Positions 1-64,000 of a stretch of DNA of 64,000 nt are shown here, in pieces (position 1 is the stretch's first letter; every line of letters begins with the position of its first letter). Source of the stretch: Paeniglutamicibacter psychrophenolicus (GTDB lineage: Bacteria > Actinomycetota > Actinomycetes > Actinomycetales > Micrococcaceae); contig NZ_JAUSSH010000012.1 of assembly GCF_030812255.1 (NCBI RefSeq), positions 1 to 64,000 of the forward strand, given 5' to 3'. The notes under the pieces are model-generated. The model saw only the letters and a list, made by a program, of their open reading frames with translations, made no database searches and had not been told where the DNA came from. Both the position numbers and the translations under genes were made by a program.

Positions 1-159
1 TGGGGGGGGTGGGGCTCCCCCCCGTCACCCTCGCCGGGTTCATCATCTACGTGGGTTCGCCCGGCCCGGACTTGCGCGCCCTGTCCCCGGACCCGGCGGG
101 CCGCGGCCGGGCCGTCGCTCTTTTTCCGGTGCGGGTTTCCGGCTGGTAGCGTTCGAACC

Positions 160-681
160 ATGCTTGAGATTCGCCCCTTCACCGCCGCCGACGGCTCCGA
201 GGCGCTTGCCGCGCGCACCGAACTGGACGCCGAGGACTTTGATTTCCTGCTTGGCTACTCCTCCCGGCGGGGCTTTGATTCCTACCTGGAGCAATTGCAG
301 GCGCACGAGGACGGACTGGGCCTGCCTCCGGGATGGGTGCGCTCGGCGCTGTGGGGCGCCTTCGTCGACGGGCACCTGGTGGGCCGCACCTCCATCCGGT
401 TCGAACTCAATGAGAACCTGCGGGCCGTCGGCGGGAACATCGGCTACGCGGTGCGTCCCGCGCACCGGCGCCGCGGCTACGCCACACAAATCCTGAGCCT
501 GTCGCTGGCGCAACTGGCCCAGCGCAACATCGAAACGGCGCTGGTGACCTGCCGGGAAGACAACCTCGCTTCGGCCCGCACCATCGAGGCCAACGGGGGA
601 GTGCTGGAGAACATCATCGAGGCCTCCGACGGGCCGACCAAGCGGTACTGGGTTCCCACCTCCGCGACGCCCCGGGGCTGA
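160..681 (+). CDS. GNAT family N-acetyltransferase
   Basis: A 173-residue protein of the GNAT fold, expected to move an acetyl group from acetyl-CoA to an amine; the substrate cannot be read from sequence. The acetyl-CoA pyrophosphate loop is visible at residues 99-108 (RPAHRRRGYA), preceded by the beta strand IGYAV, and the later NLASARTIEANGG stretch is the usual motif B region. Length is normal for a single-domain GNAT. The ATG at 160 has no clear Shine-Dalgarno sequence, so the start is less certain than the family call. It stands alone, about 520 bp before mgtE on the same strand. I see no gene in bases 1-159; one frame stays open to a stop at 147-149 but resembles nothing I know. Confidence 0.85.
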   Translation: MLEIRPFTAADGSEALAARTELDAEDFDFLLGYSSRRGFDSYLEQLQAHEDGLGLPPGWVRSALWGAFVDGHLVGRTSIRFELNENLRAVGGNIGYAVRPAHRRRGYATQILSLSLAQLAQRNIETALVTCREDNLASARTIEANGGVLENIIEASDGPTKRYWVPTSATPRG

Positions 682-730
682 ACCGGGGAGGATGCACCAC
701 GGGGTCCGGGACCCGGGGCGGGGACCCGCA

Positions 731-761
731 TTGGCCGTTCGAAGCGGTGGTGGCCTAGGAT
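731..761 (+). promoter_or_regulatory. candidate promoter for the mgtE leader
   Basis: TTGGCC at 731-736 and TAGGAT at 756-761 form a plausible -35/-10 pair with a 19 bp spacer, slightly long. The -10 fits the actinobacterial TANNNT pattern. It would place the transcript start near 768, about 430 bases before mgtE and about 90 before the leader ORF. Inference from sequence only. Confidence 0.4.
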
Positions 762-855
762 GGGAAGGACGCCCCGACCCGGTGCGGCTTGCCCGGAAAA
801 CGGCGGCCGTCCAGGGAATTTCGGGCCCCGAGGACGGATGGAGGTGACCGCACGC

Positions 856-936
856 ATGGATGACGGACCTAGTCGATCTATCACGCCGCGCGAGCATCAC
901 CTGGGTGCTCGGGAAGCCCTGGCCCTCCAGCACTGA
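856..936 (+). CDS. 26-residue leader peptide upstream of mgtE
   Basis: A short ORF, ATG 856 to TGA 934-936, with a near-perfect ribosome binding site, GGAGGTGA at 840-847, eight bases before the start. It is the best Shine-Dalgarno sequence in this region and better than the one of mgtE. The peptide opens MDDGPSRSITPREHH and continues LGAREALALQH. Acidic residues and a proline right after the start recall the intrinsic ribosome-destabilising N-termini of enterobacterial Mg2+ transporter leader peptides (MgtL), which sense low Mg2+. That parallel is inference; I do not recognise this peptide. A hairpin inside the ORF pairs GAGCA (892-896) with TGCTC (906-910). No other gene explains the 520 bp gap. 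Confidence 0.55.
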   Translation: MDDGPSRSITPREHHLGAREALALQH

Positions 937-970
937 TCCTCCCTTCCTCCGCCGGATGCCCATGCACCGG

Positions 971-1191
971 CCCTCCGGGGGAATGGATCCCGCACCCTTG
1001 CGCGCACCGCGCCGAGGCTGCAGATCCCGGTGAACGGATCACGGCCGGAGGCCACAGCGGGCCGTCCCGGGGATTCCGGCGCCTGCTGCGCGGTTGTGTT
1101 TTTGCGCAACACCCAGCCCACACCACCCATTCCTGGCACACGTCGCCAAGCACGCGCCTGCGCGATGCATGCGTGTGTTTTCACCGGAGGG
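971..1191 (+). promoter_or_regulatory. possible long-range pairing that hides the mgtE ribosome binding site
   Basis: CCCTCCGG at 971-978 is exactly complementary to CCGGAGGG at 1184-1191, which contains the mgtE Shine-Dalgarno sequence. It starts 35 bases after the stop codon of the leader peptide. A similar CCGGAGG at about 1046-1052 could compete. This would allow ribosome position on the leader ORF to control mgtE translation, but eight base pairs in GC-rich DNA can arise by chance. I saw no match to the M-box Mg2+ riboswitch consensus. Confidence 0.3.
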
Positions 1192-1200
1192 AACCGGATC

Positions 1201-2559
1201 ATGATCAAGACGCCCACCAGCTCGTTTGATTTCAGCGCGGAACAACTGGCCAAGGCCCTGGCCGCCAACGACATTGCCGCGACTTCAAGGGTGTTCCACC
1301 CCCTGGGGACCGCCGAGACGCTGGAACAACTTGAACGCCTGAACACCTTTGACCGGGCGCTGGCCTACCGCACGCTGCCCAAGGACCGGGCCATGGAGGT
1401 CTTCGAGCGACTTGACGCCTCCTTGCAGGCGGACCTGGTCGCGGGCCTGCAGGAGGCCGACGTTGCCGAGGTCTTTGCGGCGATGAGCCCCGATGACCGG
1501 GTGGCGCTGCTCGACGAGCTGCCGGCCGCGGTGGCGAACCGGTTGATCCTGGGACTGACCGAGAAGGAACGCGCGCTGACCAGCACCGTGCTGGGCTACC
1601 CGCAGGGCGCGGTCGGGCGCTACATGAGCCCGGAGTTCGTGATCACCCACCCGGAGATGAGTGCGGGGGAGACCCTGGGGCGGGTGCGCGCCCAGCTCGA
1701 CGACGCCGAGTCCGTCTACACCATCCTCGTCACGGACACGGGCCGGCACCTGGTGGGCGTGGTGTCGTTGCGCGATGTGCTGCGCGCCGAACCGGCCGAG
1801 CGCGTGCAGGACATCATGAAGAAGCCGATCAGCGTGGGTGCGACGCTCGACGCGGAGGAAGCCGCCCGCTATTGCGCCGACGCCAAGATCCTGGTGCTGC
1901 CGATCGTTGACGCCGAGGAACGCCTCGTGGGGATCCTGACGGTCGATGACGCGCTGCGGATCCTGGAGGATGCCGAGTCCGAGGACGCGGCGCGGTCCGG
2001 TGGCACCGAGCCGCTGCGCCGCCCCTACCTGGCAACCCCGGTGCGCTCCATCGTGCGGGCCCGGGTGGTGTGGCTGCTGGTGCTGGCGCTCGGCGCCACC
2101 CTGACGGTCCAGGTCATCGGCGCGTTCGAGGCGACCCTCGAGGCGCAGGTGGTGCTCTCGCTGTTCATCCCGCTGCTCATCGGCACCGGCGGAAACACCG
2201 GCAACCAGGCGGCCACCACCATCACCCGCGCCCTGGCGCTGGGGGACGTGCGCCCGCGCGACGTGTTCAAGGTGCTTGTGCGCGAGGTGCGGGTCGGCGC
2301 GCTGCTGGGCCTGCTGCTCGGGTCCCTGGGCTTCGCCATCGCTGCGCTGGCCTTCGAGGTGCCCATCGGGCTGGTCATCGGGCTCACGCTGCTGGGGGTG
2401 TGCACCATGGCCGCGAGCATCGGCGGGCTGATGCCGTTGCTGGGCAAGGCGGTGCGCGCGGACCCGGCGGTGTTCTCCAACCCGTTCATCTCCACCTTCG
2501 TGGATGCGGCCGGGCTGATCATCTACTTCCTGATCGCCACCAGCGTGCTGGGGCTCTAG
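1201..2559 (+). CDS. mgtE: magnesium transporter MgtE
   Basis: MgtE-type Mg2+ channel of the cytoplasmic membrane, 452 residues, the usual length. Residues 1-135 form the helical MgtE N domain. Residues 140-260 hold two CBS domains, which in the family bind Mg2+ and close the channel when the ion is plentiful. Residues 285-450 give about five membrane helices, and GTGGNTGNQA (328-337) is the family signature of the first pore helices. The start at 1201 follows GGAGGG at 1186-1191. An in-frame ATG at 1030 would add 57 residues unlike MgtE and is rejected. The gene follows a 26-residue leader ORF and seems to be a single-gene unit. Confidence 0.95.
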   Translation: MIKTPTSSFDFSAEQLAKALAANDIAATSRVFHPLGTAETLEQLERLNTFDRALAYRTLPKDRAMEVFERLDASLQADLVAGLQEADVAEVFAAMSPDDRVALLDELPAAVANRLILGLTEKERALTSTVLGYPQGAVGRYMSPEFVITHPEMSAGETLGRVRAQLDDAESVYTILVTDTGRHLVGVVSLRDVLRAEPAERVQDIMKKPISVGATLDAEEAARYCADAKILVLPIVDAEERLVGILTVDDALRILEDAESEDAARSGGTEPLRRPYLATPVRSIVRARVVWLLVLALGATLTVQVIGAFEATLEAQVVLSLFIPLLIGTGGNTGNQAATTITRALALGDVRPRDVFKVLVREVRVGALLGLLLGSLGFAIAALAFEVPIGLVIGLTLLGVCTMAASIGGLMPLLGKAVRADPAVFSNPFISTFVDAAGLIIYFLIATSVLGL

Positions 2560-2756
2560 GAAAAGCCCGGCAAAGGGGCCCCGACGTGCCGTTTCATTCG
2601 TGCCCACGGTCCAGGGCCGCGGGGCACGGATGACATCATGGTACCGGCTGGGAGCCCTTCTGGGCAGACCCTTTCGGCGGGACCTCCAGCGGTGCTACGG
2701 TGAGCAGACGGTTCGAATCGGCACGCGGGCTTCCCCGCGTGGGAAGGAGCTCCCCC

Positions 2757-3902
2757 ATGGCATCACGCGCAGGTTCCACAGGAATCGACGCCTCGCTCTA
2801 CCGTCGAGAGGGCCAATGGTGTACCGCCCTCGTAGACGTTTCGCTTGGAACAACCGCCGCGCAGGAAGCGGTTGACGCACTGCCCGAGGTCGTGGGCAAG
2901 CTGCTCGCCTCGCAGCAGGCCTCGGAGGCCGACATTGCCGCCATGGCCGAAGCGCTGCTGCCGGCGCAGGGCCATGCATCCCCGGTGGCCCGCTTCGTCG
3001 CGGTGAACAACGGAGAGGTGGTTCTCGACGAGCTCATTGACGGACTGAAGGTCGAGGCCGCGGACGTCGACTGCGGCCCGTTCCCCAACCTGGTCGCCCT
3101 GGCCCGCGCCCGCGGCGGGCAATTCCCCTACCTGGTGGCCGAGGCCAGCAAGGACGGCGGCGAGGTGCGGCTCTACCATTCCTCGGTCCAAGGCGTCGGC
3201 GAGTCCCGCGGCGTCACCGGGGACCCCGAGGAGGCACACCACGCCCGGAAGGTTCCGGGCCGCTACGACGAACCCAAGAACCGCTCCAACACCGAGGAGA
3301 TCTGGCGGCGCAACGCGGACGAGCTGGCCAAGCAGATCGACGAGCTGGCACGCGAGAACTACGTGAAGCTGATCGTGCTGGCCGGGGACATCAAGGCCCG
3401 CGAGCTGGTGGCCGGCAAGCTCGGTTCGGCGCACAAGCCGATCACCAGCATCCTCGAGCAGCACACGCGCACCGGTGGCGCGGACCAGGCGGCCTTCGCC
3501 GCCGCCGTGCAGGGACAGGTCGACGAGGTCCTGGGCCGGGACGTGGAGGAACTGTCCAAGCGCGTGGCCAATCGCACCGGAAACGACCGACCGGATTTGG
3601 CCCTGGGCTTCGACGAGGTCGTGGCCGCGCTGCAGCAGGCCCAGGCCGACACGGTGCTGGTGGGGCAGTACCAGGACGATGAGACGCTCATGGCCCTGGA
3701 TGCCGACCCGTGGCTGTGCGGCGAGGACTCCGAGGAACATTCCGAATCGGTCATCGGGTCCTGGCCGGCCCCCGAGGTGCTCCTGCGTGCCACGGCGTTG
3801 ACCGATGCCACCATCCGCTATGTGCCCGAGGGCGTGCTGCCCGAGGGCGTGGGCATTGCCGCGCTGCTGCGCTGGCCCAACACCGCCGAGCCGGCGAGCT
3901 GA
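2757..3902 (+). CDS. Rv2629/Balon-like release-factor homologue, candidate ribosome hibernation factor
   Basis: A 381-residue soluble protein that I match to the actinobacterial baeRF/Rv2629 family of archaeo-eukaryotic eRF1/Pelota relatives. Work on Psychrobacter Balon and its mycobacterial homologue showed that such proteins occupy the A site of resting ribosomes. Supporting features are the charged linker around KNRSNTEEIWRRNADELAKQ, followed by a Rossmann-like strand and turn (KLIVLAGDIKARELV), and the C-terminal DTVLVGQYQDDETLMA and ATIRYVPEGVLPEGVGIAALLRW, as in the eRF1 C domain. No GGQ peptide-release motif is visible, as expected for a non-hydrolysing homologue. The ATG at 2757 follows GGGAAGGAG (2741-2749); an upstream in-frame start at 2700 lacks one. 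The gene is monocistronic and ends in a strong terminator. Confidence 0.7.
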   Translation: MASRAGSTGIDASLYRREGQWCTALVDVSLGTTAAQEAVDALPEVVGKLLASQQASEADIAAMAEALLPAQGHASPVARFVAVNNGEVVLDELIDGLKVEAADVDCGPFPNLVALARARGGQFPYLVAEASKDGGEVRLYHSSVQGVGESRGVTGDPEEAHHARKVPGRYDEPKNRSNTEEIWRRNADELAKQIDELARENYVKLIVLAGDIKARELVAGKLGSAHKPITSILEQHTRTGGADQAAFAAAVQGQVDEVLGRDVEELSKRVANRTGNDRPDLALGFDEVVAALQQAQADTVLVGQYQDDETLMALDADPWLCGEDSEEHSESVIGSWPAPEVLLRATALTDATIRYVPEGVLPEGVGIAALLRWPNTAEPAS

Positions 3903-3920
3903 CGGCAGGAGGGAAACGGC

Positions 3921-3968
3921 AAGGTCCGTGGGGCGCGAACCATCGGTTCGCGCCCCACGGACCTTTTT
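3921..3968 (+). terminator. strong rho-independent terminator
   Basis: A perfect 21 bp inverted repeat (3921-3941 with 3945-3965) with a three-base loop ATC, running into TTTTT at 3964-3968. It ends the Balon-like gene. The zinc-binding protein gene converges on it from the right and stops 22 bp away, so the stem probably serves both, though the T-run is only on the + strand. Confidence 0.9.
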
Positions 3969-3989
3969 CCTGCCCGGCGGGAGGCAATG

Positions 3990-4967
3990 CTACTTGGCCA
4001 GTGCCTCCAGGGCCCGGATGTTCGCGTCCATCCAGGAGACATAGTCGGTGCTCGGCGGCAGCGTCTCGGTGAAGTCGATGACCTCGACGTTGGCGGCGTC
4101 GGCCAGGGCGCGGATGCGTTCGGTCTGCGGGCTTTGGGTCTGGGTGTTGTAGGCCAGCACGTCGATGGCGCCGTTGTCGAACAACCTGCCCATCTCGTTG
4201 AAGGCCTGCGGTGAGACCTCGCTGCCGCCCTCGATGGATTCGCTCAGGCCCTCGGGGGTGGCGTCCTCCATCCCCAGGTCCTCAAGCAGGTGGAAGGGCA
4301 CCGGTTCGGTCATGGCGAAGTGCTTGGCTTCCAGCGAGCCGCGCAGGGTTGCGACCTTGGCTTCCAGTCCCTGGAGCTCGGTGGCCAGTTCCGCCGCGTT
4401 CGCGGTGAAGGTCGAGGCCTTCGCCGGGTCGAGGGCGGACAGCCGTGCGGCGATCTCGTCGGAGAGCAGGCGCATGGATTCGAGGTCGTACCAGACGTGC
4501 TCGTTGAAGGCGGCGTGGTCGTGGCCGGCATGGTCCTCGGCGGTTTCGCCCGCGTGGTCAGCGTGTTCCTCGTCGGTTTCGCCCTCATCGGCCACCGGGG
4601 AGGTGTCCACCGCGCGGATGACGGTGGTGGCGGGAAGGTCCAGGTCCTTGGCCAGCACATCCATGAAGGCGTCGTATCCGCCGCCGTTGGCGACCACCAG
4701 CCGGGCCTTGGACATCGCGAGCTTGTCACGCGAGGTCGCCTCGTAGGAGTGCGGGTCCTGGGACACCGAGTCGATGAGGGCGGTGGCCTGCACCGCGTCG
4801 CCGCCGACCTTTTCCACGAGGTTGGCGTATACCGTGGTGCTGGTGACCACCTGGAGCTGCTCGCTGCCGGGGGCCGGCTCGTCGCCGGCGGCGTTGCCGC
4901 CACAGGCGGCAAGTGCGAGGGTTCCGGCAAGGGCCAGGGGAAGCAGGGTGCGGGCGCGGCGATTCAT
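3990..4967 (-). CDS. zinc (metal) ABC transporter substrate-binding lipoprotein, ZnuA/cluster 9 family
   Basis: A 325-residue exported lipoprotein that binds Zn2+ (possibly Mn2+) and would deliver it to an ABC permease. The lipobox LALAAC puts the lipidated cysteine at residue 22. The first metal ligand is in DPHSYE (71-76). A His/Asp/Glu-rich loop with seven histidines lies at 135-151, and EHVWYD (156-161) gives the second ligand, as in ZnuA. The C-terminal half has the family helix ending FTETLPPSTDYVSWMDANI. No znuB or znuC is nearby, so this is an orphan component serving a permease elsewhere. A Zur-like box sits upstream (5033-5047). The YibE/F gene ends 79 bp upstream on the same strand. 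Confidence 0.9.
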   Translation of the reverse strand: MNRRARTLLPLALAGTLALAACGGNAAGDEPAPGSEQLQVVTSTTVYANLVEKVGGDAVQATALIDSVSQDPHSYEATSRDKLAMSKARLVVANGGGYDAFMDVLAKDLDLPATTVIRAVDTSPVADEGETDEEHADHAGETAEDHAGHDHAAFNEHVWYDLESMRLLSDEIAARLSALDPAKASTFTANAAELATELQGLEAKVATLRGSLEAKHFAMTEPVPFHLLEDLGMEDATPEGLSESIEGGSEVSPQAFNEMGRLFDNGAIDVLAYNTQTQSPQTERIRALADAANVEVIDFTETLPPSTDYVSWMDANIRALEALAK

Positions 4968-5032
4968 GGGGCGGGAAGGTCCTTGTGTCGGGTGAAGGGA
5001 TATTGCGTTCGGTTTCCCACCCTACCTTAAAC

Positions 5033-5047
5033 AAGAACGATTCGCAT
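5033..5047 (-). promoter_or_regulatory. candidate Zur box of the zinc-binding protein gene
   Basis: The + strand reads CAAGAACGATTCGCA, matching 10 of 15 positions of the actinobacterial Zur consensus TGAAAACGATTTTCA, including the central AACGATT. It lies about 65 bp before the start codon, in a 79 bp gap where a promoter must fall. Zinc-dependent repression is inferred from site and gene content. Confidence 0.55.
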
Positions 5048-6366
5048 TAGGCGTCGAGGTGCCGGCCCGCATCCACCGGGACCCCGTCCGGCAGGGGCGA
5101 AACCGATGCCGACGGAACCAGGGCCCGCCGTCCGGTTGGCCGGGAGGCGGCTTCGGCGGGAGCTGCGCCCGAGCCGACCGCCTTGACGACAGCCACCGCT
5201 ATTGCGGTGGTCACCGGGATGGCCAGGACCAGGCCGATCGAACCCACCAGGATGCGGATGACCTCCTCGGCCATCTGCCCCGTGGTGAGGGTGTCGACCA
5301 GGGGCCGGTCGTACAGGCTGACCAGCACCAGGATGGGCAGGGCCGCACCCGCGTAGGCGAAGGCGATGGTGTAGACCGTCGAGGCGATGTGGTCCCGGCC
5401 GATGCGCATGCCCGAGGCGAAAAGCTGCCGGGCGGTGGAGTGCGGTGCGATCTCCGCCAGCTCCCACACCGCGGAGGACTGGGTGATGGTCACGTCGTTG
5501 AGCACGCCCATGCCGGCAATGAGCAGTCCGCACAGCAACAGCCCGGAGAGGCTCAGCTGCGGCACCACGGTGCTCAGCGTCAGCGCCGCGTCGTCAGTGG
5601 CCCCGGTGAGCGCCGCCGCATCGGTGGCCCAGACGGCAATCGCCGCGGTGACTCCCAGCCCGAAAAGTGTCCCGAGCAGGGCCGTGGAGGTCCTGGCCGA
5701 GAAGCCGTGGGCAAAATACAGGGCGGCAAACATGACGACGGTGGAGGTGGTCAGCCCGACCAGCATCGGGGACTCGCCCTCCAGCAGCGCCGGAATCATG
5801 AAGCCGACGATAAAGGCCAGCCCGCCAACGAGCCCGGCCAGCGCACGCAGCCCGCGCCAACGCGCGACCAGGCAGACGACCACCGCGTAGATGATCCCCA
5901 GCAGGACCAGCGGGGTCGAGCGCACGAAGTCAACAAAGACGTAGGGTGCCGAGGAATCGGTGGTGTGCGACAAATCGAGGTACTTGATCTTGTCCCCTGC
6001 CACCAGGGGCCGGGACTGGGTGGTTTCCGGGGGCACCTCCAAGGCGAAGGATGCGCCGCCGGCTTCGGGTGCGACGTAGGAAACATCGCACGGCAGTTCC
6101 TTGCCGCCGACCTCGTCCAGGCCCTGGGTGGAGGGACAGGTCTCGCTCACGGTCCGCGTGACGGTGCCGGTGGAGAGCTCCACGCCGTTCGCGGTGTCAA
6201 AGACATCACCCAGGGGAGCCTGGGTGATGCCGCCGCTGGGCCAGAGGACCAGGGTGGCCACGAAGGCCAGCACCCCGACCGGGGCCAGCAGGATCCACAG
6301 GATGAGGTTGGCGCGGCGGCGCCTGGCCGGGTCGACGAGTACATCGCCGTGGTGGTGTCCACCCAT
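5047..6366 (-). CDS. YibE/F family multipass membrane protein
   Basis: A 439-residue integral membrane protein of the YibE/F family, whose function is poorly known. After a His-containing N-terminus (MGGHHHGD) there is one helix at about 20-42, then an extracytoplasmic domain of about 100 residues, then at least seven helices. The family-typical stretches VGLTTSTVVMFAALYFAHGF, GMGVLNDVTITQSSAVWEL and DHIASTVYTIAFAYAGAALP are all present. The ATG at 6364-6366 gives the normal length. The C-terminus is Ala/Pro-rich and ends GRHLDA. It precedes the zinc-binding protein gene on the same strand, but the Zur-like box between them suggests separate control. Confidence 0.88.
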   Translation of the reverse strand: MGGHHHGDVLVDPARRRRANLILWILLAPVGVLAFVATLVLWPSGGITQAPLGDVFDTANGVELSTGTVTRTVSETCPSTQGLDEVGGKELPCDVSYVAPEAGGASFALEVPPETTQSRPLVAGDKIKYLDLSHTTDSSAPYVFVDFVRSTPLVLLGIIYAVVVCLVARWRGLRALAGLVGGLAFIVGFMIPALLEGESPMLVGLTTSTVVMFAALYFAHGFSARTSTALLGTLFGLGVTAAIAVWATDAAALTGATDDAALTLSTVVPQLSLSGLLLCGLLIAGMGVLNDVTITQSSAVWELAEIAPHSTARQLFASGMRIGRDHIASTVYTIAFAYAGAALPILVLVSLYDRPLVDTLTTGQMAEEVIRILVGSIGLVLAIPVTTAIAVAVVKAVGSGAAPAEAASRPTGRRALVPSASVSPLPDGVPVDAGRHLDA

Positions 6367-6547
6367 GAAAGTTCAGCTCCAGATCGGTTGGAAGGCCTTG
6401 CGTCCCCAAGGATTGCCCAAGGGAACAGTGTAGCGATTCGAGAAGAACAACCGGCGTGTGTGCCAGCCGGCGGTCTCCGGGAAGCCGGTCCCGGAACGGG
6501 AAATTGGACCGCGCAGCACCAGGATGTGCCCGGCTGGAATCGATCCC

Positions 6548-7312
6548 ATGTCGAAAATTCGCGTGCGCGATGCGTACTGCCGGCGTGCCGAAGAATACAT
6601 CCAGGCCGTGGGCTCCATGGACCATGTCCATCGGGACGACCGCGAACTGGTGCTCAAGAAGGCGAAGCTTGCCGACGGGCTGGTCCTTGATGCCGGATGC
6701 GGTCCCGGCCACTGGACCAATTTCCTGCAGGAACATGGCGCCGAGGTCACGGGGGTGGATCTCGCCCCGGCATTCGTCGAGCGTGCGCGGCAACGGTTCC
6801 CGCGGGTGCCCTTCCGGGACGGCAGCCTCGAGGACCTCCAGGTGCCTGACGGATCGGTCGCCGGGATCCTGTCCTGGTACTCGATCATCCACACCGATCC
6901 CGGGGACGTGGGCAAGATCCTGGACGAATTCGCCCGCTGCCTCAAACCCGGCGGCTACCTCGTGGCCGGGTTCTTCGAGGGTCCGCGACTTGAGGCCTTC
7001 GACCACCAGATCGTGGGGGCCTACCGGTGGCCGGTGCATGAACTGTCCGGCGCACTCGAGGATGCCGGCTTCAGCGTGCGTGGGGTCCGCACGAGGACCG
7101 ACCCGGGCAGACGGCCCCACGGTGCGATTCTTGCCCGGAAGGACCTTGGCGACAACCAGCTTGGGGACCAGGGTTTGGGGACCCGGTTTTCCGCCGCATC
7201 ACCAGGCGTCGTGACCCGGTGCCCGGAATCAGCCCCGGTGCCCGGCGGTGTCCCCGGGAACGGCGACGACCTGGACGTCGTCCTCATGCGTGAGCGTCCC
7301 CGGGCCGGTTGA
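6548..7312 (+). CDS. class I SAM-dependent methyltransferase
   Basis: A 254-residue Methyltransf_11/25-type enzyme. The SAM-binding loop is VLDAGCGPGHWT (46-57), followed by the acidic VTGVDLAP strand end and by LSWYSIIHTDPGD and CLKPGGYLVAGF, the usual motifs II-III. The substrate is unknown. The start at 6548 (MSKIRVRDAY) is chosen because homology-like sequence begins there; an in-frame start at 6458 adds 30 unlike residues. Typical members end soon after the strand AILARK. Here the frame runs about 55 residues further, into the 3' end of the convergent gene at 7229-7615. The tail is low-complexity and probably results from loss of an earlier stop. Confidence 0.85.
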   Translation: MSKIRVRDAYCRRAEEYIQAVGSMDHVHRDDRELVLKKAKLADGLVLDAGCGPGHWTNFLQEHGAEVTGVDLAPAFVERARQRFPRVPFRDGSLEDLQVPDGSVAGILSWYSIIHTDPGDVGKILDEFARCLKPGGYLVAGFFEGPRLEAFDHQIVGAYRWPVHELSGALEDAGFSVRGVRTRTDPGRRPHGAILARKDLGDNQLGDQGLGTRFSAASPGVVTRCPESAPVPGGVPGNGDDLDVVLMRERPRAG

Positions 7313-7615
7313 ACGCAACTCGACCCACCCGACGCCGTACCGGTCCAGCAGCCGAAGGTATCCCTCGGTCATCTCCAGCAAGTGGGAGGCCGTGCCTTTG
7401 AACCAGGAACGGGCCCCGGGCGGCGAATAGCATTCCGGGGACGCAATGACGGGATCTGGATACAAGCCGTTGGCCGCATCGTTGGCGGCACGGTGCCAGG
7501 CCGCATCGACCGGGGTAAGCATTCCGGAGGCCGCCAGCCCGTTGCCCAGCGCAAACACACCCGGGAAGCGGCCATGCCGGTTGGGGGTGTTGCTCTGGTA
7601 CCGGATGAATTCCAT
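7229..7615 (-). CDS. conserved small protein of unknown function
   Basis: A 128-residue soluble protein beginning MEFIRYQSNTPNRHGRFPGV. It seems to belong to a family seen in Micrococcaceae, judging from regularly spaced motifs such as RSWFKGTASHLLE, YGVGWVELRS and the acidic HEDDVQVVAVP near the end; this is recollection rather than a search. No catalytic motif or signal peptide is visible. It lies 75 bp downstream of the aminobutyraldehyde dehydrogenase gene on the same strand and could be the last gene of that operon. Its 3' end overlaps the methyltransferase frame by 84 bp, tail to tail. Confidence 0.7.
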   Translation of the reverse strand: MEFIRYQSNTPNRHGRFPGVFALGNGLAASGMLTPVDAAWHRAANDAANGLYPDPVIASPECYSPPGARSWFKGTASHLLEMTEGYLRLLDRYGVGWVELRSTGPGTLTHEDDVQVVAVPGDTAGHRG

Positions 7616-7690
7616 GCCTCGAGACTACGGCAACGGGCGGTGCCGGACCCCCCAATGGATCCCGCAATCGTCCGCAGGATTTCCGGGGAC

Positions 7691-9175
7691 CTAGCGCTGC
7701 TTGAAGACGGTGTCCTGCCAGGCCTTGTGCACATCGGTGTCGTGGGAGATCAGCACGTGCTTGACGTTGGTGTATTCCTCAAAGGAGTAGGAGCTCATGT
7801 CCTTGCCGAAGCCCGAGGCCTTATACCCGCCATGCGGCATTTCCGAGACGATCGGGATGTGCTCGTTGATCCACACGCAGCCGGCCTGGATCTGGGCGGC
7901 GGCACGCATTGCCAGGTTCACGTTGCCGGTCCAGGCCGAGGCGGCCAGCCCGTAGGGGGTGTCGTTGGCCAGGGCGATGCCCTGTTCATCGGCCTCGAAG
8001 GGCAGCGCGACCAGCACGGGACCGAAGACCTCGTCCTGGACGATCTCGGAATCCTGTGCGGCGCCGGTGATGAGCGTGGGGCGGTAGAACGCCCCGGGCA
8101 GCTCCGGGGCCAGCCCGCCGGCCAGCACGCTGGCGCCGGAGTCCCGGGCGCGCTGGACCATGGAGGCGACCTTGTCGCGGTGGGCGAAGGAGATCAGCGA
8201 GCCCATGTCGGTGTCCGGGTCGGCGGGATCTCCCACGACCATGGCGTCCATGAGTTCGGCCACCCGTGCGGTGAACTTCCCGAACAGCGAGGAATGCACG
8301 TAGGCACGGGTCGCGGCGGTGCAGTCCTGGCCGGCATTGATGGTGGAACCGGCCACGGCGCCGTGGGCCGCGGCCTCCACGTCGGCGTCGGCAAAGACGA
8401 CCAGCGGCGCCTTGCCGCCGAGTTCCAGGTGCACGCGCTTGCCGGTCTCGGCGGCCATTTCCATGATGCGCCGGCCCACGGCCGTGGAACCGGTGAAGGA
8501 GCTCATGGCCACCTGCGGGTGGCGGACCAGGGCCTCGCCGACCTCGCGGCCGGAACCCGTGACGATGTTGATGACCCCGTCGGGGATGCCTGCGGCGGTG
8601 GCCGCCTCGGCGAAGACGAGCGAGGTTGCCGGGGTCAGTTCGCTGGGCTTGAGCACGATGGTGTTGCCGGCCGCGATCGCCGGAAGGATCTTCCAGGCCG
8701 CCATCTGCAGCGGGTAGTTCCACGGGGCGATCGAGCCGATCACTCCGATCGCCTCGCGGCGGATCATCGAGGTGGAGTTTCCGGCGTAGTCCCCGGCGGC
8801 CTGGCCCTGCAGGTGGCGTGCGGCGCCGGCGAAGAAGTTCACGTTGTCGATGGTGCCGGGTACGTCGAACTCGGTGGACATGCGCGTGGACTTGCCGGTC
8901 TGGGCGGTTTCCAGCGCGGCGAGCTGCCCGGCGCGGGAGGCCAGCTCGGTGGCGAAGGCCAGCAGGAAGTCGGAGCGGGCACCGGGGGTCAGCCGCGACC
9001 AGGTGGTGAAGGCCGTAGCGGCGGCGGCCACCGCGTCCTCGACATCCCGGGGGCCTGCATAGTCGATGACCGAGTCGACCGCCCCGGTGGCGGGGTTGAT
9101 GCGTTCGGCGGTCGGGCCCGAACCCACGCGGTAGGAGCCGTTGATGTACTGGTTGCCCTGGCCGGCGGTGCTCAT
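7691..9175 (-). CDS. gamma-aminobutyraldehyde dehydrogenase (PatD type)
   Basis: A 494-residue NAD(P)-dependent aldehyde dehydrogenase that should oxidise 4-aminobutanal, from putrescine, to GABA. The NAD-binding strand is GVIGSIAPWNYPLQ (144-157), the general base Glu251 lies in LELGGK and the nucleophile Cys285 in NAGQDCTA. The C-terminal block (CVWINEHIPI, SEMPHGGYKASGFGKDMS, SFEEYT) is the signature I recall for PatD/ABALDH. The ATG at 9173-9175 overlaps the stop of the cupin gene by 4 bp, so the two are co-translated. It is the last enzyme gene of a four-gene operon whose preceding enzyme, an FAD amine oxidase, would supply the aldehyde. Confidence 0.9.
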   Translation of the reverse strand: MSTAGQGNQYINGSYRVGSGPTAERINPATGAVDSVIDYAGPRDVEDAVAAAATAFTTWSRLTPGARSDFLLAFATELASRAGQLAALETAQTGKSTRMSTEFDVPGTIDNVNFFAGAARHLQGQAAGDYAGNSTSMIRREAIGVIGSIAPWNYPLQMAAWKILPAIAAGNTIVLKPSELTPATSLVFAEAATAAGIPDGVINIVTGSGREVGEALVRHPQVAMSSFTGSTAVGRRIMEMAAETGKRVHLELGGKAPLVVFADADVEAAAHGAVAGSTINAGQDCTAATRAYVHSSLFGKFTARVAELMDAMVVGDPADPDTDMGSLISFAHRDKVASMVQRARDSGASVLAGGLAPELPGAFYRPTLITGAAQDSEIVQDEVFGPVLVALPFEADEQGIALANDTPYGLAASAWTGNVNLAMRAAAQIQAGCVWINEHIPIVSEMPHGGYKASGFGKDMSSYSFEEYTNVKHVLISHDTDVHKAWQDTVFKQR

Positions 9176-9570
9176 GAATTGCTCCCGGTGGTATCCGTGG
9201 GGGTGAAGTAGATCTTGCGAAGCGGCTCGGTGACGGTCCAGGTGGTCTGCATGCCAGCGCTCAGGCGCATGATGGTTCCGGGCACCAGGTCGGCGGTGCG
9301 GGCGGGGTGGCCCTCGAAGGCGGCGATGACCACCGTGCCGTGCCCGGCGGTGACGACGAAGATTTCCTCGGCCTCCACGTCGTACAGGGAGCCGGCGGCC
9401 ATCTCCCAGATCCCGAATTCGGTCCCGGCCAGGGTGCCGAGTTCCACCAGCGCGGTGGTGGTGGTTTCGTCGGCCGCCTGAGAGGGGGCCACCGGTTTGT
9501 GGTCCAGGGGCACGCGGTTCACGCGCAATGCCTGGCCGCCCAACAGGTGCGGGAAGTCGGGGGTGCTCAC
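9172..9570 (-). CDS. cupin-domain protein (Cupin_3/DUF861-like)
   Basis: A 132-residue single-cupin protein. The core reads LAGTEFGIWEMAAGSLYDVEAEEIFVVTAGHGTVVI then PGTIMRLSAGMQTTWTVTEPLRKIYF. The metal-binding histidines of classical cupins are mostly replaced, with Glu-Glu and Thr-Val at those places, as in the EutQ/DUF861 branch, so a catalytic metal is doubtful. Cupins of this kind often sit with DAO-type amine oxidases and may bind or protect the aldehyde or imine; no direct evidence exists here. It overlaps its neighbours by 4 bp on each side, indicating tight translational coupling. Confidence 0.85.
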   Translation of the reverse strand: MSTPDFPHLLGGQALRVNRVPLDHKPVAPSQAADETTTTALVELGTLAGTEFGIWEMAAGSLYDVEAEEIFVVTAGHGTVVIAAFEGHPARTADLVPGTIMRLSAGMQTTWTVTEPLRKIYFTPTDTTGSNS

Positions 9571-11033
9571 GAGTCGAACCCCATTCCGAGCCGGTCCATG
9601 GCCTTGAGGAACGGGCCGCGCCTGCCCTCGTTCCGGTCGGCCTTGACCAGGCCGTTGGTCATCAATTTGACGCCCAGCCAGGCCACCGGTTCCGGGGGGA
9701 AGGGCAACGGCTTCTTCCTGACCATTTCCAGTTCGGTCAGCTCGGTCGTGGCGCCCGAGAGCAGATCGAGCATGACCCGTGCCCCGAAGCGCGTGGCACC
9801 CACGCCCAGTCCGGTGTACCCGGCGCAGTAGGCGACGCGTCCGCCGTGGGAGGTGTCGAAGAAGGCGAAGAAGCGGCTGCAGGTGTCGATGGCCCCGCCC
9901 CAGGCATGGGAGAACCTGATGCCCTCCAGCTGCGGGAAGGTGCCCACGAAGTGCGCGGCGAGCTTCCGGAAGGTCTCGTGGTGGGTGTCGTATTGGTGCT
10001 TGACGCCCCGCCCGTAGTGGTAGACGGCGTCGTAGCCGCCAAAGAGGATGCGCCAGCCGCCGTTCGCATCCACGGTGGGGCGGGAGTAGTGGAAGCGGTT
10101 GTTCATGTCGGCCAGGCCCATGCCTTCCTCCCAGCCGATGGCCGCACGCTGCTGATCGGTCAGCGGCTCAGTCATCAGGGCGTAGTCGTACACCGGGATG
10201 GTGTGCATCCGGTGGCGCTTGAGCAGCGATGGGAACACATTGGTGGCCAGGGCGACCCGCGCGGCGGTGATGTGCCCCGCCCCGGTGCGCACCCCGATCG
10301 ATTCGGGGGTGGAAGTCAGTTCCTCGCCCTTGGTGTGCTCGAAGATCTTCACGCCCAGCTCCAGGGCGACCCGGCGCAGGCCCCAGGCGAGCTTGGCCGG
10401 GTGCACCAGCACGGTGGTGTGCTTTTCCCAGTTTCCGCCCTCGAAGATCGGCGAGTTGATGTGGCTCCTGACCTCCTGTGCGTCCATGAAGGGCACTTCG
10501 GGGTTGGCCGCCGCCTCCTCCTTGAGCCAGGACACCTGGTGTTGTTCGGTGGCGACGTTCAGCACGCCGCTCGGTGCCAGGTCGCAGTCGATGTTGTACC
10601 TCTGGATGGTTTCGACGATGCCGGCGAGGTTTTCGGCGCCAAGCTCGGTGAGCCGCTTGTTTTCCCTGGGCAGGTGCTTTTCGCCGTTGGATGCCCCGTG
10701 CACCAGCGATGCCTCGCAGAAACCGCCGTTGCGCCCGGAGGCGGCCCAGCCGATGGTCTCAGATTCGATCAGGGTGACATCCCGGGCAGGGTCCGCTTCC
10801 TTGGCCAGCAACGCGGTCCACAACCCGGAGTAGCCGCCGCCGACGACCAGCAGGTCGGTGGACACGCTGCCTTCCAACGCCGGAAGCGGGGCCGGGCGGT
10901 CGGGGTGCTGCAGCCAGTAGGGGGAGTAGTCGGTGCCGGACAGCGCCGCGTCGATGGTGGACCCGGAAACGGCCGCCTCGATGCGGTCAAAGGAGACGTG
11001 GGTGCCGTTGGAGGTGGCAGGAATGCTGCTCAT
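9567..11033 (-). CDS. FAD-dependent amine oxidase of the DAO family (gamma-glutamylputrescine oxidase-like)
   Basis: A 488-residue flavoprotein with a dinucleotide-binding loop LLVVGGGYSGLWTA (61-74), the IESETIGWAASGRNGGF segment typical of PuuB-like oxidases, and a C-terminal FAD contact near CAGYTGLGVGATRFGARV. It should oxidise a primary or secondary amine to an aldehyde, with H2O2 and ammonia or an amine. Gamma-glutamylputrescine or putrescine fits the adjacent PatD-type dehydrogenase, but no gamma-glutamyl ligase or hydrolase gene is in the window. The ATG at 11031-11033 follows AAGGA; a second ATG 15 bases upstream lacks a ribosome binding site. It overlaps the cupin gene by 4 bp. Confidence 0.88.
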   Translation of the reverse strand: MSSIPATSNGTHVSFDRIEAAVSGSTIDAALSGTDYSPYWLQHPDRPAPLPALEGSVSTDLLVVGGGYSGLWTALLAKEADPARDVTLIESETIGWAASGRNGGFCEASLVHGASNGEKHLPRENKRLTELGAENLAGIVETIQRYNIDCDLAPSGVLNVATEQHQVSWLKEEAAANPEVPFMDAQEVRSHINSPIFEGGNWEKHTTVLVHPAKLAWGLRRVALELGVKIFEHTKGEELTSTPESIGVRTGAGHITAARVALATNVFPSLLKRHRMHTIPVYDYALMTEPLTDQQRAAIGWEEGMGLADMNNRFHYSRPTVDANGGWRILFGGYDAVYHYGRGVKHQYDTHHETFRKLAAHFVGTFPQLEGIRFSHAWGGAIDTCSRFFAFFDTSHGGRVAYCAGYTGLGVGATRFGARVMLDLLSGATTELTELEMVRKKPLPFPPEPVAWLGVKLMTNGLVKADRNEGRRGPFLKAMDRLGMGFDS

Positions 11034-11113
11034 GGAGGTTCCTTGCATGGATAAAGTGAACGGGGGTTCGAGTAAAAGATGCCTGCGGGAGAACTGGAGC
11101 CGAAGCGGTGCCC

Positions 11114-12781
11114 CTAGACACCCGCGGTGGCCCGGGTGAAGACCGCGTGCCCGGAGGCGAGGGTGAGTTCCACCCCCACCCGGTGCAGGTCGCGGGAGGG
11201 GATGGAGAATGGATCGGCATCCAGCAGCGCCAGGTCGGCCCGTGCCCCGGGGCGGAGGTGTCCCCCTTCATGGTCGCGGTTCACCCAGGCGCTGCCGGCC
11301 GTGTATCCGCGCATGGCCTCCAGCACCGTGATGGCCTGCTCCGGGACCAGTGGCGTTCCCTGGGGGTGGCCGGGCTCGGTGCGGTTGACCGCGACGTGGA
11401 TGGCCGCAAACGGGTCGGGCGTGGAAACCGGCCAGTCCGATCCCATCACCAGGTGCGCCCCGGCATCGATCAGGGAGCGGAAGGGGTACTGCCAGCCGGC
11501 GCGTTCCCCGCCCAGGATCGGGTTGGTCAGCTCCAGCATTTGCTCGTCGTTGCAGGCCCAGAGCGCCTGGGCGTTGATGCCCAAGCCCAGGGCCCCGAAC
11601 CTTGCCACGTCGTCGGGGTGGATGACCTGTACGTGGGCGAGGTGGTGGCGCCCGCCGGTGGCGCCGTTGGCCGCGCGGGCGGCCTCGAGTGCATCCAGGC
11701 CCATGCGCGCGGCGCCGTCGCCGATGACGTGCAGGTGCAGGTCGAATCCCGCGGCGTCCAGCGCCACGGCGACCGCGGTGAGCACCTCGGCGGAGAGGTA
11801 GCGCAGCCCGGTCTCGTCCGGGGAGTCGGGGGCGCAATCGCAGGAGCGCGGGTAGGGATCGAGCATGGCGGCGGTCCGGTTCTCCGCGACCCCGTCGACC
11901 ATGATCTTCGCGGTGGTGGTGCGGAATCCGGCGACGGCGTTTTCCTTCCGGCGGGCCAGGAAATTGTCGACCAGGGCGGGCACGGACTCGAGGGTGGTCT
12001 CGCGGGGAACCCAGAGTGCGCCTGCCGCCTTGCCGGTGAGCAGGCCCTCGGCCAGCAACCCGCGGTAGATGGGCGAGCCGTCAGCGTAGCCGGCGTAGTT
12101 GCCCAGGAGCGCTTCCTGCCATCCGGTGATCCCGAAGGAGTGCAGGTACCGCTGTCCGGCCAGCAGCCCCGCGCGCAGGGCGGCCGGATCGGGTGCGGGG
12201 ATCAGGGCGTTGACCAGGTCCATGGCGCCCTCGTGCAGGGTTCCGGTGGGTTTCCGGTGTGCATCGCGTTCGATGCGGCCGTCGACCGGGTCCGGCGTCT
12301 GCGCGGTGATCCCGGCAAGCCGCAGGGCCGCGGAATTGACCCAGGCACCGTGGTAGTCGCGGTTGACCAGGTAGGTGGGGGTCTCGCCGGTGAGGGGGTC
12401 CAGCATTGCGGCGGTGGGCGTGCCGCCGGGGAAATCGCTCATGGACCAGCCGCCGCCGGTGATCCAGTCGCCGGTGTGGGTGGCGGCGAAGGAAGCGATG
12501 GCGGCCAGGGTGTCGTCGGGGCCGTCGGCGCCGGTGAGATCGCAGGCCAGGGATTCCACCCCGCCCATCAGGACATGGACATGCGCGTCGATGAAGCCGG
12601 GGGACAGTGCGCGGTCGGCCAGGGACACGTCGTTGCGCGGGTCCGGGAGCGCGCGGCGGACCTGTGCCTCGGGCCCCACTGCGAGGATGCGGCCGTTGCG
12701 CACGGCGAGCGCGCTGCCTGCGGGCAGGACGTTGCGGCCGTTGAAGATGGTGCCCGAATGAAATAGCCAGCTCGTGCTCAC
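11114..12781 (-). CDS. amidohydrolase family 3 (YtcJ-like) metal-dependent hydrolase
   Basis: A 555-residue amidohydrolase of the YtcJ/Amidohydro_3 type, cytoplasmic, probably with zinc. Visible ligands are DAHVH (65-69), the lysine in TTAKIMVDGVAEN, the histidines in HLHVIGDGA and HLAHVQVIHPDD, and the aspartate of GSDWPV. Members cleave exocyclic amides or carbamates of varied substrates, and the true substrate cannot be read. It is the first gene of the amine operon, 80 bp before the FAD oxidase. A natural guess is release of a free amine, or of GABA, from an N-acyl conjugate, taking the place of PuuD. Its promoter overlaps the TetR-type operator at 12878-12896. Confidence 0.85.
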   Translation of the reverse strand: MSTSWLFHSGTIFNGRNVLPAGSALAVRNGRILAVGPEAQVRRALPDPRNDVSLADRALSPGFIDAHVHVLMGGVESLACDLTGADGPDDTLAAIASFAATHTGDWITGGGWSMSDFPGGTPTAAMLDPLTGETPTYLVNRDYHGAWVNSAALRLAGITAQTPDPVDGRIERDAHRKPTGTLHEGAMDLVNALIPAPDPAALRAGLLAGQRYLHSFGITGWQEALLGNYAGYADGSPIYRGLLAEGLLTGKAAGALWVPRETTLESVPALVDNFLARRKENAVAGFRTTTAKIMVDGVAENRTAAMLDPYPRSCDCAPDSPDETGLRYLSAEVLTAVAVALDAAGFDLHLHVIGDGAARMGLDALEAARAANGATGGRHHLAHVQVIHPDDVARFGALGLGINAQALWACNDEQMLELTNPILGGERAGWQYPFRSLIDAGAHLVMGSDWPVSTPDPFAAIHVAVNRTEPGHPQGTPLVPEQAITVLEAMRGYTAGSAWVNRDHEGGHLRPGARADLALLDADPFSIPSRDLHRVGVELTLASGHAVFTRATAGV

Positions 12782-12855
12782 GGATGCCCTTTCGGCGTCG
12801 GTGCGGATGGTCCCGGAAGGGTCGTGTCCGCGCCATTGGGGACGTGACCCACTTC

Positions 12856-12896
12856 ATAAAATCGCACCCATAACCTAAAGTCAACAGTGTTGACTT
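12856..12896 (-). promoter_or_regulatory. operon promoter overlapping a perfect TetR-type operator
   Basis: AAGTCAACA-G-TGTTGACTT at 12878-12896 is a perfect inverted repeat with 9-base arms. On the minus strand it contains TTGACT (12879-12884), followed 17 bp later by TTTTAT (12856-12861), a good -35/-10 pair reading into the amidohydrolase gene. A repressor on the palindrome would block the -35. It also lies 31 bp before the divergent TetR gene, the likely ligand and likely autoregulated. Confidence 0.75.
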
Positions 12897-12926
12897 CAAG
12901 GCGAGGGCAAGGGAGCGCCACCACCG

Positions 12927-13613
12927 ATGGACAACGACAAGCCAGTGGGCAAGGCACCTGCGAGGCGCCGCAGGGCCCAGGGGCTCGGTCGCGAGGTCAT
13001 CCTCGAGGCCTGCCTGCGGCTCGCTGCCGGGACCGAATCCGATGCGCTGTCCTTCCGCAAGATCGGCAAGGAGCTTGGGGCGGACCCCACGGCGCTCTAC
13101 CGCCACTTCGCCGGCAAGGACGAGTTGCTGCTGGCGCTCGCCGACCGCGTCATCGCGATGGGCATGGACGGCTATGTCCCGGGCCCCGGCTGGGAGGCCT
13201 CGGTACGGGACCTGATGCTGCGGTTCCGGGCCATCTTCCTGCATTACCCCCAGGTCGCCACGCTTGCCGCACTGCGCGTGACCCGCCAGGAGGGCGAGCG
13301 TGAATTCATCGAGGCGATGCTCGCGGCCCTGCGGCAGGCGGGCTTCGGCCGGCACGAGTCCGCGCTGGTGTACCGGGCGTGCGGCGACTTCGTGCTGGCG
13401 TGGACCGGTTTCAGTGCCGGGTTGGTGCTGCTGGGCGAGAAGTCCGCGCAGGACGACGAGGCCTGGGTGTCCAGCTACGCGGAGGTGGACACCGAGCGGT
13501 ATCCGCTGGCGGCCGACTCGGTGGAAACAATGGCCGCGGTCCGAGACGAGGAGAACTACCGGTTCGCCCTGGAGCTGCTGCTGGGCGGGATCGCCGCGCG
13601 GCTGGTGCGCTGA
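12927..13613 (+). CDS. TetR/AcrR family regulator, likely repressor of the amine operon
   Basis: A 228-residue TetR-type protein. A basic N-terminal tail (APARRRRAQ) leads into the DNA-binding domain, with the helix-turn-helix at 41-61 (LSFRKIGKELGADPTALYRH). The C-terminal domain, with VRDLMLRFRAIFLHYPQVA, resembles the TetR_C branch found in many actinobacterial regulators and should bind an inducer. It is divergent from the amidohydrolase-oxidase-cupin-dehydrogenase operon, with a perfect 19 bp palindrome in the 145 bp gap. That arrangement argues for repression relieved by an amine or its aldehyde. The start ATG follows AAGGGAG about 12 bases upstream. Confidence 0.88.
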   Translation: MDNDKPVGKAPARRRRAQGLGREVILEACLRLAAGTESDALSFRKIGKELGADPTALYRHFAGKDELLLALADRVIAMGMDGYVPGPGWEASVRDLMLRFRAIFLHYPQVATLAALRVTRQEGEREFIEAMLAALRQAGFGRHESALVYRACGDFVLAWTGFSAGLVLLGEKSAQDDEAWVSSYAEVDTERYPLAADSVETMAAVRDEENYRFALELLLGGIAARLVR

Positions 13614-13687
13614 GCGCCGTGCGGCCGCGGCAGGGAACCGGGAAGTATCCCGAAACTCCGCCGCGGCGGCGAAACGGCGACTTCAGG

Positions 13688-14155
13688 TCAGCGGCCGGTG
13701 CCCGCCGCGGAACGGTTGGCGGCCAGCCGCACGCCGATCCCGCAGAGCATGACCAGTACCAACTCGACGGCGGCGATGCCCAGCATTGCGCCGGAGCCGG
13801 CGGTCGCAACCGGTCCCTCGCCGCCGTGCCGGTGCCCGTGGACGCCCAAGGCCATGAAGGTGTGCGCCAGGGCCATGAGGGCGGACATGGCCAGCAATTC
13901 GAGAAGGGCCGCCGGGTTTCCCCAGGCTCGGTGTGCACACTTGAGGCACAGCAACACCATGGCACCCAGAACGGCGCCCACCCACGGCCCGTGGGGGAAC
14001 TCCACCATGACCCACACATGGACCAGGGCCAGGCCCGCCGCCAGGACGGCAACGATCCGCGCGTAGACCACTGGCCCCGGCACCCGGGTCAGCACCGTCG
14101 CACCGATCCGCGGCACGGGCCACGTGGCTGGGGTGTCGGCAAGATTCGTGGTCAT
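13688..14155 (-). CDS. small four-helix membrane protein downstream of the amine oxidase
   Basis: A 155-residue integral membrane protein of unknown function. Four hydrophobic segments lie at about 32-50, 55-75, 85-103 and 120-145, with a His-rich loop HGHRHGGEGP between the last two. It starts 10 bp after the stop of the copper amine oxidase gene and is surely co-transcribed with it. The His-rich loop and its partner suggest a role in copper supply or amine uptake, but that is only a guess. The ATG at 14153-14155 is chosen; a longer frame reading back into the oxidase gene (to 14395) is a shadow. It converges with the TetR gene 74 bp away. Confidence 0.7.
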   Translation of the reverse strand: MTTNLADTPATWPVPRIGATVLTRVPGPVVYARIVAVLAAGLALVHVWVMVEFPHGPWVGAVLGAMVLLCLKCAHRAWGNPAALLELLAMSALMALAHTFMALGVHGHRHGGEGPVATAGSGAMLGIAAVELVLVMLCGIGVRLAANRSAAGTGR

Positions 14156-14165
14156 GGCATGCTGC

Positions 14166-16082
14166 CTAGGAGTGGCAGGACTTGCCGGTGGCAGGGGCCG
14201 GGACATCCAGGACCGGCGAGCGGTCGAAGAAGCCCTCGGGACGCAGCTTGAAGCCCACGGTGTCCACCGGCATGATGGGCCAGTCCTCCGGGCGCGGGAA
14301 GTGCGTGAGCCCGAAGGTGTGCCACAGGACGATCTCCTCGCCGTCAATGCTGCGGTCGGCCTTGACCCACTCGGGCAGACCGGCGCCACCGGCATGCTGG
14401 TTCACGAAGTCGCCGGTCGGGTAACGCTGGTCCTCGGTGGCCGGGGTGACCCACAAGGCCTTGGACGCGAAAGTGGCGCGACGGTGGATCGAGGATCCCT
14501 CGTCGGCCAGCAGCGTCGGGTTGCCCTGCGGGTGCAGCTTGTAGCCCACAGGATGGCCCAGGCGGTTTTTCGATTCAGGGTTGGAGACCACCCAGGTGCG
14601 CCCCCTGGAGTTGTCCGCTTCGCGGATCGCTTCGGACTCGCGGGCCAGTACCGTGCGCCGGCGCGAGAAGGCGTTGCCGCGCAGGTTCTCCGGACCGGTC
14701 GGCACGCGAACCACGTCCTCTTCCTCGACACGGCCCGGGCCTCCGTCCAGGGCAAAGTCCAGCCGGGCACCGAAGAGGTGCTGGTGGTAGGGGGCACCGA
14801 GGCCCGGGGCCAGTTCCGAGGCGTATGGTGTTTCCCCGTCCGGAAGTGCGCTGGTGAACACGATGCCGGTGGCCTTGGCCTCGAACTCAATGGTGCCGTC
14901 GAGGTAGAGGTACCAGTAGAAACCGTAGTCGTAGTTGCCCACGGTGGTGAAGAAGGAGATCACCAGGCGGCGGTTGCGTCGGGTGTAGTTGATGCCGCTC
15001 CACAGATCCGAGTGCTTGGCCAGGATCGACCAGTCCTCCTCGTGCATGCAGATGCCGTTGCGGATGGTGCGGGCCTCGCCGCGGGCATTGGAGACCACCG
15101 GGGAGATGTAGTGGATCTCGCCCAGGCAGTCGCAGCCCAGCTCCAGGGAGTTGGCAAACTGTCCCACCAGGTATTCGCCGGTGTCGAAATAGTTCTGCCA
15201 GCTGCGCACCGGTGAGGGATCGCCGTAGGGGACCACCATCTCGGCAATCGAGGCGCGGTTGAGGATGCGCCGGGGTGCACCCTTGTCCTCGAAGGAAATG
15301 TTGTGCAGGACCAGGCCCTCGCGCACGTCGAAGCCCACGTCCAGGCTCCATTTTTCCCACTCGACGTGGTTGCCGCCGGTGACGGAGAAGCTGGGGCCCT
15401 CGGGTTGGGTGATGGAGATCGGCTTCTGCGTGGTGCGCAGCGGGCCGGTCAATTCGGGGTCGGTGTAGTTGCCGTGCTCGGCGGGGATCGGGACGACGCC
15501 CAGGTCGATGACTTGGTCCACGCTGAGGTTTCCCACGTCCACGTAGCCGACGAGTCCGTCGACCGGGTGGGCCCAGGCCGAGTCCTCCGGGTGATCCTGC
15601 ACGAAGGCCAGTCCGCGCAGGATGCGGCGGCCCGATTCCTCCGGGTACTCGAACACACCGGCAGAGAGCGGGGCGACGCGCACCTTGTCCACGTCGAGGT
15701 TCCGCTTGGCCAGGGCCTCGAGCCAGCGCGGGTCCTGTGCCAGCAATTGCTCGACGACTTCGAATTCCTCCTCCAGCACCGGCAGCTCGCCGCCGGAGGC
15801 GGTGTCCAGCTCGATGACGCTTTCCACCTCGCCGTGGGTCACGGAAACCACGACGTCCTTGGGGCGGTTGCCGCCGACATCGAGGAGGAAGACCCGGAAG
15901 CGGCGATCGGCCTCCGTCGCGTCCCGGCGTGGATCCTCGAGTCCCAGGTAGGCCACGCGGGCCGATTCCGGGAAGTGGCCGTTTTCGGCCAGGATGGTGC
16001 GCACCTGTGCGATTTCCGCTTCGGTGGCAAGCGCATAGGCGCCGAGGCGGGTGTCTTTGTCGATGGCGTTGCTGAGGTTCAT
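14166..16082 (-). CDS. copper amine oxidase (phenylethylamine/tyramine oxidase type)
   Basis: A 638-residue topaquinone enzyme that oxidises aromatic monoamines to aldehyde, NH3 and H2O2. Tyr384 in the NYDY motif (383-386) is the precursor of topaquinone. Asp300 in YFDTGEY is the catalytic base, and His433, His435 (HQH) and His594 (GLTH) bind copper. These sit two residues after the positions I recall for Arthrobacter globiformis phenylethylamine oxidase, also 638 residues long, and most of the sequence looks shared, so this is probably its orthologue. The ATG at 16080-16082 follows AAAGGG; an in-frame start 66 bases upstream is rejected. A membrane protein gene follows and a TetR gene is divergent. 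Confidence 0.96.
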
Positions 16083-16152
16083 GGCGTTGCCCTTTCGGGG
16101 ATGGGGACGAACGAGACGTGCATTACCGGTGCCAGTGACCTGCACCACGTTT

Positions 16153-16176
16153 TTATTCTATGCTTGTAGAGAATAA
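16153..16176. promoter_or_regulatory. candidate TetR operator between the amine oxidase and its divergent regulator
   Basis: TTATTCT (16153-16159) and AGAATAA (16170-16176) are perfect inverted arms around a 10-base centre, with two more symmetric bases inside. On the minus strand the left arm supplies TAGAAT, a good -10, about 70 bp before the oxidase start. The divergent TetR protein is the obvious candidate ligand. Inference. Confidence 0.55.
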
Positions 16177-16252
16177 CCGTGTTTGTCGGGCATGGCAAGG
16201 GTGTGGTTCCCGGGCGGTGCGCCGTGCGGCAGGGGGTGGAGGAATCCGTAGG

Positions 16253-16855
16253 ATGGGTGGCATGCCAAAGATTGTTGATCATGATGCCCGCCGCCTTGAG
16301 CTTGTCGAGGTCACGTGGAGGGTCATTGCCCACCGCGGCTTTGACGGGGTGACCCTGCGCGACGTGGCGGCCGAAGCCGGCTTTGCCAACGGGGCCCTGA
16401 AGCCGTACTTTCCCACCAGGGCCAGCTTGGTCCGTGCAACGTTTACCCACGTCTTCGGCCGCACCAATGCCCGGGTCGAATCTTCCATCCGGGGCCTGGC
16501 CGGGCTGGATGCACTGCATGCCTTTGCCCTGGAGGTCCTGCCCTTGGATGAGGACCGGCTCGACGAGGCCCGGGTTGTGATCCCGTTTTGGCAGGCTGCC
16601 ATCCACGACCCCGATTTTTCCGCACTCAATGACGAGGCCATGCTCCAGTGGCGCCAATGGATTAAGGGGTGGCTCGCGCAGGCGCAGAACGAGGGCTCGC
16701 TGCGCGGGGGAGTCGTTGGCGAGGTCGCGACGGAAGCGCTGCTCACCTTCCTGTTGGGCGCCCAGGTGGCGGCCGTGCTGGATGCAGGTTACAACGATCC
16801 TGCTCACCTGCGTGCCCAGTTGGATCAATATCTGGAGCTGTTGAAGGCGGGCTGA
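16253..16855 (+). CDS. TetR family regulator (BetI-like), divergent from the copper amine oxidase
   Basis: A 200-residue regulator with the helix-turn-helix at 33-53 (VTLRDVAAEAGFANGALKPYF) and a BetI-like C-terminal domain (RARVVIPFWQAAIHDP-type region, then WIKGWLAQAQ and LLTFLLGAQVAAVLD). BetI relatives often control amine or betaine oxidation, which suits the neighbour. The ATG at 16253 stands 10 bases after GGAGG (16238-16242). An in-frame start at 16160 would fall inside the palindromic operator and is rejected. Probably represses the oxidase and itself through 16153-16176. An AraC gene follows 152 bp downstream. Confidence 0.85.
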   Translation: MGGMPKIVDHDARRLELVEVTWRVIAHRGFDGVTLRDVAAEAGFANGALKPYFPTRASLVRATFTHVFGRTNARVESSIRGLAGLDALHAFALEVLPLDEDRLDEARVVIPFWQAAIHDPDFSALNDEAMLQWRQWIKGWLAQAQNEGSLRGGVVGEVATEALLTFLLGAQVAAVLDAGYNDPAHLRAQLDQYLELLKAG

Positions 16856-17007
16856 CCCGGCACCCGGATTTAAAACCTACAGTCAGAGAAAAAACGTGAC
16901 TTTGGGGGCTGTTGCGCGTACATTGACTGGAATGTGATGTCGTTCACTTCCCTTGGGGCCGTTCATGCCGAGGGACGTCACCGCAATTGGGGAAAGGTCT
17001 CTCGCTC

Positions 17008-17937
17008 ATGTATCAGATGCAACACGTTGATTCCTTCGAAGCATGGAAGTCGCTCGTGTCCAGTGCCTTCGTTCCGCTGCATTCGGAACCGGTGCGTGCG
17101 GGATCCTTTGCCGGCAGCATCGCCGGCAGCCAATTCGGCTCCGTGGGCGTCATGCAGGTCGAGGCCACTGCCCACGCGGTGCGCCGCACGGAAAACCTGC
17201 TGGCCGCAGGCGACCCGCCGCACTTCAAGCTCAACCTGCAGCTCAGCGGGCATGGAATGCTGCTGCAGGACGGCCGGGAAACCCTGCTGCGACCCGGCGA
17301 ACTGGCGATCTACGACACGCAGCGCCCCTACACGTTGATGTTCGAGGAGGACTTCAAGACCCTCGTCCTCATGTTTCCCCAGCACCAGCTGGGACTGCCC
17401 GTGGCCCAAGTTCGTGAGATGACGGCCACCGCCATCGGAACTGAGCATCCCCTGGGCCGTGCCGTCACGCCATTCCTGAGGCAATTGGCGGGCCTGCTTC
17501 CGCAGCTTCGGGATCCCGTGGGCCATCGGCTGGCCGCCAATGCCATTGACCTGTTGGGCACCTTGCTCGCGGCCGAACTCCACGACCACGACGACTTGGC
17601 AACCGACGGTCAGCACCGACAGCTCCTGGCGATACAGGCCTACATCAACGAGCATCTCGCCGATCCCGAATTGTGCCCGGGATCCATAGCAGTGTCCCAT
17701 TTCGTCTCCTTGCGCAGCCTGCACAAGGTTTTCGCCGAGTCGGGACACACCGTCGCCGAATGGATTCGCACCCGAAGGCTCGAACAATGCCGACGAGACC
17801 TGGGGGATCCCCTCCAACGCCACATCCCCGTGGGAGCAGTTGGCTCCCGCTGGGGTTTTCCCGATGCAGCGCATTTCAGCAGGGTCTTTCGCGCGGCGTA
17901 CGGCATCTCTCCCTCGGCGTTCAGGGCCCAGGTCTAG
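17008..17937 (+). CDS. AraC family activator with FeaR-like ligand domain
   Basis: A 309-residue regulator. The N-terminal part (about 40-190) matches the AraC-binding-like fold of FeaR-type proteins, with VEATAHAVRRT and LNLQLSGHGMLLQDGRE then LRPGELAIYDTQRPY. The C-terminal third carries two helix-turn-helix units (AVSHFVSLRSLHKVFAE and WGFPDAAHFSRVFRAAYG). In E. coli FeaR activates an aromatic amine oxidase and phenylacetaldehyde dehydrogenase, and here the neighbours are exactly an amine oxidase, a permease and an aldehyde dehydrogenase. The ATG at 17008 follows GGGGAAAGG (16989-16997); an in-frame TTG at 16987 is less likely. It probably activates the two genes downstream on the same strand. 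Confidence 0.85.
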   Translation: MYQMQHVDSFEAWKSLVSSAFVPLHSEPVRAGSFAGSIAGSQFGSVGVMQVEATAHAVRRTENLLAAGDPPHFKLNLQLSGHGMLLQDGRETLLRPGELAIYDTQRPYTLMFEEDFKTLVLMFPQHQLGLPVAQVREMTATAIGTEHPLGRAVTPFLRQLAGLLPQLRDPVGHRLAANAIDLLGTLLAAELHDHDDLATDGQHRQLLAIQAYINEHLADPELCPGSIAVSHFVSLRSLHKVFAESGHTVAEWIRTRRLEQCRRDLGDPLQRHIPVGAVGSRWGFPDAAHFSRVFRAAYGISPSAFRAQV

Positions 17938-18071
17938 TTTCGACACGACGGCCGGGTGGGGCCCAAAGGCAAGATTGCACTGTTTGCCAAGGACCGCTCA
18001 CGCAAAGACAAGCCCCGACACCTGCCTGGAAAGCAAGCTGGTAGGAACGACTCTTCAAGGAGGAACTTCCC

Positions 18072-19562
18072 ATGGCAACATCGATCGAATCAACGGGCAC
18101 CCGGGCACCGGGCCTGGGCAAACGCACGCTCGGCGTGCCCGCGCTGGTGTTCATGATCATCGCGGCCTCCGCGCCGCTGACGGTGGTCGCCGGGGGAGTC
18201 ACCAGCAACTACGCGGTCACCGGTGTGCTGGGCATCCCGCTGTCCTTCGTCGTGCTCGGCGTGGTCCTGCTGGTCTTCGCCGTGGGATACACGGCCATGA
18301 GCCAGCACGTGAGCAACGCCGGCGCGTTCTACGCGTATGTGGCCCGCGGCTTGGGCAAGCCCGCCGGTATCGGTGCCGCGTGGGTGGCGCTGGTCAGCTA
18401 CAACGCCATGCAGATCGGCATCTACGGGATGTTCGGGTTCGCGCTCGCCGATTTCCTCGCCACCACGCTCGGGTTTGCAATCCCGTGGTGGGTGTGCGCC
18501 CTGGGCGGCTGGGCCGTGGTGGCGATCCTGGGCATGAACAAGGTCGATCTCTCCGCCAAGGTGCTGGGCATCGTGGTGGCCTGCGAATTCCTCGTCGTCA
18601 TCGTCTACGACGTGCTGGCCTTCAAGGTCGCTCCCGAGGGCATCTCCACCGAGTCGCTGCAACCGGCCAACCTGTTCACCGCCGGCGCGGGCGCCGCACT
18701 GGCCTTCAGCATCGCCGCGTTCATGGGGTTTGAATCCGGCGCCATCTACGGTGAGGAAGTCAAGGACCCCAAGAACACCCCGCGGCGGGCCACCTTGATC
18801 GCGATCGGCATCATCGCCGTCTTCTACGCGCTCTCGGCGTGGGCCATGGCCGTGGGCGAGGGGCACGGCGCCGTCATCGAAAACTCCGCCGCGGGTCCTG
18901 GCCTGGTCTTCGGGTTCCTGGCCGCCCACACCCCCGGGTGGTTCGTCACCCTCGGAAACCTGCTGTTCATCACCAGCCTGCTCGCCGCACTGATCGCCTT
19001 CCACAACGTGGTGGCACGCTACGTGTTCTCGCTGGGCCGCGAGGGCGTGCTTCCCGCGGCCATGGCCAGGACCAACCCGCGCAGCCACGCCCCGGTGGCA
19101 GGCTCACTGGCCCAGTCGGCATTGGCGCTGCTGGTCCTGCTGGTCTTCGCGATCGCCGGGGCGGGCGCGGATGTCATGTTCCCCGTGTTCACGCTGTTCA
19201 CCTGGCTCACCAACACCGGTGCGTTCGGGCTGGTCATGCTCATGGCGCTGACCAGCTTCGCGGTCATCGGCTACTTCCGCAGCGAACCGCACGGGCTGGG
19301 ACGGTGGACCACCGTGGTGGCGCCGATGATCGCCGGGGTCACGCTGGTTGTCCTCTTCGGCGCGATCGTGGCGAACTTCGACGTGCTGATCGGACTTCAG
19401 GGCGCCAGCGTCCTGGGATGGCTGCTTCCGGCAATCGTGGTGGTCCCCGGCGTCCTCGGATTGCTCTGGGCCTTCAGGCTGCGTTCCACCCAACCGGCGA
19501 TCTACGCGGGCGTTGGGCACGGCGGAGACCTTGAGGAAGCCGACGAGACCACGCTGCGCTGA
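18072..19562 (+). CDS. APC superfamily amino acid/amine permease
   Basis: A 496-residue permease with about twelve membrane helices. The first helix holds the small-residue substrate loop (IIAASAPLTVVAGG). FSIAAFMGFESGAIYGEEVKDP is the classical APC segment around helix 6 and the following loop. It should import an amine or amino acid by proton or cation symport, and aromatic amines such as phenylethylamine or tyramine are inferred from context. A strong ribosome site AAGGAGGA lies 8 bases before the ATG. It lies 134 bp after the AraC gene and 75 bp before an aldehyde dehydrogenase, probably forming an uptake and oxidation pair. Confidence 0.92.
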   Translation: MATSIESTGTRAPGLGKRTLGVPALVFMIIAASAPLTVVAGGVTSNYAVTGVLGIPLSFVVLGVVLLVFAVGYTAMSQHVSNAGAFYAYVARGLGKPAGIGAAWVALVSYNAMQIGIYGMFGFALADFLATTLGFAIPWWVCALGGWAVVAILGMNKVDLSAKVLGIVVACEFLVVIVYDVLAFKVAPEGISTESLQPANLFTAGAGAALAFSIAAFMGFESGAIYGEEVKDPKNTPRRATLIAIGIIAVFYALSAWAMAVGEGHGAVIENSAAGPGLVFGFLAAHTPGWFVTLGNLLFITSLLAALIAFHNVVARYVFSLGREGVLPAAMARTNPRSHAPVAGSLAQSALALLVLLVFAIAGAGADVMFPVFTLFTWLTNTGAFGLVMLMALTSFAVIGYFRSEPHGLGRWTTVVAPMIAGVTLVVLFGAIVANFDVLIGLQGASVLGWLLPAIVVVPGVLGLLWAFRLRSTQPAIYAGVGHGGDLEEADETTLR

Positions 19563-19637
19563 CCCCGCAGCCCTTCAACGACCCATTCAACAAACACGAC
19601 ATCCGGCAAACCCAGAGACAAGAAAAGGGAACGAACC

Positions 19638-21074
19638 ATGAGCACCGAAACCAACACCGTCGCCACCTTCGCCACCGCGGACGAACTGCTCGCCGCCATC
19701 CAGCCCGCCACCGGCGGACGCGAAATCCTCGACCCGGCCACCGGCGAGCCGGTGGGTCGCGCCCCGGAACACGAGGTCGCGGACCTCGAAGCCGCCATCG
19801 CCGCGGCCCGTGCGGCACAACCGCAATGGGACGGGCTGGGCCACGCGGCACGCCGCGCCCTGATGAACCGGGCCGCCGACGCCATCGAGGCAAACGCCGA
19901 GGCGCTGGCCCACCTGCTCTCGCGCGAGCAGGGCAAGCCGCTGAACGGGCCCAACGCCCGCTTCGAGGTCGGTGCCTGCGCCGCCTGGTTGCGCGCCGCC
20001 GCATCCTTCGACCTCGAGGCCGAGGTGCTCGTCGACGACGGAACCACCTACGCGGAGATGCACTACCGCCCCTTCGGCGTCGTCGGTGCCATCGGCCCGT
20101 GGAACTGGCCGATGATGATCTCGGTCTGGCAGCTGGCCCCGGCGCTGCGCATGGGCAACACCGTGGTGATGAAGCCCAGCGAATACACCCCGCTGAGCGT
20201 GCTGGCCCTGGGCCACGTCATCAACCAGGTGCTCCCGGCCGGCGTGCTGCACGTGGTCGCCGGCGGCCGCGACGTCGGCCAGCTGCTGAGCACCCACGAG
20301 GACATCGACAAGGTCATGTTCACCGGCTCCACCGCCACCGGCAAGGCCATCATCCGGTCCTCCGCGGACACCGTGAAGCGACTGACCCTGGAATTGGGCG
20401 GCAACGATGCGGGCATCGTGCTGCCCGACGTGGACCCCAAGGCCATCGCCGAGAACCTGTTCTGGGGTGCGTTCATCAACACCGGCCAGACCTGTGCGGC
20501 CCTCAAGCGCCTCTACGTGCACAAGGACATCTATGAAGAGGTCTGTGCGGCATTGGTCGAGGTCGCGAGGAACATGCCGATGGGCGTGGGCCTGGACGAG
20601 GCCAACGTGCTGGGCCCGCTGCAGAACAAGGCCCAGTACGACATCGTCGCCGCACTGGTGGACAAGGCCACCGAATCCGGTGCGCGCGTGCTGCTCGGCG
20701 CCAACCCGCAGGCGGATCAGCCGGGCTACTTCTACCCGAGCACGCTGATCGCGGACATCGCCACCGACAACCCGCTGGTCGTCGAGGAGCAGTTCGGCCC
20801 GGTCCTGCCGATCGTCAAGGTCGACTCGATCGAGCAGGCCCTGGAACTCGCCAATGGACTTGATGTCGGCCTGGGTGCCTCCGTGTGGTCCGCCGACCGC
20901 GAGGCGGCTCGTGCCGTGGCAGCGCGCATGCAAGCCGGTACCGTGTGGATCAACAGCCACGGCGGCGTGGACCCGCGGATCCCGTTCGGCGGTGCCAAGT
21001 CCTCCGGCTACGGCGTGGAATTCGGCGTGGACGGGCTCAAGGCCCTGGGCCAGCCGCAGGTGATCAACGGCTAG
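19638..21074 (+). CDS. NAD-dependent aldehyde dehydrogenase (likely arylacetaldehyde)
   Basis: A 478-residue aldehyde dehydrogenase. NAD-binding GVVGAIGPWNWPMM, the base Glu in LELGGND and the nucleophile Cys in NTGQTCAALKRLY are all in place, with the C-terminal WINSHGGVDPRIPFGGAKSS. The substrate is inferred: the aldehyde made by the copper amine oxidase 5 kb away, such as phenylacetaldehyde, turned to phenylacetate. It lies 75 bp after the APC permease with AAAAGGGAACGAACC before the ATG. Its closest subfamily is not clear to me, so other aldehydes are possible. Confidence 0.88.
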   Translation: MSTETNTVATFATADELLAAIQPATGGREILDPATGEPVGRAPEHEVADLEAAIAAARAAQPQWDGLGHAARRALMNRAADAIEANAEALAHLLSREQGKPLNGPNARFEVGACAAWLRAAASFDLEAEVLVDDGTTYAEMHYRPFGVVGAIGPWNWPMMISVWQLAPALRMGNTVVMKPSEYTPLSVLALGHVINQVLPAGVLHVVAGGRDVGQLLSTHEDIDKVMFTGSTATGKAIIRSSADTVKRLTLELGGNDAGIVLPDVDPKAIAENLFWGAFINTGQTCAALKRLYVHKDIYEEVCAALVEVARNMPMGVGLDEANVLGPLQNKAQYDIVAALVDKATESGARVLLGANPQADQPGYFYPSTLIADIATDNPLVVEEQFGPVLPIVKVDSIEQALELANGLDVGLGASVWSADREAARAVAARMQAGTVWINSHGGVDPRIPFGGAKSSGYGVEFGVDGLKALGQPQVING

Positions 21075-21087
21075 GTCGGACCAGCAC

Positions 21088-21142
21088 AGGGGTCGGGGCA
21101 GGGAGGTGCGTCAGCAGGCGGGAGCTCCACACCCCGGCCCCT
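21088..21142 (+). terminator. GC-rich hairpin after the aldehyde dehydrogenase
   Basis: AGGGG-T-CGGGG (21088-21098) pairs with CCCCG-G-CCCCT (21132-21142) across a long loop, between two convergent genes. There is no T-run, so this is a weak terminator call. Confidence 0.4.
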
Positions 21143-21185
21143 TGTGCGCGCGCATCGCCACGACCGATGCGGCGTTGGCCGGTGG

Positions 21186-21779
21186 CTAGTCGACCTTGGC
21201 GCGCTGCGCCTTGGCCTGCTCGGCGATCACGTTTTCGGCGATGCCCTTGAGTTCCGGCGTGTAGGCGGTGAGGTGGCCGGCTTCCTGGGACACCCACCAC
21301 TTCCCGCACAGGTGCGTGGTCTTTCCCTCTTGGCCGGTGGGCCACCAGTCCGCAGTCAGCAGGGGCGTTTGGTACTGGGATTCCACGCGTCCGGCGATCT
21401 CCTGGGCGGCTGCCGGATCCTCGGCGTCCAGCCCCGCCGACAGCTCGGCTTCACTGGGCTTGCCCGTCTCCGCGATCGCCGTGCAGCTTGGCGGCAGCGC
21501 GCCGCCGAACTCCATGCGCAGGATGCGCTCGTTGCCCGTGGTGCGCACAACCTCCTTGAGGTTCGTCGCCTCGTCGGGAACCCAGGATGGAACGATCTTC
21601 CTTTCCTTGCCCTCGGCCCCGGTGGCAAAATCATGGCTGGCGCTCTTGTCGTACGTGGACTCGATTCCCAGGGCGCTGCACCCGGTGAGCGCCAGGGCGG
21701 CCAGGACCGTGGCGGAGGCCAGGAAGATGGCCTTGGGGCTTAGGTATGTGGTGGGACGGGATGGCGTCGTCTGTGTCAT
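21186..21779 (-). CDS. hypothetical lipoprotein
   Basis: A 197-residue exported protein. A hydrophobic signal (about 15-33) ends in the lipobox LALTGC, so Cys34 would be lipid-modified. The mature part has two cysteines (in PPSCTAIAE and THLCGKWW) that could form a disulfide, plus a run of Trp-rich sequence (TADWWPTGQEG, CGKWWVS). I do not recognise the family. It converges with the aldehyde dehydrogenase and is the last of three small envelope genes on the minus strand. Its start ATG has no strong ribosome site. Confidence 0.7.
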   Translation of the reverse strand: MTQTTPSRPTTYLSPKAIFLASATVLAALALTGCSALGIESTYDKSASHDFATGAEGKERKIVPSWVPDEATNLKEVVRTTGNERILRMEFGGALPPSCTAIAETGKPSEAELSAGLDAEDPAAAQEIAGRVESQYQTPLLTADWWPTGQEGKTTHLCGKWWVSQEAGHLTAYTPELKGIAENVIAEQAKAQRAKVD

Positions 21780-21902
21780 GGCTTCGATCCTATGAAGCCG
21801 CAGGGCTTGCGCGCATCGGAGGACGGGCGCAGGTTTCGGGCATCCGACCAGGACCTGGGGTGGAGAGCCCCGGCCCCTGAAGGGACCAAGGCACCGATTC
21901 GC

Positions 21903-22379
21903 TCAGCCCTGGCGCAGCTCCAGGGCGTGTTCGACGGCATGCTTCGGGTCCAGCCCGAATGCCGCATCGCGCAGGACCGGTGAGCCCACGGCGTCGAAGG
22001 ACACCTCGATCCCCGTGGCCGCAACGCCGTTCGCGTCCACCAAGTCGACCAAGGCAGTCGAGCCGTTCCAGCTGGTCATCACCACATCGGACACGACGTA
22101 GCGGGTTTCGACGTTGGCCTCGAGGTTCTTTTCGGATTGCTTCCACCCGACTCCGAACATCCCGGTGAACACCACGGCGGCGATGATTCCGAGGGCGGCG
22201 ACGCCCGATTCGATGCCAATATCCCTGCGCCGCGCGTAGGTCTGCTGCTGGGCAGGGTCCTTGCGGAACTTGCGCCAGCGAACCAGTGCGTGGATGCCCA
22301 TGGGTATGGCAAACACGACGATGATCCCGGCCACGGCGAGGTGGATCTGCGGGCTGGCGAAATCCACTGGCTGGTACAT
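21903..22379 (-). CDS. hypothetical membrane protein with two helices and an extracytoplasmic domain
   Basis: A 158-residue protein of unknown function. Helix one is at about 12-32 (IHLAVAGIIVVFAIPMGIHAL) and helix two at about 58-77 (GVAALGIIAAVVFTGMFGVGW), with a basic loop KFRKDPAQQQTYARRR between them. This places a soluble C-terminal domain of about 75 residues outside, which includes VVMTSWNGSTALVDLVDANG. The gene order with two lipoproteins hints at an envelope function, but nothing more specific can be read. Confidence 0.65.
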   Translation of the reverse strand: MYQPVDFASPQIHLAVAGIIVVFAIPMGIHALVRWRKFRKDPAQQQTYARRRDIGIESGVAALGIIAAVVFTGMFGVGWKQSEKNLEANVETRYVVSDVVMTSWNGSTALVDLVDANGVAATGIEVSFDAVGSPVLRDAAFGLDPKHAVEHALELRQG

Positions 22380-22476
22380 GGCCCCAGACTAACAAGGCAT
22401 TTGCGCGTGCCGCATCGACCTTTAGGCGTATTACCCAGCCGTGTTGTGACTGGTCAGTCGACCTAAAACAGGGGAG

Positions 22477-22917
22477 CTAGACACCGGGCTCGGTGCTTGG
22501 GCGGAACCGTACCTGCCACATGGTGTTTGGATCGCCGCTCACGGCAGTGGCGGAGATTGAACCGGCCGGCAAATCCATGGTTGTTGTTGTGAACCCCGAT
22601 TCGCCGCACGGGATGGTTCCTTCACCCAAGGTTGAATCTTCCTGGGAGATGGTGAAAGTTGCTTCCTTCTTGCCATTGCAGGCAAGGTCCACCGAATACC
22701 AGCCGCCGGGGATCTCGTTGGCTGTGTAGGCAGTTCCCAGGATTCCTCCGCCACGTGGGAACTGGTTGATATCGGTCTTGCCATCGTCAAAGACCGCATC
22801 AAACCATTGTTGGTCCAGTCCGTGAACCGGTGGATCTTGTGCGGCGGAACATCCGGCCAGGGCCAAGCCGGTCATGCAGAAGGCAACTGCCATCGCATGC
22901 CTTGAAATTATTTGCAT
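22477..22917 (-). CDS. hypothetical lipoprotein
   Basis: A 146-residue exported lipoprotein, signal peptide then lipobox LALAGC with Cys23. The mature domain is beta-rich with two further cysteines (SVDLACNGKK and TIPCGES) and repeated Thr/Asp stretches; no family recognised. The start at 22915-22917 (MQIISRHAMAV) gives a proper signal peptide, whereas the frame open to 22974 would add a charged 19-residue extension. It stands apart from its neighbours by about 100-150 bp each side. Confidence 0.65.
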   Translation of the reverse strand: MQIISRHAMAVAFCMTGLALAGCSAAQDPPVHGLDQQWFDAVFDDGKTDINQFPRGGGILGTAYTANEIPGGWYSVDLACNGKKEATFTISQEDSTLGEGTIPCGESGFTTTTMDLPAGSISATAVSGDPNTMWQVRFRPSTEPGV

Positions 22918-23064
22918 GGCCCAATCTAAGCAGGTGAGCGTTGCTTTGCGGGGGTCTTGAGGCCGATTCGTCACTACGGCAAAGGCCAGATGCGAAGAAA
23001 ATGAGTTTCTTGCGCATCCGGCCTTTGCAGATTCTGCTGTCTGGTTTTGCCCAGTGCCCAGTGC

Positions 23065-24435
23065 TCAGGCGTCGACGAATCCGTCGGCGACCGTCAGTGC
23101 CTCGTCCAGGACGGCAAGACCCGCACGCAGGTCCTCGTCGCTGATGTTCAGCGGCGGAACCACGTGGACGCGGTTGAAGTTCACGAACGGCAGCACGCCG
23201 CCGGACTTCAACGCCGCGGTCACCGCGGCCATGGCCGGGGAGGAACCGCCGTAGGGAGCCATGGGTTCGCGGGTTTCGCGGTTGGTGACCAGTTCGACGG
23301 CCCAGAAGCAGCCGGTGCCGCGCACGTCGCCCACCGACGGGTGCCTGGCCTTGAGTTCTTCCAGCACCGGGCCGATGATGTCCTCGCCCAGGCGTGCGGC
23401 GTTTTCCACCATCCCCTCGTCCTTCATGGCGTTGATGGTTGCCACGACGGCCGCGGAGGCCAGCGGGTGGCCCGAGTAGGTCAGGCCGCCCGGGTAGGCG
23501 CGTTCGCGGAAGGTCTCGAAGATCGCGTCGCTGATGGCCACCCCGCCCAGCGGAACGTAGCCGGAGTTCACGCCCTTGGCGAAGGTGAGCAGGTCCGGGA
23601 TGACGTCCCAGTGGTTCACCGCGAACCACTTTCCGGCGCGGCCGAAGCCGGCCATGACCTCATCGGCAATGAAGACGATGCCGTACCTTTGGGTCAGTTC
23701 GCGCACCCCTTCCATGTAGCCGGCCGGCGGCACGTAGATGCCGCAGCTGCCCGGGATCGATTCGAGGATCAAGGCGGCAATGTTGCCCGGGCCCTCGAGC
23801 ACAATGGTGTCTTCCAGGTGGCGCAGCGCGCGCTGCGTCTCCTCGGCCTCGGTGGTGGAGTTGAAGTAGGAGCGGTACGGGTAGGCCGGGAAGAAGTGCA
23901 CGACGCCGTCGGTGGCGTTGTCCGAGGCCACGCGGCGCGGGTCGCCGGTGACGTTCACCGCCAGGTGCGTGCCGCCGTGGTAGCTGCGGTACGCCGAGAG
24001 GACCTTGTGCCTGCCGGTGTGCACGCGGGCCATGCGGATGGCGTGCTCGTTGGCATCGGCGCCGCCGTTGGTGAAGAAGATCTTGTTCAGGTCCCCGGGG
24101 GTCAGCTCCGCGATCAGCCGGGCCGCCTCGGAACGGGCGTCGTTGACGTATTGCGGGGCGATGGTGCAGATGTCTGCCGCCTGCGCCTGGATGGCCGCGA
24201 CGACCTTGGGGTGCTGGTGGCCGATGTTGGTGTTGACCAGTTGCGAGGAAAGGTCAAGAAGCTTGTTGCCCTCCCCGTCCCAGATCCAGGAGCCCTCGGT
24301 CTTGATGATGGTCATCGGATCGAAGGGGCCCTGGGCCTGCCAGGAATGGAAGACATGCTCGCGGTCCAGGTCGTGGGCCACCTTGCCGGCGGCAATCTGC
24401 TCCGCGGTGATCTCGGTGTTCACGGAAGTGCTCAT
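23065..24435 (-). CDS. class III (omega-amino acid) aminotransferase, likely beta-alanine/GABA type
   Basis: A 456-residue PLP enzyme. Asp258 (FIADEV) contacts the pyridine nitrogen and Lys287 (LLTFAKGVNSGY) forms the Schiff base; FFTNGGADANEHAIRMAR and the SYHGGTH stretch are typical. The partner gene, a CoA-acylating semialdehyde dehydrogenase 35 bp upstream in the same transcript, would take malonate semialdehyde (from beta-alanine) to acetyl-CoA, or methylmalonate semialdehyde to propionyl-CoA. Beta-alanine:pyruvate transamination is therefore favoured, with GABA as an alternative. The ATG at 24433-24435 follows AAAGGGA. The reading frame stays open without a stop to 26043, but the extra part is a shadow of the dehydrogenase. 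Confidence 0.88.
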   Translation of the reverse strand: MSTSVNTEITAEQIAAGKVAHDLDREHVFHSWQAQGPFDPMTIIKTEGSWIWDGEGNKLLDLSSQLVNTNIGHQHPKVVAAIQAQAADICTIAPQYVNDARSEAARLIAELTPGDLNKIFFTNGGADANEHAIRMARVHTGRHKVLSAYRSYHGGTHLAVNVTGDPRRVASDNATDGVVHFFPAYPYRSYFNSTTEAEETQRALRHLEDTIVLEGPGNIAALILESIPGSCGIYVPPAGYMEGVRELTQRYGIVFIADEVMAGFGRAGKWFAVNHWDVIPDLLTFAKGVNSGYVPLGGVAISDAIFETFRERAYPGGLTYSGHPLASAAVVATINAMKDEGMVENAARLGEDIIGPVLEELKARHPSVGDVRGTGCFWAVELVTNRETREPMAPYGGSSPAMAAVTAALKSGGVLPFVNFNRVHVVPPLNISDEDLRAGLAVLDEALTVADGFVDA

Positions 24436-24470
24436 GGGAGTGGTCCCTTTCTGGATTCTGTGCTTATCGC

Positions 24471-25964
24471 TTAGGCGTTCTGCGGGAAGCCGAGGTTCAG
24501 GCCGCCGTGGCTCGGATCGAGCCAGCGGGAGGTGACGACCTTGCCGCGGGTGAAGAAGTTGATGCCCTCGGCGCCGTAGGCGTGGGTGTCGCCGAAGAGC
24601 GAGTTCTTCCAGCCGCCGAAGGAGTAGTAGGCCATCGGCACCGGGATGGGCACGTTGATGCCGACCATGCCGACCTGGATCTCGTTCTCGAAGCGGCGGG
24701 CGGCGCCTCCGTCGTTGGTGAAGATCGCGGTGCCGTTGCCGAACTCGTTGGCGTTGATGGTCTCGATGCCCTCGTCGAAGGAGTCTACGCGCACCACCGA
24801 GAGCACCGGCCCGAAGATCTCGTCGGTGTAGATGGACATGTCGGTGGTGACGTTGTCGAAGAGCGTCGGGTTCAGGAAGAAGCCCTCCCCGTCGGCATCC
24901 GGGGTGACCTTGCGCCCGTCCAGCACCATGGTGGCGCCGGCCGCCTCGCCGGCGTCGATGTAGCCGGCGACCTTGTCGCGGTGTGCGGCGGTGACCAGCG
25001 GGCCCATGTCGCAGCCGCGGGTGCCGTCGCCCACGCGCAGGGTGGCGGTGCGCTCGGCGATCTTGGCGACCAGCGCATCTGCGATCGAGTCGATGGCGAC
25101 GATCGCGGAGATGGCCATGCAGCGCTCGCCGGCGGCGCCGAATCCGGCGTTGACGGCGGCGTCGGCCGCCAGGTCCAGGTCGGCATCCGGGAGCACCAGC
25201 ATGTGGTTCTTGGCCCCGCCCAGGGCCTGGACGCGCTTGCCGTGCGCGGTGCCGGTGGCGTAGACGTACTGGGCGATCGGGGTGGATCCCACGAAGGAGA
25301 CCGAGGAGACGCGCGGGTCGGTCAGCAGGACATCGACCGCTTCCTTGTCGCCGTTGACCACGTTGAACACGCCGTCCGGAAGTCCTGCTTCCTTCCAGAG
25401 CTCGGCCATCCAGATGGCGGCGGTCGGGTCCTTCTCGCTGGGCTTGAGCACCACGGTGTTGCCCGCGGCGATGGCGATGGGGAAGAACCACATCGGGACC
25501 ATGGCCGGGAAGTTGAAGGGGGAGATGATGGCCGAGACGCCCAATGGCTGGCGGATCGAGTGGACATCGATCTTGGTGGAGGCGTTCTCCGTGTAGCCGC
25601 CCTTGACCAGGTGCGGGATGCCGCAGGCGTACTCGACGACTTCCTGGCCGCGGGCGATTTCCCCCATGGCATCGTCCAGCACCTTGCCGTGCTCGGCGGT
25701 GATGATCGCCGCGAGCTCGCCCTTGCGCTTGTTGAGCAGCTCGCGGTAGTTGAACAGGATGTTGGCGCGGCGGGTCAGCGAGGTGTCGCGCCAGGCCGGG
25801 AAGGCGGCGTGCGCCGCGGCGATGACCTCGGCGGTGGTGCCGGCACTGGCCAGCGCCACGCGGGAGGAGACCTCTCCGGTGGCGGGGTTCATGACGTCGG
25901 CGTAGCGGGAGTCTGCAGGTGCTTCGAGGGTGGTGCCGTTGGACCAGTGTGCGAGGGTTTCCAC
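24471..25964 (-). CDS. mmsA: CoA-acylating methylmalonate/malonate-semialdehyde dehydrogenase
   Basis: A 497-residue enzyme of the MmsA family, forming acetyl-CoA or propionyl-CoA, CO2 and NADH from (methyl)malonate semialdehyde. The nucleophile is Cys282 in FGAAGERCMA. The usual aldehyde dehydrogenase base motif LELGG is replaced by ALGGAKNH (247-254), which marks the CoA-dependent branch. The N-terminal PFNFPAMVPMWFFPIAIA block and C-terminal MAYYSFGGWKNSLFGD are also diagnostic. It is transcribed first, before the aminotransferase, and faces the PucR regulator across 114 bp. This pair corresponds to bauC/bauA in the Pseudomonas beta-alanine pathway, or to iolA in valine and inositol breakdown. 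Confidence 0.94.
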   Translation of the reverse strand: METLAHWSNGTTLEAPADSRYADVMNPATGEVSSRVALASAGTTAEVIAAAHAAFPAWRDTSLTRRANILFNYRELLNKRKGELAAIITAEHGKVLDDAMGEIARGQEVVEYACGIPHLVKGGYTENASTKIDVHSIRQPLGVSAIISPFNFPAMVPMWFFPIAIAAGNTVVLKPSEKDPTAAIWMAELWKEAGLPDGVFNVVNGDKEAVDVLLTDPRVSSVSFVGSTPIAQYVYATGTAHGKRVQALGGAKNHMLVLPDADLDLAADAAVNAGFGAAGERCMAISAIVAIDSIADALVAKIAERTATLRVGDGTRGCDMGPLVTAAHRDKVAGYIDAGEAAGATMVLDGRKVTPDADGEGFFLNPTLFDNVTTDMSIYTDEIFGPVLSVVRVDSFDEGIETINANEFGNGTAIFTNDGGAARRFENEIQVGMVGINVPIPVPMAYYSFGGWKNSLFGDTHAYGAEGINFFTRGKVVTSRWLDPSHGGLNLGFPQNA

Positions 25965-26052
25965 GGAGGTGGTGTCCTTTCAAGACGGGGAAGCTGTTGC
26001 CTCCATTGTGTCGTCCGGGACATACCCACAACACCGGCAACATGTAACCTCT

Positions 26053-26066
26053 TTGCGTAAAAGCAA
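26053..26066. promoter_or_regulatory. small inverted repeat in the mmsA/PucR intergenic region
   Basis: TTGC-GTAAAA-GCAA at 26053-26066, 12 bp before the PucR start codon, lies in the 114 bp divergent gap where both promoters must be. It could be a PucR or autoregulatory site; four-base arms are weak evidence. Confidence 0.3.
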
Positions 26067-26078
26067 TACACTCTGTTC

Positions 26079-27728
26079 ATGAGTCCCCTGAACACCCACC
26101 CGCAACCGGCCGTGGCCGGGACGCTGAGCATCGCCCGGATCCTTGAATTGCCCGCCGTCGCCGCGGGGGAGCCGGAGGTCCTGGGAGGATCCTCATTGCT
26201 TCAGAGCCCGGTGCGCTGGGTGCACGTGGCCGAGACCCCGCAGCTGGCGGACCTGCTGTCCGGCGGGGAACTGGTGTTGACCACCGGCATGACCTTCGGG
26301 GATACCGGCAGCGGGGTCGCCGAGTTCCTGGACCAGGTGCGCCGGGCCGGGGCCGCGGGGATCATCGTCGAACTGGTCGCCTCGCCGGCCGCCCAACGCT
26401 CCCCGGCCATCGAGGCCCTGCGCCAGGTGGCCGCGCAAAATGAATTCCCGGTGGTGCTGCTGCACCGGAGGGTCAGGTTCGTCGAGATCACCGAGGTGGT
26501 GCACCGGATGCTGGTTTCGGACCAGCTCGCCGCCCTGGAGCGCTCGCGGATGATCCACGAGGTCTTCACGGCACTGAGCCTGCAAAACGCCACCGAGGAA
26601 GGGATCGTGGCGCGCGCCGCGGAACTCATCGGAGCCCCCGTCGTCCTCGAGGATGTGGCCCACCTGGTCCTGGGCTTCGACCCCGGGCCGCGGCCGGATG
26701 CCGGGTTGCTGGCGCACTGGCCCGAGCGCTCGCGCCGGGTCGGCTACCTGGAATCCACCGGACGCGGCATGGGGGAGGAAAGCTGGCTGCAGACCCCGGT
26801 GGGGATCCAGGGCCAACGCTGGGGCCGGCTGGTGGTTCCCGGGGAACCGGGCAACGACCCGGACGCGGCCATGGTGCTCGAACGAGCCGGGCAGACCCTG
26901 TCGATTGCCCGGCTGGCCGGGCGGGACCAGAAGGAATTGCTGCACCAGGCCCGGGCCGGGCTGCTGCACGAACTGCGCCAGCCCCACGCCCTGGGTGTCG
27001 AGGAGGTGCTGATCCGGGCGCAGGCGCTCGGGCTGGCCGAATCCCCCCATTACGTCCCGGTGGTGTTCCGGCTCGACAAGCACCGCGGGCAGACGCCCAC
27101 CGGCGTGCAGCTGCGCGAGCGGGCCCTGCTCGATGCGATCAACGCCGTGGTGGATTCCACCAGGTCCACCGCGCTGGCCGCCAGTCTGCAAAGCGGGCAG
27201 GTCGGCATGGTGCTGGGCGTCGGGGCCAAGCAGCTCGAGGAACCGCTGCTGGAGCGGCTCTGCCGGCAACTGGCCCAGGGCCAGCCCGCCATCGACTGGT
27301 CGGTGGGGGTGGGCCGGGGACGGCGCAGCGTGAAGGAGGCCGCGCACGGGCTGGAGGAAGCAATCCAAGTCGCCGAGACCGTGGCGACCTTCGACACCCG
27401 CGCGCGGCCCTTCTACCGCTTTGCCGACGTGCGCCTGCGTGGATTGCTGGCCTTGATGCGCGAGGATGCACGGCTGAAATCCTTCGCCGAGGCCGAGCTG
27501 GCCGGGATCCTGGACCCGCCCGACGAGCCCGCGCTCGAGCTGCTCGGCCTGTACCTGAAGCACGGCGGAAACAAGTCGGCACTGGCCCGCACCGGGTTCC
27601 TGAGCCGCCCGGCGCTCTATGCGCGGCTGGAGAAGCTTGAGGACAAGCTCGGGGTCAGCCTGGAGGATGCCGAGTCGCGCACCTCCCTGCACGTGGCATT
27701 GCTCTGGCTCGGGGTGGGCGTGAAGTAG
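26079..27728 (+). CDS. PucR family transcriptional regulator
   Basis: A 549-residue regulator. The N-terminal purine-catabolism (PucR) domain spans about 30-150 (VRWVHVAETPQLADLLSGGELVLT is its hallmark, here summarised). A middle CdaR GGDEF-like region includes DWSVGVGRGRRSVKEAAHG. The C-terminal HTH_30 lies at about 490-540 (GNKSALARTGFLSRPALYAR). Such proteins activate catabolic genes in response to a nitrogen metabolite, often GABA or ureides. It is divergent from the semialdehyde dehydrogenase/aminotransferase operon and is most likely its activator. The ATG at 26079 has no clear Shine-Dalgarno, so the transcript may be leaderless. Confidence 0.92.
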   Translation: MSPLNTHPQPAVAGTLSIARILELPAVAAGEPEVLGGSSLLQSPVRWVHVAETPQLADLLSGGELVLTTGMTFGDTGSGVAEFLDQVRRAGAAGIIVELVASPAAQRSPAIEALRQVAAQNEFPVVLLHRRVRFVEITEVVHRMLVSDQLAALERSRMIHEVFTALSLQNATEEGIVARAAELIGAPVVLEDVAHLVLGFDPGPRPDAGLLAHWPERSRRVGYLESTGRGMGEESWLQTPVGIQGQRWGRLVVPGEPGNDPDAAMVLERAGQTLSIARLAGRDQKELLHQARAGLLHELRQPHALGVEEVLIRAQALGLAESPHYVPVVFRLDKHRGQTPTGVQLRERALLDAINAVVDSTRSTALAASLQSGQVGMVLGVGAKQLEEPLLERLCRQLAQGQPAIDWSVGVGRGRRSVKEAAHGLEEAIQVAETVATFDTRARPFYRFADVRLRGLLALMREDARLKSFAEAELAGILDPPDEPALELLGLYLKHGGNKSALARTGFLSRPALYARLEKLEDKLGVSLEDAESRTSLHVALLWLGVGVK

Positions 27729-27781
27729 CCGGCCCGCCACGGGGCCACCGGTTGGCGTGGTCCCTTCCCTGCGGAACGGGC

Positions 27782-27827
27782 AAGGCCGCCCGGGCCGCGA
27801 TTTGCGCGGTGGTCCGGACGGCCTTCT
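27782..27827 (+). terminator. terminator of the PucR gene
   Basis: AAGGCCG (27782-27788) and CGGCCTT (27819-27825) form the base of a long GC-rich hairpin with an inner CCGG/CCGG pairing, followed by CTTC. It lies in the 163 bp between convergent genes. Confidence 0.6.
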
Positions 27828-27855
27828 TCGCATCACCTTCAGCGGGGATGCACGT

Positions 27856-27882
27856 GGCCGGCGTCGTCGGACGACGCCGGCC
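27856..27882 (-). terminator. hairpin terminating the symporter gene
   Basis: A perfect 12 bp stem, 27856-27867 with 27871-27882, loop of three bases, lying 9 bp past the stop codon of the minus-strand symporter gene. There is no T-run on either strand, but the position and strength suit an actinobacterial terminator. Confidence 0.6.
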
Positions 27883-27891
27883 CGGTAGGTC

Positions 27892-29178
27892 TTAGTTGTT
27901 CGGCAGGGCGTGTTCTTCGAGCTTGCCGCCCTCGGCGGCCTCGACGTCTTCGTCCGCCGGGTCCTGTGCCTGCGTGCCCAGGTGGCCGCGGGTGAGCTTG
28001 TTCATGATCAGGGCGATGGCGCCATCGCCGGTCACGTTGGTTGCGGTGCCGAAGCTGTCCAGCGCGATGTACGCGGCGAACATGAGGCCGACCTCGACCT
28101 CGCCGAAGTCGAGCATCTGTGCCAGCAGGCCCGCGGCCGCGGCGATCGCTCCGCCGGGAACGCCCGGGGCGGCGATCATCATGACGCCGAGCATCAGGAT
28201 GAAGGGCAGGTACGCGCCGAAGGAGACATCCCCGCCGGACAGCAGCAGCACCGCGATGGAGAAGCAGGTGATCTTGACCATCGAGCCGGAGAGGTGGATG
28301 GTCGCGCACAGCGGAACCACAAAGCCGGCAACCGAGCTGGAGACGCCGTTCTTCTTGGTCGATTCGAGGGTTACCGGAATCGTCGCGGCCGAGGAGGAGG
28401 TGCCCAGGGCCGTGAAGTAGGCATCGCGCATGTTCCACAACGCCTTCAGCGGGTTCTGGCCCGACATGGCACCCGCCACCGAGTATTGGATGAGCAGCAC
28501 GATCAGGCACAACGCGAACGACACCACGGCAACGAGCAGGAACTTGGTGACGATGGTGACCGCCGAGCCGCTGGCCGAAAGATCCATGAAGATGCCGAAG
28601 ATGAACAGCGGCAGTGCCGGAACAATGATCCGGCGGATCACGGACTCTACGATGGTGCGGAACTCGACGGCTCCGCGGAAGAGCACCTTGGAGTGGAAGG
28701 CGGTCAATCCGACACCGATCACGAAGGCGAGGACCAGTGCGCTCATCACGTCGATGACCGGCGGCAGCACAATCTCCGTGGCCGAATCACCCGCGCTGGA
28801 AACCACCGTGAGGAACGGTTCGAAACCGGACCCCGACTCGTCGCCCAGCTCCTCCAGCCCGCCACCGGCCAGCGACGGGGTGAACAGCCAACGGCTCACG
28901 AAGTACGCGAGCAGACCTGCGATGATGGTGGAACCGTATGCGATTGCGGCGGTGGCGCCGAGCCACTTGCCGGCGCCCTTGCCGAGCTCGGCGATCGCCG
29001 GCATGACCAGGCCCAGGATGATCAGCGGCACGATGAAGCCGAGGAACCCGGAGAAGATCGAGTTGTAGGTCAGGAACGCCCCGCCCAGCCACTCGGGCAT
29101 GATCGGGCCGGTCAGGATGCCCAGGACGATGGCTACGATGATCCAGCCGAGCAGGGGGATCGATTTCAGGAAATTCAT
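27892..29178 (-). CDS. dicarboxylate/amino acid:cation symporter (DAACS family)
   Basis: A 428-residue symporter of the glutamate/aspartate/C4-dicarboxylate family with eight membrane helices and two re-entrant loops. The serine-rich re-entrant loop (ALGTSSSAATIPVTLE) and the later VVPLCATIHLSGSMVK and helix 8 segment AYIALDSFGTATNVTGDGA are the substrate and Na+ site motifs. Substrate could be a dicarboxylate, Glu/Asp or Ser/Thr, and the motifs do not settle it. The start at 29176-29178 (MNFLKSIP) follows GAGGA five bases upstream; the longer frame to 29376 is not supported. The acidic C-terminal tail (DEDVEAAEGGKLEEH) is cytoplasmic. Confidence 0.92.
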   Translation of the reverse strand: MNFLKSIPLLGWIIVAIVLGILTGPIMPEWLGGAFLTYNSIFSGFLGFIVPLIILGLVMPAIAELGKGAGKWLGATAAIAYGSTIIAGLLAYFVSRWLFTPSLAGGGLEELGDESGSGFEPFLTVVSSAGDSATEIVLPPVIDVMSALVLAFVIGVGLTAFHSKVLFRGAVEFRTIVESVIRRIIVPALPLFIFGIFMDLSASGSAVTIVTKFLLVAVVSFALCLIVLLIQYSVAGAMSGQNPLKALWNMRDAYFTALGTSSSAATIPVTLESTKKNGVSSSVAGFVVPLCATIHLSGSMVKITCFSIAVLLLSGGDVSFGAYLPFILMLGVMMIAAPGVPGGAIAAAAGLLAQMLDFGEVEVGLMFAAYIALDSFGTATNVTGDGAIALIMNKLTRGHLGTQAQDPADEDVEAAEGGKLEEHALPNN

Positions 29179-29418
29179 GGGGTCCTCAAGGTGACGGAAA
29201 CGAGTGCCGCGGGTATGCGAAACATGGAGGTGGCGCGGGTCACGCCTCAGCAATAGTAGGCTGTGCGGGCCATTACTCGAAATCCACGGGCCGTGTCCCT
29301 CCCACGCGGCGGAGGCGGGCCCCGCGGCGTTCGGGGCGGATCGGCGACGGCACGGGGAACCCGGGGAAGCAACCACCGGGGGAAACCGCGCCGTGCCGCC
29401 GGGGCACGGCCTCCACGT

Positions 29419-31368
29419 TTAGGCCCCGTAGGGGCGCCGGTGATCGGGCAATGTCTCGGTCGACCAGGGGGCGATCCATTCCCCGGTTCCCTCGGAGGGA
29501 TCAACGATCCCGGATTCCAGCCAGGTAAAGTCCCCGGCCAGGACCTTCTTGGAAAGCTTCCGGTCGGTCTTGTCGCTGTTGGCCCACAGGTCGCGGAACA
29601 GGGTTTCGCAGCGGTGCTCGGATTGTTCGCAGAAGGCCAGGGCCAGCAGCTCGGCCGAGGTGGCGTTTGCCGGGTCCTGGGTGCGCATGAGCTCTACCCG
29701 GGAGATGCAGGCGGCCATGGCGAAGAGCTCGGCGCCCAGGTCCACGACCCGGCCCAGGAAGGCCTGGTGGCTTTCCATGCCGGCCTGCCAGGTGGCCATG
29801 CCGGCGAACGTGTGCCGCGCCAGGCGCCGCGAGGCCCGCTCGATGTAGCGCAGGTACTTGGCCAGCCTGCCGATCTCCGAATAGGAATGGGGCAGTAGCC
29901 CGGAACCGACCGCCAGGGTCGGCAGCCACCTGGCATAGAAGCCGGAGGCGCCCATGGCGGCCTTGGCTTTCGCCTGTAGGTCCGCGTCCTTGTTGGCCAG
30001 GTCCCCGGCGGCCTTCAGATGGGCATCGACAGCCTCGCGCGCAATGAGCAGGTGCATGATCTCGGTGGAGCCCTCAAAGATCCGGTTGATCCGCAAATCC
30101 CGCAGCAGTTGCTCAACGGGCACCGAGCGTTCTCCGCGGGCATGCTGCGAGGCCGCGGTTTCGTAGCCCCGTCCGCCGCGGATCTGCAGCAGCTCGTCGG
30201 CGATCTTGTAGGAGACCTCGGAGGAGAAGAGCTTGGCCAGGGCGGCCTCGATGCGCACGTCCTTCATTCCGGCATCGGCCAGGGCGGCCGAGAGCTCGAA
30301 GACCGCTTCGAGGGCAAAGGTGTTGGCGGCGATGTAGGCGATCTTCTTGCCGACCGCCTCGTGCTCCCCGACCGGCTTGCCCCACTGGATGCGGGCGTTG
30401 GACCATTCGCGGGCGATCTTCAGGGACCATTTCCCGGCCCCGGCGCACATGGCCGGGATGGACAGGCGTCCGGTGTTCAGGGTGCTCAGGGCGATCTTGA
30501 GACCCGCGCCTTCCTTGCCCAGGCGGTTTTCGACGGGGACCACCACGTCGTGGAAGCGGGTCACGCCGTTTTCGATGCCGCGCAGCCCCATGAAGGCATT
30601 GCGGTTCTCCACGATGATGCCGGGGGAGTCGGCCTCCACGACGAAGGCGCTGATTCCGCCCCGGGACTTGCTGCCGTCGGGCAGCTGGTGGGGCGGGACC
30701 GCTGCCATGACCACGAGCAGCTCGGCCACCACCCCGTTGGTGGTCCAGAGCTTGGCCCCGTTGAGGGTGTAGCTCGTGCCATCCTCCGCAAGGGTTGCCG
30801 TGGTGCCCAGGCGTGCGGGGTCGGAGCCGACATCGTTTTCGGTAAGCAGGAATGCCGAGATGGACCCGGCTGCGCAGCGGGGGAGGAAGGCCCGTTTTTG
30901 CTCCTCGGTGCCGAACATCTTCACAGGCTCGGGAACGCCGATGGATTGGTGGGCCGAGAGCAGCGCACCAAGGCTGGGGTTGAGCGTGCCCACCAGCATC
31001 AGGGCCCGGCCGTAGTCGGCCAAATCAAGGCCGAGCCCGCCGTATTCCACCGGAATCTTCATGCCGAACGCGCCGACCTCGCGCAGTGCCCGGATGATCT
31101 CGTCGGGGATCCGGGACTCGCGTTCGATGGCACCGGTGTCGAGGCCCTTGATGGCCTCGCGCAGCCGTGCCATGAACGCCGTTCCGCGCGCTGCGGCCTC
31201 CGGGTCTGGTTGCGGATGCGGGTGGACCAGTCCCCAGTCGAAGTCGCCCATGTACAGGCCCTTGGCGAAGCTGGGCCGTTCCCACTGTTGCTCGCGGGCG
31301 GCTTCGGCCACCTGGCGTGCAACCTTCTCATCGACGCGTTCACCGGAATGCTGTTCATCAATGCTCAT
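29419..31368 (-). CDS. acyl-CoA dehydrogenase (long, two-domain type)
   Basis: A 649-residue FAD enzyme that introduces a trans-2 double bond in an acyl-CoA. The N-terminal domain holds FLLTENDVGSDPARLGTTA and LNGAKLWTTNG, the FAD/substrate contacts. The middle beta domain leads to the C-terminal helical part with QIRGGRGYETA and INRIFEGSTEIMHLLIAREA, where the Glu of FEGSTE is in the usual place for the catalytic base or its neighbour. About 150 extra residues at the C-terminus make it longer than standard (about 380-400) and like the bacterial very-long-chain type. The ATG at 31366-31368 follows GAGGA. It is isolated; the 240 bp before the symporter gene shows only GC-rich inverted repeats. 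Confidence 0.9.
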   Translation of the reverse strand: MSIDEQHSGERVDEKVARQVAEAAREQQWERPSFAKGLYMGDFDWGLVHPHPQPDPEAAARGTAFMARLREAIKGLDTGAIERESRIPDEIIRALREVGAFGMKIPVEYGGLGLDLADYGRALMLVGTLNPSLGALLSAHQSIGVPEPVKMFGTEEQKRAFLPRCAAGSISAFLLTENDVGSDPARLGTTATLAEDGTSYTLNGAKLWTTNGVVAELLVVMAAVPPHQLPDGSKSRGGISAFVVEADSPGIIVENRNAFMGLRGIENGVTRFHDVVVPVENRLGKEGAGLKIALSTLNTGRLSIPAMCAGAGKWSLKIAREWSNARIQWGKPVGEHEAVGKKIAYIAANTFALEAVFELSAALADAGMKDVRIEAALAKLFSSEVSYKIADELLQIRGGRGYETAASQHARGERSVPVEQLLRDLRINRIFEGSTEIMHLLIAREAVDAHLKAAGDLANKDADLQAKAKAAMGASGFYARWLPTLAVGSGLLPHSYSEIGRLAKYLRYIERASRRLARHTFAGMATWQAGMESHQAFLGRVVDLGAELFAMAACISRVELMRTQDPANATSAELLALAFCEQSEHRCETLFRDLWANSDKTDRKLSKKVLAGDFTWLESGIVDPSEGTGEWIAPWSTETLPDHRRPYGA

Positions 31369-31545
31369 GGCGCTTCCTCTGTCCAAAACAAAGGGCCCGA
31401 CACGGGGACTTACAGGCCCTGGCGTATTGATGCCAGCCTAGCCGCGACGCCCGGTTGCCGATAGGGGCATTGGCAAGGTGCGACGCGGGCTGCCAAGGGG
31501 GCACGGGAGCAACGGAAAGAAGCGGCACACGGGCCCGCTGCGCGG

Positions 31546-32217
31546 CTAGCCCTCGTGCGGGTCGAGCCGCACGCAGCAGTGGTGCTCGTTCGTGGGCGGG
31601 TCGAAGCATGCGCGGTACGGCGCGTTGGCGCCATCGACCGCGGCCGTAAGCAACTCGAGGTTCATGGTGCAGACGGTGGTGCGGTGGCTGGCGGAGAGCT
31701 GGTGGAACGGGCAGTCCAGCAGGCCGATGGAGCCGTCCTCGCGTACTTCGGGTCGGTAGCCGTGGTCTGCCAGTGCCTGCGTCAGCGAGCTGGCATGTGC
31801 ACCAATTGACTGACCGGCTTCGCGTGCAACCTCGGCCAACACAGGTGCAACGGGCCGGTTCTCGGTGCCGGCCCGATCGATGGCACTGGCCATGATGTTC
31901 GCGGCCAACGCATATTCCCGGTGCGGAATGCTTGCGGATACGTCGATCCGGGTGGCCGAATACAGCTTGGCCGGCCGCCCCGACCCCGGCCCGCCCTTTC
32001 CGTTGAGCCGCCGAAACTCCACGGAAAGGAGTCCTTGGTCTGCGAGCTTGTCCAGTTGGAAGGCCACCGTGTTGCGTGGAAGTTCGAGGCCCGAGGCGCA
32101 TTCGTCGCGACCCACGGCAGTCTCACTGGTGCGCACGAATTCATAGACGGCCTTGCGTACCGGGTCGGCCAAGGCCGCCACGGCATTGAGCCCTTGATCC
32201 CCTGCTTGAAACCTCAT
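31546..32217 (-). CDS. ArsR/SufR-like regulator with a C-terminal cysteine cluster (probable Fe-S protein)
   Basis: A 223-residue regulator. The N-terminal winged helix (about 10-90) has VRKAVYEFVR, LPRNTVAFQLDKLADQGLL and the GRPAKLYS wing. The C-terminal half carries Cys169 (LLDCPFHQL), Cys183 (TTVCTMN), Cys204 (YRACFDPP) and the pair Cys214-Cys215 (HHCCVRL). This spacing matches the layout I recall for SufR-type proteins, which bind a [4Fe-4S] or [2Fe-2S] cluster and sense redox, iron or NO; cluster binding is inferred. It faces a DoxX-like membrane protein gene across 96 bp with two copies of a long inverted repeat. Confidence 0.82.
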   Translation of the reverse strand: MRFQAGDQGLNAVAALADPVRKAVYEFVRTSETAVGRDECASGLELPRNTVAFQLDKLADQGLLSVEFRRLNGKGGPGSGRPAKLYSATRIDVSASIPHREYALAANIMASAIDRAGTENRPVAPVLAEVAREAGQSIGAHASSLTQALADHGYRPEVREDGSIGLLDCPFHQLSASHRTTVCTMNLELLTAAVDGANAPYRACFDPPTNEHHCCVRLDPHEG

Positions 32218-32231
32218 GGCTCCAGTCTAAA

Positions 32232-32298
32232 TCTAAAGTTAGCAACTGTTGACTTAGAGCGGACGATGTTTCTAAAGTTAGATATCATCACTTTAGAA
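32232..32298. promoter_or_regulatory. duplicated operator overlapping divergent promoters
   Basis: Site A: TCTAAAGT (32232-32239) and ACTTAGA (32252-32258). Site B: TTCTAAAGT (32270-32278) and ACTTTAGAA (32290-32298), a perfect 9-base inverted repeat with an 11-base spacer. Centres are about 39 bp apart. Toward the DoxX-like gene, TTGACT (32249-32254) and TAAAGT (32273-32278) form a promoter with an 18 bp spacer, so both elements fall inside the sites. The facing Fe-S-type regulator is the likely ligand. Confidence 0.7.
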
Positions 32299-32313
32299 GA
32301 AAGGGTCGAGATC

Positions 32314-32721
32314 ATGGCCACCCACACCGTGAACACCGCGGCCGAGAAAAGCGCCCAGCTTCATCACCAGGCCTTCTTTGTTTTGCGCACGATCTTCACC
32401 GTCGCGCCCATCGTCTTTGGACTCGACAAGTTCACCAACCTGCTCACCGACTGGACGCACTACCTGGCTCCCTTGGCCACCGACATCATCCCGGTCAGCC
32501 CGCAGGTTTTCATGTATGCGGTCGGCGTCGTTGAAATCATCGCCGGCATCCTCGTGGCACTTCGCCCCAAGATCGGCTCCTTGGTCGTTTGCCTCTGGCT
32601 GCTGGGAATCATCGTGAACCTGATCATCCTGCCGGGGTTCTTCGATGTGGCCCTTCGTGACTTCGGCCTGCTGGTGGCCGCATTTGCCCTGAACCGCCTG
32701 GCATTGGCGCGGGACGTTTAG
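32314..32721 (+). CDS. DoxX-like small integral membrane protein
   Basis: A 135-residue protein with four hydrophobic segments (about 20-38, 62-82, 88-104 and 108-128), in the style of the DoxX/DoxD superfamily, whose members are linked to quinone or thiol redox. The segment VFGLDKFTNLLTDWTHYLAP followed by VGVVEIIAGILVAL is the typical first-loop pattern. The ATG at 32314 follows GAAAGGG with a 9-base gap. Control by the divergent cysteine-rich regulator is strongly suggested by the twin operators. A role in respiratory or oxidative stress is inferred from that regulator type only. Confidence 0.75.
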   Translation: MATHTVNTAAEKSAQLHHQAFFVLRTIFTVAPIVFGLDKFTNLLTDWTHYLAPLATDIIPVSPQVFMYAVGVVEIIAGILVALRPKIGSLVVCLWLLGIIVNLIILPGFFDVALRDFGLLVAAFALNRLALARDV

Positions 32722-32991
32722 TCAGGTTTGGCTCCCGGCGGCACTACGACACCTGCAATTGTGGCTGCCCGGTGGACGAAGAAGACTCGTTCACCGGACC
32801 GCCACTTTTTCCTTGCCCGGGATCGATGGGGCGGTTCACTGAACCAAACTGCCCGGTAGCCTGTGGCGGCCTTGTTGCCCGATGCCGGAGCGAAATGCGA
32901 CGATGGGCCAGAACCCATCAGCAGGAATCCTCCGGGACCCCAGGCAATGCCAATCGGGCTTGCGCCGTCAACGAAAAGGGCAAGATCCTTC

Positions 32992-33276
32992 ATGAAGCGA
33001 ACCGCGGCCACCGCCACCGTGCAAATCGACTACGATCGTGTCCGCGTGACCGAGTGGCGATTCCCGCCCGGCACCGAAACCGGATGGCACATCCACCCGA
33101 CCGACTACGTCGTCGTACCCATGGACACCGGCGAACTGCTGCTTGAGACCCGTGACGGCACAGTCCGGAACAAACTCACTGCCGGGGTGTCCTACACCCG
33201 TGCAGCCGGAAGCGAGCACAACGTCATCAACGATGCGGATACCGAATTCGTGTTCGTGGAAATCGAGCTTAAATAG
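32992..33276 (+). CDS. BauB-like cupin, beta-alanine degradation associated
   Basis: A 94-residue single cupin. It reads VRVTEWRFPPGTETGWHIHPTDYVVVP (abbreviated here) with metal ligands in GWHIHPTDY and the second motif histidine in GSEHNVIN, ending FVFVEIELK. This is very close to my memory of BauB, the cupin encoded with the beta-alanine transaminase and malonate-semialdehyde dehydrogenase in Pseudomonas; its chemistry is not well defined. Here it stands alone, 8 kb from the transaminase/dehydrogenase pair. The ATG at 32992 is preceded by AAAAGGG at 32974-32980; the frame open from 32863 has no cupin sequence. Confidence 0.8.
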   Translation: MKRTAATATVQIDYDRVRVTEWRFPPGTETGWHIHPTDYVVVPMDTGELLLETRDGTVRNKLTAGVSYTRAAGSEHNVINDADTEFVFVEIELK

Positions 33277-33537
33277 TGTCTTCCTGTATGCCTGCTGTGT
33301 AGCGGTCGACGGCCATTGTTTCCACGAAGCCGGACTGCCACCATGGAAGAATGCCCCGCACGCCCATTGGATGCATGAACAGCGCAATGAACCGAAAGAC
33401 GCGGTCGGAGACACCGCGGCACTTTCCGTAGTCCCGTCCCGTGCAAGAAAACCAACCACAACAACACCGGTGCAACGCGGGTCCGCGATGCGAACCCTTG
33501 GGGCACGCGGTTCTTGCAACGAACGGAATGCCTTCCC

Positions 33538-35205
33538 ATGACGATTCCAACGGCGCGCGCGGAACGCACCGAAGAGCAAAAACAACACCGCAACATCCTG
33601 CTGGTCTTTGCCGGACTGGTCATGACCATGCTGTTGGCCTCCCTGGACCAAACGATCTTCTCCACCGCACTGCCAACGATCGTCGGTGAACTCAACGGCG
33701 TCAACGAAATGCTGTGGGTCATCACCATATACATCCTGGCGTCCACCATCACGCTGCCGATTTACGGGAAGATGGGCGATCTGGTGGGCCGCAAGGGCAT
33801 CTTCATGGGCGCCATCAGCCTTTTCATCGCCGGGTCGATCGTGGGTGGCTTTGCCCCGGACATGGCGTGGTTGATTGCCGGGCGCGGCATCCAGGGGCTG
33901 GGCGGCGGCGGGCTGATGGTGCTCTCCCAGGCGATCATCGCCGACGTGGTTCCGGCCCGCGAGCGCGGCAAGTACATGGGCATCATGGGCGGGGTCTTCG
34001 CGCTGTCCTCGGTGGCGGGTCCGTTGCTGGGCGGCTGGTTCACCGAGGAAGTGACGTGGCGGTGGTGCCTGTGGATGAATATCCCGCTGGGCATCATGGC
34101 CTTGGTTGCGGCGCTGTTCTTCCTCCACCTTCCCGAGACTGCCGCCGGGCAGCGGCCGCGGGTGGATGTGGGCGGCATGCTGCTGCTGGCGGTGGCCTCC
34201 ACGGCGTTGGTGCTGACCACCACCTGGGGCGGGACCACCTACGCGTGGGATTCGGCCATGGTGCTCTTCCTCATGGGACTCACGCTGACCGCCGCGGTGC
34301 TGTTCGTGCTGGTGGAACGGCGGGCCCAGGCCCCCATCATGTCCATGAAGTTGTTCAGGGAGCCCAACTTCATCCGGACCACCCTGGCCGGCCTGGTCAT
34401 CGGGGTGGCCATGTTCGGGGCGCTGGCCTACCTGCCCACGTTCCTGCAGATGGTCACCGGGGCCAACGCCACCCAGGCTGGTTTGCTGATGATCCCTATG
34501 ATGGGCGGGCTGCTGGTGACCTCCGTTGGCTCCGGCGCCTTCGTGAGCAAGACCGGGCGCTACAAGTGGTTTCCCGTGGTGGGCACTCTTGTGGTCGCCG
34601 GGGCGCTGGCCCTGCTCTCGACCATGGATGCAGACCTCCAGGTGTGGATCATCTGTTGCTATCTCGCGCTGATGGGCGTCGGGCTAGGGCTGGGAATGCA
34701 GATCCTGGTGTTGATCGTGCAAAACACCTTTCCCAACTCGCAGGTGGGCATGGCCACGGCGGCCAACAACTACTTCCGGCAGATTGGTGCCTCGATCGGC
34801 ACGGCCGTGGTCGGCAGCGTCTTCGTGACGAACCTGGGCGCTCTGCTGGCCGAACGGATGCCGGCCGCCGGTGCCGGTCCCCAGGGTGATTCGAACTCGT
34901 TCACCCCGGAGTTGGTGCGGTCCCTGCCCGAGGGGATTCGCCACATCATTGTCGGGGCCTACAGCGATGCGCTGACTCCGGTGTTCCTCTACATGGTCCC
35001 GTTGGTGATTGCCGCCGCGATCGTGCTGGTGTTCCTGGGGGAAAAGCCCTTGGCCACCTCCATCGAGCGCGACGGGCACAAGAAGCCGGTTCCGGTTGCG
35101 GATTCCGGGCCCGACCCGGCAAACCCGGAGCAGGGAACCGCGCCCGGGCCGGCCTCCGGCACCCCGGGGCCGCGCCACCGGGCGACGTCCCCCGGCGACG
35201 GGTAG
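33538..35205 (+). CDS. MFS multidrug exporter, DHA2 (14-helix) family
   Basis: A 555-residue drug:H+ antiporter with fourteen predicted helices. Diagnostic motifs are LLASLDQTIFSTALPTI in helix 1 (motif D1 with the Asp), GKMGDLVGRKGIF in the 2-3 loop (motif A), the RGIQGLGGGGLM block (motif B region) and ALSSVAGPLLGGWF (motif C of antiporters). The hydrophilic tail after about residue 510 is rich in Pro and Gly. It would expel toxic cationic or amphipathic compounds, and substrate is unknown. The ATG at 33538 is preferred over an in-frame TTG at 33514. The 261 bp before it contain no convincing gene. It converges on the aminotransferase. Confidence 0.92.
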   Translation: MTIPTARAERTEEQKQHRNILLVFAGLVMTMLLASLDQTIFSTALPTIVGELNGVNEMLWVITIYILASTITLPIYGKMGDLVGRKGIFMGAISLFIAGSIVGGFAPDMAWLIAGRGIQGLGGGGLMVLSQAIIADVVPARERGKYMGIMGGVFALSSVAGPLLGGWFTEEVTWRWCLWMNIPLGIMALVAALFFLHLPETAAGQRPRVDVGGMLLLAVASTALVLTTTWGGTTYAWDSAMVLFLMGLTLTAAVLFVLVERRAQAPIMSMKLFREPNFIRTTLAGLVIGVAMFGALAYLPTFLQMVTGANATQAGLLMIPMMGGLLVTSVGSGAFVSKTGRYKWFPVVGTLVVAGALALLSTMDADLQVWIICCYLALMGVGLGLGMQILVLIVQNTFPNSQVGMATAANNYFRQIGASIGTAVVGSVFVTNLGALLAERMPAAGAGPQGDSNSFTPELVRSLPEGIRHIIVGAYSDALTPVFLYMVPLVIAAAIVLVFLGEKPLATSIERDGHKKPVPVADSGPDPANPEQGTAPGPASGTPGPRHRATSPGDG

Positions 35206-35255
35206 AGGGGCAGCCCGGGGATGGAGTCGGCCCCCGCCATCGACGGACAACGCCG

Positions 35256-35297
35256 GAGAGGCCGGGGCGGTGAATACCCCACCGACCCGGCCTCTCT
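35256..35297. terminator. bidirectional terminator between MFS and aminotransferase genes
   Basis: GAGAGGCCGGG (35256-35266) pairs with CCCGGCCTCTC (35286-35296), with an inner GGTG/CACC pairing. It lies 23-50 bp from both convergent stop codons and can serve either strand. Confidence 0.7.
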
Positions 35298-35319
35298 GGG
35301 TTGCGTTCCCGCGGTCTTC

Positions 35320-36735
35320 CTAGAGGTGGTTCTCCGCCTCGGAAAGCACCGAACGCAGGATCGACTCCATCGCATCGAATTCCGGCGGACCCACGGTCAG
35401 CGGCGGGGCCAGCTGGATCACCGGGTCCCCGCGGTCATCGGCGCGGCAATACAGGCCGGCGTCATAGAGCGCAGTGGACAGGAAGCCGCGCAGCAGTCGC
35501 TCGGATTCGTCGTCGTTGAACGTTTCCTTGGTCTTCTTGTCCTTGACCAGCTCGATGCCGTAGAAGTACCCGGCACCGCGCACGTCCCCGACGATCGGCA
35601 GGTCCTTGAGCCTCTCCAGGGTGGACTTGAAGATCGGGGCGTTGTCCTTGACCCGCTGGTTCAGCCCCTCGCGCTCGAAGATGTCCAGGTTTGCCATGGC
35701 CACCGCAGTGGACACCGGGTGCCCGCCAAAGGTGTAGCCGTGGTAGAACGTGGTGTCCCCGTGCTTGAAGGGCTCGAAGAGCCTTTCGGAGGCGATCATC
35801 GCGCCCAGCGGCGAGTAGCCGCTGGTGATGCCCTTGGCACAGGTGATGATGTCCGGGACGTAGCCGAAGTCGTCGCAGGCGAACATCGAGCCGATGCGGC
35901 CGAAGGCGCAGATGACCTCGTCCGAGACCAGCAGCACGTCGTACTCGTCGCAGATCTCCCGGACCCGCTGGAAATATCCCGGGGGAGGGGGGAAGCAGCC
36001 GCCGGAGTTCTGTACCGGTTCGAGGAAGACCGCGGCGACCGAATCGGCGCCCTCGAACTCGATGGCCTCGCGGATGCGCTCGGCGGCCCAGAAACCGAAG
36101 TCCTTCTCGTTGTCCGCGAACTGCTCCGGCGCACGGTAGAAGTTGGTGTTCGGGACCCGGAAGGTGCCCGGCACCAACGGCTCGAAGGGTGTCTTCATGC
36201 CCGGCAATGAGGTGATCGCCAGGGCTCCCTGCGGGGTGCCGTGATAGGCGAGCGCCCGGGAAATCACCTTGTACTTCCCGGGCTTGCCCTGCAGCTTGAA
36301 GTACTGCTTGGCGAGCTTGAAGGCCGACTCGACCGCTTCTCCGCCGCCGGTGGTGAAGAAGACGCGGTTCAGGTCGCCCGGTGCGTAGTTGGCCAGGCGC
36401 TCGGCGAGGTCGATGGCCGGTTCGTGCGCGTAGGACCACAGCGGCATGAAGGCAAGCTTTTCGGCCTGCTTGGCGGCGGCCTCGGCCAGTTCGGCCCTGC
36501 CGTGTCCGGCGTTGACGACAAAGAGGCCGGCAAGCCCGTCAATGTAGCTGTTGCCCTTGTCGTCCCAGAGTGTGTGGCCCTTGCCCCGGATGATGATCGG
36601 AACGCGGCCGCCCTCCTGCAGGACGGAGTGGCGTGCCATGTGCATCCACAGGTGGTCCCTGGCGGCGGCCTGGCGGTCGGTGCCCAGGGGCGTGGTGCTG
36701 GCGGCGGTGTTGGTTGTGGTGCTGGAAATGCTCAT
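35320..36735 (-). CDS. class III aminotransferase, putrescine/diamine:pyruvate type
   Basis: A 471-residue PLP enzyme resembling SpuC and related amine:pyruvate aminotransferases. VFFTTGGGEAVESAFKLAKQ binds the phosphate, LVSDEVICAFGRIG holds the Asp that contacts PLP, and the Schiff-base Lys is in IITCAKGITSGYSPLGA. HGYTFGGHPVSTAVA follows. It should turn putrescine or a related diamine into the amino-aldehyde with pyruvate as acceptor, the step before the PatD-type dehydrogenase encoded upstream in the window. It overlaps the Lrp-family gene by 4 bp (ATGA), which precedes it in the operon, and the polyamine importer is divergent, so all three form one functional unit. Confidence 0.9.
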   Translation of the reverse strand: MSISSTTTNTAASTTPLGTDRQAAARDHLWMHMARHSVLQEGGRVPIIIRGKGHTLWDDKGNSYIDGLAGLFVVNAGHGRAELAEAAAKQAEKLAFMPLWSYAHEPAIDLAERLANYAPGDLNRVFFTTGGGEAVESAFKLAKQYFKLQGKPGKYKVISRALAYHGTPQGALAITSLPGMKTPFEPLVPGTFRVPNTNFYRAPEQFADNEKDFGFWAAERIREAIEFEGADSVAAVFLEPVQNSGGCFPPPPGYFQRVREICDEYDVLLVSDEVICAFGRIGSMFACDDFGYVPDIITCAKGITSGYSPLGAMIASERLFEPFKHGDTTFYHGYTFGGHPVSTAVAMANLDIFEREGLNQRVKDNAPIFKSTLERLKDLPIVGDVRGAGYFYGIELVKDKKTKETFNDDESERLLRGFLSTALYDAGLYCRADDRGDPVIQLAPPLTVGPPEFDAMESILRSVLSEAENHL

Positions 36736-37211
36736 CGGGTACCCCAGTTGTATTCCTGTTTGCGCAGCGAGAGATACATGAACGTTTCGGTTTCACGTAC
36801 CCCCTCCACGGATCGAATTTCTGTGATGATACGAAGCAGGTCCTCATCATTGGCGCAGATGACCTCCGCAATGATGTCCGACGGCCCGGCCACCACAACG
36901 CAGTAGTCGACTTCGGGCAGGGCTGCGATCCTGTCGGCGGTGGCAATGATGTCGCCGGTGGACCGGATGCCCAGGAGGGCCTGGCGCTTGAAGCCAAGCT
37001 GCAGCGGGTCGGTGACCGCCACTACCTGCATGACTTTGCTGTCGACGAGTTTTTGGACCCGCTGCCGCACGGCTGCCTCGCTGAGGCCCACTGCCTTGCC
37101 GATGGCAGCGTATGAACGCCGCCCGTCTTGCTGCAATTGCTCAATGATCGCCTTGGACGTTTCATCCATGACGAAGCCATGGGATGTGCCGTTGGGTGCG
37201 GATTGGGTCAC
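36732..37211 (-). CDS. Lrp/AsnC family regulator of the aminotransferase and polyamine importer
   Basis: A 159-residue regulator. After a short N-terminal extension, the winged helix-turn-helix is at about 20-65 (DETSKAIIEQLQQDGRRSYA then VGLSEAAVRQRVQKLVD), followed by the RAM effector domain (LPEVDYCVVVAGPSDIIAEVI). Lrp-type proteins make octamers on DNA and bind small amino compounds. The stop codon overlaps the aminotransferase start, and the divergent gene begins the polyamine ABC operon. The 275 bp between them carries several nested inverted repeats (37368-37434), the natural binding region. Confidence 0.92.
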   Translation of the reverse strand: MTQSAPNGTSHGFVMDETSKAIIEQLQQDGRRSYAAIGKAVGLSEAAVRQRVQKLVDSKVMQVVAVTDPLQLGFKRQALLGIRSTGDIIATADRIAALPEVDYCVVVAGPSDIIAEVICANDEDLLRIITEIRSVEGVRETETFMYLSLRKQEYNWGTR

Positions 37212-37367
37212 TTCCTATCGACCTCCTGATCGAACGAATTGGGTGGCCAAGCTCGCGGATGCGGCTTGGGCCCCACCACTTGGGAATGAGCATAGCCCGA
37301 AGGAATCAGTTGTGGAAGGGGTGTTTTACGGCAGATTTCAGTGGTGTCCGAAAAGCAACTCAACGAA

Positions 37368-37434
37368 AACTATTGTCAGCTAGGAAGATTCCTGACATGA
37401 TCCATGTCAATAGTTGAGCGTGACGAGCGTCACG
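37368..37434. promoter_or_regulatory. nested inverted repeats controlling the polyamine locus
   Basis: Four perfect inverted repeats overlap in 67 bp: AACTATTG (37368-37375) with CAATAGTT (37408-37415); TGTCAG (37374-37379) with CTGACA (37392-37397); TGACATG-ATC-CATGTCA (37393-37409); and CGTGACG-AG-CGTCACG (37419-37434). A promoter toward the binding proteins fits inside: TTGTCA (37373-37378), 17 bp, CATGAT (37396-37401). On the minus strand TTGACA (37405-37410) could be the -35 toward the Lrp gene. Most likely the operator region of that Lrp protein, with a possible second regulator at the last repeat. Confidence 0.7.
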
Positions 37435-37486
37435 ATCGCCCAGTGTTCATCAAGGGAAGATGCAACGCCAGTTGAAGGGGAACCAG

Positions 37487-38725
37487 ATGATGTCCAACCA
37501 GAACCAGCGCGAAATGCCTCGGGATCCGGCCGTACGGGCCCTGATCGGACAGGCGCAGCGCATGCAGCTGTCGCGCCGCAAGTTGCTGGCAGGTGCCGGC
37601 GGCCTGGGGTTGGCAGCCTTCCTGGCTGCCTGCGGCACCGGAGGCGGAGGAGGCAGCGCCACCAGCGCCGCCGCGGCCGTGACGGACATGTCCGAAAGCG
37701 ACAAGAACGTCTTCTGGGCCAACTGGACCCTGTACCTGGACTACGACGACAAGGCCAAGAAGTATCCAACGCTCGAGGAATTCACCAAGCTCACCGGGAT
37801 CAAGACGCATTACGCCGAGGACATCGACGGCAACGACTCCTACTACGGCAAGGTCCAGGCGCAGCTGGCCGCGGGCCAGGACATCGGCCAGGACATCATG
37901 ACGCTGACCGACTGGATGACCGGCCGGGTCATCCGCCAGGGCTTCACCCAGGAACTGGACCACGCCAACATCCCGAACATGAAGAACCTGCTGCCGACCT
38001 TGAAGGACGTTGACTTCGATCCGGGCCGGAAGAACTCGCTGACCTGGCAGAGCGGCTACGCGGGCATCGCGTACAACAAGGCCAAGTACCCCAAGGGCCT
38101 GCGCAACGTCTCGGACCTGTGGAACCCGGACCTCAAGGGCCGGATCACCGTACTCGATGAAATGCGCGACACCATGGGCCTGTTGCTGCTCGACAACGGC
38201 GTGGAAATCTCCGGCGAGTGGGGAGACCCCGAATTCGCCGCGGCCACCGATGTGCTTTCCAAGCAAATCGCCAACGGGCAGATCCGCCAGGTGAAGGGCA
38301 ATTCCTACAAGGAGGACTTCATCTCGGGGGACGCCATCGCCGGGATCGTCTGGAGCGGCGACATCACCCAGATGAACTTCGAGAACGACAACCAGTGGGA
38401 GTTTGTGCTTCCCGATGCGGGCGGAACCCTGTGGAGCGACAACCTCATGGTCCCGGTCGCCTCCCCGCGCAAGGCCAACGCCGAGAAGCTCATGGACTAC
38501 TACTACGAACCGGAAGTCGCCGCCCAGGTGGCCGCGTACGTGAACTTCATTTCCCCGGTCCAGGGTGCCAAGGAAGCCATGGAAAAGATCGACCCGGAAC
38601 TGATGAACAATCCACTGATCTTCCCGTCCGAATCCGACCTGGCCAAGGCGCACGTCTTCAGGTCGCTGAGCGCCGAGGAAGAAACCAACTTCAACAGCCA
38701 GTTCCAAACCGCGATCGGAGCCTAA
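37487..38725 (+). CDS. polyamine ABC transporter substrate-binding lipoprotein 1 (Tat exported)
   Basis: A 412-residue PotD/PotF-type binding protein for spermidine or putrescine. The N-terminus carries a twin-arginine signal (SRRKLLAGAGG, 29-39) ending in the lipobox LAAC with Cys49, so it should be folded before export and then lipidated. The mature part starts with a Gly/Ser/Ala linker and then FWANWTLYLDYDDKAKKYPT, as in PotD relatives. The start at 37487 follows AAGGGG by 6-7 bases; ATGs at 37460 and 37490 are alternatives. Its TAA overlaps the ATG of the next gene. It is the first gene of the five-gene importer operon. Confidence 0.92.
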   Translation: MMSNQNQREMPRDPAVRALIGQAQRMQLSRRKLLAGAGGLGLAAFLAACGTGGGGGSATSAAAAVTDMSESDKNVFWANWTLYLDYDDKAKKYPTLEEFTKLTGIKTHYAEDIDGNDSYYGKVQAQLAAGQDIGQDIMTLTDWMTGRVIRQGFTQELDHANIPNMKNLLPTLKDVDFDPGRKNSLTWQSGYAGIAYNKAKYPKGLRNVSDLWNPDLKGRITVLDEMRDTMGLLLLDNGVEISGEWGDPEFAAATDVLSKQIANGQIRQVKGNSYKEDFISGDAIAGIVWSGDITQMNFENDNQWEFVLPDAGGTLWSDNLMVPVASPRKANAEKLMDYYYEPEVAAQVAAYVNFISPVQGAKEAMEKIDPELMNNPLIFPSESDLAKAHVFRSLSAEEETNFNSQFQTAIGA

Positions 38726-39942
38726 TGTCCCGCCACGACCATCAGTTCTCTTCCCGTCGACGCATCGCGCGCGGGATCGCGGAAGCCCAGGCTTCACGCA
38801 GGGGCGTGTTGGCCGGTGCCGGCGGGCTGGCATTGGCCGGCCTGCTGGCGGCCTGCGGGACCGCCGGTCCCAAGTCCTCCGCCGGCCCCAGCGCCGCAGC
38901 CGACCTGTCCGGCGAGCAGAAGCTGGTCAGCTGGGCCAACTGGACGCTGTACTTGGACTACGACGACAAGACCAAGAAGTACCCGACCCTCGAACGGTTC
39001 ATGAAGCAAAGCGGCATCACCGCCAAGTACGCGGAGGACATCGACTCCAACGACACCTACTACGGCAAGATCCAGGCCCAGCTGGCCGCCGGCAAGGACA
39101 TCGGCCAGGACATCATCACCCCCAGCGACTGGATGTCCGAGCGGCTGATCCGGCAGGGCTACGTCCAGGAACTCAACCACGACAACATCTCCAACATCAA
39201 GAACCTGCTGCCCGAACTCCGGGATGTCCGCTTCGATCCAGGACGCAAGAAGTCCCTGACCTGGCAGTCCGGGTTCACCGGGCTGGCCTGGAACAAGGAA
39301 GAATTCCCGAAGGGCCTGAAAAACGTCTCGGACCTGTGGGACCCGGCGCTCAAGGGCCGGGTTACGGTGTTGGACGAAATGCGCGACACCATGCCGATGT
39401 TGCTGCTCGATGACGGCGTGGACATCCAGGGCGACTGGGGAGAGAACGAATACGGGAACTCGCTGGACGTCCTGGAAAAGAACATCGCCAACGGGCAGAT
39501 CCGCCAGGTGAAGGGCAACTCCTACAAGCAGGACTTCATCTCCGGGGATGCGATCGCCGGGCTGGTCTACTCCGGGGACATCACCCAGTTGAACTTCGAA
39601 GAGGGCGACAAATGGGAATTCGTGATGCCCGAGGCCAAGGGCCTGATCTGGAGCGACAACTTCATGGTCCCGATCGGTGCCACGCACAAGACCAACGCCG
39701 AGAAGCTCATGGACTTCTACTACGACCCGGACGTCGCCGCCGAGGTGGCGGCCTACGTGAACTACGTCTGCCCCGTGGTAGGGGCGCGTGAGGCCATGGA
39801 AAAGATCGACCCGGAACTCGTGGACAACCCGCTGATCTTCCCGACCGAGGAATTCCTGTCCCTTTCCTCCACCGAGCGCGCGATGAGCGTGGAGGAAGAA
39901 ACCCAGTTCCAGAACATGTTCCAGCAAGTGATTGGTGCCTGA
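38725..39942 (+). CDS. polyamine ABC transporter substrate-binding lipoprotein 2 (Tat exported)
   Basis: A 405-residue paralogue of the preceding protein, clearly from tandem duplication: the mature parts share long identical stretches such as LTWQSG, VTVLDEMRDTM and NGQIRQVKGNSYK. It has its own Tat signal (SRRGVLAGAGG, 25-35) and lipobox LLAAC with Cys44. Small changes along the ligand-binding lobes (for example DWMSERLIRQGY against DWMTGRVIRQGF) suggest the two differ in ligand range or affinity. The ATG overlaps the preceding stop (TAATG), and its TGA overlaps the ATG of the ATPase gene. Confidence 0.92.
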   Translation: MSRHDHQFSSRRRIARGIAEAQASRRGVLAGAGGLALAGLLAACGTAGPKSSAGPSAAADLSGEQKLVSWANWTLYLDYDDKTKKYPTLERFMKQSGITAKYAEDIDSNDTYYGKIQAQLAAGKDIGQDIITPSDWMSERLIRQGYVQELNHDNISNIKNLLPELRDVRFDPGRKKSLTWQSGFTGLAWNKEEFPKGLKNVSDLWDPALKGRVTVLDEMRDTMPMLLLDDGVDIQGDWGENEYGNSLDVLEKNIANGQIRQVKGNSYKQDFISGDAIAGLVYSGDITQLNFEEGDKWEFVMPEAKGLIWSDNFMVPIGATHKTNAEKLMDFYYDPDVAAEVAAYVNYVCPVVGAREAMEKIDPELVDNPLIFPTEEFLSLSSTERAMSVEEETQFQNMFQQVIGA

Positions 39943-41099
39943 TGATGACAACCACGACTTCCCTGAAGGGCAAGGCCCAGCCCATGGCGGCTTCCGGGGC
40001 GGACCTTCACCTGGGCAATGTCACCAAGCGGTTTGCGGACTTCACCGCGGTTGACGACCTGACCCTGACCGTGCCCAGCGGCACCTTCTTCGCGCTCTTG
40101 GGCCCCTCGGGCTGCGGCAAGACCACCACGTTGCGGATGATCGCGGGTCTTGAACAACCCACCAGCGGCACCATCAGCATCGGAGGGCAGGACGTCACCA
40201 AGCTCGCCTCATACCAACGCCAGGTCAACACCGTTTTCCAGTCCTACGCGCTGTTCCCGCACATGAGCGTGCTGGACAACGTGGCCTTCGGGCTCAAGCG
40301 CAAGGGCGTCAAGGACTCGGTGCCACGGGCCAAGGCCGCACTGGAAATGGTGGAGCTTGAACACCTCGCGTCGCGCAAGCCGGTCCAGCTCTCCGGCGGG
40401 CAGCAGCAGCGCGTGGCCCTGGCCCGGGCCCTGGTCAACCGCCCCGCGGTCCTGCTGCTTGACGAACCCCTCGGTGCCCTGGACATGAAGCTGCGCCGGC
40501 AGATGCAGGTGGAGCTCAAATCCATCCAGACCGAGGTCGGCCTGACCTTCATCCACGTGACCCACGACCAGGAAGAAGCCATGACCATGGCCGACACCGT
40601 CGCGGTCATGAACAAGGGCAAGATCGAGCAGATGGGTGCCCCGCGCGACCTGTACGAACTGCCCAAGACCGCCTTCGTGGCCAACTTCCTGGGCAAGTCC
40701 AACCTCATGCACGGAACGGTGACCGAGGACCTCGGGGACGCCGTCGCAGTGAACGCGGCCGGTCACCGCCTGGTCATGCCCAAGGACCGGTCGGTGGCCC
40801 ACAGCGGCGCCGCCGTGGTGGGGGTGCGCCCGGAGAAGATGCGGGTGCTGAACCTGCCCGACGAATACTCGCCCAGCGCCAACATGCTCACCGGCACGGT
40901 GCTGGACGCCTCGTTCACCGGGGTCAGCACCGAGTATCTGGTGGAGGTCCAGGGCATCGGAACCATCGGGACGTTCTCGCAGAACATGGGCCAGCCACCG
41001 GCACAACGCGGGGACACCGTGCGCATGACCTGGGAACCGGAATTCTCCTTCGGACTTGACGGGGCCGAAGAGGCATCCGCAGGGAGGGACGCGGTATGA
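39942..41099 (+). CDS. potA: polyamine ABC transporter ATP-binding protein (PotA type)
   Basis: A 385-residue ATPase that powers polyamine import. Walker A GPSGCGKT (54-61), signature LSGGQQQR, Walker [13 protein letters not shown] and the switch histidine in VTHDQEEA are intact. A C-terminal TOBE domain follows from about 300 ([13 protein letters not shown] onward). Length and domains match PotA. The start ATG overlaps the previous stop, and the end overlaps the first permease gene by 4 bp, so all five genes are translationally coupled. Confidence 0.95.
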
Positions 41100-42040
41100 C
41101 CGCCACCGGATCCCGTCCCCGGAACAAGAAAAAGCCGGCATCCGTGCACCTGCGCAGCGAGGAGGAACTTGCCGCCGAGCGGCGCAAGCGACGGGTCGGG
41201 CTGTACCTGATCATTCCGGGAATGGCTGTCCTGGCGCTGTTTTTCGCGGCGCCGGTGCTGGTCCTTTTGAGCATGTCGCTCTACGCCAGGCCCCCGGGCG
41301 CCGAAATCGGCGAGTTCGTCCCGGCCCTGGAATTCGGCAACTATGTCACGGTCATCGGCGCGTACTGGGACGTGTTCCTGCGCTCGTTCTTCTTCGCCCT
41401 GATCGCCACGGTCGCGGCCTTGCTCATCGGCTATCCCATGGCCTACCTGGTGGCGGTGCGGCTGCGCGGGCGCCAGCTGATGCAGGGGATCTTGCTGGTG
41501 CTGCTGATTGCACCGTTCTTCTCCAGCTTCATCCTGCGCACCCAGGCCTGGAAGCAGATCCTCTCCGACGAGGGCCCGGTGGTCACGGTGCTGCGGGCCA
41601 TCGCGATCCTGCCGGCGGACGGACACCTCACCGCCACGGCCTTCGCCGTGGTGTGCGGGCTGACCTACAACTTCCTGCCGTTCATGATGCTGCCGATCTA
41701 CGCCAACCTCGACCGGCTGGACACCAACCTGCTGGAGGCCTCGGGGGACCTGTATGCCAGCCCGCTGACGACCTTCTTCAAGGTGACGCTGCCGCTGTCG
41801 ATGCCCGGTGTCTTTGCCGGCACGCTGCTCACGTTCATTCCCGCGGCCGGCGACTACGTCAACGCGGCGCTGCTGGGCAACAACCGGGACACCGCCATGA
41901 TCGGGCAGATCATTGATTCGCGCTTCTTCAAGGTTGTCGACTACCCCGGCGCCTCGGCGCTGAGCTTCATCCTGATGATCCTGATCCTTGCCTTGGTCAT
42001 GATCTACATCAAACGCTTTGGCACCAAGGAACTGTTCTAG
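41096..42040 (+). CDS. potB: polyamine ABC transporter permease (PotB type)
   Basis: A 314-residue inner-membrane permease with six predicted helices after a basic, hydrophilic N-terminus of about 35 residues (RRKRRVGLYLI marks the start of helix 1). The ATPase-contact EAA loop reads LLEASGDLYASPLTTFFKVTLP. It pairs with the following PotC-type permease to form the translocation channel. ATG overlaps the ATPase stop by 4 bp. Confidence 0.93.
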   Translation: MTATGSRPRNKKKPASVHLRSEEELAAERRKRRVGLYLIIPGMAVLALFFAAPVLVLLSMSLYARPPGAEIGEFVPALEFGNYVTVIGAYWDVFLRSFFFALIATVAALLIGYPMAYLVAVRLRGRQLMQGILLVLLIAPFFSSFILRTQAWKQILSDEGPVVTVLRAIAILPADGHLTATAFAVVCGLTYNFLPFMMLPIYANLDRLDTNLLEASGDLYASPLTTFFKVTLPLSMPGVFAGTLLTFIPAAGDYVNAALLGNNRDTAMIGQIIDSRFFKVVDYPGASALSFILMILILALVMIYIKRFGTKELF

Positions 42041-42051
42041 GAAGGCTTGGA

Positions 42052-42849
42052 ATGCGACAAAAATTTGGGCGCTGGTTCATCCCGGTCGCCGGAGGCCTGG
42101 CCTTCATCTATCTCCTGGTACCCATTACGTACATCTTCGTGTTTTCGTTCAATGACGCCGGACGCACCAACCTCGAATGGCGGGGCTTCACGCTCGAGAA
42201 CTGGAAGAACCCCTGCGGCGCACCGAACGTGTGCGAGTCGCTGGTCAACTCGCTGCAGATCGGGTTGGTCGCCACGATCTTCGCCACGGTGCTTGGCACC
42301 TGCGTGGCCCTGGGCCTGGTGCGCTACAAGTTCAAGTTCCGCAACACCGCGGACCTGTTGATCATCCTGCCGCTTGCCACCCCGGAGGTCGTGCTCGGCG
42401 CCTCGCTGCTGGCCCAGTTCCTGAACCTGGGATGGGAGCTTGGCTTCAGCACCATCGTGATTTCCCACGTGATCTTCTGCATGTCGTTCGTGGTTGTCAC
42501 CGTCAGGGCGCGGGTGTCCTCGCTTGACCCCAGGTTGGAAGAGGCGGCATCGGACCTGTATGCCAGCCCGTTCCTCACGTTCTGGAAGGTCACCTTCCCG
42601 TTGTTGCTTCCCGGGATCGTGGCCGCGGCGCTGCTGTCCTTCGCGATGAGTTTCGACGACTTCATCATCACGAACTTCAACTCCGGAAACTTCTCGACCT
42701 TCCCGAAGTTCATCTACGTCTCGGCCACCCGCGGCATTCCCGCCCAGGCCAACGTGATCGGGTCGGCCATGTTCATCCTGGCGTTGGTGGTCGTTGTCAC
42801 CTCGCAGGTCATTGCCTACCGCCGCCGCAAGGCCCTGGCCGCCCGCTAG
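42052..42849 (+). CDS. potC: polyamine ABC transporter permease (PotC type)
   Basis: A 265-residue permease with six helices and the EAA loop LEEAASDLYASPFLTFWKVTFP. The segment SFDDFIITNFNSG after it is typical of PotC/PotI. It starts 11 bp after the PotB-type gene with GAAGG nearby as a ribosome site, and is the last gene of the operon, followed by a hairpin terminator at 42872-42904. Confidence 0.93.
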   Translation: MRQKFGRWFIPVAGGLAFIYLLVPITYIFVFSFNDAGRTNLEWRGFTLENWKNPCGAPNVCESLVNSLQIGLVATIFATVLGTCVALGLVRYKFKFRNTADLLIILPLATPEVVLGASLLAQFLNLGWELGFSTIVISHVIFCMSFVVVTVRARVSSLDPRLEEAASDLYASPFLTFWKVTFPLLLPGIVAAALLSFAMSFDDFIITNFNSGNFSTFPKFIYVSATRGIPAQANVIGSAMFILALVVVVTSQVIAYRRRKALAAR

Positions 42850-42871
42850 AAGCGGCGGAGCCGCGCGGCCC

Positions 42872-42904
42872 GGTGTGCCCTTGCCCATCGGGGGAGGGCA
42901 CACC
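42872..42904 (+). terminator. terminator of the polyamine importer operon
   Basis: GGTGTGCCCT (42872-42881) pairs exactly with AGGGCACACC (42895-42904) around a 13-base loop, 22 bp after the potC stop. There is no T-run. Confidence 0.6.
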
Positions 42905-42952
42905 AGGGCGCGAAATCCTGAAGCGCGCATGAGCTATGCAAGGATAGTGCCC

Positions 42953-43426
42953 ATGAGCGAACCTAAGTGGCTAAGCCCCGTTGAAAGAGACGCTTGGCTG
43001 GCCCTGGTGTCGGTCACGACGCTGCTGCCGGCCGCACTCGACAGCGAATTGCAGGTCCAGGCCAAGATCACCCTCTTCGACTACAACGTGCTTGCCATGC
43101 TGTCGGAAGCCACCGAACGGATCCTGCCGATGAGCGAACTGGCCTCACGAACCAGTGCCTCGCTCTCGCGGCTTTCGCACGTGGTCAAGAAGCTCGAAGG
43201 CCGGGGATGGGTTGAACGGTCCAGGTCGCCGGAGGATGCCCGCGTGACCATCGCCAGGCTCACGGACGCTGGGTGGGACAAGGTTGAGTCCCTTGCCCCC
43301 GAACATGTTGGTTCGGTGCGGAGGCTGATTTTCCAGGGTTTGGACGACCACGACGTGGCGGAACTGGCACGTATCGGCCAGAAGCTCGTGGGTCGGCTGG
43401 ACCCCGCGCATTGGATTCTGCGCTAG
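42953..43426 (+). CDS. MarR family regulator
   Basis: A 157-residue winged-helix protein. FDYNVLAMLSEATERILPMSELA, then the recognition helix SASLSRLSHVVKKLEGRGWV and the wing ERSRSPEDARVTIARLTDAGWDK, are clear MarR motifs; the C-terminal helices form the dimer. The ATG at 42953 follows AAGGA nine bases upstream; ATGs at 42929 and 42794 lack this. It lies 103 bp after potC, beyond a terminator, and before the ribosomal operon, so its targets are not evident from position. Confidence 0.88.
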   Translation: MSEPKWLSPVERDAWLALVSVTTLLPAALDSELQVQAKITLFDYNVLAMLSEATERILPMSELASRTSASLSRLSHVVKKLEGRGWVERSRSPEDARVTIARLTDAGWDKVESLAPEHVGSVRRLIFQGLDDHDVAELARIGQKLVGRLDPAHWILR

Positions 43427-43434
43427 GAACGCCT

Positions 43435-43451
43435 CGGGTCCGGTGGACCCG
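43435..43451 (+). terminator. short hairpin after the MarR gene
   Basis: CGGGTCC-GGT-GGACCCG, a perfect 7 bp stem starting 9 bp after the stop codon. Likely terminator; no T-run. Confidence 0.45.
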
Positions 43452-43519
43452 CCTCGGCACCTTTGATTCGGACGTGAGGCAGATCGCATGCCGGGGACCC
43501 GAAAAGCCTTGTTGTCGAT

Positions 43520-43562
43520 TTGGCTGCCGATGTGTTAATCGCCTAGAATGGTTAGGCGTTAA
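43520..43562 (+). promoter_or_regulatory. promoter of the rpmB-rpmG-rpsN operon inside a palindrome
   Basis: TTGGCT (43520-43525) and TAGAAT (43544-43549) with an 18 bp spacer form the best promoter in this gap. The -10 lies in an interrupted palindrome, TTAA-CGCCTA (43535-43545) with TAGGCG-TTAA (43553-43562), which could bind a repressor. It predicts a leader of about 280 bases before rpmB. Confidence 0.55.
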
Positions 43563-43564
43563 GT

Positions 43565-43649
43565 CGTGCATGCCCAAACGGGTTTGCACGGTTGCCCGTA
43601 AAACCGAATATCATGGCCAGCCGAGTAGGGAAAAGTACTCATTGGCCAT
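43565..43649 (+). ncRNA. structured 5' leader hairpins upstream of rpmB
   Basis: Two consecutive hairpins: CGTGCA/TGCACG enclosing CCC/GGG (43565-43590), and ATGGCC/GGCCAT enclosing GAGTA/TACTC with loop GGGAAAAG (43613-43649). A third weaker one pairs AGGCT and AGCCT near 43676-43705. The whole 43427-43835 stretch is less GC-rich than the surroundings and holds no gene; the ORF that reads through it (43411-43833) has no protein-like character. This may be an autoregulatory leader for a ribosomal protein, but I match it to no known motif, and I saw no Zur box. Confidence 0.45.
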
Positions 43650-43835
43650 GAGGTTCACCGTCTTTCACGCTAAAAAAGGCTCTTCGGTTGGTTCTCACCC
43701 AGCCTGGTTACCTTCTGCAGTAATAACGGTGTCACAACTGGTGGCGGGACTCTTATACGCAGATTCAGAGGCAGCAGTTTTCCGCTGTATCTGTCAACGA
43801 GTACCGCCAATATTTACTACAACTGAGGAGTGATC

Positions 43836-44072
43836 ATGGCAGCTGTATGCCAGGTGACTGGTGCGGTTCCGAACTTCGGACACAGCATCTCCCACTCGCA
43901 CCGCCGCAACAAGCGTCGGTTCGACCCGAATATCCAAAAGAAGCGCTACTGGGTTCCGTCCCTGCGTCGCAACGTGACCCTGACCCTTTCGGTCAAGGGC
44001 ATCAAGCGCATTGACGTCCGCGGCATTGATGCCGTTGTAGCCGACCTGCTTGCGAAGGGTGTGAAGCTCTAG
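43836..44072 (+). CDS. rpmB: 50S ribosomal protein L28
   Basis: A 78-residue L28 (bL28) with the hallmark [22 protein letters not shown] start and [24 protein letters not shown] core (given in part). Only one cysteine is present, so the zinc-binding CxxC pairs of the zinc form are absent. The ATG at 43836 follows GAGGAG by five bases; the GTG two codons upstream is not needed. The TAG overlaps the GTG start of rpmG by one base. Confidence 0.96.
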
Positions 44073-44239
44073 TGGCTAAGGATAAGGACGTACGTCCGAT
44101 CATTAAGCTCAAGTCGACCGCCGGCACCGGGTTCACCTACGTGACCCGCAAGAACCGTCGTAACAACCCAGACCGCATGGTTCTGAAGAAGTACGACCCG
44201 GTAGTCCGCAAGCACGTCGAATTCCGAGAGGAGCGCTAA
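44072..44239 (+). CDS. rpmG: 50S ribosomal protein L33, cysteine-free form
   Basis: A 55-residue L33 (bL33) starting with GTG at 44072: [18 protein letters not shown] then [20 protein letters not shown] and an end in VEFREER. The CxxC pairs that hold zinc in the other L33 type are missing. It is tightly coupled: GTG overlaps the rpmB stop by one base, and rpsN begins 2 bp after its TAA. Codon use is strongly biased (AAG, CGT, GGC), as for highly expressed genes. Confidence 0.95.
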
Positions 44240-44241
44240 AC

Positions 44242-44547
44242 ATGGCCAAGAAGTCTATGATTGCTAAGAACGAGCAGCGCAAGGTCATTGTTGAGCGTTA
44301 CGCCGAAAAGCGTGCAGCCCTCAAGAAGACCCTGGTTGATCCGAACGCAACCGATGAGGCACGCGAAGAGGCCCGCTTGGGCCTGCAGAAGCTGCCCCGC
44401 AATGCTTCGCCGGTACGCGTTCGTAACCGCGATTCCATTGACGGCCGCCCGCGCGGCACCCTCCAGAAGTTCGGTATCTCCCGTGTTCGCTTCCGCGACA
44501 TGGCGCACCGTGGCGAGCTTCCGGGCATCACCAAGTCTTCCTGGTAA
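44242..44547 (+). CDS. rpsN: 30S ribosomal protein S14, cysteine-free long form
   Basis: A 101-residue S14 (uS14) of the long, zinc-free type: [20 protein letters not shown] start, then [13 protein letters not shown] where the zinc form would have cysteines, and [20 protein letters not shown] near the end. No cysteine at all. GAGGAG precedes the ATG. In many actinobacteria such C-minus copies are extra and zinc-repressed. In Micrococcus luteus the spc operon is reported to lack S14, so in this family this copy may be the only one. Confidence 0.96.
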
Positions 44548-44561
44548 ATTCCAGAAGCAGT

Positions 44562-44594
44562 CGAAGGCCCCAACCGAATCGGTTGGGGCCTTCG
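44562..44594 (+). terminator. terminator of the ribosomal operon
   Basis: A perfect 14 bp stem, 44562-44575 with 44581-44594, loop GAATC, 15 bp after the rpsN stop. No T-run, but strong and symmetric. Confidence 0.75.
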
Positions 44595-44658
44595 GCCACT
44601 TAACCGGCGCTTTGACGTTCCGGTCCCTTAATATACCGAACGGGGATAGGCTCCGAGC

Positions 44659-44847
44659 ATGGACATGCCATCGATCTTGATCGTCGCGGGGATTCTCGTG
44701 CTGTGTCTGTTGTCCGTCGGAATCGGAATGCGCAGGACCCTGGACAGGCGAGCACGTGACATCCAGCGGACTGATCCCGAGACCGCTCGCGCCCTGCGCG
44801 AAGCCCGACGCAACATCGATCAGGGCAGGGGCCTCTACCGCCGCTAA
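44659..44847 (+). CDS. small single-helix membrane protein
   Basis: A 62-residue ORF: a hydrophobic helix at about 5-24 (SILIVAGILVLCLLSVGIGM) followed by a basic cytoplasmic tail with many Arg (RRTLDRRARDIQ, ALREARRNIDQG). The arrangement, one anchor with a positively charged inner tail, is typical of real small membrane proteins. It has GGGGATAGG about 10 bases before the ATG. Function unknown; minus-strand ORFs over it look like shadows. Confidence 0.55.
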   Translation: MDMPSILIVAGILVLCLLSVGIGMRRTLDRRARDIQRTDPETARALREARRNIDQGRGLYRR

Positions 44848-44915
44848 ACGCGTCCGTCACCCCGCACCGGGCAGGGCGGGCGGTGCCGCCGACGGCCTGA
44901 ATGGCCCACTGGCGG

Positions 44916-45563
44916 TTACCGCTTTTGTGCCGAGCCGAACAAGCGCCCGAACCACCTTGGACGCTGCTCCTGCCGTGCCTGCTCTGCGGGTGCCGCGGCC
45001 ACCGCACGGGTGGTGCGGCGTTCTCGCCACGAGGCGACTTCGTCCTCGACGTCACGCAGCGCGGTGATTACCGGTGGACCGCCCAGCAGCTGGCGGCGGG
45101 CCTCGATGATCCGGGCGTTGAAATCCTCCAGCAAGTCCCGCACCGCGGCGGGATCCGCCATCCGGTCCAGGGTCCCTTCCAGCTCCTCGTCCTCCTTGCG
45201 CAGCAGCAGCGCCGGGGGACCGACACCGCTGATGTGTTCACGCTTCATCAGCCCCTTGATCCACCAATCCGGATCCGCGGTGGACCCAAGGCCGGGTATT
45301 GGCTTGCCCGCATAGGCGAGGTTGTCGAAGTCGCCCCGGGCGAAGGCGGCGTCCAAGGCGCTGTTGGCGACTTCCCAGACCTCGTCGTCGGCATGGAAAC
45401 CGCGGACCTCGGTTGCCGGTTCCGACCCATCGCCCAGCCTCCGCCCGGTCCTTTCGGCGTACTCATCGACGGGGACCTGCTCCTCCGCAACATCGCGAGC
45501 CAAGCGGTAGCGGGCCGAGCGCAGCGCGGCCTCACGGTTCTCATCGAGGTTGCGTCGGGACAT
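44916..45563 (-). CDS. DUF1992 (DnaJ homologue subfamily C member 28-like conserved domain) protein
   Basis: A 215-residue soluble protein. The DUF1992 core is at about 75-105: AFARGDFDNLAYAGKPIPGL then DPDWWIKGLMKRE, followed by PPALLLRKEDEELE and a long charged helix. The family is conserved in bacteria and eukaryotes but of unknown role. The C-terminal 30 residues (QEQRPRWFGRLFGSAQKR) are basic and aromatic and may touch the membrane. It is convergent with the small membrane ORF and stands alone. Confidence 0.85.
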   Translation of the reverse strand: MSRRNLDENREAALRSARYRLARDVAEEQVPVDEYAERTGRRLGDGSEPATEVRGFHADDEVWEVANSALDAAFARGDFDNLAYAGKPIPGLGSTADPDWWIKGLMKREHISGVGPPALLLRKEDEELEGTLDRMADPAAVRDLLEDFNARIIEARRQLLGGPPVITALRDVEDEVASWRERRTTRAVAAAPAEQARQEQRPRWFGRLFGSAQKR

Positions 45564-45990
45564 GTACCGGGACCACCCTTCCGGGATGTTTCCTTAACCT
45601 TAACAACGCGCCGGGCCGGCGGCAACAGGCGGGCAATGGCGGTTCCCCGGGGCCGGGATGCCATCGTTTCGCCCCACCCGAAGCCCTGTTTTCATTCGTC
45701 AGGTTGGATGTCTTCCATGAAGGCACTTTTTGGCACCCCAGGGGTGCTGTTCCTGATTACTGCCGCCATTGCCCTCCGCGTGGACCCGCTGTGGGGGTTG
45801 CTGGCGGCCGCTGCCGCGCGGTCGTCGGCCATCGGCTATCTTCTCTGCCGCAACCAGGCCAAGGAGAGCGCCCGGAAGCGCCGAGGCAACCACTGGCCGG
45901 GACACGTGCCGCAGAAAGCCCGGGGAGCAGCCGCGGTCCGACCCCCACGCATCGGGCACCGCCGCCGGGAAAACTGTAGCTTTGGACATC
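45564..45990. other. 427 bp gap between the DUF1992 and SDR genes
   Basis: No gene I can support. An ATG at 45717 opens a frame that begins with a plausible membrane helix (GVLFLITAAIALRVDP) and basic tail, but it continues without a stop to 46262 through the dehydrogenase gene in a non-coding-like frame. It may be the remains of a small membrane protein that lost its stop. The two facing promoters should lie here as well. Confidence 0.5.
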
Positions 45991-46977
45991 ATGGACCAGT
46001 TCAAGACCACAGACACCAACAAGACCCCAAGCACCGCGCAGGAAGACGAGGTGGTGGCACGTCGCCGAAACGGCGACGCCAGTGGCCTGCGCATCGTGGT
46101 CACCGGAGCGAATGCAGGGATCGGGTTCTGGACCAGTCTCCACTTGGCCCGGCGCGGGGCCGAAGTCATCATGGCGTGCCGCGACAACCGCAAGGCGGAA
46201 GCCGCCGCCCAGGCAATTCGTGCATGTGTACCCGGGGCACGGCTTCGTCTGACGACCCTTGATGTTTCCAGTCTCGGATCCGTCGCCGCAGCCGTTGCCG
46301 AACTTGGCCGCCTCGAGCACCTGGACGTGCTGATCGCCAACGCCGGCATGGTGCATGCCCCGCGCACGCGCCAGCAGAGCGTGGACGGGCTGGAACTGGT
46401 GGCTGCGACCAACTTCTTCGGGCACTTCGCGCTGGTCGCCGGGCTGGTTCCGGTCCTGGAACGGGCCCCGTCCGCCCGCGTGCTGACCCTGGGCTCGCTT
46501 TCCACCCTGCTGGTTCGCCCGCACCTGGATGATCCGCAATTGCAGGGCAACTATTCCTCCTGGCAGGCCTACGCCCAATCCAAGATCATGCTCCAATCCT
46601 TCGCTTTCGAACTCGACCGACGGCTGCAGAGAACCCCCGGCACGACCAGGGCGCTGAGCGCCCATCCCGGCTATTCGCTCTCCGGGCGCACACCCGGGAT
46701 TGCCGGCGTCAACGAGCCCGGCACGTTCAAACGAGTCGTTGATACGCTCCAGGCCCCCTTTACCCAGGGCAAGGACCGGGGTGCCTGGCCGATAGTTCGG
46801 GCCTCCGTGGACCCCGACGCCTTCAGCACTCCGGGAGCGGTCTTTTACGGACCGCGGTGGCTGGTCAGGGGTGCCCCGCGCAAGACCACGCCCCCGTCAA
46901 TCACCACCGATTCCGAGGCTGCCGCAACCATATGGAAGGCAGCCGAATCCGCCACCGGAATTTCCCTTTTCGGTTAG
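45991..46977 (+). CDS. short-chain dehydrogenase/reductase
   Basis: A 328-residue SDR resembling retinol-dehydrogenase/WW-oxidoreductase types. The cofactor loop is VVTGANAGIGFWTS with MACRDNRKA after it, which suggests NADP by the Arg. NAG of the family (IANAGMVHA) and the catalytic YxxxK (SWQAYAQSKIM) are present; the catalytic Ser is in TLGSLSTLL. The substrate is unknown. The ATG at 45991 lacks a good ribosome site, and the first 30 residues are polar and not part of the fold, so the true start may be later. It is monocistronic. Confidence 0.85.
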   Translation: MDQFKTTDTNKTPSTAQEDEVVARRRNGDASGLRIVVTGANAGIGFWTSLHLARRGAEVIMACRDNRKAEAAAQAIRACVPGARLRLTTLDVSSLGSVAAAVAELGRLEHLDVLIANAGMVHAPRTRQQSVDGLELVAATNFFGHFALVAGLVPVLERAPSARVLTLGSLSTLLVRPHLDDPQLQGNYSSWQAYAQSKIMLQSFAFELDRRLQRTPGTTRALSAHPGYSLSGRTPGIAGVNEPGTFKRVVDTLQAPFTQGKDRGAWPIVRASVDPDAFSTPGAVFYGPRWLVRGAPRKTTPPSITTDSEAAATIWKAAESATGISLFG

Positions 46978-47299
46978 CCCATTGACCGCTTGCCGGCGGA
47001 CCGACGTCGATGTTTGAAGTCCCTGGAAGCGATGGCCAGGGAGCCCGAAATGACCGCGTGAACCGGTCTGCCGGATTGTGGGGGCTTCGATCCGCAAGAG
47101 TGCTGTTCGTCTCTCTTTCGGAGTAAAACGGGCCGCTGAAGGCGAAAAAACCGCCAAACTTCAAAAAATTCCCGGGAATTCGGCCCGTATCGGGCGTTTC
47201 GCGCAGGAACATTTGGTAAGTTCTCACACAGAAGTCCCCGCGAACGCGAGGCGACCCGGGCCAATTGCGTCCGGGAAGAGAAGTCCAGGAGGACATACT
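46978..47299. other. 322 bp upstream region of the HU gene
   Basis: No protein gene seen. It contains AATTCCCGGGAATT at 47167-47180, a perfect 14 bp palindrome, flanked by GGGCCG (about 47129-47134) and CGGCCC (47181-47186). A TAAGTT at about 47216 could be the -10 of the HU promoter. The abundance of short repeats suggests regulated, growth-phase-dependent expression of HU, but no regulator is identified. Confidence 0.4.
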
Positions 47300-47584
47300 T
47301 TGGCTATGAACCGTAGTGAACTTGTTGCAGCTGTCGCCGAGAAGACCGGCAACTCCCAGGTAGCCGTCAACGGTGTTTTGGATGCAGTGTTCGACGTATT
47401 CGTTTCCCAGATTTCCAAGGGCGAGAAGGTCTCGATCCCGGGCTGGCTCGCAGTCGAGCGCACCGACCGTGCAGCACGCACCGGCCGCAACCCGCAGACC
47501 GGCGAAGCCATCCAGATTCCGGCTGGCCACTCGGTCAAGCTGACCGCTGGCTCCAAGCTGAAGGCTGCCGTTACCGGCAAGTAG
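47300..47584 (+). CDS. nucleoid-associated DNA-binding protein HU
   Basis: A 94-residue HU/IHF-family protein that bends and compacts DNA as a dimer. NRSELVAAVAEKTGNSQ is the N-terminal helix pair, GEKVSIPGWLAVERTDRAART leads into the beta arm, and the DNA-contact arm RNPQTGEAIQIPAGHSVKLTAG is intact (abbreviated). The short form lacks the Lys/Ala-rich tail of mycobacterial HU. A TTG start at 47300 is chosen as it stands six bases after AGGAGGA (47287-47293); the ATG at 47306 is the alternative. Confidence 0.94.
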   Translation: MAMNRSELVAAVAEKTGNSQVAVNGVLDAVFDVFVSQISKGEKVSIPGWLAVERTDRAARTGRNPQTGEAIQIPAGHSVKLTAGSKLKAAVTGK

Positions 47585-47608
47585 TCTGCGCCGCGCGCAA
47601 CAGCTTTC

Positions 47609-47657
47609 AAGCCGCCCCACGCATTGGTCCCACGGACCGGATGCGAGGGGCGGCTTT
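47609..47657 (+). terminator. terminator of the HU gene
   Basis: AAGCCGCCCC (47609-47618) pairs with GGGGCGGCTT (47647-47656), extended by CGCAT/ATGCG, and ends in TTT. Confidence 0.8.
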
Positions 47658-47684
47658 GGCGTTAATGGGTGTCGTGGGCGAATT

Positions 47685-47717
47685 TAGAATTCTACGACCC
47701 GTAGAATCGCGTAGAAT
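47685..47717. promoter_or_regulatory. repeated TAGAAT/ATTCTA operator in front of the copper cluster
   Basis: TAGAATTCTA (47685-47694) is a perfect palindrome, overlapped by ATTCTACG-ACC-CGTAGAAT (47689-47707), an 8-3-8 perfect inverted repeat. A further CGTAGAAT lies at 47710-47717. The last TAGAAT (47712-47717) could be the -10 of the promoter. The clustering of one motif over the expected promoter strongly suggests a repressor site; copper is inferred from the downstream genes, and CopY, CsoR or other families are possible. Confidence 0.65.
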
Positions 47718-47772
47718 GGCTTGCTGGAACCATGAGGCATTACCCATCAATCCCTTGGCGGAGGAAAACGGC

Positions 47773-48402
47773 ATGAAGGATCACGGCCTGCGCATCTTGC
47801 GTGGCTGGATTGGTGCATTGATTTGCACCTGCCTTGCCGCCGCCTCCCATACCGCCGTGGACGGGGTCATGCCGCCGCCTGCCATCATCGGACTCCTGCT
47901 ATGCATCAGCGCCGTCATCTGCACGGCATTGGCTTCCGGCAAGACCTCACTGATGCGCACCGGCCTCGCGGTGTTGCTGAGCCAGGGCGCCTACCATGGC
48001 GCCTTCGGCCTGTTCGGCCACCAGCACCAAGGCGCCGCCGGGCTCATCCGGGAAGGCGGCGCCCACGCAGGACACGGTCTTGAACTGGGCGCGGGCCCAA
48101 CCGTGGCCGCCGCAACCGCCGCCGACTCGCCCGCGGGCTGGCTGATGACCGTCGCCCACGTGGCTGCCGCAATCGTGACCATCACGGCCATGCGCCGGGG
48201 TGAGATCGCCGCCCGCACATTTGCCCAGGCCATCTCCCTGTACGTACCGCGCCTGATCTTGTTTGTACGCGGGCTGCAGGCAACTCGGGGCAAACAGCCC
48301 CTGCTCGGCGTTGCCTACCGCATGCTTGTCCTGCGTGACGTGCTGCGCCCGGCCCTGCACCGCCGCGGTCCTCCGCGGGGACCTGCTTTCGCACACCCGT
48401 AA
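47773..48402 (+). CDS. His-rich membrane protein of the copper cluster
   Basis: A 209-residue membrane protein of unknown function. Three to four helices are seen (about 10-28, 36-55, 63-80 and 125-145). Between the third and fourth lies a His-rich stretch (YHGAFGLFGHQHQ and GAHAGHGLELG) that could bind copper. The last 50 residues are basic and hydrophilic. The ATG at 47773 follows GGAGGAAA. It is the first gene after the repeated operator and 59 bp before copC, so co-transcription is likely. Confidence 0.7.
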   Translation: MKDHGLRILRGWIGALICTCLAAASHTAVDGVMPPPAIIGLLLCISAVICTALASGKTSLMRTGLAVLLSQGAYHGAFGLFGHQHQGAAGLIREGGAHAGHGLELGAGPTVAAATAADSPAGWLMTVAHVAAAIVTITAMRRGEIAARTFAQAISLYVPRLILFVRGLQATRGKQPLLGVAYRMLVLRDVLRPALHRRGPPRGPAFAHP

Positions 48403-48461
48403 AGCAACCCCCAACTTCCTGCGAGCCAACATCGCCGCGGAGAAAAAGGACCACGTACCCC

Positions 48462-49073
48462 ATGACTGACACAATCCAAGCCCCACGCACCGCCACCCGA
48501 ATCGGCGTACTCGTCGCCGCCGTGCTGCTGTGCCTGATGACCGTCTGCGGCGTATCCAGCGCCCAGGCACACGACGAACTGATTTCCTCCACACCGGCCA
48601 GCGGAGAAGTGCTCAAGGCGGCACCCAAATCACTGGTGCTGACCTTCAGCGGAGACATCAAGAAGATCGGGACGATCCTTGAACTCTCGGACGGCAAGGG
48701 AACCAACGTCGATACCACCTTTGCGATCGACCGCCGGGAAGTAACCGTCACCCCGTCCACCACCTTGGCCAACGGAGATTACACCCTCATCGCCCGGGTG
48801 GTGTCCTCGGACGGGCACCCGATTGACAAGAAGATCGCCTTTGAGGTCAACGACCCGGCGGCAGTGGCCGGCAGTGCACCGGCAACCACCAGTGCTCCGG
48901 CGGCGTCCGCTGCGCCGAGTGCCACGCCGTCGGCGCAGCCGAGCGCCGAGGCCGACGACACCACCACACCGGTTGCCGGCATGCCCGCCGGCCTGGTCTG
49001 GGCCATCATCGGCATTGCCGGGATCGGCATCATCGCCCTGGTGTTGCTGAAGGTCCGCCGCCAGACCAAGTAG
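48462..49073 (+). CDS. CopC-domain copper-binding protein, membrane anchored
   Basis: A 203-residue exported protein (YobA/CopC-like). A signal peptide cleaved after AQA (residue 36) would expose His37 as the N-terminal residue, the usual first Cu(II) ligand. The CopC beta-sandwich follows, with the second histidine in SSDGHPIDKKIAFEV. After a Pro/Ala/Ser linker a C-terminal helix (about 175-195) anchors it outside the membrane. It would bind and pass copper, with the CopD-type domain encoded 2 kb downstream as the natural membrane partner. Confidence 0.92.
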   Translation: MTDTIQAPRTATRIGVLVAAVLLCLMTVCGVSSAQAHDELISSTPASGEVLKAAPKSLVLTFSGDIKKIGTILELSDGKGTNVDTTFAIDRREVTVTPSTTLANGDYTLIARVVSSDGHPIDKKIAFEVNDPAAVAGSAPATTSAPAASAAPSATPSAQPSAEADDTTTPVAGMPAGLVWAIIGIAGIGIIALVLLKVRRQTK

Positions 49074-49191
49074 CCGCCAGGCCACACCCGGCCGAGACCG
49101 CCAGAACGGCCCGGTTCGCCGGCACCAGCACGTGCCGGGAAACCGGGCGGCGCCTCGCGGCACGGCGGCGACACGATCTTCCCCCTGAACC

Positions 49192-49222
49192 GGCATCGCC
49201 TTCCTCCATCGGAAGCGATGCC
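49192..49222 (+). terminator. intercistronic hairpin between CopC and PCuAC genes
   Basis: GGCATCG (49192-49198) with CGATGCC (49216-49222), continued by CTTCC/GGAAG inside, with one bulged C. It stands in a 212 bp gap and may end or attenuate transcription, or protect mRNA ends. Confidence 0.5.
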
Positions 49223-49285
49223 TTGCGGGCAATGCCCACGGTCAGCCTTGGCGTGCCCGCAGCCCAGAATTTTGGAGAGTTTCCC

Positions 49286-49864
49286 ATGAACTTCAACATC
49301 CTCACCCATCGCTTCACCGCACCCCTCGCTGCCGCATCCATGGCCGGCCTGCTGCTGAGTGGATGCGCAGTTGCCGGCGCATCCGATGCGGCCACCCAAA
49401 ATGGAAACACCACCGAAGCCGAATCGCTGCAGATTTCCGAATCCTGGATCAAGGCAGCCAGCGACGGGATGACCAGCGGCTTTGCCGTGCTGGAAAACCC
49501 CACGGACCATCCGGCCGCGCTCGTCAAGGTCGACTCGACCCTGGCCGGCAGCACCGAGCTGCACGACATGGAAGGCTCAGGCACCGCCATGACCATGAAG
49601 GAGCTTGACGGTCCGCTGGAGATCCCCGCGCATTCAACCATCGAGCTTGCCCCGGGTGGCAAGCATGTGATGCTGATGGAGCTGAAGCAGGAACTCAAGG
49701 TCGGTCAAAGCCCTGCCCTGAGACTCACCTTCGGCGACGGCAGCACCCGCGAGGTCCCCTTCGAGATCAAAAGCTTCACCGGGGCCAAGGAGTCCTACGC
49801 ACCGGAAGCCGAGGAATCGGGCCACACAGGTCCCGCGGAAGGGGACGTGCATGCCGGACACTGA
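49286..49864 (+). CDS. copper chaperone PCuAC, lipoprotein
   Basis: A 192-residue lipoprotein (lipobox LLLSGC, Cys27) with the PCuAC fold that holds Cu(I) by His and Met and delivers it to the CuA site of cytochrome oxidase. The ligands follow the family order: His93, Met104, His127 and Met129 (ELHDMEG, TMKELDG and GGKHVMLMEL). A His-containing tail (ESGHTGPAEGDVHAGH) adds possible copper sites. The ATG at 49286 follows GGAGAG. Its end overlaps the DyP peroxidase gene by 14 bp. Confidence 0.92.
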   Translation: MNFNILTHRFTAPLAAASMAGLLLSGCAVAGASDAATQNGNTTEAESLQISESWIKAASDGMTSGFAVLENPTDHPAALVKVDSTLAGSTELHDMEGSGTAMTMKELDGPLEIPAHSTIELAPGGKHVMLMELKQELKVGQSPALRLTFGDGSTREVPFEIKSFTGAKESYAPEAEESGHTGPAEGDVHAGH

Positions 49865-51083
49865 CACCGCCCATGCGAAGGAAACCCGCCTACCCTCGCG
49901 CCGCGGCCTGCTGCTCGGCTCGGCGGCAGCCGCTGTGGGTGCCGCGGCGGGATTCACCGCCGCCGGCCTGCCACTCGGCGCGGCAGCCGCCGAACCGGAC
50001 CAGGCGCTGCACGGCCCGGACACCATTGCGTTTCACGGGCAGCGCCAACCGGGAATCACCACCCCTGCCCCGGCATTTGCCACATTCCTGGCCATGGACC
50101 TGATCCCGGAACCCGGTGCCAATGAGGCAACGACACGTGACGCGCTGGCCCGGACCTTGAAGATCATCAGCGACGACGCATCCCGCCTCATGGCCGGCCT
50201 CGGCGTCCTTGCCGACACCGAACCGGAAATGGCGGCAAACCCGGCGCGACTCACCCTCACGGTGGGGCTGGGGCAGCACGCCGCGGCCATCCTGAATCCG
50301 GACCTGGTACCCGGGTGGCTGAGGGACCTTCCCCGCTTCTCCGTTGACCGGCTGGACAAGGCCTGGGGCCAAAGCGACGTGCTGGTGCAATTTTGCGGGG
50401 ACGACCAAATCTCGCTGGTGCACGCCCGCCGGGCCATCCAAAAGGACCTGCGCACCCTGGCCAAGACCAGGTGGGTGCAGGACGGATTCCGCCACTCGCG
50501 CGGTTCCATGCCCGAGGGTGCGACCATGCGCAACCTGTTCGGGCAGAAGGACGGCACCGGGAACCCCGTCGATGCCATGCTTGATCGGGCAGTGTTCGGC
50601 GGCGAGGGACTTGAACCCTGGGTGGCGGGTGGAACCTCGCTGGTGCTGCGGCGCATCGAGATGGACCTGGAGGCCTGGGACGAGGTGGATCGCCCGGCCC
50701 GGGACTTCTCCCTGGGGCGCCGCCAGTCCGACGGCTCACCGCTGACCGGGGAACGCGAGTTCGACACCCCCGACCTGCGGGTGCGCGACGCCGCCGGGTT
50801 CCCGGTGATATCCGACGATTCGCACGTGGCCCGCTCGCAGGCCCGCGAGGCGGACGAGAAAATCCTGCGCCGCGGCTACAACTACCTCGACGGCACCGAG
50901 GCGGGATTGCTCTTTGCCTCCTACCAATGCGACGTCGATCGCCAATTCGTCCCCATCCAGCAACGCCTGGATGCGGCCGACCTGCTCAACGAGTGGACCA
51001 CGCCGATCGGGTCAGCGGTCTATGCGATCCTTCCGGGGTGCCGCGAAGGTTCATTCCTGGGCAAGGAACTGCTCGCCACCTGA
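49851..51083 (+). CDS. Tat-exported DyP-type heme peroxidase (EfeB-like)
   Basis: A 410-residue peroxidase. The Tat signal is SRRGLLLG (16-23) with cleavage likely after AAAA near 47. GQKDG (231-235) carries the catalytic Asp234, His325 (DDSHVARS) is the proximal heme ligand, and the distal Arg lies in FVPIQQRL further on. It would use H2O2 outside the membrane. EfeB-type enzymes can take part in iron uptake, but no efeU/efeO is seen here and all neighbours are copper genes. Overlaps the PCuAC gene by 14 bp, with AAGGGGA as ribosome site inside it. Confidence 0.93.
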   Translation: MPDTDTAHAKETRLPSRRGLLLGSAAAAVGAAAGFTAAGLPLGAAAAEPDQALHGPDTIAFHGQRQPGITTPAPAFATFLAMDLIPEPGANEATTRDALARTLKIISDDASRLMAGLGVLADTEPEMAANPARLTLTVGLGQHAAAILNPDLVPGWLRDLPRFSVDRLDKAWGQSDVLVQFCGDDQISLVHARRAIQKDLRTLAKTRWVQDGFRHSRGSMPEGATMRNLFGQKDGTGNPVDAMLDRAVFGGEGLEPWVAGGTSLVLRRIEMDLEAWDEVDRPARDFSLGRRQSDGSPLTGEREFDTPDLRVRDAAGFPVISDDSHVARSQAREADEKILRRGYNYLDGTEAGLLFASYQCDVDRQFVPIQQRLDAADLLNEWTTPIGSAVYAILPGCREGSFLGKELLAT

Positions 51084-51192
51084 TCTCCGGATGCCGGTCC
51101 CGGGGTGCCGGCAGGTGGTGTGAGCCACCTTGGCACCTTGGGGCCGGGCAATCGGTGGGAGAATGGATCGGCGAGGAAGCTGAAAGGACATT

Positions 51193-53322
51193 GTGAACAA
51201 GTCACGGAACACGCAGGCCACGGTCACCAAGGTCGAGGCGGCGATGCCAGGCAAGAGGCTCTGGCTCCTGCTGACCCTTCCCGCACTCGTGGTCGGGGTG
51301 CTGGTGATCATTGCGGCCAGCTATTTTGCCGGCACCGCCCAGGCCAGTGAGCTGGGGGACCCCGGGCCCTTCGTGCGGTGGGCGCTGCCTGCCGCCAAGG
51401 CACTTCACCACTCCTCGATGGCCATCACGATCGCCGCCCTGGTCTTCGCAGCAACGATCCTGCCCCGTTCCACCAAGCCCAAGCGCCCGGAACCGGGCAA
51501 GCACGACACCGACGGCGGCCAAACCCACCCCGCCTTTGCCCGCACCATGAACCTGGCCGCTGCCTCCGGCATGGTCTGGACGGTGTCCGCGGCCGCGGTG
51601 CTGGTCTTCAACTTCTGGGACCTGGTCGGCAAGCCCATGAGCACCGACCCCAGCTACACCTCCGCCATGCTCGACTACGTCCTGAACATCTCGGTGGGCC
51701 GGGCCTGGGCGTGGATGATCGTGATTGCCGCGATCACCTCCTCCCTGGCCTTCGGCGTGCGTTCCCCGGCCTGGGTCGGGGCCACGACCGCCTTCTCCTT
51801 CGCCGGGATCCTGCCGATGTCGCTGATCGGCCACGCCGCCGGGGGAGACGACCACTGGGGTGCTGTCAACTCGATCATGCTGCACTTGGCCGGGGTGTGC
51901 CTGTGGTTCGGCGGCATCGTCGTGCTGGCCGCGCTGGCACCGTTGCTGGCCGCCAAGGCCCCGGGACGCTACCCCGGCACCCGCCCGATCCTGGCCGGCA
52001 CCGTGCTGCACCGCTTCTCCGCGCTGGCCACCATCTCCATCATCCTGGTCGCCGGCTCCGGCGTCGTGAATGCGACCATCCGCATCACCGACTGGGACCA
52101 GTGGATGACGCCCTACGGGTGGCTGGTGATCGCCAAGGCCCTGGCCACCGTCGCCCTGGGCGCGCTCGGCCTGGCCCACCGCCGCCGGGTCATCCCCGCC
52201 CTGGAAACCGGAAAGCTTGCGGCAACCCGCGCGGCCTGGCTGGTCGTGGGAGCCGAAACCATCATCATGGCCACGGTCATGGCCCTGGCCACGGTGCTGG
52301 CCCGCACCGCGCCGCCCACCCCGGACACCCCACCGGAATTGCCCACCCCTGCCCGGCTGCTCACCGGGTACGAGCTGCCCCCGGAACTGACCAGCTCCAG
52401 CTGGACGGAAGTCTGGCGCTTTGACTGGCTGTGGATCGCCATCGTGCTCTTCCTGGCCATCGCCTACCTGTGGGCCGTGGTGACGGTGCGCCGTCGCGGC
52501 GACAAGTGGTCGATCCTGCTGACCATCTCCTGGCTCCTCGGACTGACTGCCCTGTTCTACTTCACCTCCGGTGCGCTGGCGGTCTACGGCAAGATCCTGT
52601 TCTCCGTGCACATGGTGGACCACATGGCCTTGACCATGGTGGCCCCGCTGCTCCTGGTCATCGGCTCGCCGGTCACCCTGGCGTTGAAGGCCCTGGGCTC
52701 GCGCACCGACGGGACCCGTGGGCCCCGTGAATGGATCATGGTGCTGGTGCACTCGAAGTTCTCCGGCCTCGTCACCAACCCGCTCTTTGCGGCGGCCAAC
52801 TTCGCCGGTTCCATCATCATCTTCTACGAATCCTCGGCCTTCGGCTTCGCGCTGCGCAACCACATGGGCCACGAGCTGATGAACCTGCACTTCCTCATCA
52901 CCGGGTACCTCTTCGCGCTGTCAATGATCGGCACGGACCCCGTTCCGAAGCGGGCACCGCACGCGATGCGCCTGGTGATCCTGCTGGCCACCATGGCCTT
53001 CCACGCCTTCTACGGCGTCTCCATCATGAGCTCCACCTCGCTGTACCAGGCCGACTGGTTCGGCAACATGGGCAGGAGCTGGGGCGAGGGCGCACTGGCC
53101 GACCAGCGGCTGGGTGCCGGGGCCATGTGGGGGATCGGGGAGATCCCGACGCTGCTTCTGGCCCTGGGCGTGATGGTGTCCTGGAACCGGGACGACACCA
53201 GGGAATCCAAGCGCAAGGATCGGCAGGCGGACCGCGACAACGACGCGGAACTGCACGCCTACAACGAGATGTTTGCCCAATTGAAAAAGCAGGACGAGGA
53301 GGTTGCGCGCCGTGGCCGCTAG
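51193..53322 (+). CDS. CopD-CtaG fusion membrane protein (copper import/cytochrome oxidase assembly)
   Basis: A 709-residue protein with about fifteen helices in two parts. The first half is CopD-like, with LPAAKALHHSSMAITIAALV and HAAGGDDHWGAVNSIMLHLAGVCLW; its histidines are the likely copper ligands. The second half, from about 415, is the Caa3/CtaG assembly domain, with LFSVHMVDHMALTMVAPLLL, HMGHELMNLHFLITGYLF and MAFHAFYGVSIMSS. The C-terminus is long and charged. It starts with GTG at 51193 after AAAGGA. The gene order with PCuAC and CopC suggests copper supply to the respiratory oxidase. Confidence 0.92.
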   Translation: MNKSRNTQATVTKVEAAMPGKRLWLLLTLPALVVGVLVIIAASYFAGTAQASELGDPGPFVRWALPAAKALHHSSMAITIAALVFAATILPRSTKPKRPEPGKHDTDGGQTHPAFARTMNLAAASGMVWTVSAAAVLVFNFWDLVGKPMSTDPSYTSAMLDYVLNISVGRAWAWMIVIAAITSSLAFGVRSPAWVGATTAFSFAGILPMSLIGHAAGGDDHWGAVNSIMLHLAGVCLWFGGIVVLAALAPLLAAKAPGRYPGTRPILAGTVLHRFSALATISIILVAGSGVVNATIRITDWDQWMTPYGWLVIAKALATVALGALGLAHRRRVIPALETGKLAATRAAWLVVGAETIIMATVMALATVLARTAPPTPDTPPELPTPARLLTGYELPPELTSSSWTEVWRFDWLWIAIVLFLAIAYLWAVVTVRRRGDKWSILLTISWLLGLTALFYFTSGALAVYGKILFSVHMVDHMALTMVAPLLLVIGSPVTLALKALGSRTDGTRGPREWIMVLVHSKFSGLVTNPLFAAANFAGSIIIFYESSAFGFALRNHMGHELMNLHFLITGYLFALSMIGTDPVPKRAPHAMRLVILLATMAFHAFYGVSIMSSTSLYQADWFGNMGRSWGEGALADQRLGAGAMWGIGEIPTLLLALGVMVSWNRDDTRESKRKDRQADRDNDAELHAYNEMFAQLKKQDEEVARRGR

Positions 53323-54085
53323 GACCAAGACGGGTGCGTTGCGCACCCTTGCCCTGACCCTTTCCCTGGGGCTGGCACTTGCCGGCTGCGCCGGGGCCCC
53401 GCAAGCCGTGGAACTGCCCGAGGAACACGCGCCGCTGCCCACGGACGCCTCCGCCGCCGCAACGCCCAGCGGCGGGGCCGCGGAACTGAACGTCTCCGAA
53501 CTCTCCGTGGCCTCGGGCATCTCCATGGCCGCACGGCTGGGCTTCGACAAGGCCCGGGTGATCTCCGGGACCGAACTCGCCGACCTGAAGAAGGCCCCCG
53601 AAGACACCCCGGGCGGGGTCGCGGTGCTGCCCACCCAGTGCGCGGACGTCATCGAGTCGCTGAACTGGTCCCCGGTGCAAATGGGCGGCGAGGGAGCGCG
53701 GACCGACTTCCTGACCGAGAAGATCCCAGCCACCGGATCGGTCGAGGTCGCGAAGATCACCGACAAGTCGGCGCTGGAGGCCCACTACGCCACGGTGCTG
53801 GCGATGCTCACCGAATGCCGGAAGGTGACCATGCACCAGGAAACCGAGACTGTTCCCTTCTCCACCGAGAAGCCCGTGCTGAAGGCCGGGGACGCGGATT
53901 CGGCCATCCTGTGGACCCGCGGCAGACAGGGCCAGGGAATGCGGCAGCAGGCCCTGGTGTTGATCAAGGCCAAGGGGGATTACGTGGGAATGGTTTCGTT
54001 CATTGCCGCCGACGGCCTGAAGGCGCCGGAGTTCAGCCAAATGGCGGCCCAGGTGCTCAACGCCGCCCTGACCCAGGCCCGCTAG
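53312..54085 (+). CDS. hypothetical lipoprotein at the end of the copper cluster
   Basis: A 257-residue exported lipoprotein, signal then lipobox LALAGC (Cys26). It contains two mature cysteines (VLPTQCADVIE and LTECRKV) that could form a disulfide, and the overall style resembles actinobacterial sensor-like or DUF5642-type lipoproteins, though I cannot assign a family. The GTG at 53312, 9 bases after GAGGAGG, is chosen as the start; it overlaps the CopD-CtaG gene by 11 bp, so it is part of that operon. Confidence 0.7.
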   Translation: MAARTKTGALRTLALTLSLGLALAGCAGAPQAVELPEEHAPLPTDASAAATPSGGAAELNVSELSVASGISMAARLGFDKARVISGTELADLKKAPEDTPGGVAVLPTQCADVIESLNWSPVQMGGEGARTDFLTEKIPATGSVEVAKITDKSALEAHYATVLAMLTECRKVTMHQETETVPFSTEKPVLKAGDADSAILWTRGRQGQGMRQQALVLIKAKGDYVGMVSFIAADGLKAPEFSQMAAQVLNAALTQAR

Positions 54086-54190
54086 CCCGGGGGCGGATCG
54101 TCGCATCATGTCATGATCTCTGCTTCGCCGGGCAAAAACGGGATAATTGAATACAGCACAACGTCAGCCGACAAGCCCAGGAGCAGATCC

Positions 54191-56146
54191 ATGACAGCAA
54201 CCCCCAGCACCGGAACCGAATCCGTACGCACCTCCTACAAGGTCCGTGCTTCCGAACTGGTCGGCCGCAACTGGCTGAACACCGGCGGGAAGCAACTGAC
54301 GCTGGAGGACTTCCGCGGCAAGATCACGATCCTCGATTTTTGGACCTTCTGCTGCATTAATTGCCTGCACGTGCTCGACGAGCTGCGTCCGCTGGAGGCC
54401 AAGTACTCCGATGTCCTGGTGACCGTGGGCGTGCACTCCCCGAAGTTCGAGTACGAGGCCGATCCGGTCGCGCTGGCCGCCGCCGTGGAACGCTACGAGA
54501 TCGAGCACCCGGTGCTGGACGACCCGGAGCTGGTCACCTGGCAGGCCTACGCCGCCCGCGCCTGGCCCACCCTGGTGGTCGTGGACCCCGAGGGCTACAT
54601 CGTCGCCCACCTCTCCGGCGAGGGCCATGCTGCCGGGCTGGAATCCCTGGTCGAGGAACTCATCGCCGAGCACGATGCCAAGGGCACGCTGCACCGCGGC
54701 ACCGGCCCCTACGTGGCGCCGCCCGCCCGCGAGGGCGACCTGCGCTTCCCGGGCAAGGCCGTGGCGCTGGAAAACGGGAACTTCCTGGTCGGCGACTCGG
54801 GCCACCACCGCATCGTGGAACTTGGCAACGACCTGTCCACCGTGGTGCGCACCTTCGGCTCCGGCGTGAAGGGCTTCGCCGACGGGGACGCGGAAACCGC
54901 GCAATTCAACGAGCCCCAGGGCCTGGCCCTGCTCCCGGCCGAGCTCGCCGCCACCCTGGGCTACCACGCGGTCATCGCCGACACCGTCAACCACCGCCTG
55001 CGCGGGCTGGACCTGGACACCGGGAACGTCACCACGCTGGCCGGGAACGGCATCCAGCGCCTGCTCGACGCCGACCAGGCACGCGCCGCGGTCGACGAGA
55101 ACAACGAGGAAGCCTGGATCAGCGATCTGGGCAGCGACCCGCTGGACACCTCGCTGTCCTCCCCGTGGGACGTGCTGTGGAGCCCCAAGACGCAGGCCGT
55201 GGCCATCGCGATGGCCGGCACCCACCAGATCTTCGCCTTCAACCCGGTGACCGGCGCCCTGTCGGTCTTCGCCGGCACCGGCCTGGAAGGCCTGGCCGAC
55301 GGCGGCCCGGATGCCAGCTGGTTCGCCCAGCCCTCCGGCCTGGCCCTGGACAAGGACGAGAACATCTGGGTCGCCGACTCGGAGACCTCCGCACTGCGCC
55401 GCCTGGTGCTGGCCGAGGACGGATCGGTGGCGGCCGTGGAATCGGCCATCGGTGCAGGGCTCTTCGACTTCGGCTTCCGCGACGGCGCCGCCGCCGAGGC
55501 GCGCCTGCAGCACCCGCTGGGCGTTGCCTCGCTGCCCGACGGCTCGATCGCCATTGCCGACACCTACAACGGCGCGGTGCGCCGCTACGACCCGGCCACC
55601 GCGACCGTCAGCACGCTGGCCCGCGGCCTGAACGAGCCGGCCGACGTGCAGCTGGATTCCTCGGTGGACGGCGAGCCGGTGCTGCTGGTCGTGGAGACCA
55701 ACAACCACCAGCTTGTGCGCCTGCCGCTCCCGGCCGAGGCCCTTCTCGTCGACGAGGGCGCGTCCCAGACCCAGCGCCCCAAGACCAAGGTCGCAGCGGG
55801 GGAGCACGCGCTGACCGTGCGCTTCTCCGCACCGACCGGGCAGAAGCTCGATGACCGCTGGGGGGATCCGACACAGCTGAAGATCTCCTCCTCGCCGGAG
55901 GAACTGCTGCTTTCCGGTGCCGGGACCTCGACCGGGCTGGCCCGCACCCTGGAACTGAACCCGGAGATCGCCGAGGGCGTCCTGCACATCACCGCCCGTG
56001 CGGCCGCCTGCGACGGCGAGCCCGGCGGGGAGATCCCCATGCACGCCGCCTGCCACCTGTACCAGCAGGACTGGGGCATCCCGGTGCTGGTGGATGCGCA
56101 GGGCGAGACCGAGCTGGTCCTGGACCTGCGCGGCATGGACAACTAG
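54191..56146 (+). CDS. NHLRC2-like thioredoxin/NHL-repeat protein
   Basis: A 651-residue two-domain protein. Residues 20-175 form a thioredoxin-like fold with the unusual active-site motif WTFCCINC (51-58; three cysteines), as in human NHLRC2 and its bacterial relatives. Residues 200-500 hold six or so NHL repeats forming a beta-propeller (for example GDSGHHRIVELG, IADTVNHRLRGLD and IADTYNGAVRRYD). The C-terminal ~120 residues form another beta domain. No signal peptide, so cytoplasmic. Function in bacteria unknown. The ATG at 54191 follows AGGAG; the frame open to 54113 is not needed. Strong hairpin downstream. Confidence 0.9.
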   Translation: MTATPSTGTESVRTSYKVRASELVGRNWLNTGGKQLTLEDFRGKITILDFWTFCCINCLHVLDELRPLEAKYSDVLVTVGVHSPKFEYEADPVALAAAVERYEIEHPVLDDPELVTWQAYAARAWPTLVVVDPEGYIVAHLSGEGHAAGLESLVEELIAEHDAKGTLHRGTGPYVAPPAREGDLRFPGKAVALENGNFLVGDSGHHRIVELGNDLSTVVRTFGSGVKGFADGDAETAQFNEPQGLALLPAELAATLGYHAVIADTVNHRLRGLDLDTGNVTTLAGNGIQRLLDADQARAAVDENNEEAWISDLGSDPLDTSLSSPWDVLWSPKTQAVAIAMAGTHQIFAFNPVTGALSVFAGTGLEGLADGGPDASWFAQPSGLALDKDENIWVADSETSALRRLVLAEDGSVAAVESAIGAGLFDFGFRDGAAAEARLQHPLGVASLPDGSIAIADTYNGAVRRYDPATATVSTLARGLNEPADVQLDSSVDGEPVLLVVETNNHQLVRLPLPAEALLVDEGASQTQRPKTKVAAGEHALTVRFSAPTGQKLDDRWGDPTQLKISSSPEELLLSGAGTSTGLARTLELNPEIAEGVLHITARAAACDGEPGGEIPMHAACHLYQQDWGIPVLVDAQGETELVLDLRGMDN

Positions 56147-56166
56147 GCGGCAACACCACGCCCGAA

Positions 56167-56207
56167 GCGAGGCCCGCCCCCCCCGAAACGAGGGGGGCGG
56201 GCCTCGC
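56167..56207 (+). terminator. terminator of the NHL-repeat gene
   Basis: A perfect 16 bp GC-rich stem, 56167-56182 with 56192-56207, loop of nine bases, 20 bp past the stop. No T-run. Confidence 0.7.
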
Positions 56208-56305
56208 TCGTGGTTAACGCCGGGGCCGGTCGTTAGGCATCTCACCCGTCAAGCGGGTGCCCGGGTGATGGCCATCATGGCGGGAATATTTCGACCCACG
56301 TATTG

Positions 56306-56318
56306 TTAGCAATGCTAA
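56306..56318. promoter_or_regulatory. candidate MarR operator
   Basis: TTAGC-AAT-GCTAA, a perfect 5-3-5 palindrome, 76 bp before the MarR gene start. TATTGT just before it (56301-56306) fits a -10. Likely the autoregulatory site of the MarR-MFS pair. Confidence 0.6.
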
Positions 56319-56394
56319 GGAACTAAAGAGGTCGAAACCCAAGACGCCGGCGCCCCGGCGCATTGAAGGAGAAGCCCGGGCCCGCCCGGATCAC

Positions 56395-56874
56395 ATGAAC
56401 GCAACCGATGATGCCCCGAAACCCGTACGCATAGCCCCCACTCGCGTCAGCAACGCAACCAACACCGGCGACCTGGCCGCCGAACTTCGGGTGGCCGTGA
56501 TGAAGACATCCCGCCGCCTGCGCCTGGAATCAACCTCCGAAACCCTCACCCCCGCCCAGTACTCGGTGCTGGCGGGCCTGCGGGACCAGCAACACACCAT
56601 CGGCGAACTGGCTGCCCGCGAACAGGTCGCCGCCCCGTCCATGACCCGCATCGTGAAGTCCCTGCTGGAAGCCGGGCTGGTCACCCGCACCGTCAGCGTG
56701 GCCGACGCCCGCCAGGTGATGATCGCACCCACCCCCGAGGGAATGGCCGCTTACCACGGCGCCCGAAGCCAACGCACCGCCTGGCTGGCCGTGCGGCTGG
56801 AAACACTCGATGCCAAGGACCGGGCAACCCTGGCGCGGGCTGCGGCCCTGCTGCAGGAAATGAGCGCCAAATGA
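56395..56874 (+). CDS. MarR family regulator of the adjacent MFS exporter
   Basis: A 159-residue winged-helix repressor. LTPAQYSVLAGLRDQQHTIGELA leads to the recognition helix QVAAPSMTRIVKSLLEAGLV, and the wing TRTVSVADARQVMIAPTPEG follows. The N-terminal 25 residues are an unstructured extension. The stop overlaps the start of the MFS gene by 4 bp, a usual regulator-exporter arrangement, with ligand-induced release from the upstream TTAGC palindrome expected. Confidence 0.9.
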   Translation: MNATDDAPKPVRIAPTRVSNATNTGDLAAELRVAVMKTSRRLRLESTSETLTPAQYSVLAGLRDQQHTIGELAAREQVAAPSMTRIVKSLLEAGLVTRTVSVADARQVMIAPTPEGMAAYHGARSQRTAWLAVRLETLDAKDRATLARAAALLQEMSAK

Positions 56875-58151
56875 GCAGGATGTTCAGCGCCCTGAAGATC
56901 CCGAACTACCGCCTGTGGACCGCCGGCGCCCTGGTTTCCAACATCGGCACCTGGATGCAGCGCGTCGCCCAGGACTGGCTCGTGCTCACCATCCTGACCA
57001 ACCACGACGGAACCGCCACCGGCATCACCACCGGCCTGCAGTTCCTGCCCATCCTGTTCCTGGGACCGTTCGCCGGAGTGCTCGCCGACCGCATGAACAA
57101 GCGCAAGCTGCTGCTGATCACCCAGTCGGCCATGGGCGTCTTCGCCACCGTCCTGGGTGTGCTGGTGGCCACCGGCACCGCCGAACTCTGGCACGTGTAC
57201 CTGCTGGCCTTCGGACTGGGTGTGGCCAGCGCCTTCGACGCCCCGGCACGCCAGGCCTTCGTCTCCGAACTCGTCCCGGCCGGCGACCTGCCCAATGCGG
57301 TCGCGCTGAACAGCGCCTCGTTCAACCTGGCCCGGCTGGCCGGCCCCGGCGTCGCCGGGATGCTGATTGCCGTCTTCGGCACCGGACCGGCATTCCTGGT
57401 CAATGCCGCCAGCTTCGGGGCCGTGATCTTCTCGCTGGCCAAGATGCGCACCGAACAGTTTCAGCCCACCGTGCTGGTGGCCCGCCAAAAGGGGCAGATC
57501 CGCGAGGGCGTCGCCTACGTGCGCAACCGCCCCGATTTGTTGCTGATCTTCGCGCTGGCCTTCGTCGTGGCCACGTTCGGGCTGAACTTCCAGCTCACCA
57601 ACGCGATGATGTCCACCGATGTCTTCCATGTCGGGGCGGGGGAGTTCGGCCTGCTGGGAACCATCATGGCCATCGGCACGCTCGCCGGGGCCCTGCTGGC
57701 CGCCCGGCGCGGCAAGCCGCGGATGCGCTACCTGCTGGGTGGTGCCGTCGGCTTCGGCCTTGCGGCATTGGTCGCCAGCTTCATGCCCACGTTCTTCTGG
57801 TACGCGGTGATGATGGTGCCGGTGGGGCTGGCCTCGCTGACCTTCCTGAACAGCTCCAACACCATGATCCAGCTCTCGGTCGACCCCGCCTACCGCGGGC
57901 GCGTGCTGGGGCTCTACGTGATGGTCGTCCAGGGCGGCACCCCGCTGGGCGCCCCGCTGGTGGGTTGGCTCGGCACCGAGTTCGGTGCCCGCTGGTCGGT
58001 TGGCAGCGGCGCGTTGATCTCGCTTGTCGCCGGGCTCATCGCGGTGGCCGTGGTGCTGCGCCGGGCCCGTCGCACCCCGAAACAGGGCTCCGGGACCCCG
58101 GCCAGGCACAAGGCCCGCACCAGGTCCCTGGTCCCGGCGCTGGGCCGCTAG
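56871..58151 (+). CDS. MFS transporter (MFS_3/EntS-like)
   Basis: A 426-residue exporter with twelve helices. FSALKIPNYRLWTAGALVSNIGTWMQRVAQDW at the start (abbreviated) is typical of the MFS_3 branch that includes enterobactin exporter EntS and macrolide-type exporters. GVLADRMNKRKLLL is motif A and SASFNLARLAGPGVAGMLI the following helix. Substrate unknown. Translationally coupled to the MarR gene by ATGA. The basic C-terminal tail is Arg/Lys-rich and cytoplasmic. Confidence 0.9.
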   Translation: MSRMFSALKIPNYRLWTAGALVSNIGTWMQRVAQDWLVLTILTNHDGTATGITTGLQFLPILFLGPFAGVLADRMNKRKLLLITQSAMGVFATVLGVLVATGTAELWHVYLLAFGLGVASAFDAPARQAFVSELVPAGDLPNAVALNSASFNLARLAGPGVAGMLIAVFGTGPAFLVNAASFGAVIFSLAKMRTEQFQPTVLVARQKGQIREGVAYVRNRPDLLLIFALAFVVATFGLNFQLTNAMMSTDVFHVGAGEFGLLGTIMAIGTLAGALLAARRGKPRMRYLLGGAVGFGLAALVASFMPTFFWYAVMMVPVGLASLTFLNSSNTMIQLSVDPAYRGRVLGLYVMVVQGGTPLGAPLVGWLGTEFGARWSVGSGALISLVAGLIAVAVVLRRARRTPKQGSGTPARHKARTRSLVPALGR

Positions 58152-58169
58152 GACCCGGCAACCGGGCGG

Positions 58170-59165
58170 CTACTCGCTGGAAACGGGGGTGACCCTGACC
58201 TTAGTGGTGCTGGCCTTGAGCACGGCGGTGAACCCGAAGCTGTCATCCACGGTCCGCTCGGTGTACCGCCCGGTGCGCAGGTCCTGTTCGGTGACGTCCA
58301 AGCGTGCCTTGACCGTCAGCGGGCGCAGGGCCCACGAGCCGTCGTAGGCCACGATCTCGGCCGAGGGATAGTCGACGATGCTCCAGTGGATGGAATCCGA
58401 GCGCACCCGCGCAGTGGTGGAGTAACTCATCGGGCAGCCCGCCGGCATGAGGACCTGCTGCTTTGCGCAGTCATCCAGGTACGCGGTGATCTGCTTGTTG
58501 ACCTCGTCGAGCAGCTTCTTGGTGGGCTGCGTGCGAAGCTTGACCTCGGTGGCCTTCTTCGAGAACCCGGTGACCGCCAGGCCGCGCGAGTCGGCCCGGA
58601 AGTTCGGGGTGGCGAAGCTGGTGTCGATGACGGCCGGAACAAACACCGGAACCGTGGTCTTGCCCTTGACCAGCGGGGCGGGCCGCGAATTCACGACCAC
58701 CTCGTTGGTGGTGTTCGCGGAGATCGCCACGGTGGGAAGCGTCGTGGGGACAAACGACCAGTTCTCGAAGAACAGCCAGCTGCGGCCCGTGCGTTCCAGT
58801 TGGTAGGTCGTCTGTTGCTGCACCCCGTGGATGGAGTAGGTTGCCGTGACGGTGGCCAGGTCATCGGCGCCGGCGACCTTTTCGGGCTTGCCGACCGTGA
58901 AGTCCTTGATGTCGGCGCTGGCGGCCTTCAGGCCCTCGCCGTCAAGCAGCAGGGCATTGCCCTTGGGGACAGTGGCCTGGAGCAGCCCCAGTGCCGCGGC
59001 GCCTTCGCCGCGGGTGAGATGCACATGCAGTTCCTTGACCTTTTGGGCGGGCCCGAAGGAATTGTGGTTGACCAGGGCAATGGCAGCAAAGGCCAGGACG
59101 GCCAGCACCACAAGGGCCGCCGCCCATGTGGCGGCGACCCGTGTGGGAGATAAACGTTCGCTCAT
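58170..59165 (-). CDS. hypothetical membrane-anchored extracytoplasmic protein
   Basis: A 331-residue protein with one N-terminal helix (about 12-34, AATWAAALVVLAVLAFAAIALV) and a large soluble domain outside. The domain has a charged beta-rich character, two cysteines (LDDCAKQQ and PAGCPMSY), and no catalytic motif I know. The family is found, from memory, in Arthrobacter as unnamed protein. The ATG at 59163-59165 is chosen over an in-frame TTG three codons earlier. It converges with the MFS gene and is followed upstream by the HerA-like gene on the same strand, 47 bp away. Confidence 0.7.
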   Translation of the reverse strand: MSERLSPTRVAATWAAALVVLAVLAFAAIALVNHNSFGPAQKVKELHVHLTRGEGAAALGLLQATVPKGNALLLDGEGLKAASADIKDFTVGKPEKVAGADDLATVTATYSIHGVQQQTTYQLERTGRSWLFFENWSFVPTTLPTVAISANTTNEVVVNSRPAPLVKGKTTVPVFVPAVIDTSFATPNFRADSRGLAVTGFSKKATEVKLRTQPTKKLLDEVNKQITAYLDDCAKQQVLMPAGCPMSYSTTARVRSDSIHWSIVDYPSAEIVAYDGSWALRPLTVKARLDVTEQDLRTGRYTERTVDDSFGFTAVLKASTTKVRVTPVSSE

Positions 59166-59212
59166 TGTGTCCAAGGCTACCGGGAATTCGGCATGGTTCG
59201 CGCCGACCCTCC

Positions 59213-60922
59213 CTAGCGTCGGCGGCGCCGCTTGGTGCCGAACATGCCGCGAAACAGCTCTCTGCCGATCATGTTTGCGGCCTGCAAGGCCATGTCAAGC
59301 ACGGGATTGTCGGGTTTCGGCGCGGGGGCGGGGGCACTTGTCTTGCGACCGGGGGCTTTCTTCGCGGTCGCCGGGGGTTCGGGCATGGCGTAATCGTTGG
59401 CGCCGGGTCCCGGTGCGGAATGAGGGATCGACGAGGGCCGGCCCAGGATCGATTCCTCGATTTCGCGGGCCGCGGCATCGATGTCGGCCTGGGACTGGCC
59501 CGGACCGGGCACGCGTGCGGCCACCGATCCGCCGGTGGGGACCTGGGCAACAGCCGGTGTCCCGGCGCCCGCGGCGAGTTTCTCGAACGCGGACTCCCGG
59601 TCCACGGCCGTGCCGTAGACCTGCATCAGGGCCGAGGTGCCAATGATCCCGGAAACCGTTTCCGGCGCCGAGGGGCCCATGGTCGATTCCGGGCTCCACA
59701 TCCGGGTCCAGGCCACCGGGGTCGGGGCGCCCTTCTCGTTCATCACGGTGACCACCGCTTCACCGGTACCGGCCTGCGTCAACGCCGCATCCAGGTCGTA
59801 GTCGCTGGTGGGGAACGTGGAGATGGTCGCCTTCAGGGCCTTGGCGTCGTCCGGGGTGAAGGCGCGCAGCGCGTGCTGGACGCGGTTGGCCAGCTGCCCG
59901 AGCACGTCCGCGGGGACGTCCTTGGGCGTCTGGGTCACGAAGAACACCCCGACGCCCTTGGAGCGGATCAGCCGCACCGTGGCGGTGATCGAGGCCAGGA
60001 ACGCCTTGGAGGCCCCGTTGAAGAGCAGGTGGGCCTCGTCGAGGAAGAACACCAGCTTCGGCTTCTCCGGGTTTCCGACCTCGGGCAGCTCGGAGAAGAG
60101 GTCGGCCAGCAGCCAGATCATGAAGGTGGAAAAGAGCACCGGCTTTTCCATGAGCGTGGGAAGTTCCAGACAGCTGATGATTCCCCGCCCGTCGGGCGCC
60201 TGGCGCAGCAACTCGGCGGTGTCGAATTCCGGTTCGCCGAAGAAGGACTCCATGCCCTGGGCCTGCAGGGTGACCAGCTCGCGCAGGATCACCCCGGCGG
60301 TGGCCTTGGAGACCCCGCCCAGGCCCTCGAGCTCGGTCTTGCCCTCGTCGCTGGTCAAATGCGTGATGACCGCGCGGAGGTCCTTGAGGTCGTGCAGCTC
60401 CAGGTCCTTGGTGTCCGCGTAGTGGAAGATCAGCTGCAGGCAGGATTCCTGGGTCTCGTTCAACTCCATGATCCGCGAGAGCAGCAACGGGCCGAAGGAG
60501 GAGATGGTGGCCCGGATCGGGATCCCCTGCCCGTCCCCGCCCAGCGAGTAGTACTCCACGGGGAAGGACTTCGCTTCCCAGGCCATGCCGACCGAGGCGG
60601 TGCGCGCAGCCAGTTTTTCCGTCGGCGTTCCCGGGGTGGAAAGTCCGGTGAGGTCCCCCTTGATGTCGGCAAGGAACACCGGGACCCCATGGGCGGAGAG
60701 CTGCTCGGCCATCAACTGCAGGGTGATGGTCTTGCCGGTGCCGGTGGCGCCGGCCACCAGTCCGTGCCGGTTCATCATGCGCAGCGGCAAGCGGACCTGC
60801 GCCTCGGGGAAGAGCTGGTCATCAACCAACGCCGCTCCGAGTGTCACGGCCGGGCCTTCGAAGGCGTAACCGGCGGTTATGGTTTCCACATGCTGGGATG
60901 TCGTCATCTTGGCCATGTCCAT
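59213..60922 (-). CDS. HerA/DUF853-like bipolar DNA helicase or ATPase
   Basis: A 569-residue ATPase of the DUF853 (helicase HerA-like, C-terminal) family. Walker A is GATGTGKT (58-65), Walker B LVFFLDEAHLLF, with sensor-like FFVTQTPKDVPADVLGQLANR and the arginine-finger-like region RVQHALRAFTPDD. The last 130 residues are Pro/Ala-rich and end in the basic GTKRRRRR, a possible nucleic-acid or membrane contact. The family is common in bacteria, but its biological role is not known; no nuclease partner such as NurA lies nearby. Start at 60920-60922 has only a weak ribosome site. Confidence 0.9.
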   Translation of the reverse strand: MDMAKMTTSQHVETITAGYAFEGPAVTLGAALVDDQLFPEAQVRLPLRMMNRHGLVAGATGTGKTITLQLMAEQLSAHGVPVFLADIKGDLTGLSTPGTPTEKLAARTASVGMAWEAKSFPVEYYSLGGDGQGIPIRATISSFGPLLLSRIMELNETQESCLQLIFHYADTKDLELHDLKDLRAVITHLTSDEGKTELEGLGGVSKATAGVILRELVTLQAQGMESFFGEPEFDTAELLRQAPDGRGIISCLELPTLMEKPVLFSTFMIWLLADLFSELPEVGNPEKPKLVFFLDEAHLLFNGASKAFLASITATVRLIRSKGVGVFFVTQTPKDVPADVLGQLANRVQHALRAFTPDDAKALKATISTFPTSDYDLDAALTQAGTGEAVVTVMNEKGAPTPVAWTRMWSPESTMGPSAPETVSGIIGTSALMQVYGTAVDRESAFEKLAAGAGTPAVAQVPTGGSVAARVPGPGQSQADIDAAAREIEESILGRPSSIPHSAPGPGANDYAMPEPPATAKKAPGRKTSAPAPAPKPDNPVLDMALQAANMIGRELFRGMFGTKRRRRR

Positions 60923-60993
60923 AGCCTACGGTCTGGAACACGTCAGTGGTGGTGGGCGCACCAATTCTTTTTCGCCCGTCACGGCGGCGGTCC

Positions 60994-61773
60994 CTAGAAC
61001 GGGTTGAGCAGGCGGTGCACAAACTGCTTGGTGCGCTCGTTCTGCGGGGTGCGCAGCACCACCTCGGGATGCCCGCGCTCGACGACCACGCCCTGGTCCA
61101 TGAACACGATCTCGTCGGCGACCTCCCGGGCGAAGGCCAGCTCGTGGGTCACCAGCACCATGGTCCAGCCCTCGTCGGCGAGTTCCTTGATCACCCTGAG
61201 CACGTCTCCCACCAGTTCCGGGTCCAGGGCCGAGGTCGGCTCGTCGAAGAGCAGCAGCGACGGCTTCAGCGCCAGCGCCCGGACAATGCCCACGCGCTGC
61301 TGCTGGCCTCCGGAGAGCTGGTGCGGGTACTGGTCGCGCTTCTCGGCCAGCCCGACCCGGGCCAGCAGCGACTCGGCCTCGGCGATCACCTCGGCGCGTT
61401 TGCGGCGCTGGACCTGGAGGGGGCCCTCGATGACATTTTCCAGCACCGTCATGTGCGGGAAGAGGTTGTAGTTCTGGAACACCATGGCGCTGCGGGTGCG
61501 CAGCACCTGCGCCTGCTTCTGCGTGGTGCCCGGGGCGAAGGCCACCGCCGGTCCGCCGTCGAAGGCCACCTCGCCGCCGTCGGGGATCTCCAACCCGTTG
61601 AGGCAGCGCAGCACCGTGGTCTTGCCGGAACCGGACGGTCCGATCAATGCCAGGACCTGTCCCTTGCCGATCAACAGGTCAATGGACTTGAGCACCTGGT
61701 GTTCGCCGAAGCTCTTTTGCAGGTCGGTGGCCCTCAGCAGGGGCCGGGCGTTGCCGGGGTCAGTGTGCGACAT
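60994..61773 (-). CDS. amino acid (cystine-type) ABC transporter ATP-binding protein
   Basis: A 259-residue ATPase of the polar amino acid uptake type. Walker A GPSGSGKT (45-52), signature LSGGQQQR, Walker B LLLFDEPTSALD and VTHELAF. The insertion between Walker A and the Q-loop (FAPGTTQKQAQVLRTRSAMV) is typical of cystine/histidine-type ATPases. The ATG at 61771-61773 stands 10 bases after AAGAAGG; the in-frame TTG at 61782 is too close to that site. It overlaps the permease gene by 14 bp and is last in the operon. Confidence 0.92.
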   Translation of the reverse strand: MSHTDPGNARPLLRATDLQKSFGEHQVLKSIDLLIGKGQVLALIGPSGSGKTTVLRCLNGLEIPDGGEVAFDGGPAVAFAPGTTQKQAQVLRTRSAMVFQNYNLFPHMTVLENVIEGPLQVQRRKRAEVIAEAESLLARVGLAEKRDQYPHQLSGGQQQRVGIVRALALKPSLLLFDEPTSALDPELVGDVLRVIKELADEGWTMVLVTHELAFAREVADEIVFMDQGVVVERGHPEVVLRTPQNERTKQFVHRLLNPF

Positions 61774-62425
61774 AGCGGTCAAACCTTCTTTCCAGTCGGG
61801 TCTGGCCCGAGGAAAGCACCAGGCAGAACACCCAGTACACCAGGGCCGCCTCGATGTAGACGAGCATGAATTCCTGGCTGAAAGCGGCGATTTCCTGGGC
61901 GCGGCGGAACAGCTCGGTGAATGTGATCAGCGAGGCCAGGGATGTGTCCTTGACCAGGGAAATGAATGTGTTTGACAGCGGCGGGACGGAGACCCTGGCC
62001 GCCTGCGGCAAGATCAGCCGGCGCAGCGTGGTGGTGCGCGACATGCCAATGGTGTATCCGGCCTCCCACTGCCCCTTGGGGACCGAAAGGATGGCCGCCC
62101 GGATCACCTCCGCCGCGTAGCCGCCGACGTTCATCGAGAAGGCAATGATGGCGCTTGGCCACGGGCTCAGGGTCACGCCGATGGAGGGCAGCCCGTAGAA
62201 GATGACGAAGAGCTGCACCAGCAACGGCGTGCCGCGGATCACCGAGATGTAGACCCGGGCGATGAAGGACACCACCGGGTTTCGGCTCAGCCGCATCAGC
62301 GCCATGACCAGCGCAATCGCCAGGCCGATGGCAAAGCTTGCCAACGACAGCGGAATGGTGCCGCTCAGCCCGCCCAGCACAATGGGCCAGAGGGAATCGC
62401 CGATCAGTTCCCAATCGATGTCCAT
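61760..62425 (-). CDS. amino acid (cystine-type) ABC transporter permease
   Basis: A 221-residue permease with five to six helices. LSLASFAIGLAIALVMALMR and YISVIRGTPLLVQLFVIFYGLP are family-specific, and the EAA loop reads WEAGYTIGMSRTTTLRRLIL. It would form a homodimer for import of an L-amino acid, cystine by analogy with its binding protein. It is 66 bp after the binding-protein gene in the same transcript. Confidence 0.92.
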   Translation of the reverse strand: MDIDWELIGDSLWPIVLGGLSGTIPLSLASFAIGLAIALVMALMRLSRNPVVSFIARVYISVIRGTPLLVQLFVIFYGLPSIGVTLSPWPSAIIAFSMNVGGYAAEVIRAAILSVPKGQWEAGYTIGMSRTTTLRRLILPQAARVSVPPLSNTFISLVKDTSLASLITFTELFRRAQEIAAFSQEFMLVYIEAALVYWVFCLVLSSGQTRLERRFDRYVAH

Positions 62426-62491
62426 GGGCAGGGCTCCTTCGCACGGTGGAGTCGCGGGCCGCCGGGATGCAGCCCGCGATGCTGCAGGAAA

Positions 62492-63313
62492 CTACTTGGT
62501 GACGTCGGCACCGAAGTACTTCTCGGAGATCGTGGACAGGGTCCCGTCACTCGAGAGCTCATCGAGTGCCTTGTCCACGGCCTTGACCAGGTCCTCGCTG
62601 CCCTGCCGGAAGGCCATGGCGCTGAGGGACTTCTCGGCGGTCTCTGCGGCGATCTTGATGCCGTCGTCCTGCTTGGTTTTCTGCGCATCCAGGTAGGTGA
62701 GCTTGTCATTGATGGTGGCATCGACGCGGCCCTGCTTCAGCAACGTGATGGCCTGGGCCCAGCCCTCGACGGCCTCGATATTTGCCCCGGAGTCCTTGGC
62801 CAGCTGCTGCCAATTGCTGGTCAGGGACTGGGCGGTGGTCTTGCCCTTCAAATCCGCGAAGGAGGAAATGTCGGTATTGTCGGACTTGGTCACGATCACC
62901 CCGGTGCTCACGGTATAGGGCTTGGAAAACTCATACTTGGCCTCGCGCTCCGGGGTGATGGAGACCTGGTTGGCGATCACGTCGGAGCGCCCGGCTTCCA
63001 GCCCGGCAAAGATCGCATCCCACTGGGTTTCCTCGAACTGCGGCTTCACGCCCAGCTTCCGGGCCACGGCGGTGACAACCTCGACGTCGAAGCCGGTCAG
63101 CGCGCCGGTGCCTCCCTCGTGGAAGGAGAACGGCTTGTAGGTTCCCTCGGTGCCGATCTTCAGCACCCCGGAATCCTGGACCTGCTTGAGTGTCACGCCG
63201 GTCGCGGTGCCGCTGGCGGCGGGAGACCCGGAAGGTTCGGTGGAGCCGCTGCAACCGGTGACCGACACGGCGAGCAATGCGGCGGTGGCCAGGGCGATGA
63301 TGTGGCGCTTCAT
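62492..63313 (-). CDS. amino acid ABC transporter substrate-binding lipoprotein, likely cystine
   Basis: A 273-residue type 3 extracellular solute-binding protein with lipobox SVTGC (Cys21). The motif block GTEGTYKPFSFHEGG, then LTGFDVEVVTAVARKLG, ETQWDAIFAGLEAGRSDVIA and NQVSITPEREAKYEFSKPY is what I recall for the cystine-binding FliY/TcyA branch. Substrate is inferred from that. First gene of the three-gene operon; its upstream region (63314-63450) contains three consecutive small hairpins, possibly a sulfur-related control leader. Confidence 0.9.
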   Translation of the reverse strand: MKRHIIALATAALLAVSVTGCSGSTEPSGSPAASGTATGVTLKQVQDSGVLKIGTEGTYKPFSFHEGGTGALTGFDVEVVTAVARKLGVKPQFEETQWDAIFAGLEAGRSDVIANQVSITPEREAKYEFSKPYTVSTGVIVTKSDNTDISSFADLKGKTTAQSLTSNWQQLAKDSGANIEAVEGWAQAITLLKQGRVDATINDKLTYLDAQKTKQDDGIKIAAETAEKSLSAMAFRQGSEDLVKAVDKALDELSSDGTLSTISEKYFGADVTK

Positions 63314-63383
63314 GGGAAACGGTCCTTTCGGTCACGGTCGTCCACCCGCCGACCGGCAGCTGCCGCCTTCGCGAATCGAGGCG

Positions 63384-63438
63384 GGCACCGGATGCCGAAC
63401 AAGTGAACCTTGCTCAGACGCTAACACGGAGGTGCTAG
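63384..63438 (-). promoter_or_regulatory. three-hairpin leader or operator before the cystine importer
   Basis: On the minus strand CTAGCAC-CTCC-GTGTTAG (63421-63438), GAGCAAG-GTTCA-CTTGTTC (63397-63415) and GGCA-TCCGG-TGCC (63384-63396) follow one another, the first two with a single wobble pair each. The first can also be read as a palindromic operator. Not matched to any riboswitch I know. Confidence 0.4.
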
Positions 63439-63516
63439 TCGCATAAGCCTTTTGTTCCGAAGTACGTCGCCACGTCGCGTTCTAGCCTGCAGCCCGGTGC
63501 CAATCCGGGAAGAAGC

Positions 63517-64000
63517 TCAGGTCAGCAACAGGGGAACGAGCATCATGGCCGGGACCGCGACGATGGTGGTGAGCAGGACGGTGTCCTTCGCCAGGACGAT
63601 GCCGCGCTCGTAGCGCGAGGCGGTGACGAAGATGTTCTGGGCCGTGGGAAGTGCGGCCATGATGACCGCGGCAAACACGGCGTGGGGGTCCAGGCGGAAC
63701 ACCCACACGGCCAGCGCCCAGGCGACCACGGGCTGGAACACCAGCTTCATGCCGGTGGCCACCAAGGTGTCGGCCCTCCGGCCGCCGGAGGCCTCCAGGG
63801 GCCTGGAGCCCACCAGCGAAATGCCGAAGGCGATGAGCATGGCCGGGATCGAGGCCCCGGCGATCAGCTCGATGGGGTCGCCCAGCGGCTGGGGGAGCCT
63901 GAAGTCGAACAACGCACACGCCAGGCCGGCCAGCGAGCCGACGATCATCGGGTTTTTCAGGGTCTGGACCAGCATGGAGAACACCGTGGTGCGGTGCCTC
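63517..64000 (-). CDS. AEC (auxin efflux carrier) family transporter, 5'-truncated by the window edge
   Basis: The C-terminal 161 residues or so of an AEC permease. The frame is open to the right edge: FSMLVQTLKNPMIVGSLAGL continues a coding sequence, and its apparent first codon at 63984 is an internal GTG. Five helices are visible, with LIAGASIPAMLIAFGISLVG, VFAAVIMAALPTAQNIFVTA and the last helix ending the protein at VPLLLT, typical of the family that exports or imports carboxylates such as malate or malonate. The substrate cannot be told. It ends 203 bp before the cystine-binding protein gene, same strand. Confidence 0.88.
   Translation of the reverse strand, partial: RHRTTVFSMLVQTLKNPMIVGSLAGLACALFDFRLPQPLGDPIELIAGASIPAMLIAFGISLVGSRPLEASGGRRADTLVATGMKLVFQPVVAWALAVWVFRLDPHAVFAAVIMAALPTAQNIFVTASRYERGIVLAKDTVLLTTIVAVPAMMLVPLLLT

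Follow-up and report, generated by a model that had tools for sequence, protein, structure and literature searches.

A conserved short leader ORF upstream of mgtE in Micrococcaceae as a candidate ribosome-based Mg2+ sensor

Does the short ORF located upstream of the Mg2+ channel gene mgtE in Paeniglutamicibacter psychrophenolicus take part in the control of this gene, and if so by which means? The window analysed here (64,000 nt) corresponds to the first 64 kb of one contig of a 4.57 Mb genome, and its MgtE has its closest named relatives in Arthrobacter sp. C2 and AQ5-05 (98%), followed by Paeniglutamicibacter. A previous sequence-only reading of this DNA had proposed that the ORF encodes an acidic, proline-containing leader peptide acting on mgtE in the manner of enterobacterial MgtL. 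The features discussed below are listed in Table 1. The ORF encodes the 26 residues that had been claimed and its Shine-Dalgarno (SD) sequence is indeed better than that of mgtE, with a match of 8 nt (GGAGGTGA) versus 5 nt (GGAGG). A promoter had also been placed ca. 95 bp upstream; this is plausible since a TAGGAT box occurs there and, among the 26 relatives listed (of 33), 15 have CTAGGAT 60-140 nt 5' of the leader, but a scan for E. coli-type sigma-70 promoters found none in the region before the leader. The hairpin described inside the ORF exists, although it was recognised by eye and in close relatives only, and the reported absence of an M-box agrees with a comparison of the leader region to Rfam in which no family, the M-box covariance model RF00380 included, reached its cut-off. 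Downstream of mgtE, the window carries a gene for a baeRF_family2 protein with a release-factor-like domain (2757-3902) and, on the strand opposite to the latter, one for a ZnuA-like protein (3990-4967).

Table 1. Features of the leader region and mgtE in the window
Feature	Position	Strand	Basis or remark
Candidate -10 box, TAGGAT	756..761	+	CTAGGAT recurrence in relatives
SD of the leader ORF, GGAGGTGA	840..847	+	Pattern matches, relatives
Leader ORF, ATG to TGA, 26 aa, MDDGPSRSITPREHHLGAREALALQH	856..936	+
Conserved core, leader codons 1-8	856..879	+	Ends in rare codons AGT CGA TCT (871-879)
Putative helix P1, 5' arm (codons 9-14)	880..896	+	Duplex, species-swap and pair-count tests
Local hairpin within the leader ORF, CGAGCA...TGCTCG	891..911	+	By eye; overlaps P1 arm; close relatives only
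Putative helix P1, 3' arm, conserved GCGCGGTTG element	1085..1100	+	27 distinct sequences
Small hairpin P2	1093..1112	+	z -2.4 in window
C-rich, G-poor stretch (29 C, 11 G), possible Rho-loading region	1107..1166	+	Inference
Hairpin P3, just 5' of the mgtE SD	1135..1177	+	Folding z-scores
Mini-hairpin CCGG-AGGGAA-CCGG around the mgtE SD	1184..1197	+	Alignment
mgtE, Mg2+ channel	1201..2559	+	Pfam MgtE, MgtE_N, CBS

In close relatives the leader takes the form M[DE]DGxSRS and is preceded by a strong SD. Homologs of mgtE were detected in 43 of 100 genomes of the family, and in the best 30 loci, the window's own among them, a leader beginning with M/V/L-[DE]-[DE] and having a strong SD is found in 20, with none recognised in the other 10. 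Similarly, it occurs in 21 of 30 mgtE loci from named genomes (L033-L052 and L054), the nine loci without it (L053, L055-L062) being more distant and including two, L057 and L060, that have no usable upstream sequence. The conservation of a short ORF before mgtE that alignment of upstream regions had been expected to reveal is observed in both sets. One of the named records, L049, is titled Sporosarcina beigongshangi and has an Arthrobacter-like mgtE (83%) together with the leader, so that the assembly is probably misnamed or contaminated. A strict pattern combining SD and leader gave exactly one match per genome in 40 of 295 family genomes and none with the reversed control; all 40 matches, which comprise 30 loci, eight more and those of G024 (L008) and G052 (L007), lie 5' of an mgtE match. 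With a start-codon pattern devoid of any SD requirement, 13 leaders were retrieved in the first 30 loci and all 13 have GAGGTG just upstream. A chance ORF is ruled out by this SD at each of the 13 matches and by the single matches in 40 of 295 genomes against none reversed. The acidic residues at positions 2-3 in close relatives were found without selecting for acids.

Elsewhere, degenerate leaders are encountered (MSSDSHSRR, MSSDSCSHH, VNSDSSRHR, MDTGSSSRH, MEPGSSRDHH and MSDSHSRSSYATEKL). Among 108 further mgtE loci from the family, order and class (L063-L087 and L118-L200), some such leader is present in 22 (L064, L068, L070, L075, L076, L077, L080, L127, L128, L130, L131, L136, L139, L141, L144, L168, L169, L172, L186, L189, L190 and L197) and none was recognised in 86, counts that are not blind for leaders outside the MDDG and EPPS types because these were chosen partly by their SD and AGT/TCT content. 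For 16 of the 200 loci (15 with mgtE, and L002), local re-anchoring on mgtE failed; those 15 were rescanned together with three others. Overall the distribution of the leader is patchy, and a kinship of the MDDG, DSxS and EPPS branches would have a short motif and its position as sole basis.

Constraint within the leader was assessed in 40 distinct sequences chosen as [ATG]TG-GAN-GAN-G. Codon 4 is GGA in 37 of them, codon 6 AGT in 37, codon 7 CGA in 39 and codon 8 TCT in 34, when the same codons represent 12% (GGA), 4.4% (AGT), 3.3% (CGA) and 2.4% (TCT) of synonymous usage in the mgtE genes of close relatives. Codon 5 is unconstrained (Pro 16, His 13, Asn 6, Ser 3, Gln 1, Lys 1), the tail of the peptide varies among relatives and no run of codons for one amino acid is seen. 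Position 6 is Ser encoded by TCT in L015 and L013, and Asp in L014. Since the codons are near-invariant and Ser6 is kept through TCT, both residue and codon appear constrained up to codon 8. The MgtL-like proposal is thus retained in part: the ORF is conserved, well initiated, tied to Mg2+ transporters and acidic at its N-terminus, but Pro5 is found in only 16 of the 40 leaders and, for this reason, a proline mechanism is not general in the window's clade. Judging from the comparison, the strongest constraints are instead the rare codons 6-8 and an RNA helix situated directly after them, neither of which was part of the earlier proposal.

This predicted long-range helix, P1, would be formed by codons 9-13, which are complementary to a conserved element starting 99-141 nt 5' of the mgtE start. 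In 33 sequences, the duplex energy of species-matched arms was reached by none of 20,000 species permutations, with 24 single sequences better than their own median swap and nine not, and the same test gave no signal for five control region pairs (8,035, 18,515, 2,252, 4,241 and 15,437 of 20,000). The last of these figures corresponds to [-175,-85] x [-85,+5], in which no partner was found by which the 3' arm, once free, would be connected with the start of mgtE; a pairing of the uORF start with the mgtE start was also considered and rejected, as it gave no signal in the permutation test. In 27 distinct sequences, standard pairs occupy 348 of 432 pair cells, compared with 117-204 cells when the partner is slid and a mean of 337.6 (best 346 in 5,000) when arms are swapped; five of the 32 distinct sequences (L010, L011, L088, L091, L095) had been dropped for arm indels or divergence. 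When sites were chosen automatically, the 3' arm of the alignment was missed in L007, L040 and L115. P1 being invariant over much of its length, swapped arms pair nearly as well as matched ones, which leaves a modest covarying part; in addition, the swap and pair statistics ignore shared ancestry. Covariation is illustrated by pair 10.1 (G-C in 14 sequences, A-T in 6, unpaired in 7) and by pair 13.2 (A-T in 13, G-C in 4, T-A in 1, C-G in 1, unpaired in 8). In L091 and L095 the frame past codon 8 looks shifted and long P1 duplexes nevertheless persist, so that coding as the sole cause of the conserved TAPRE segment was rejected in favour of RNA pairing, which fits better. Altogether, a helix P1 with compensatory changes is supported by the comparison. 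By eye, the post-core segment of L013, L015 and L016 may form a tight local hairpin (CCCGCG...CGCGGG), which perhaps replaces P1.

Other RNA elements are predicted between the leader and mgtE, where alignment of the whole upstream region was uninformative in the spacer. P2 is weak across relatives (mean z -1.2, 17 of 33 below -1) and, as it overlaps the 3' arm, would exclude part of P1. P3 reaches a mean z of -2.1, with 28 of 33 sequences below -1 using single-base shuffles, and displays no conserved U-tract in relatives. An attenuator of the intrinsic terminator type was discarded, with one scan match in the window region for 0.6 expected by chance and a U-run that is lost in relatives. For the median of 43 leaders, 7.5% of random genome stretches equal the spacer in C-richness, no more than a hint of Rho. 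At the mgtE SD, the four pairs of the mini-hairpin are retained in 30-31 of 32 sequences and are mostly invariant; for the mgtE-proximal 85 nt, RNAalifold predicted nothing beyond this hairpin and a portion of P3. The contrast between a strong leader SD and a weaker mgtE SD enclosed in a small hairpin would suit a leader that helps or hinders mgtE translation constitutively, by re-initiation or as a decoy, with no sensing. Such a role is very improbable, given that the start of the leader lies about 110 to 410 nt from mgtE, mostly far for re-initiation, and that the rare-codon core and the co-varying helix would then be superfluous.

A second branch of leaders, MRSEPPS and kin, was found 5' of mgtE in L128, L139, L186, L190 and L197. 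The MRSEPPS pattern has one match each in 16 of 394 genomes of the class and none in the reversed control, with 5 matches before mgtE and 11 before corA, the identity of CorA being indicated by PF01544 (E 6.5e-60, L205 copy). MgtE and CorA are unrelated Mg2+ transporters that have here one leader type in common. In the best 30 corA loci, taken from 159 genomes with a match, an EPPS-type leader occurs in 19 and none was recognised in 11; in the window's genome, the one examined of two corA matches has no leader. The broader [E/Q]PPS pattern matches in 26 of 306 genomes that overlap the MRSEPPS set (21 before corA, 4 before mgtE and 1, L271, before neither), for three matches in two genomes with the reversed control; the L271 match uses other Pro codons and looks like chance. 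Complete leaders of eight residues, MSQPPSTN and MGQPPSTP, are part of this branch. Pro-Pro is conserved in this branch and, of the 46 Pro codons in 23 distinct EPPS leaders, 33 are CCT, 13 CCC and none CCG, when Pro usage for comparison is 51% CCC, 38% CCG and 8.5% CCT; the L278 leader has one CCG. The codon following Pro-Pro is AGT in 22 of the 23, a codon that accounts for 2.9% of Ser usage. In this branch (L201-L216 and L256-L281 except L271), the SD and start codon lie in a predicted hairpin that is closed by the Glu-Pro-Pro codons and whose inner stem varies (22 distinct sequences); the pairing of CCTCC with the leader's own SD could, alone, explain the choice of Pro codons. The post-core arm also pairs downstream, 5 of 20,000 swaps reaching the matched arms in 24 loci, although more weakly (mean z against shuffled arms of -0.9), and the layout resembles that of the window's clade, i.e. 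a short core followed by a pairing arm, before corA as before mgtE.

These features raise the question of whether the conserved entity might be an RNA element, riboswitch-like or bound by a protein, whose reading frame would be mostly a by-product of conserved nucleotides. Such an element would account for codons 4 and 6-8 being conserved at the nucleotide level, beyond the residues, for codons 9-13 through pairing, and for the CCTCC of the EPPS Pro codons that pairs with the SD. It is nonetheless quite unlikely: an SD stands at the right spacing in 13 of 13 SD-free pattern matches, Ser6 survives a change from AGT to TCT in L015 and L013, the start codon varies between ATG, GTG and TTG with the frame kept, the 8-codon ORFs retain both start and stop, and the window leader has no Rfam match.

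A connection with Mg2+ is suggested by mgtE loci having MRxRS-type leaders, three of which (L127, L131 and L189) out of five possess an M-box Mg2+ riboswitch 5' of the leader, the latter starting 98 nt after it in L127 and 92 nt in L131. The remaining two, L130 and L136, have no M-box, and none was found in 20 scanned mgtE loci in which no convincing leader had been recognised. L131 and L189 also have GTGCGGTGTGAC in common 3' of the leader, and GCGGTGTGAC is found near EPPS mgtE leaders as well. In six of eight loci scanned (L045, L048, L010, L042, L088 and L095), a gene for tRNA-Ser(GCU), the reader of AGU/AGC, is located just 5' of the leader; its proximity to leaders with a near-invariant AGU codon 6 may be a coincidence. 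Together with Ser AGT being the feature most widely common to the branches, this tRNA could alternatively point to a ribosome-controlled attenuator that reports how well rare codons for Ser and Arg (or Pro) are read, and hence a general stress on translation, the supply of tRNA or the presence of an antibiotic rather than Mg2+. We consider this unlikely, for a Mg2+ transporter gene follows all 16 MRSEPPS matches and 25 of the 26 [E/Q]PPS matches, and an M-box precedes three leaders; moreover, no link of mgtE or corA to serine is known to us.

Four comparative findings, namely leader conservation, constrained codons, helix P1 and the association with Mg2+ transporters, fit a model of ribosome-controlled attenuation comparable to that of MgtL, CorL and MgtQ, in which low Mg2+ would turn mgtE on by keeping P1 from forming; we regard this as the probable explanation. 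The mgtE mRNA would start ca. 90 nt 5' of the leader ORF, and ribosomes would load well on the leader and read codons 1-8. At the rare codons 6-8, and with a short nascent chain that is acidic and rich in Ser/Arg, the ribosome may slow down or dissociate, an effect that would be more pronounced at low cytosolic Mg2+. While stalled over codons 6-8, it would, given the size of its footprint, shield codons 9-13 and hence the 5' arm of P1, so that P1 could not form. The 3' arm near mgtE would then remain free, possibly within the local hairpin P2, and mgtE would be expressed. With enough Mg2+, the ribosome would pass, P1 would form and mgtE would be silenced, the most likely route being Rho-dependent termination within the C-rich stretch and the alternative a reduced access to the mgtE start.

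More tentatively, and with a likelihood that we place somewhat short of even, these leaders may represent a widespread actinobacterial ribosome-based Mg2+ sensor, in which a leader of 6-8 codons precedes two unrelated transporters, sometimes behind an M-box, and in which sensing would consist of decoding plus a long-range helix. The sensor would be made up of an acidic residue, an optional Pro-Pro, Ser-AGU and Arg/His, i.e. of codons that are slow by wobble or m1G37-dependent and whose reading would fall as Mg2+ falls, the long-range RNA helix beginning right after them. If true, ribosome-based Mg2+ sensing would not be an enterobacterial peculiarity and high-GC Gram-positives would have their own leader system for MgtE and CorA. 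A natural leader of eight codons would also be small enough for point changes to tell whether Mg2+ is sensed via codons, nascent peptide or RNA.

Among the matches listed in the open-licence PMC literature, no paper was recognised as describing these leaders, the nearest being that on the mgtE uORF of Mycobacterium abscessus. In the passages cited, the latter is a ribosome-protected uORF, described as a VcgB homologue, that is associated with an M-box (PMC4974804). The same combination of M-box and uORF is seen in L127, L131 and L189, whereas the window has no M-box, and the uORFs are likened here by description and not by sequence. The Thioalkalivibrio mgtE motif is likewise an RNA element before mgtE, a structured riboswitch candidate that the cited passages report from Thioalkalivibrio only and for which, unlike here, they describe no uORF (PMC11109978). 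The actinobacterial attenuators leuL, trpL and ilvL have control codons in a short ORF beside pairing arms, but in the passages cited they are rich in one regulatory amino acid and target genes of amino-acid metabolism (PMC8079986); the words corA, mgtE and magnesium are absent from the main text of that source. An amino-acid attenuator was rejected for the window because the downstream gene is a Mg2+ channel and no codon run for one amino acid exists.

Further parallels are enterobacterial. MgtL, the mgtA leader of Salmonella and E. coli, is depicted in the passages cited as a short uORF whose peptide contains acidic residues and Pro, with mutually exclusive 5' RNA structures (PMC11552253, PMC6335274), its CC[C/U] Pro codons depending on the Mg2+-requiring enzyme TrmD (PMC6335274). 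What our leaders have in common with it is a short ORF, equipped with an SD of its own, ahead of a gene for a Mg2+ transporter, and the CC[C/U] Pro codons that prevail in the EPPS branch (46 of 46, the single CCG of L278 coming in addition). MgtL differs in that the transporter is MgtA there and MgtE or CorA here, and in that Pro need not be present in the window's clade, where the invariant part is the rare AGT/CGA/TCT; the resemblance is one of features, not of alignment. MgtQ, located 5' of Salmonella mgtB, has eight residues, acidic at positions 2 and 5, within competing stem-loops according to the passages cited (PMC8092293), and may be compared with the 8-residue MSQPPSTN and with the acidic MDDG. 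On the same account it is intra-operon, between mgtC and mgtB, whereas the leader here occupies a 5' region with a long-range helix. Finally, the enterobacterial corA uORF, CorL, involves two exclusive structures and Rho in the cited description (PMC11552253) and, like the EPPS leaders, precedes corA; by features rather than by alignment, the actinobacterial case is distinguished from it by one leader type, EPPS, that serves both corA and mgtE.
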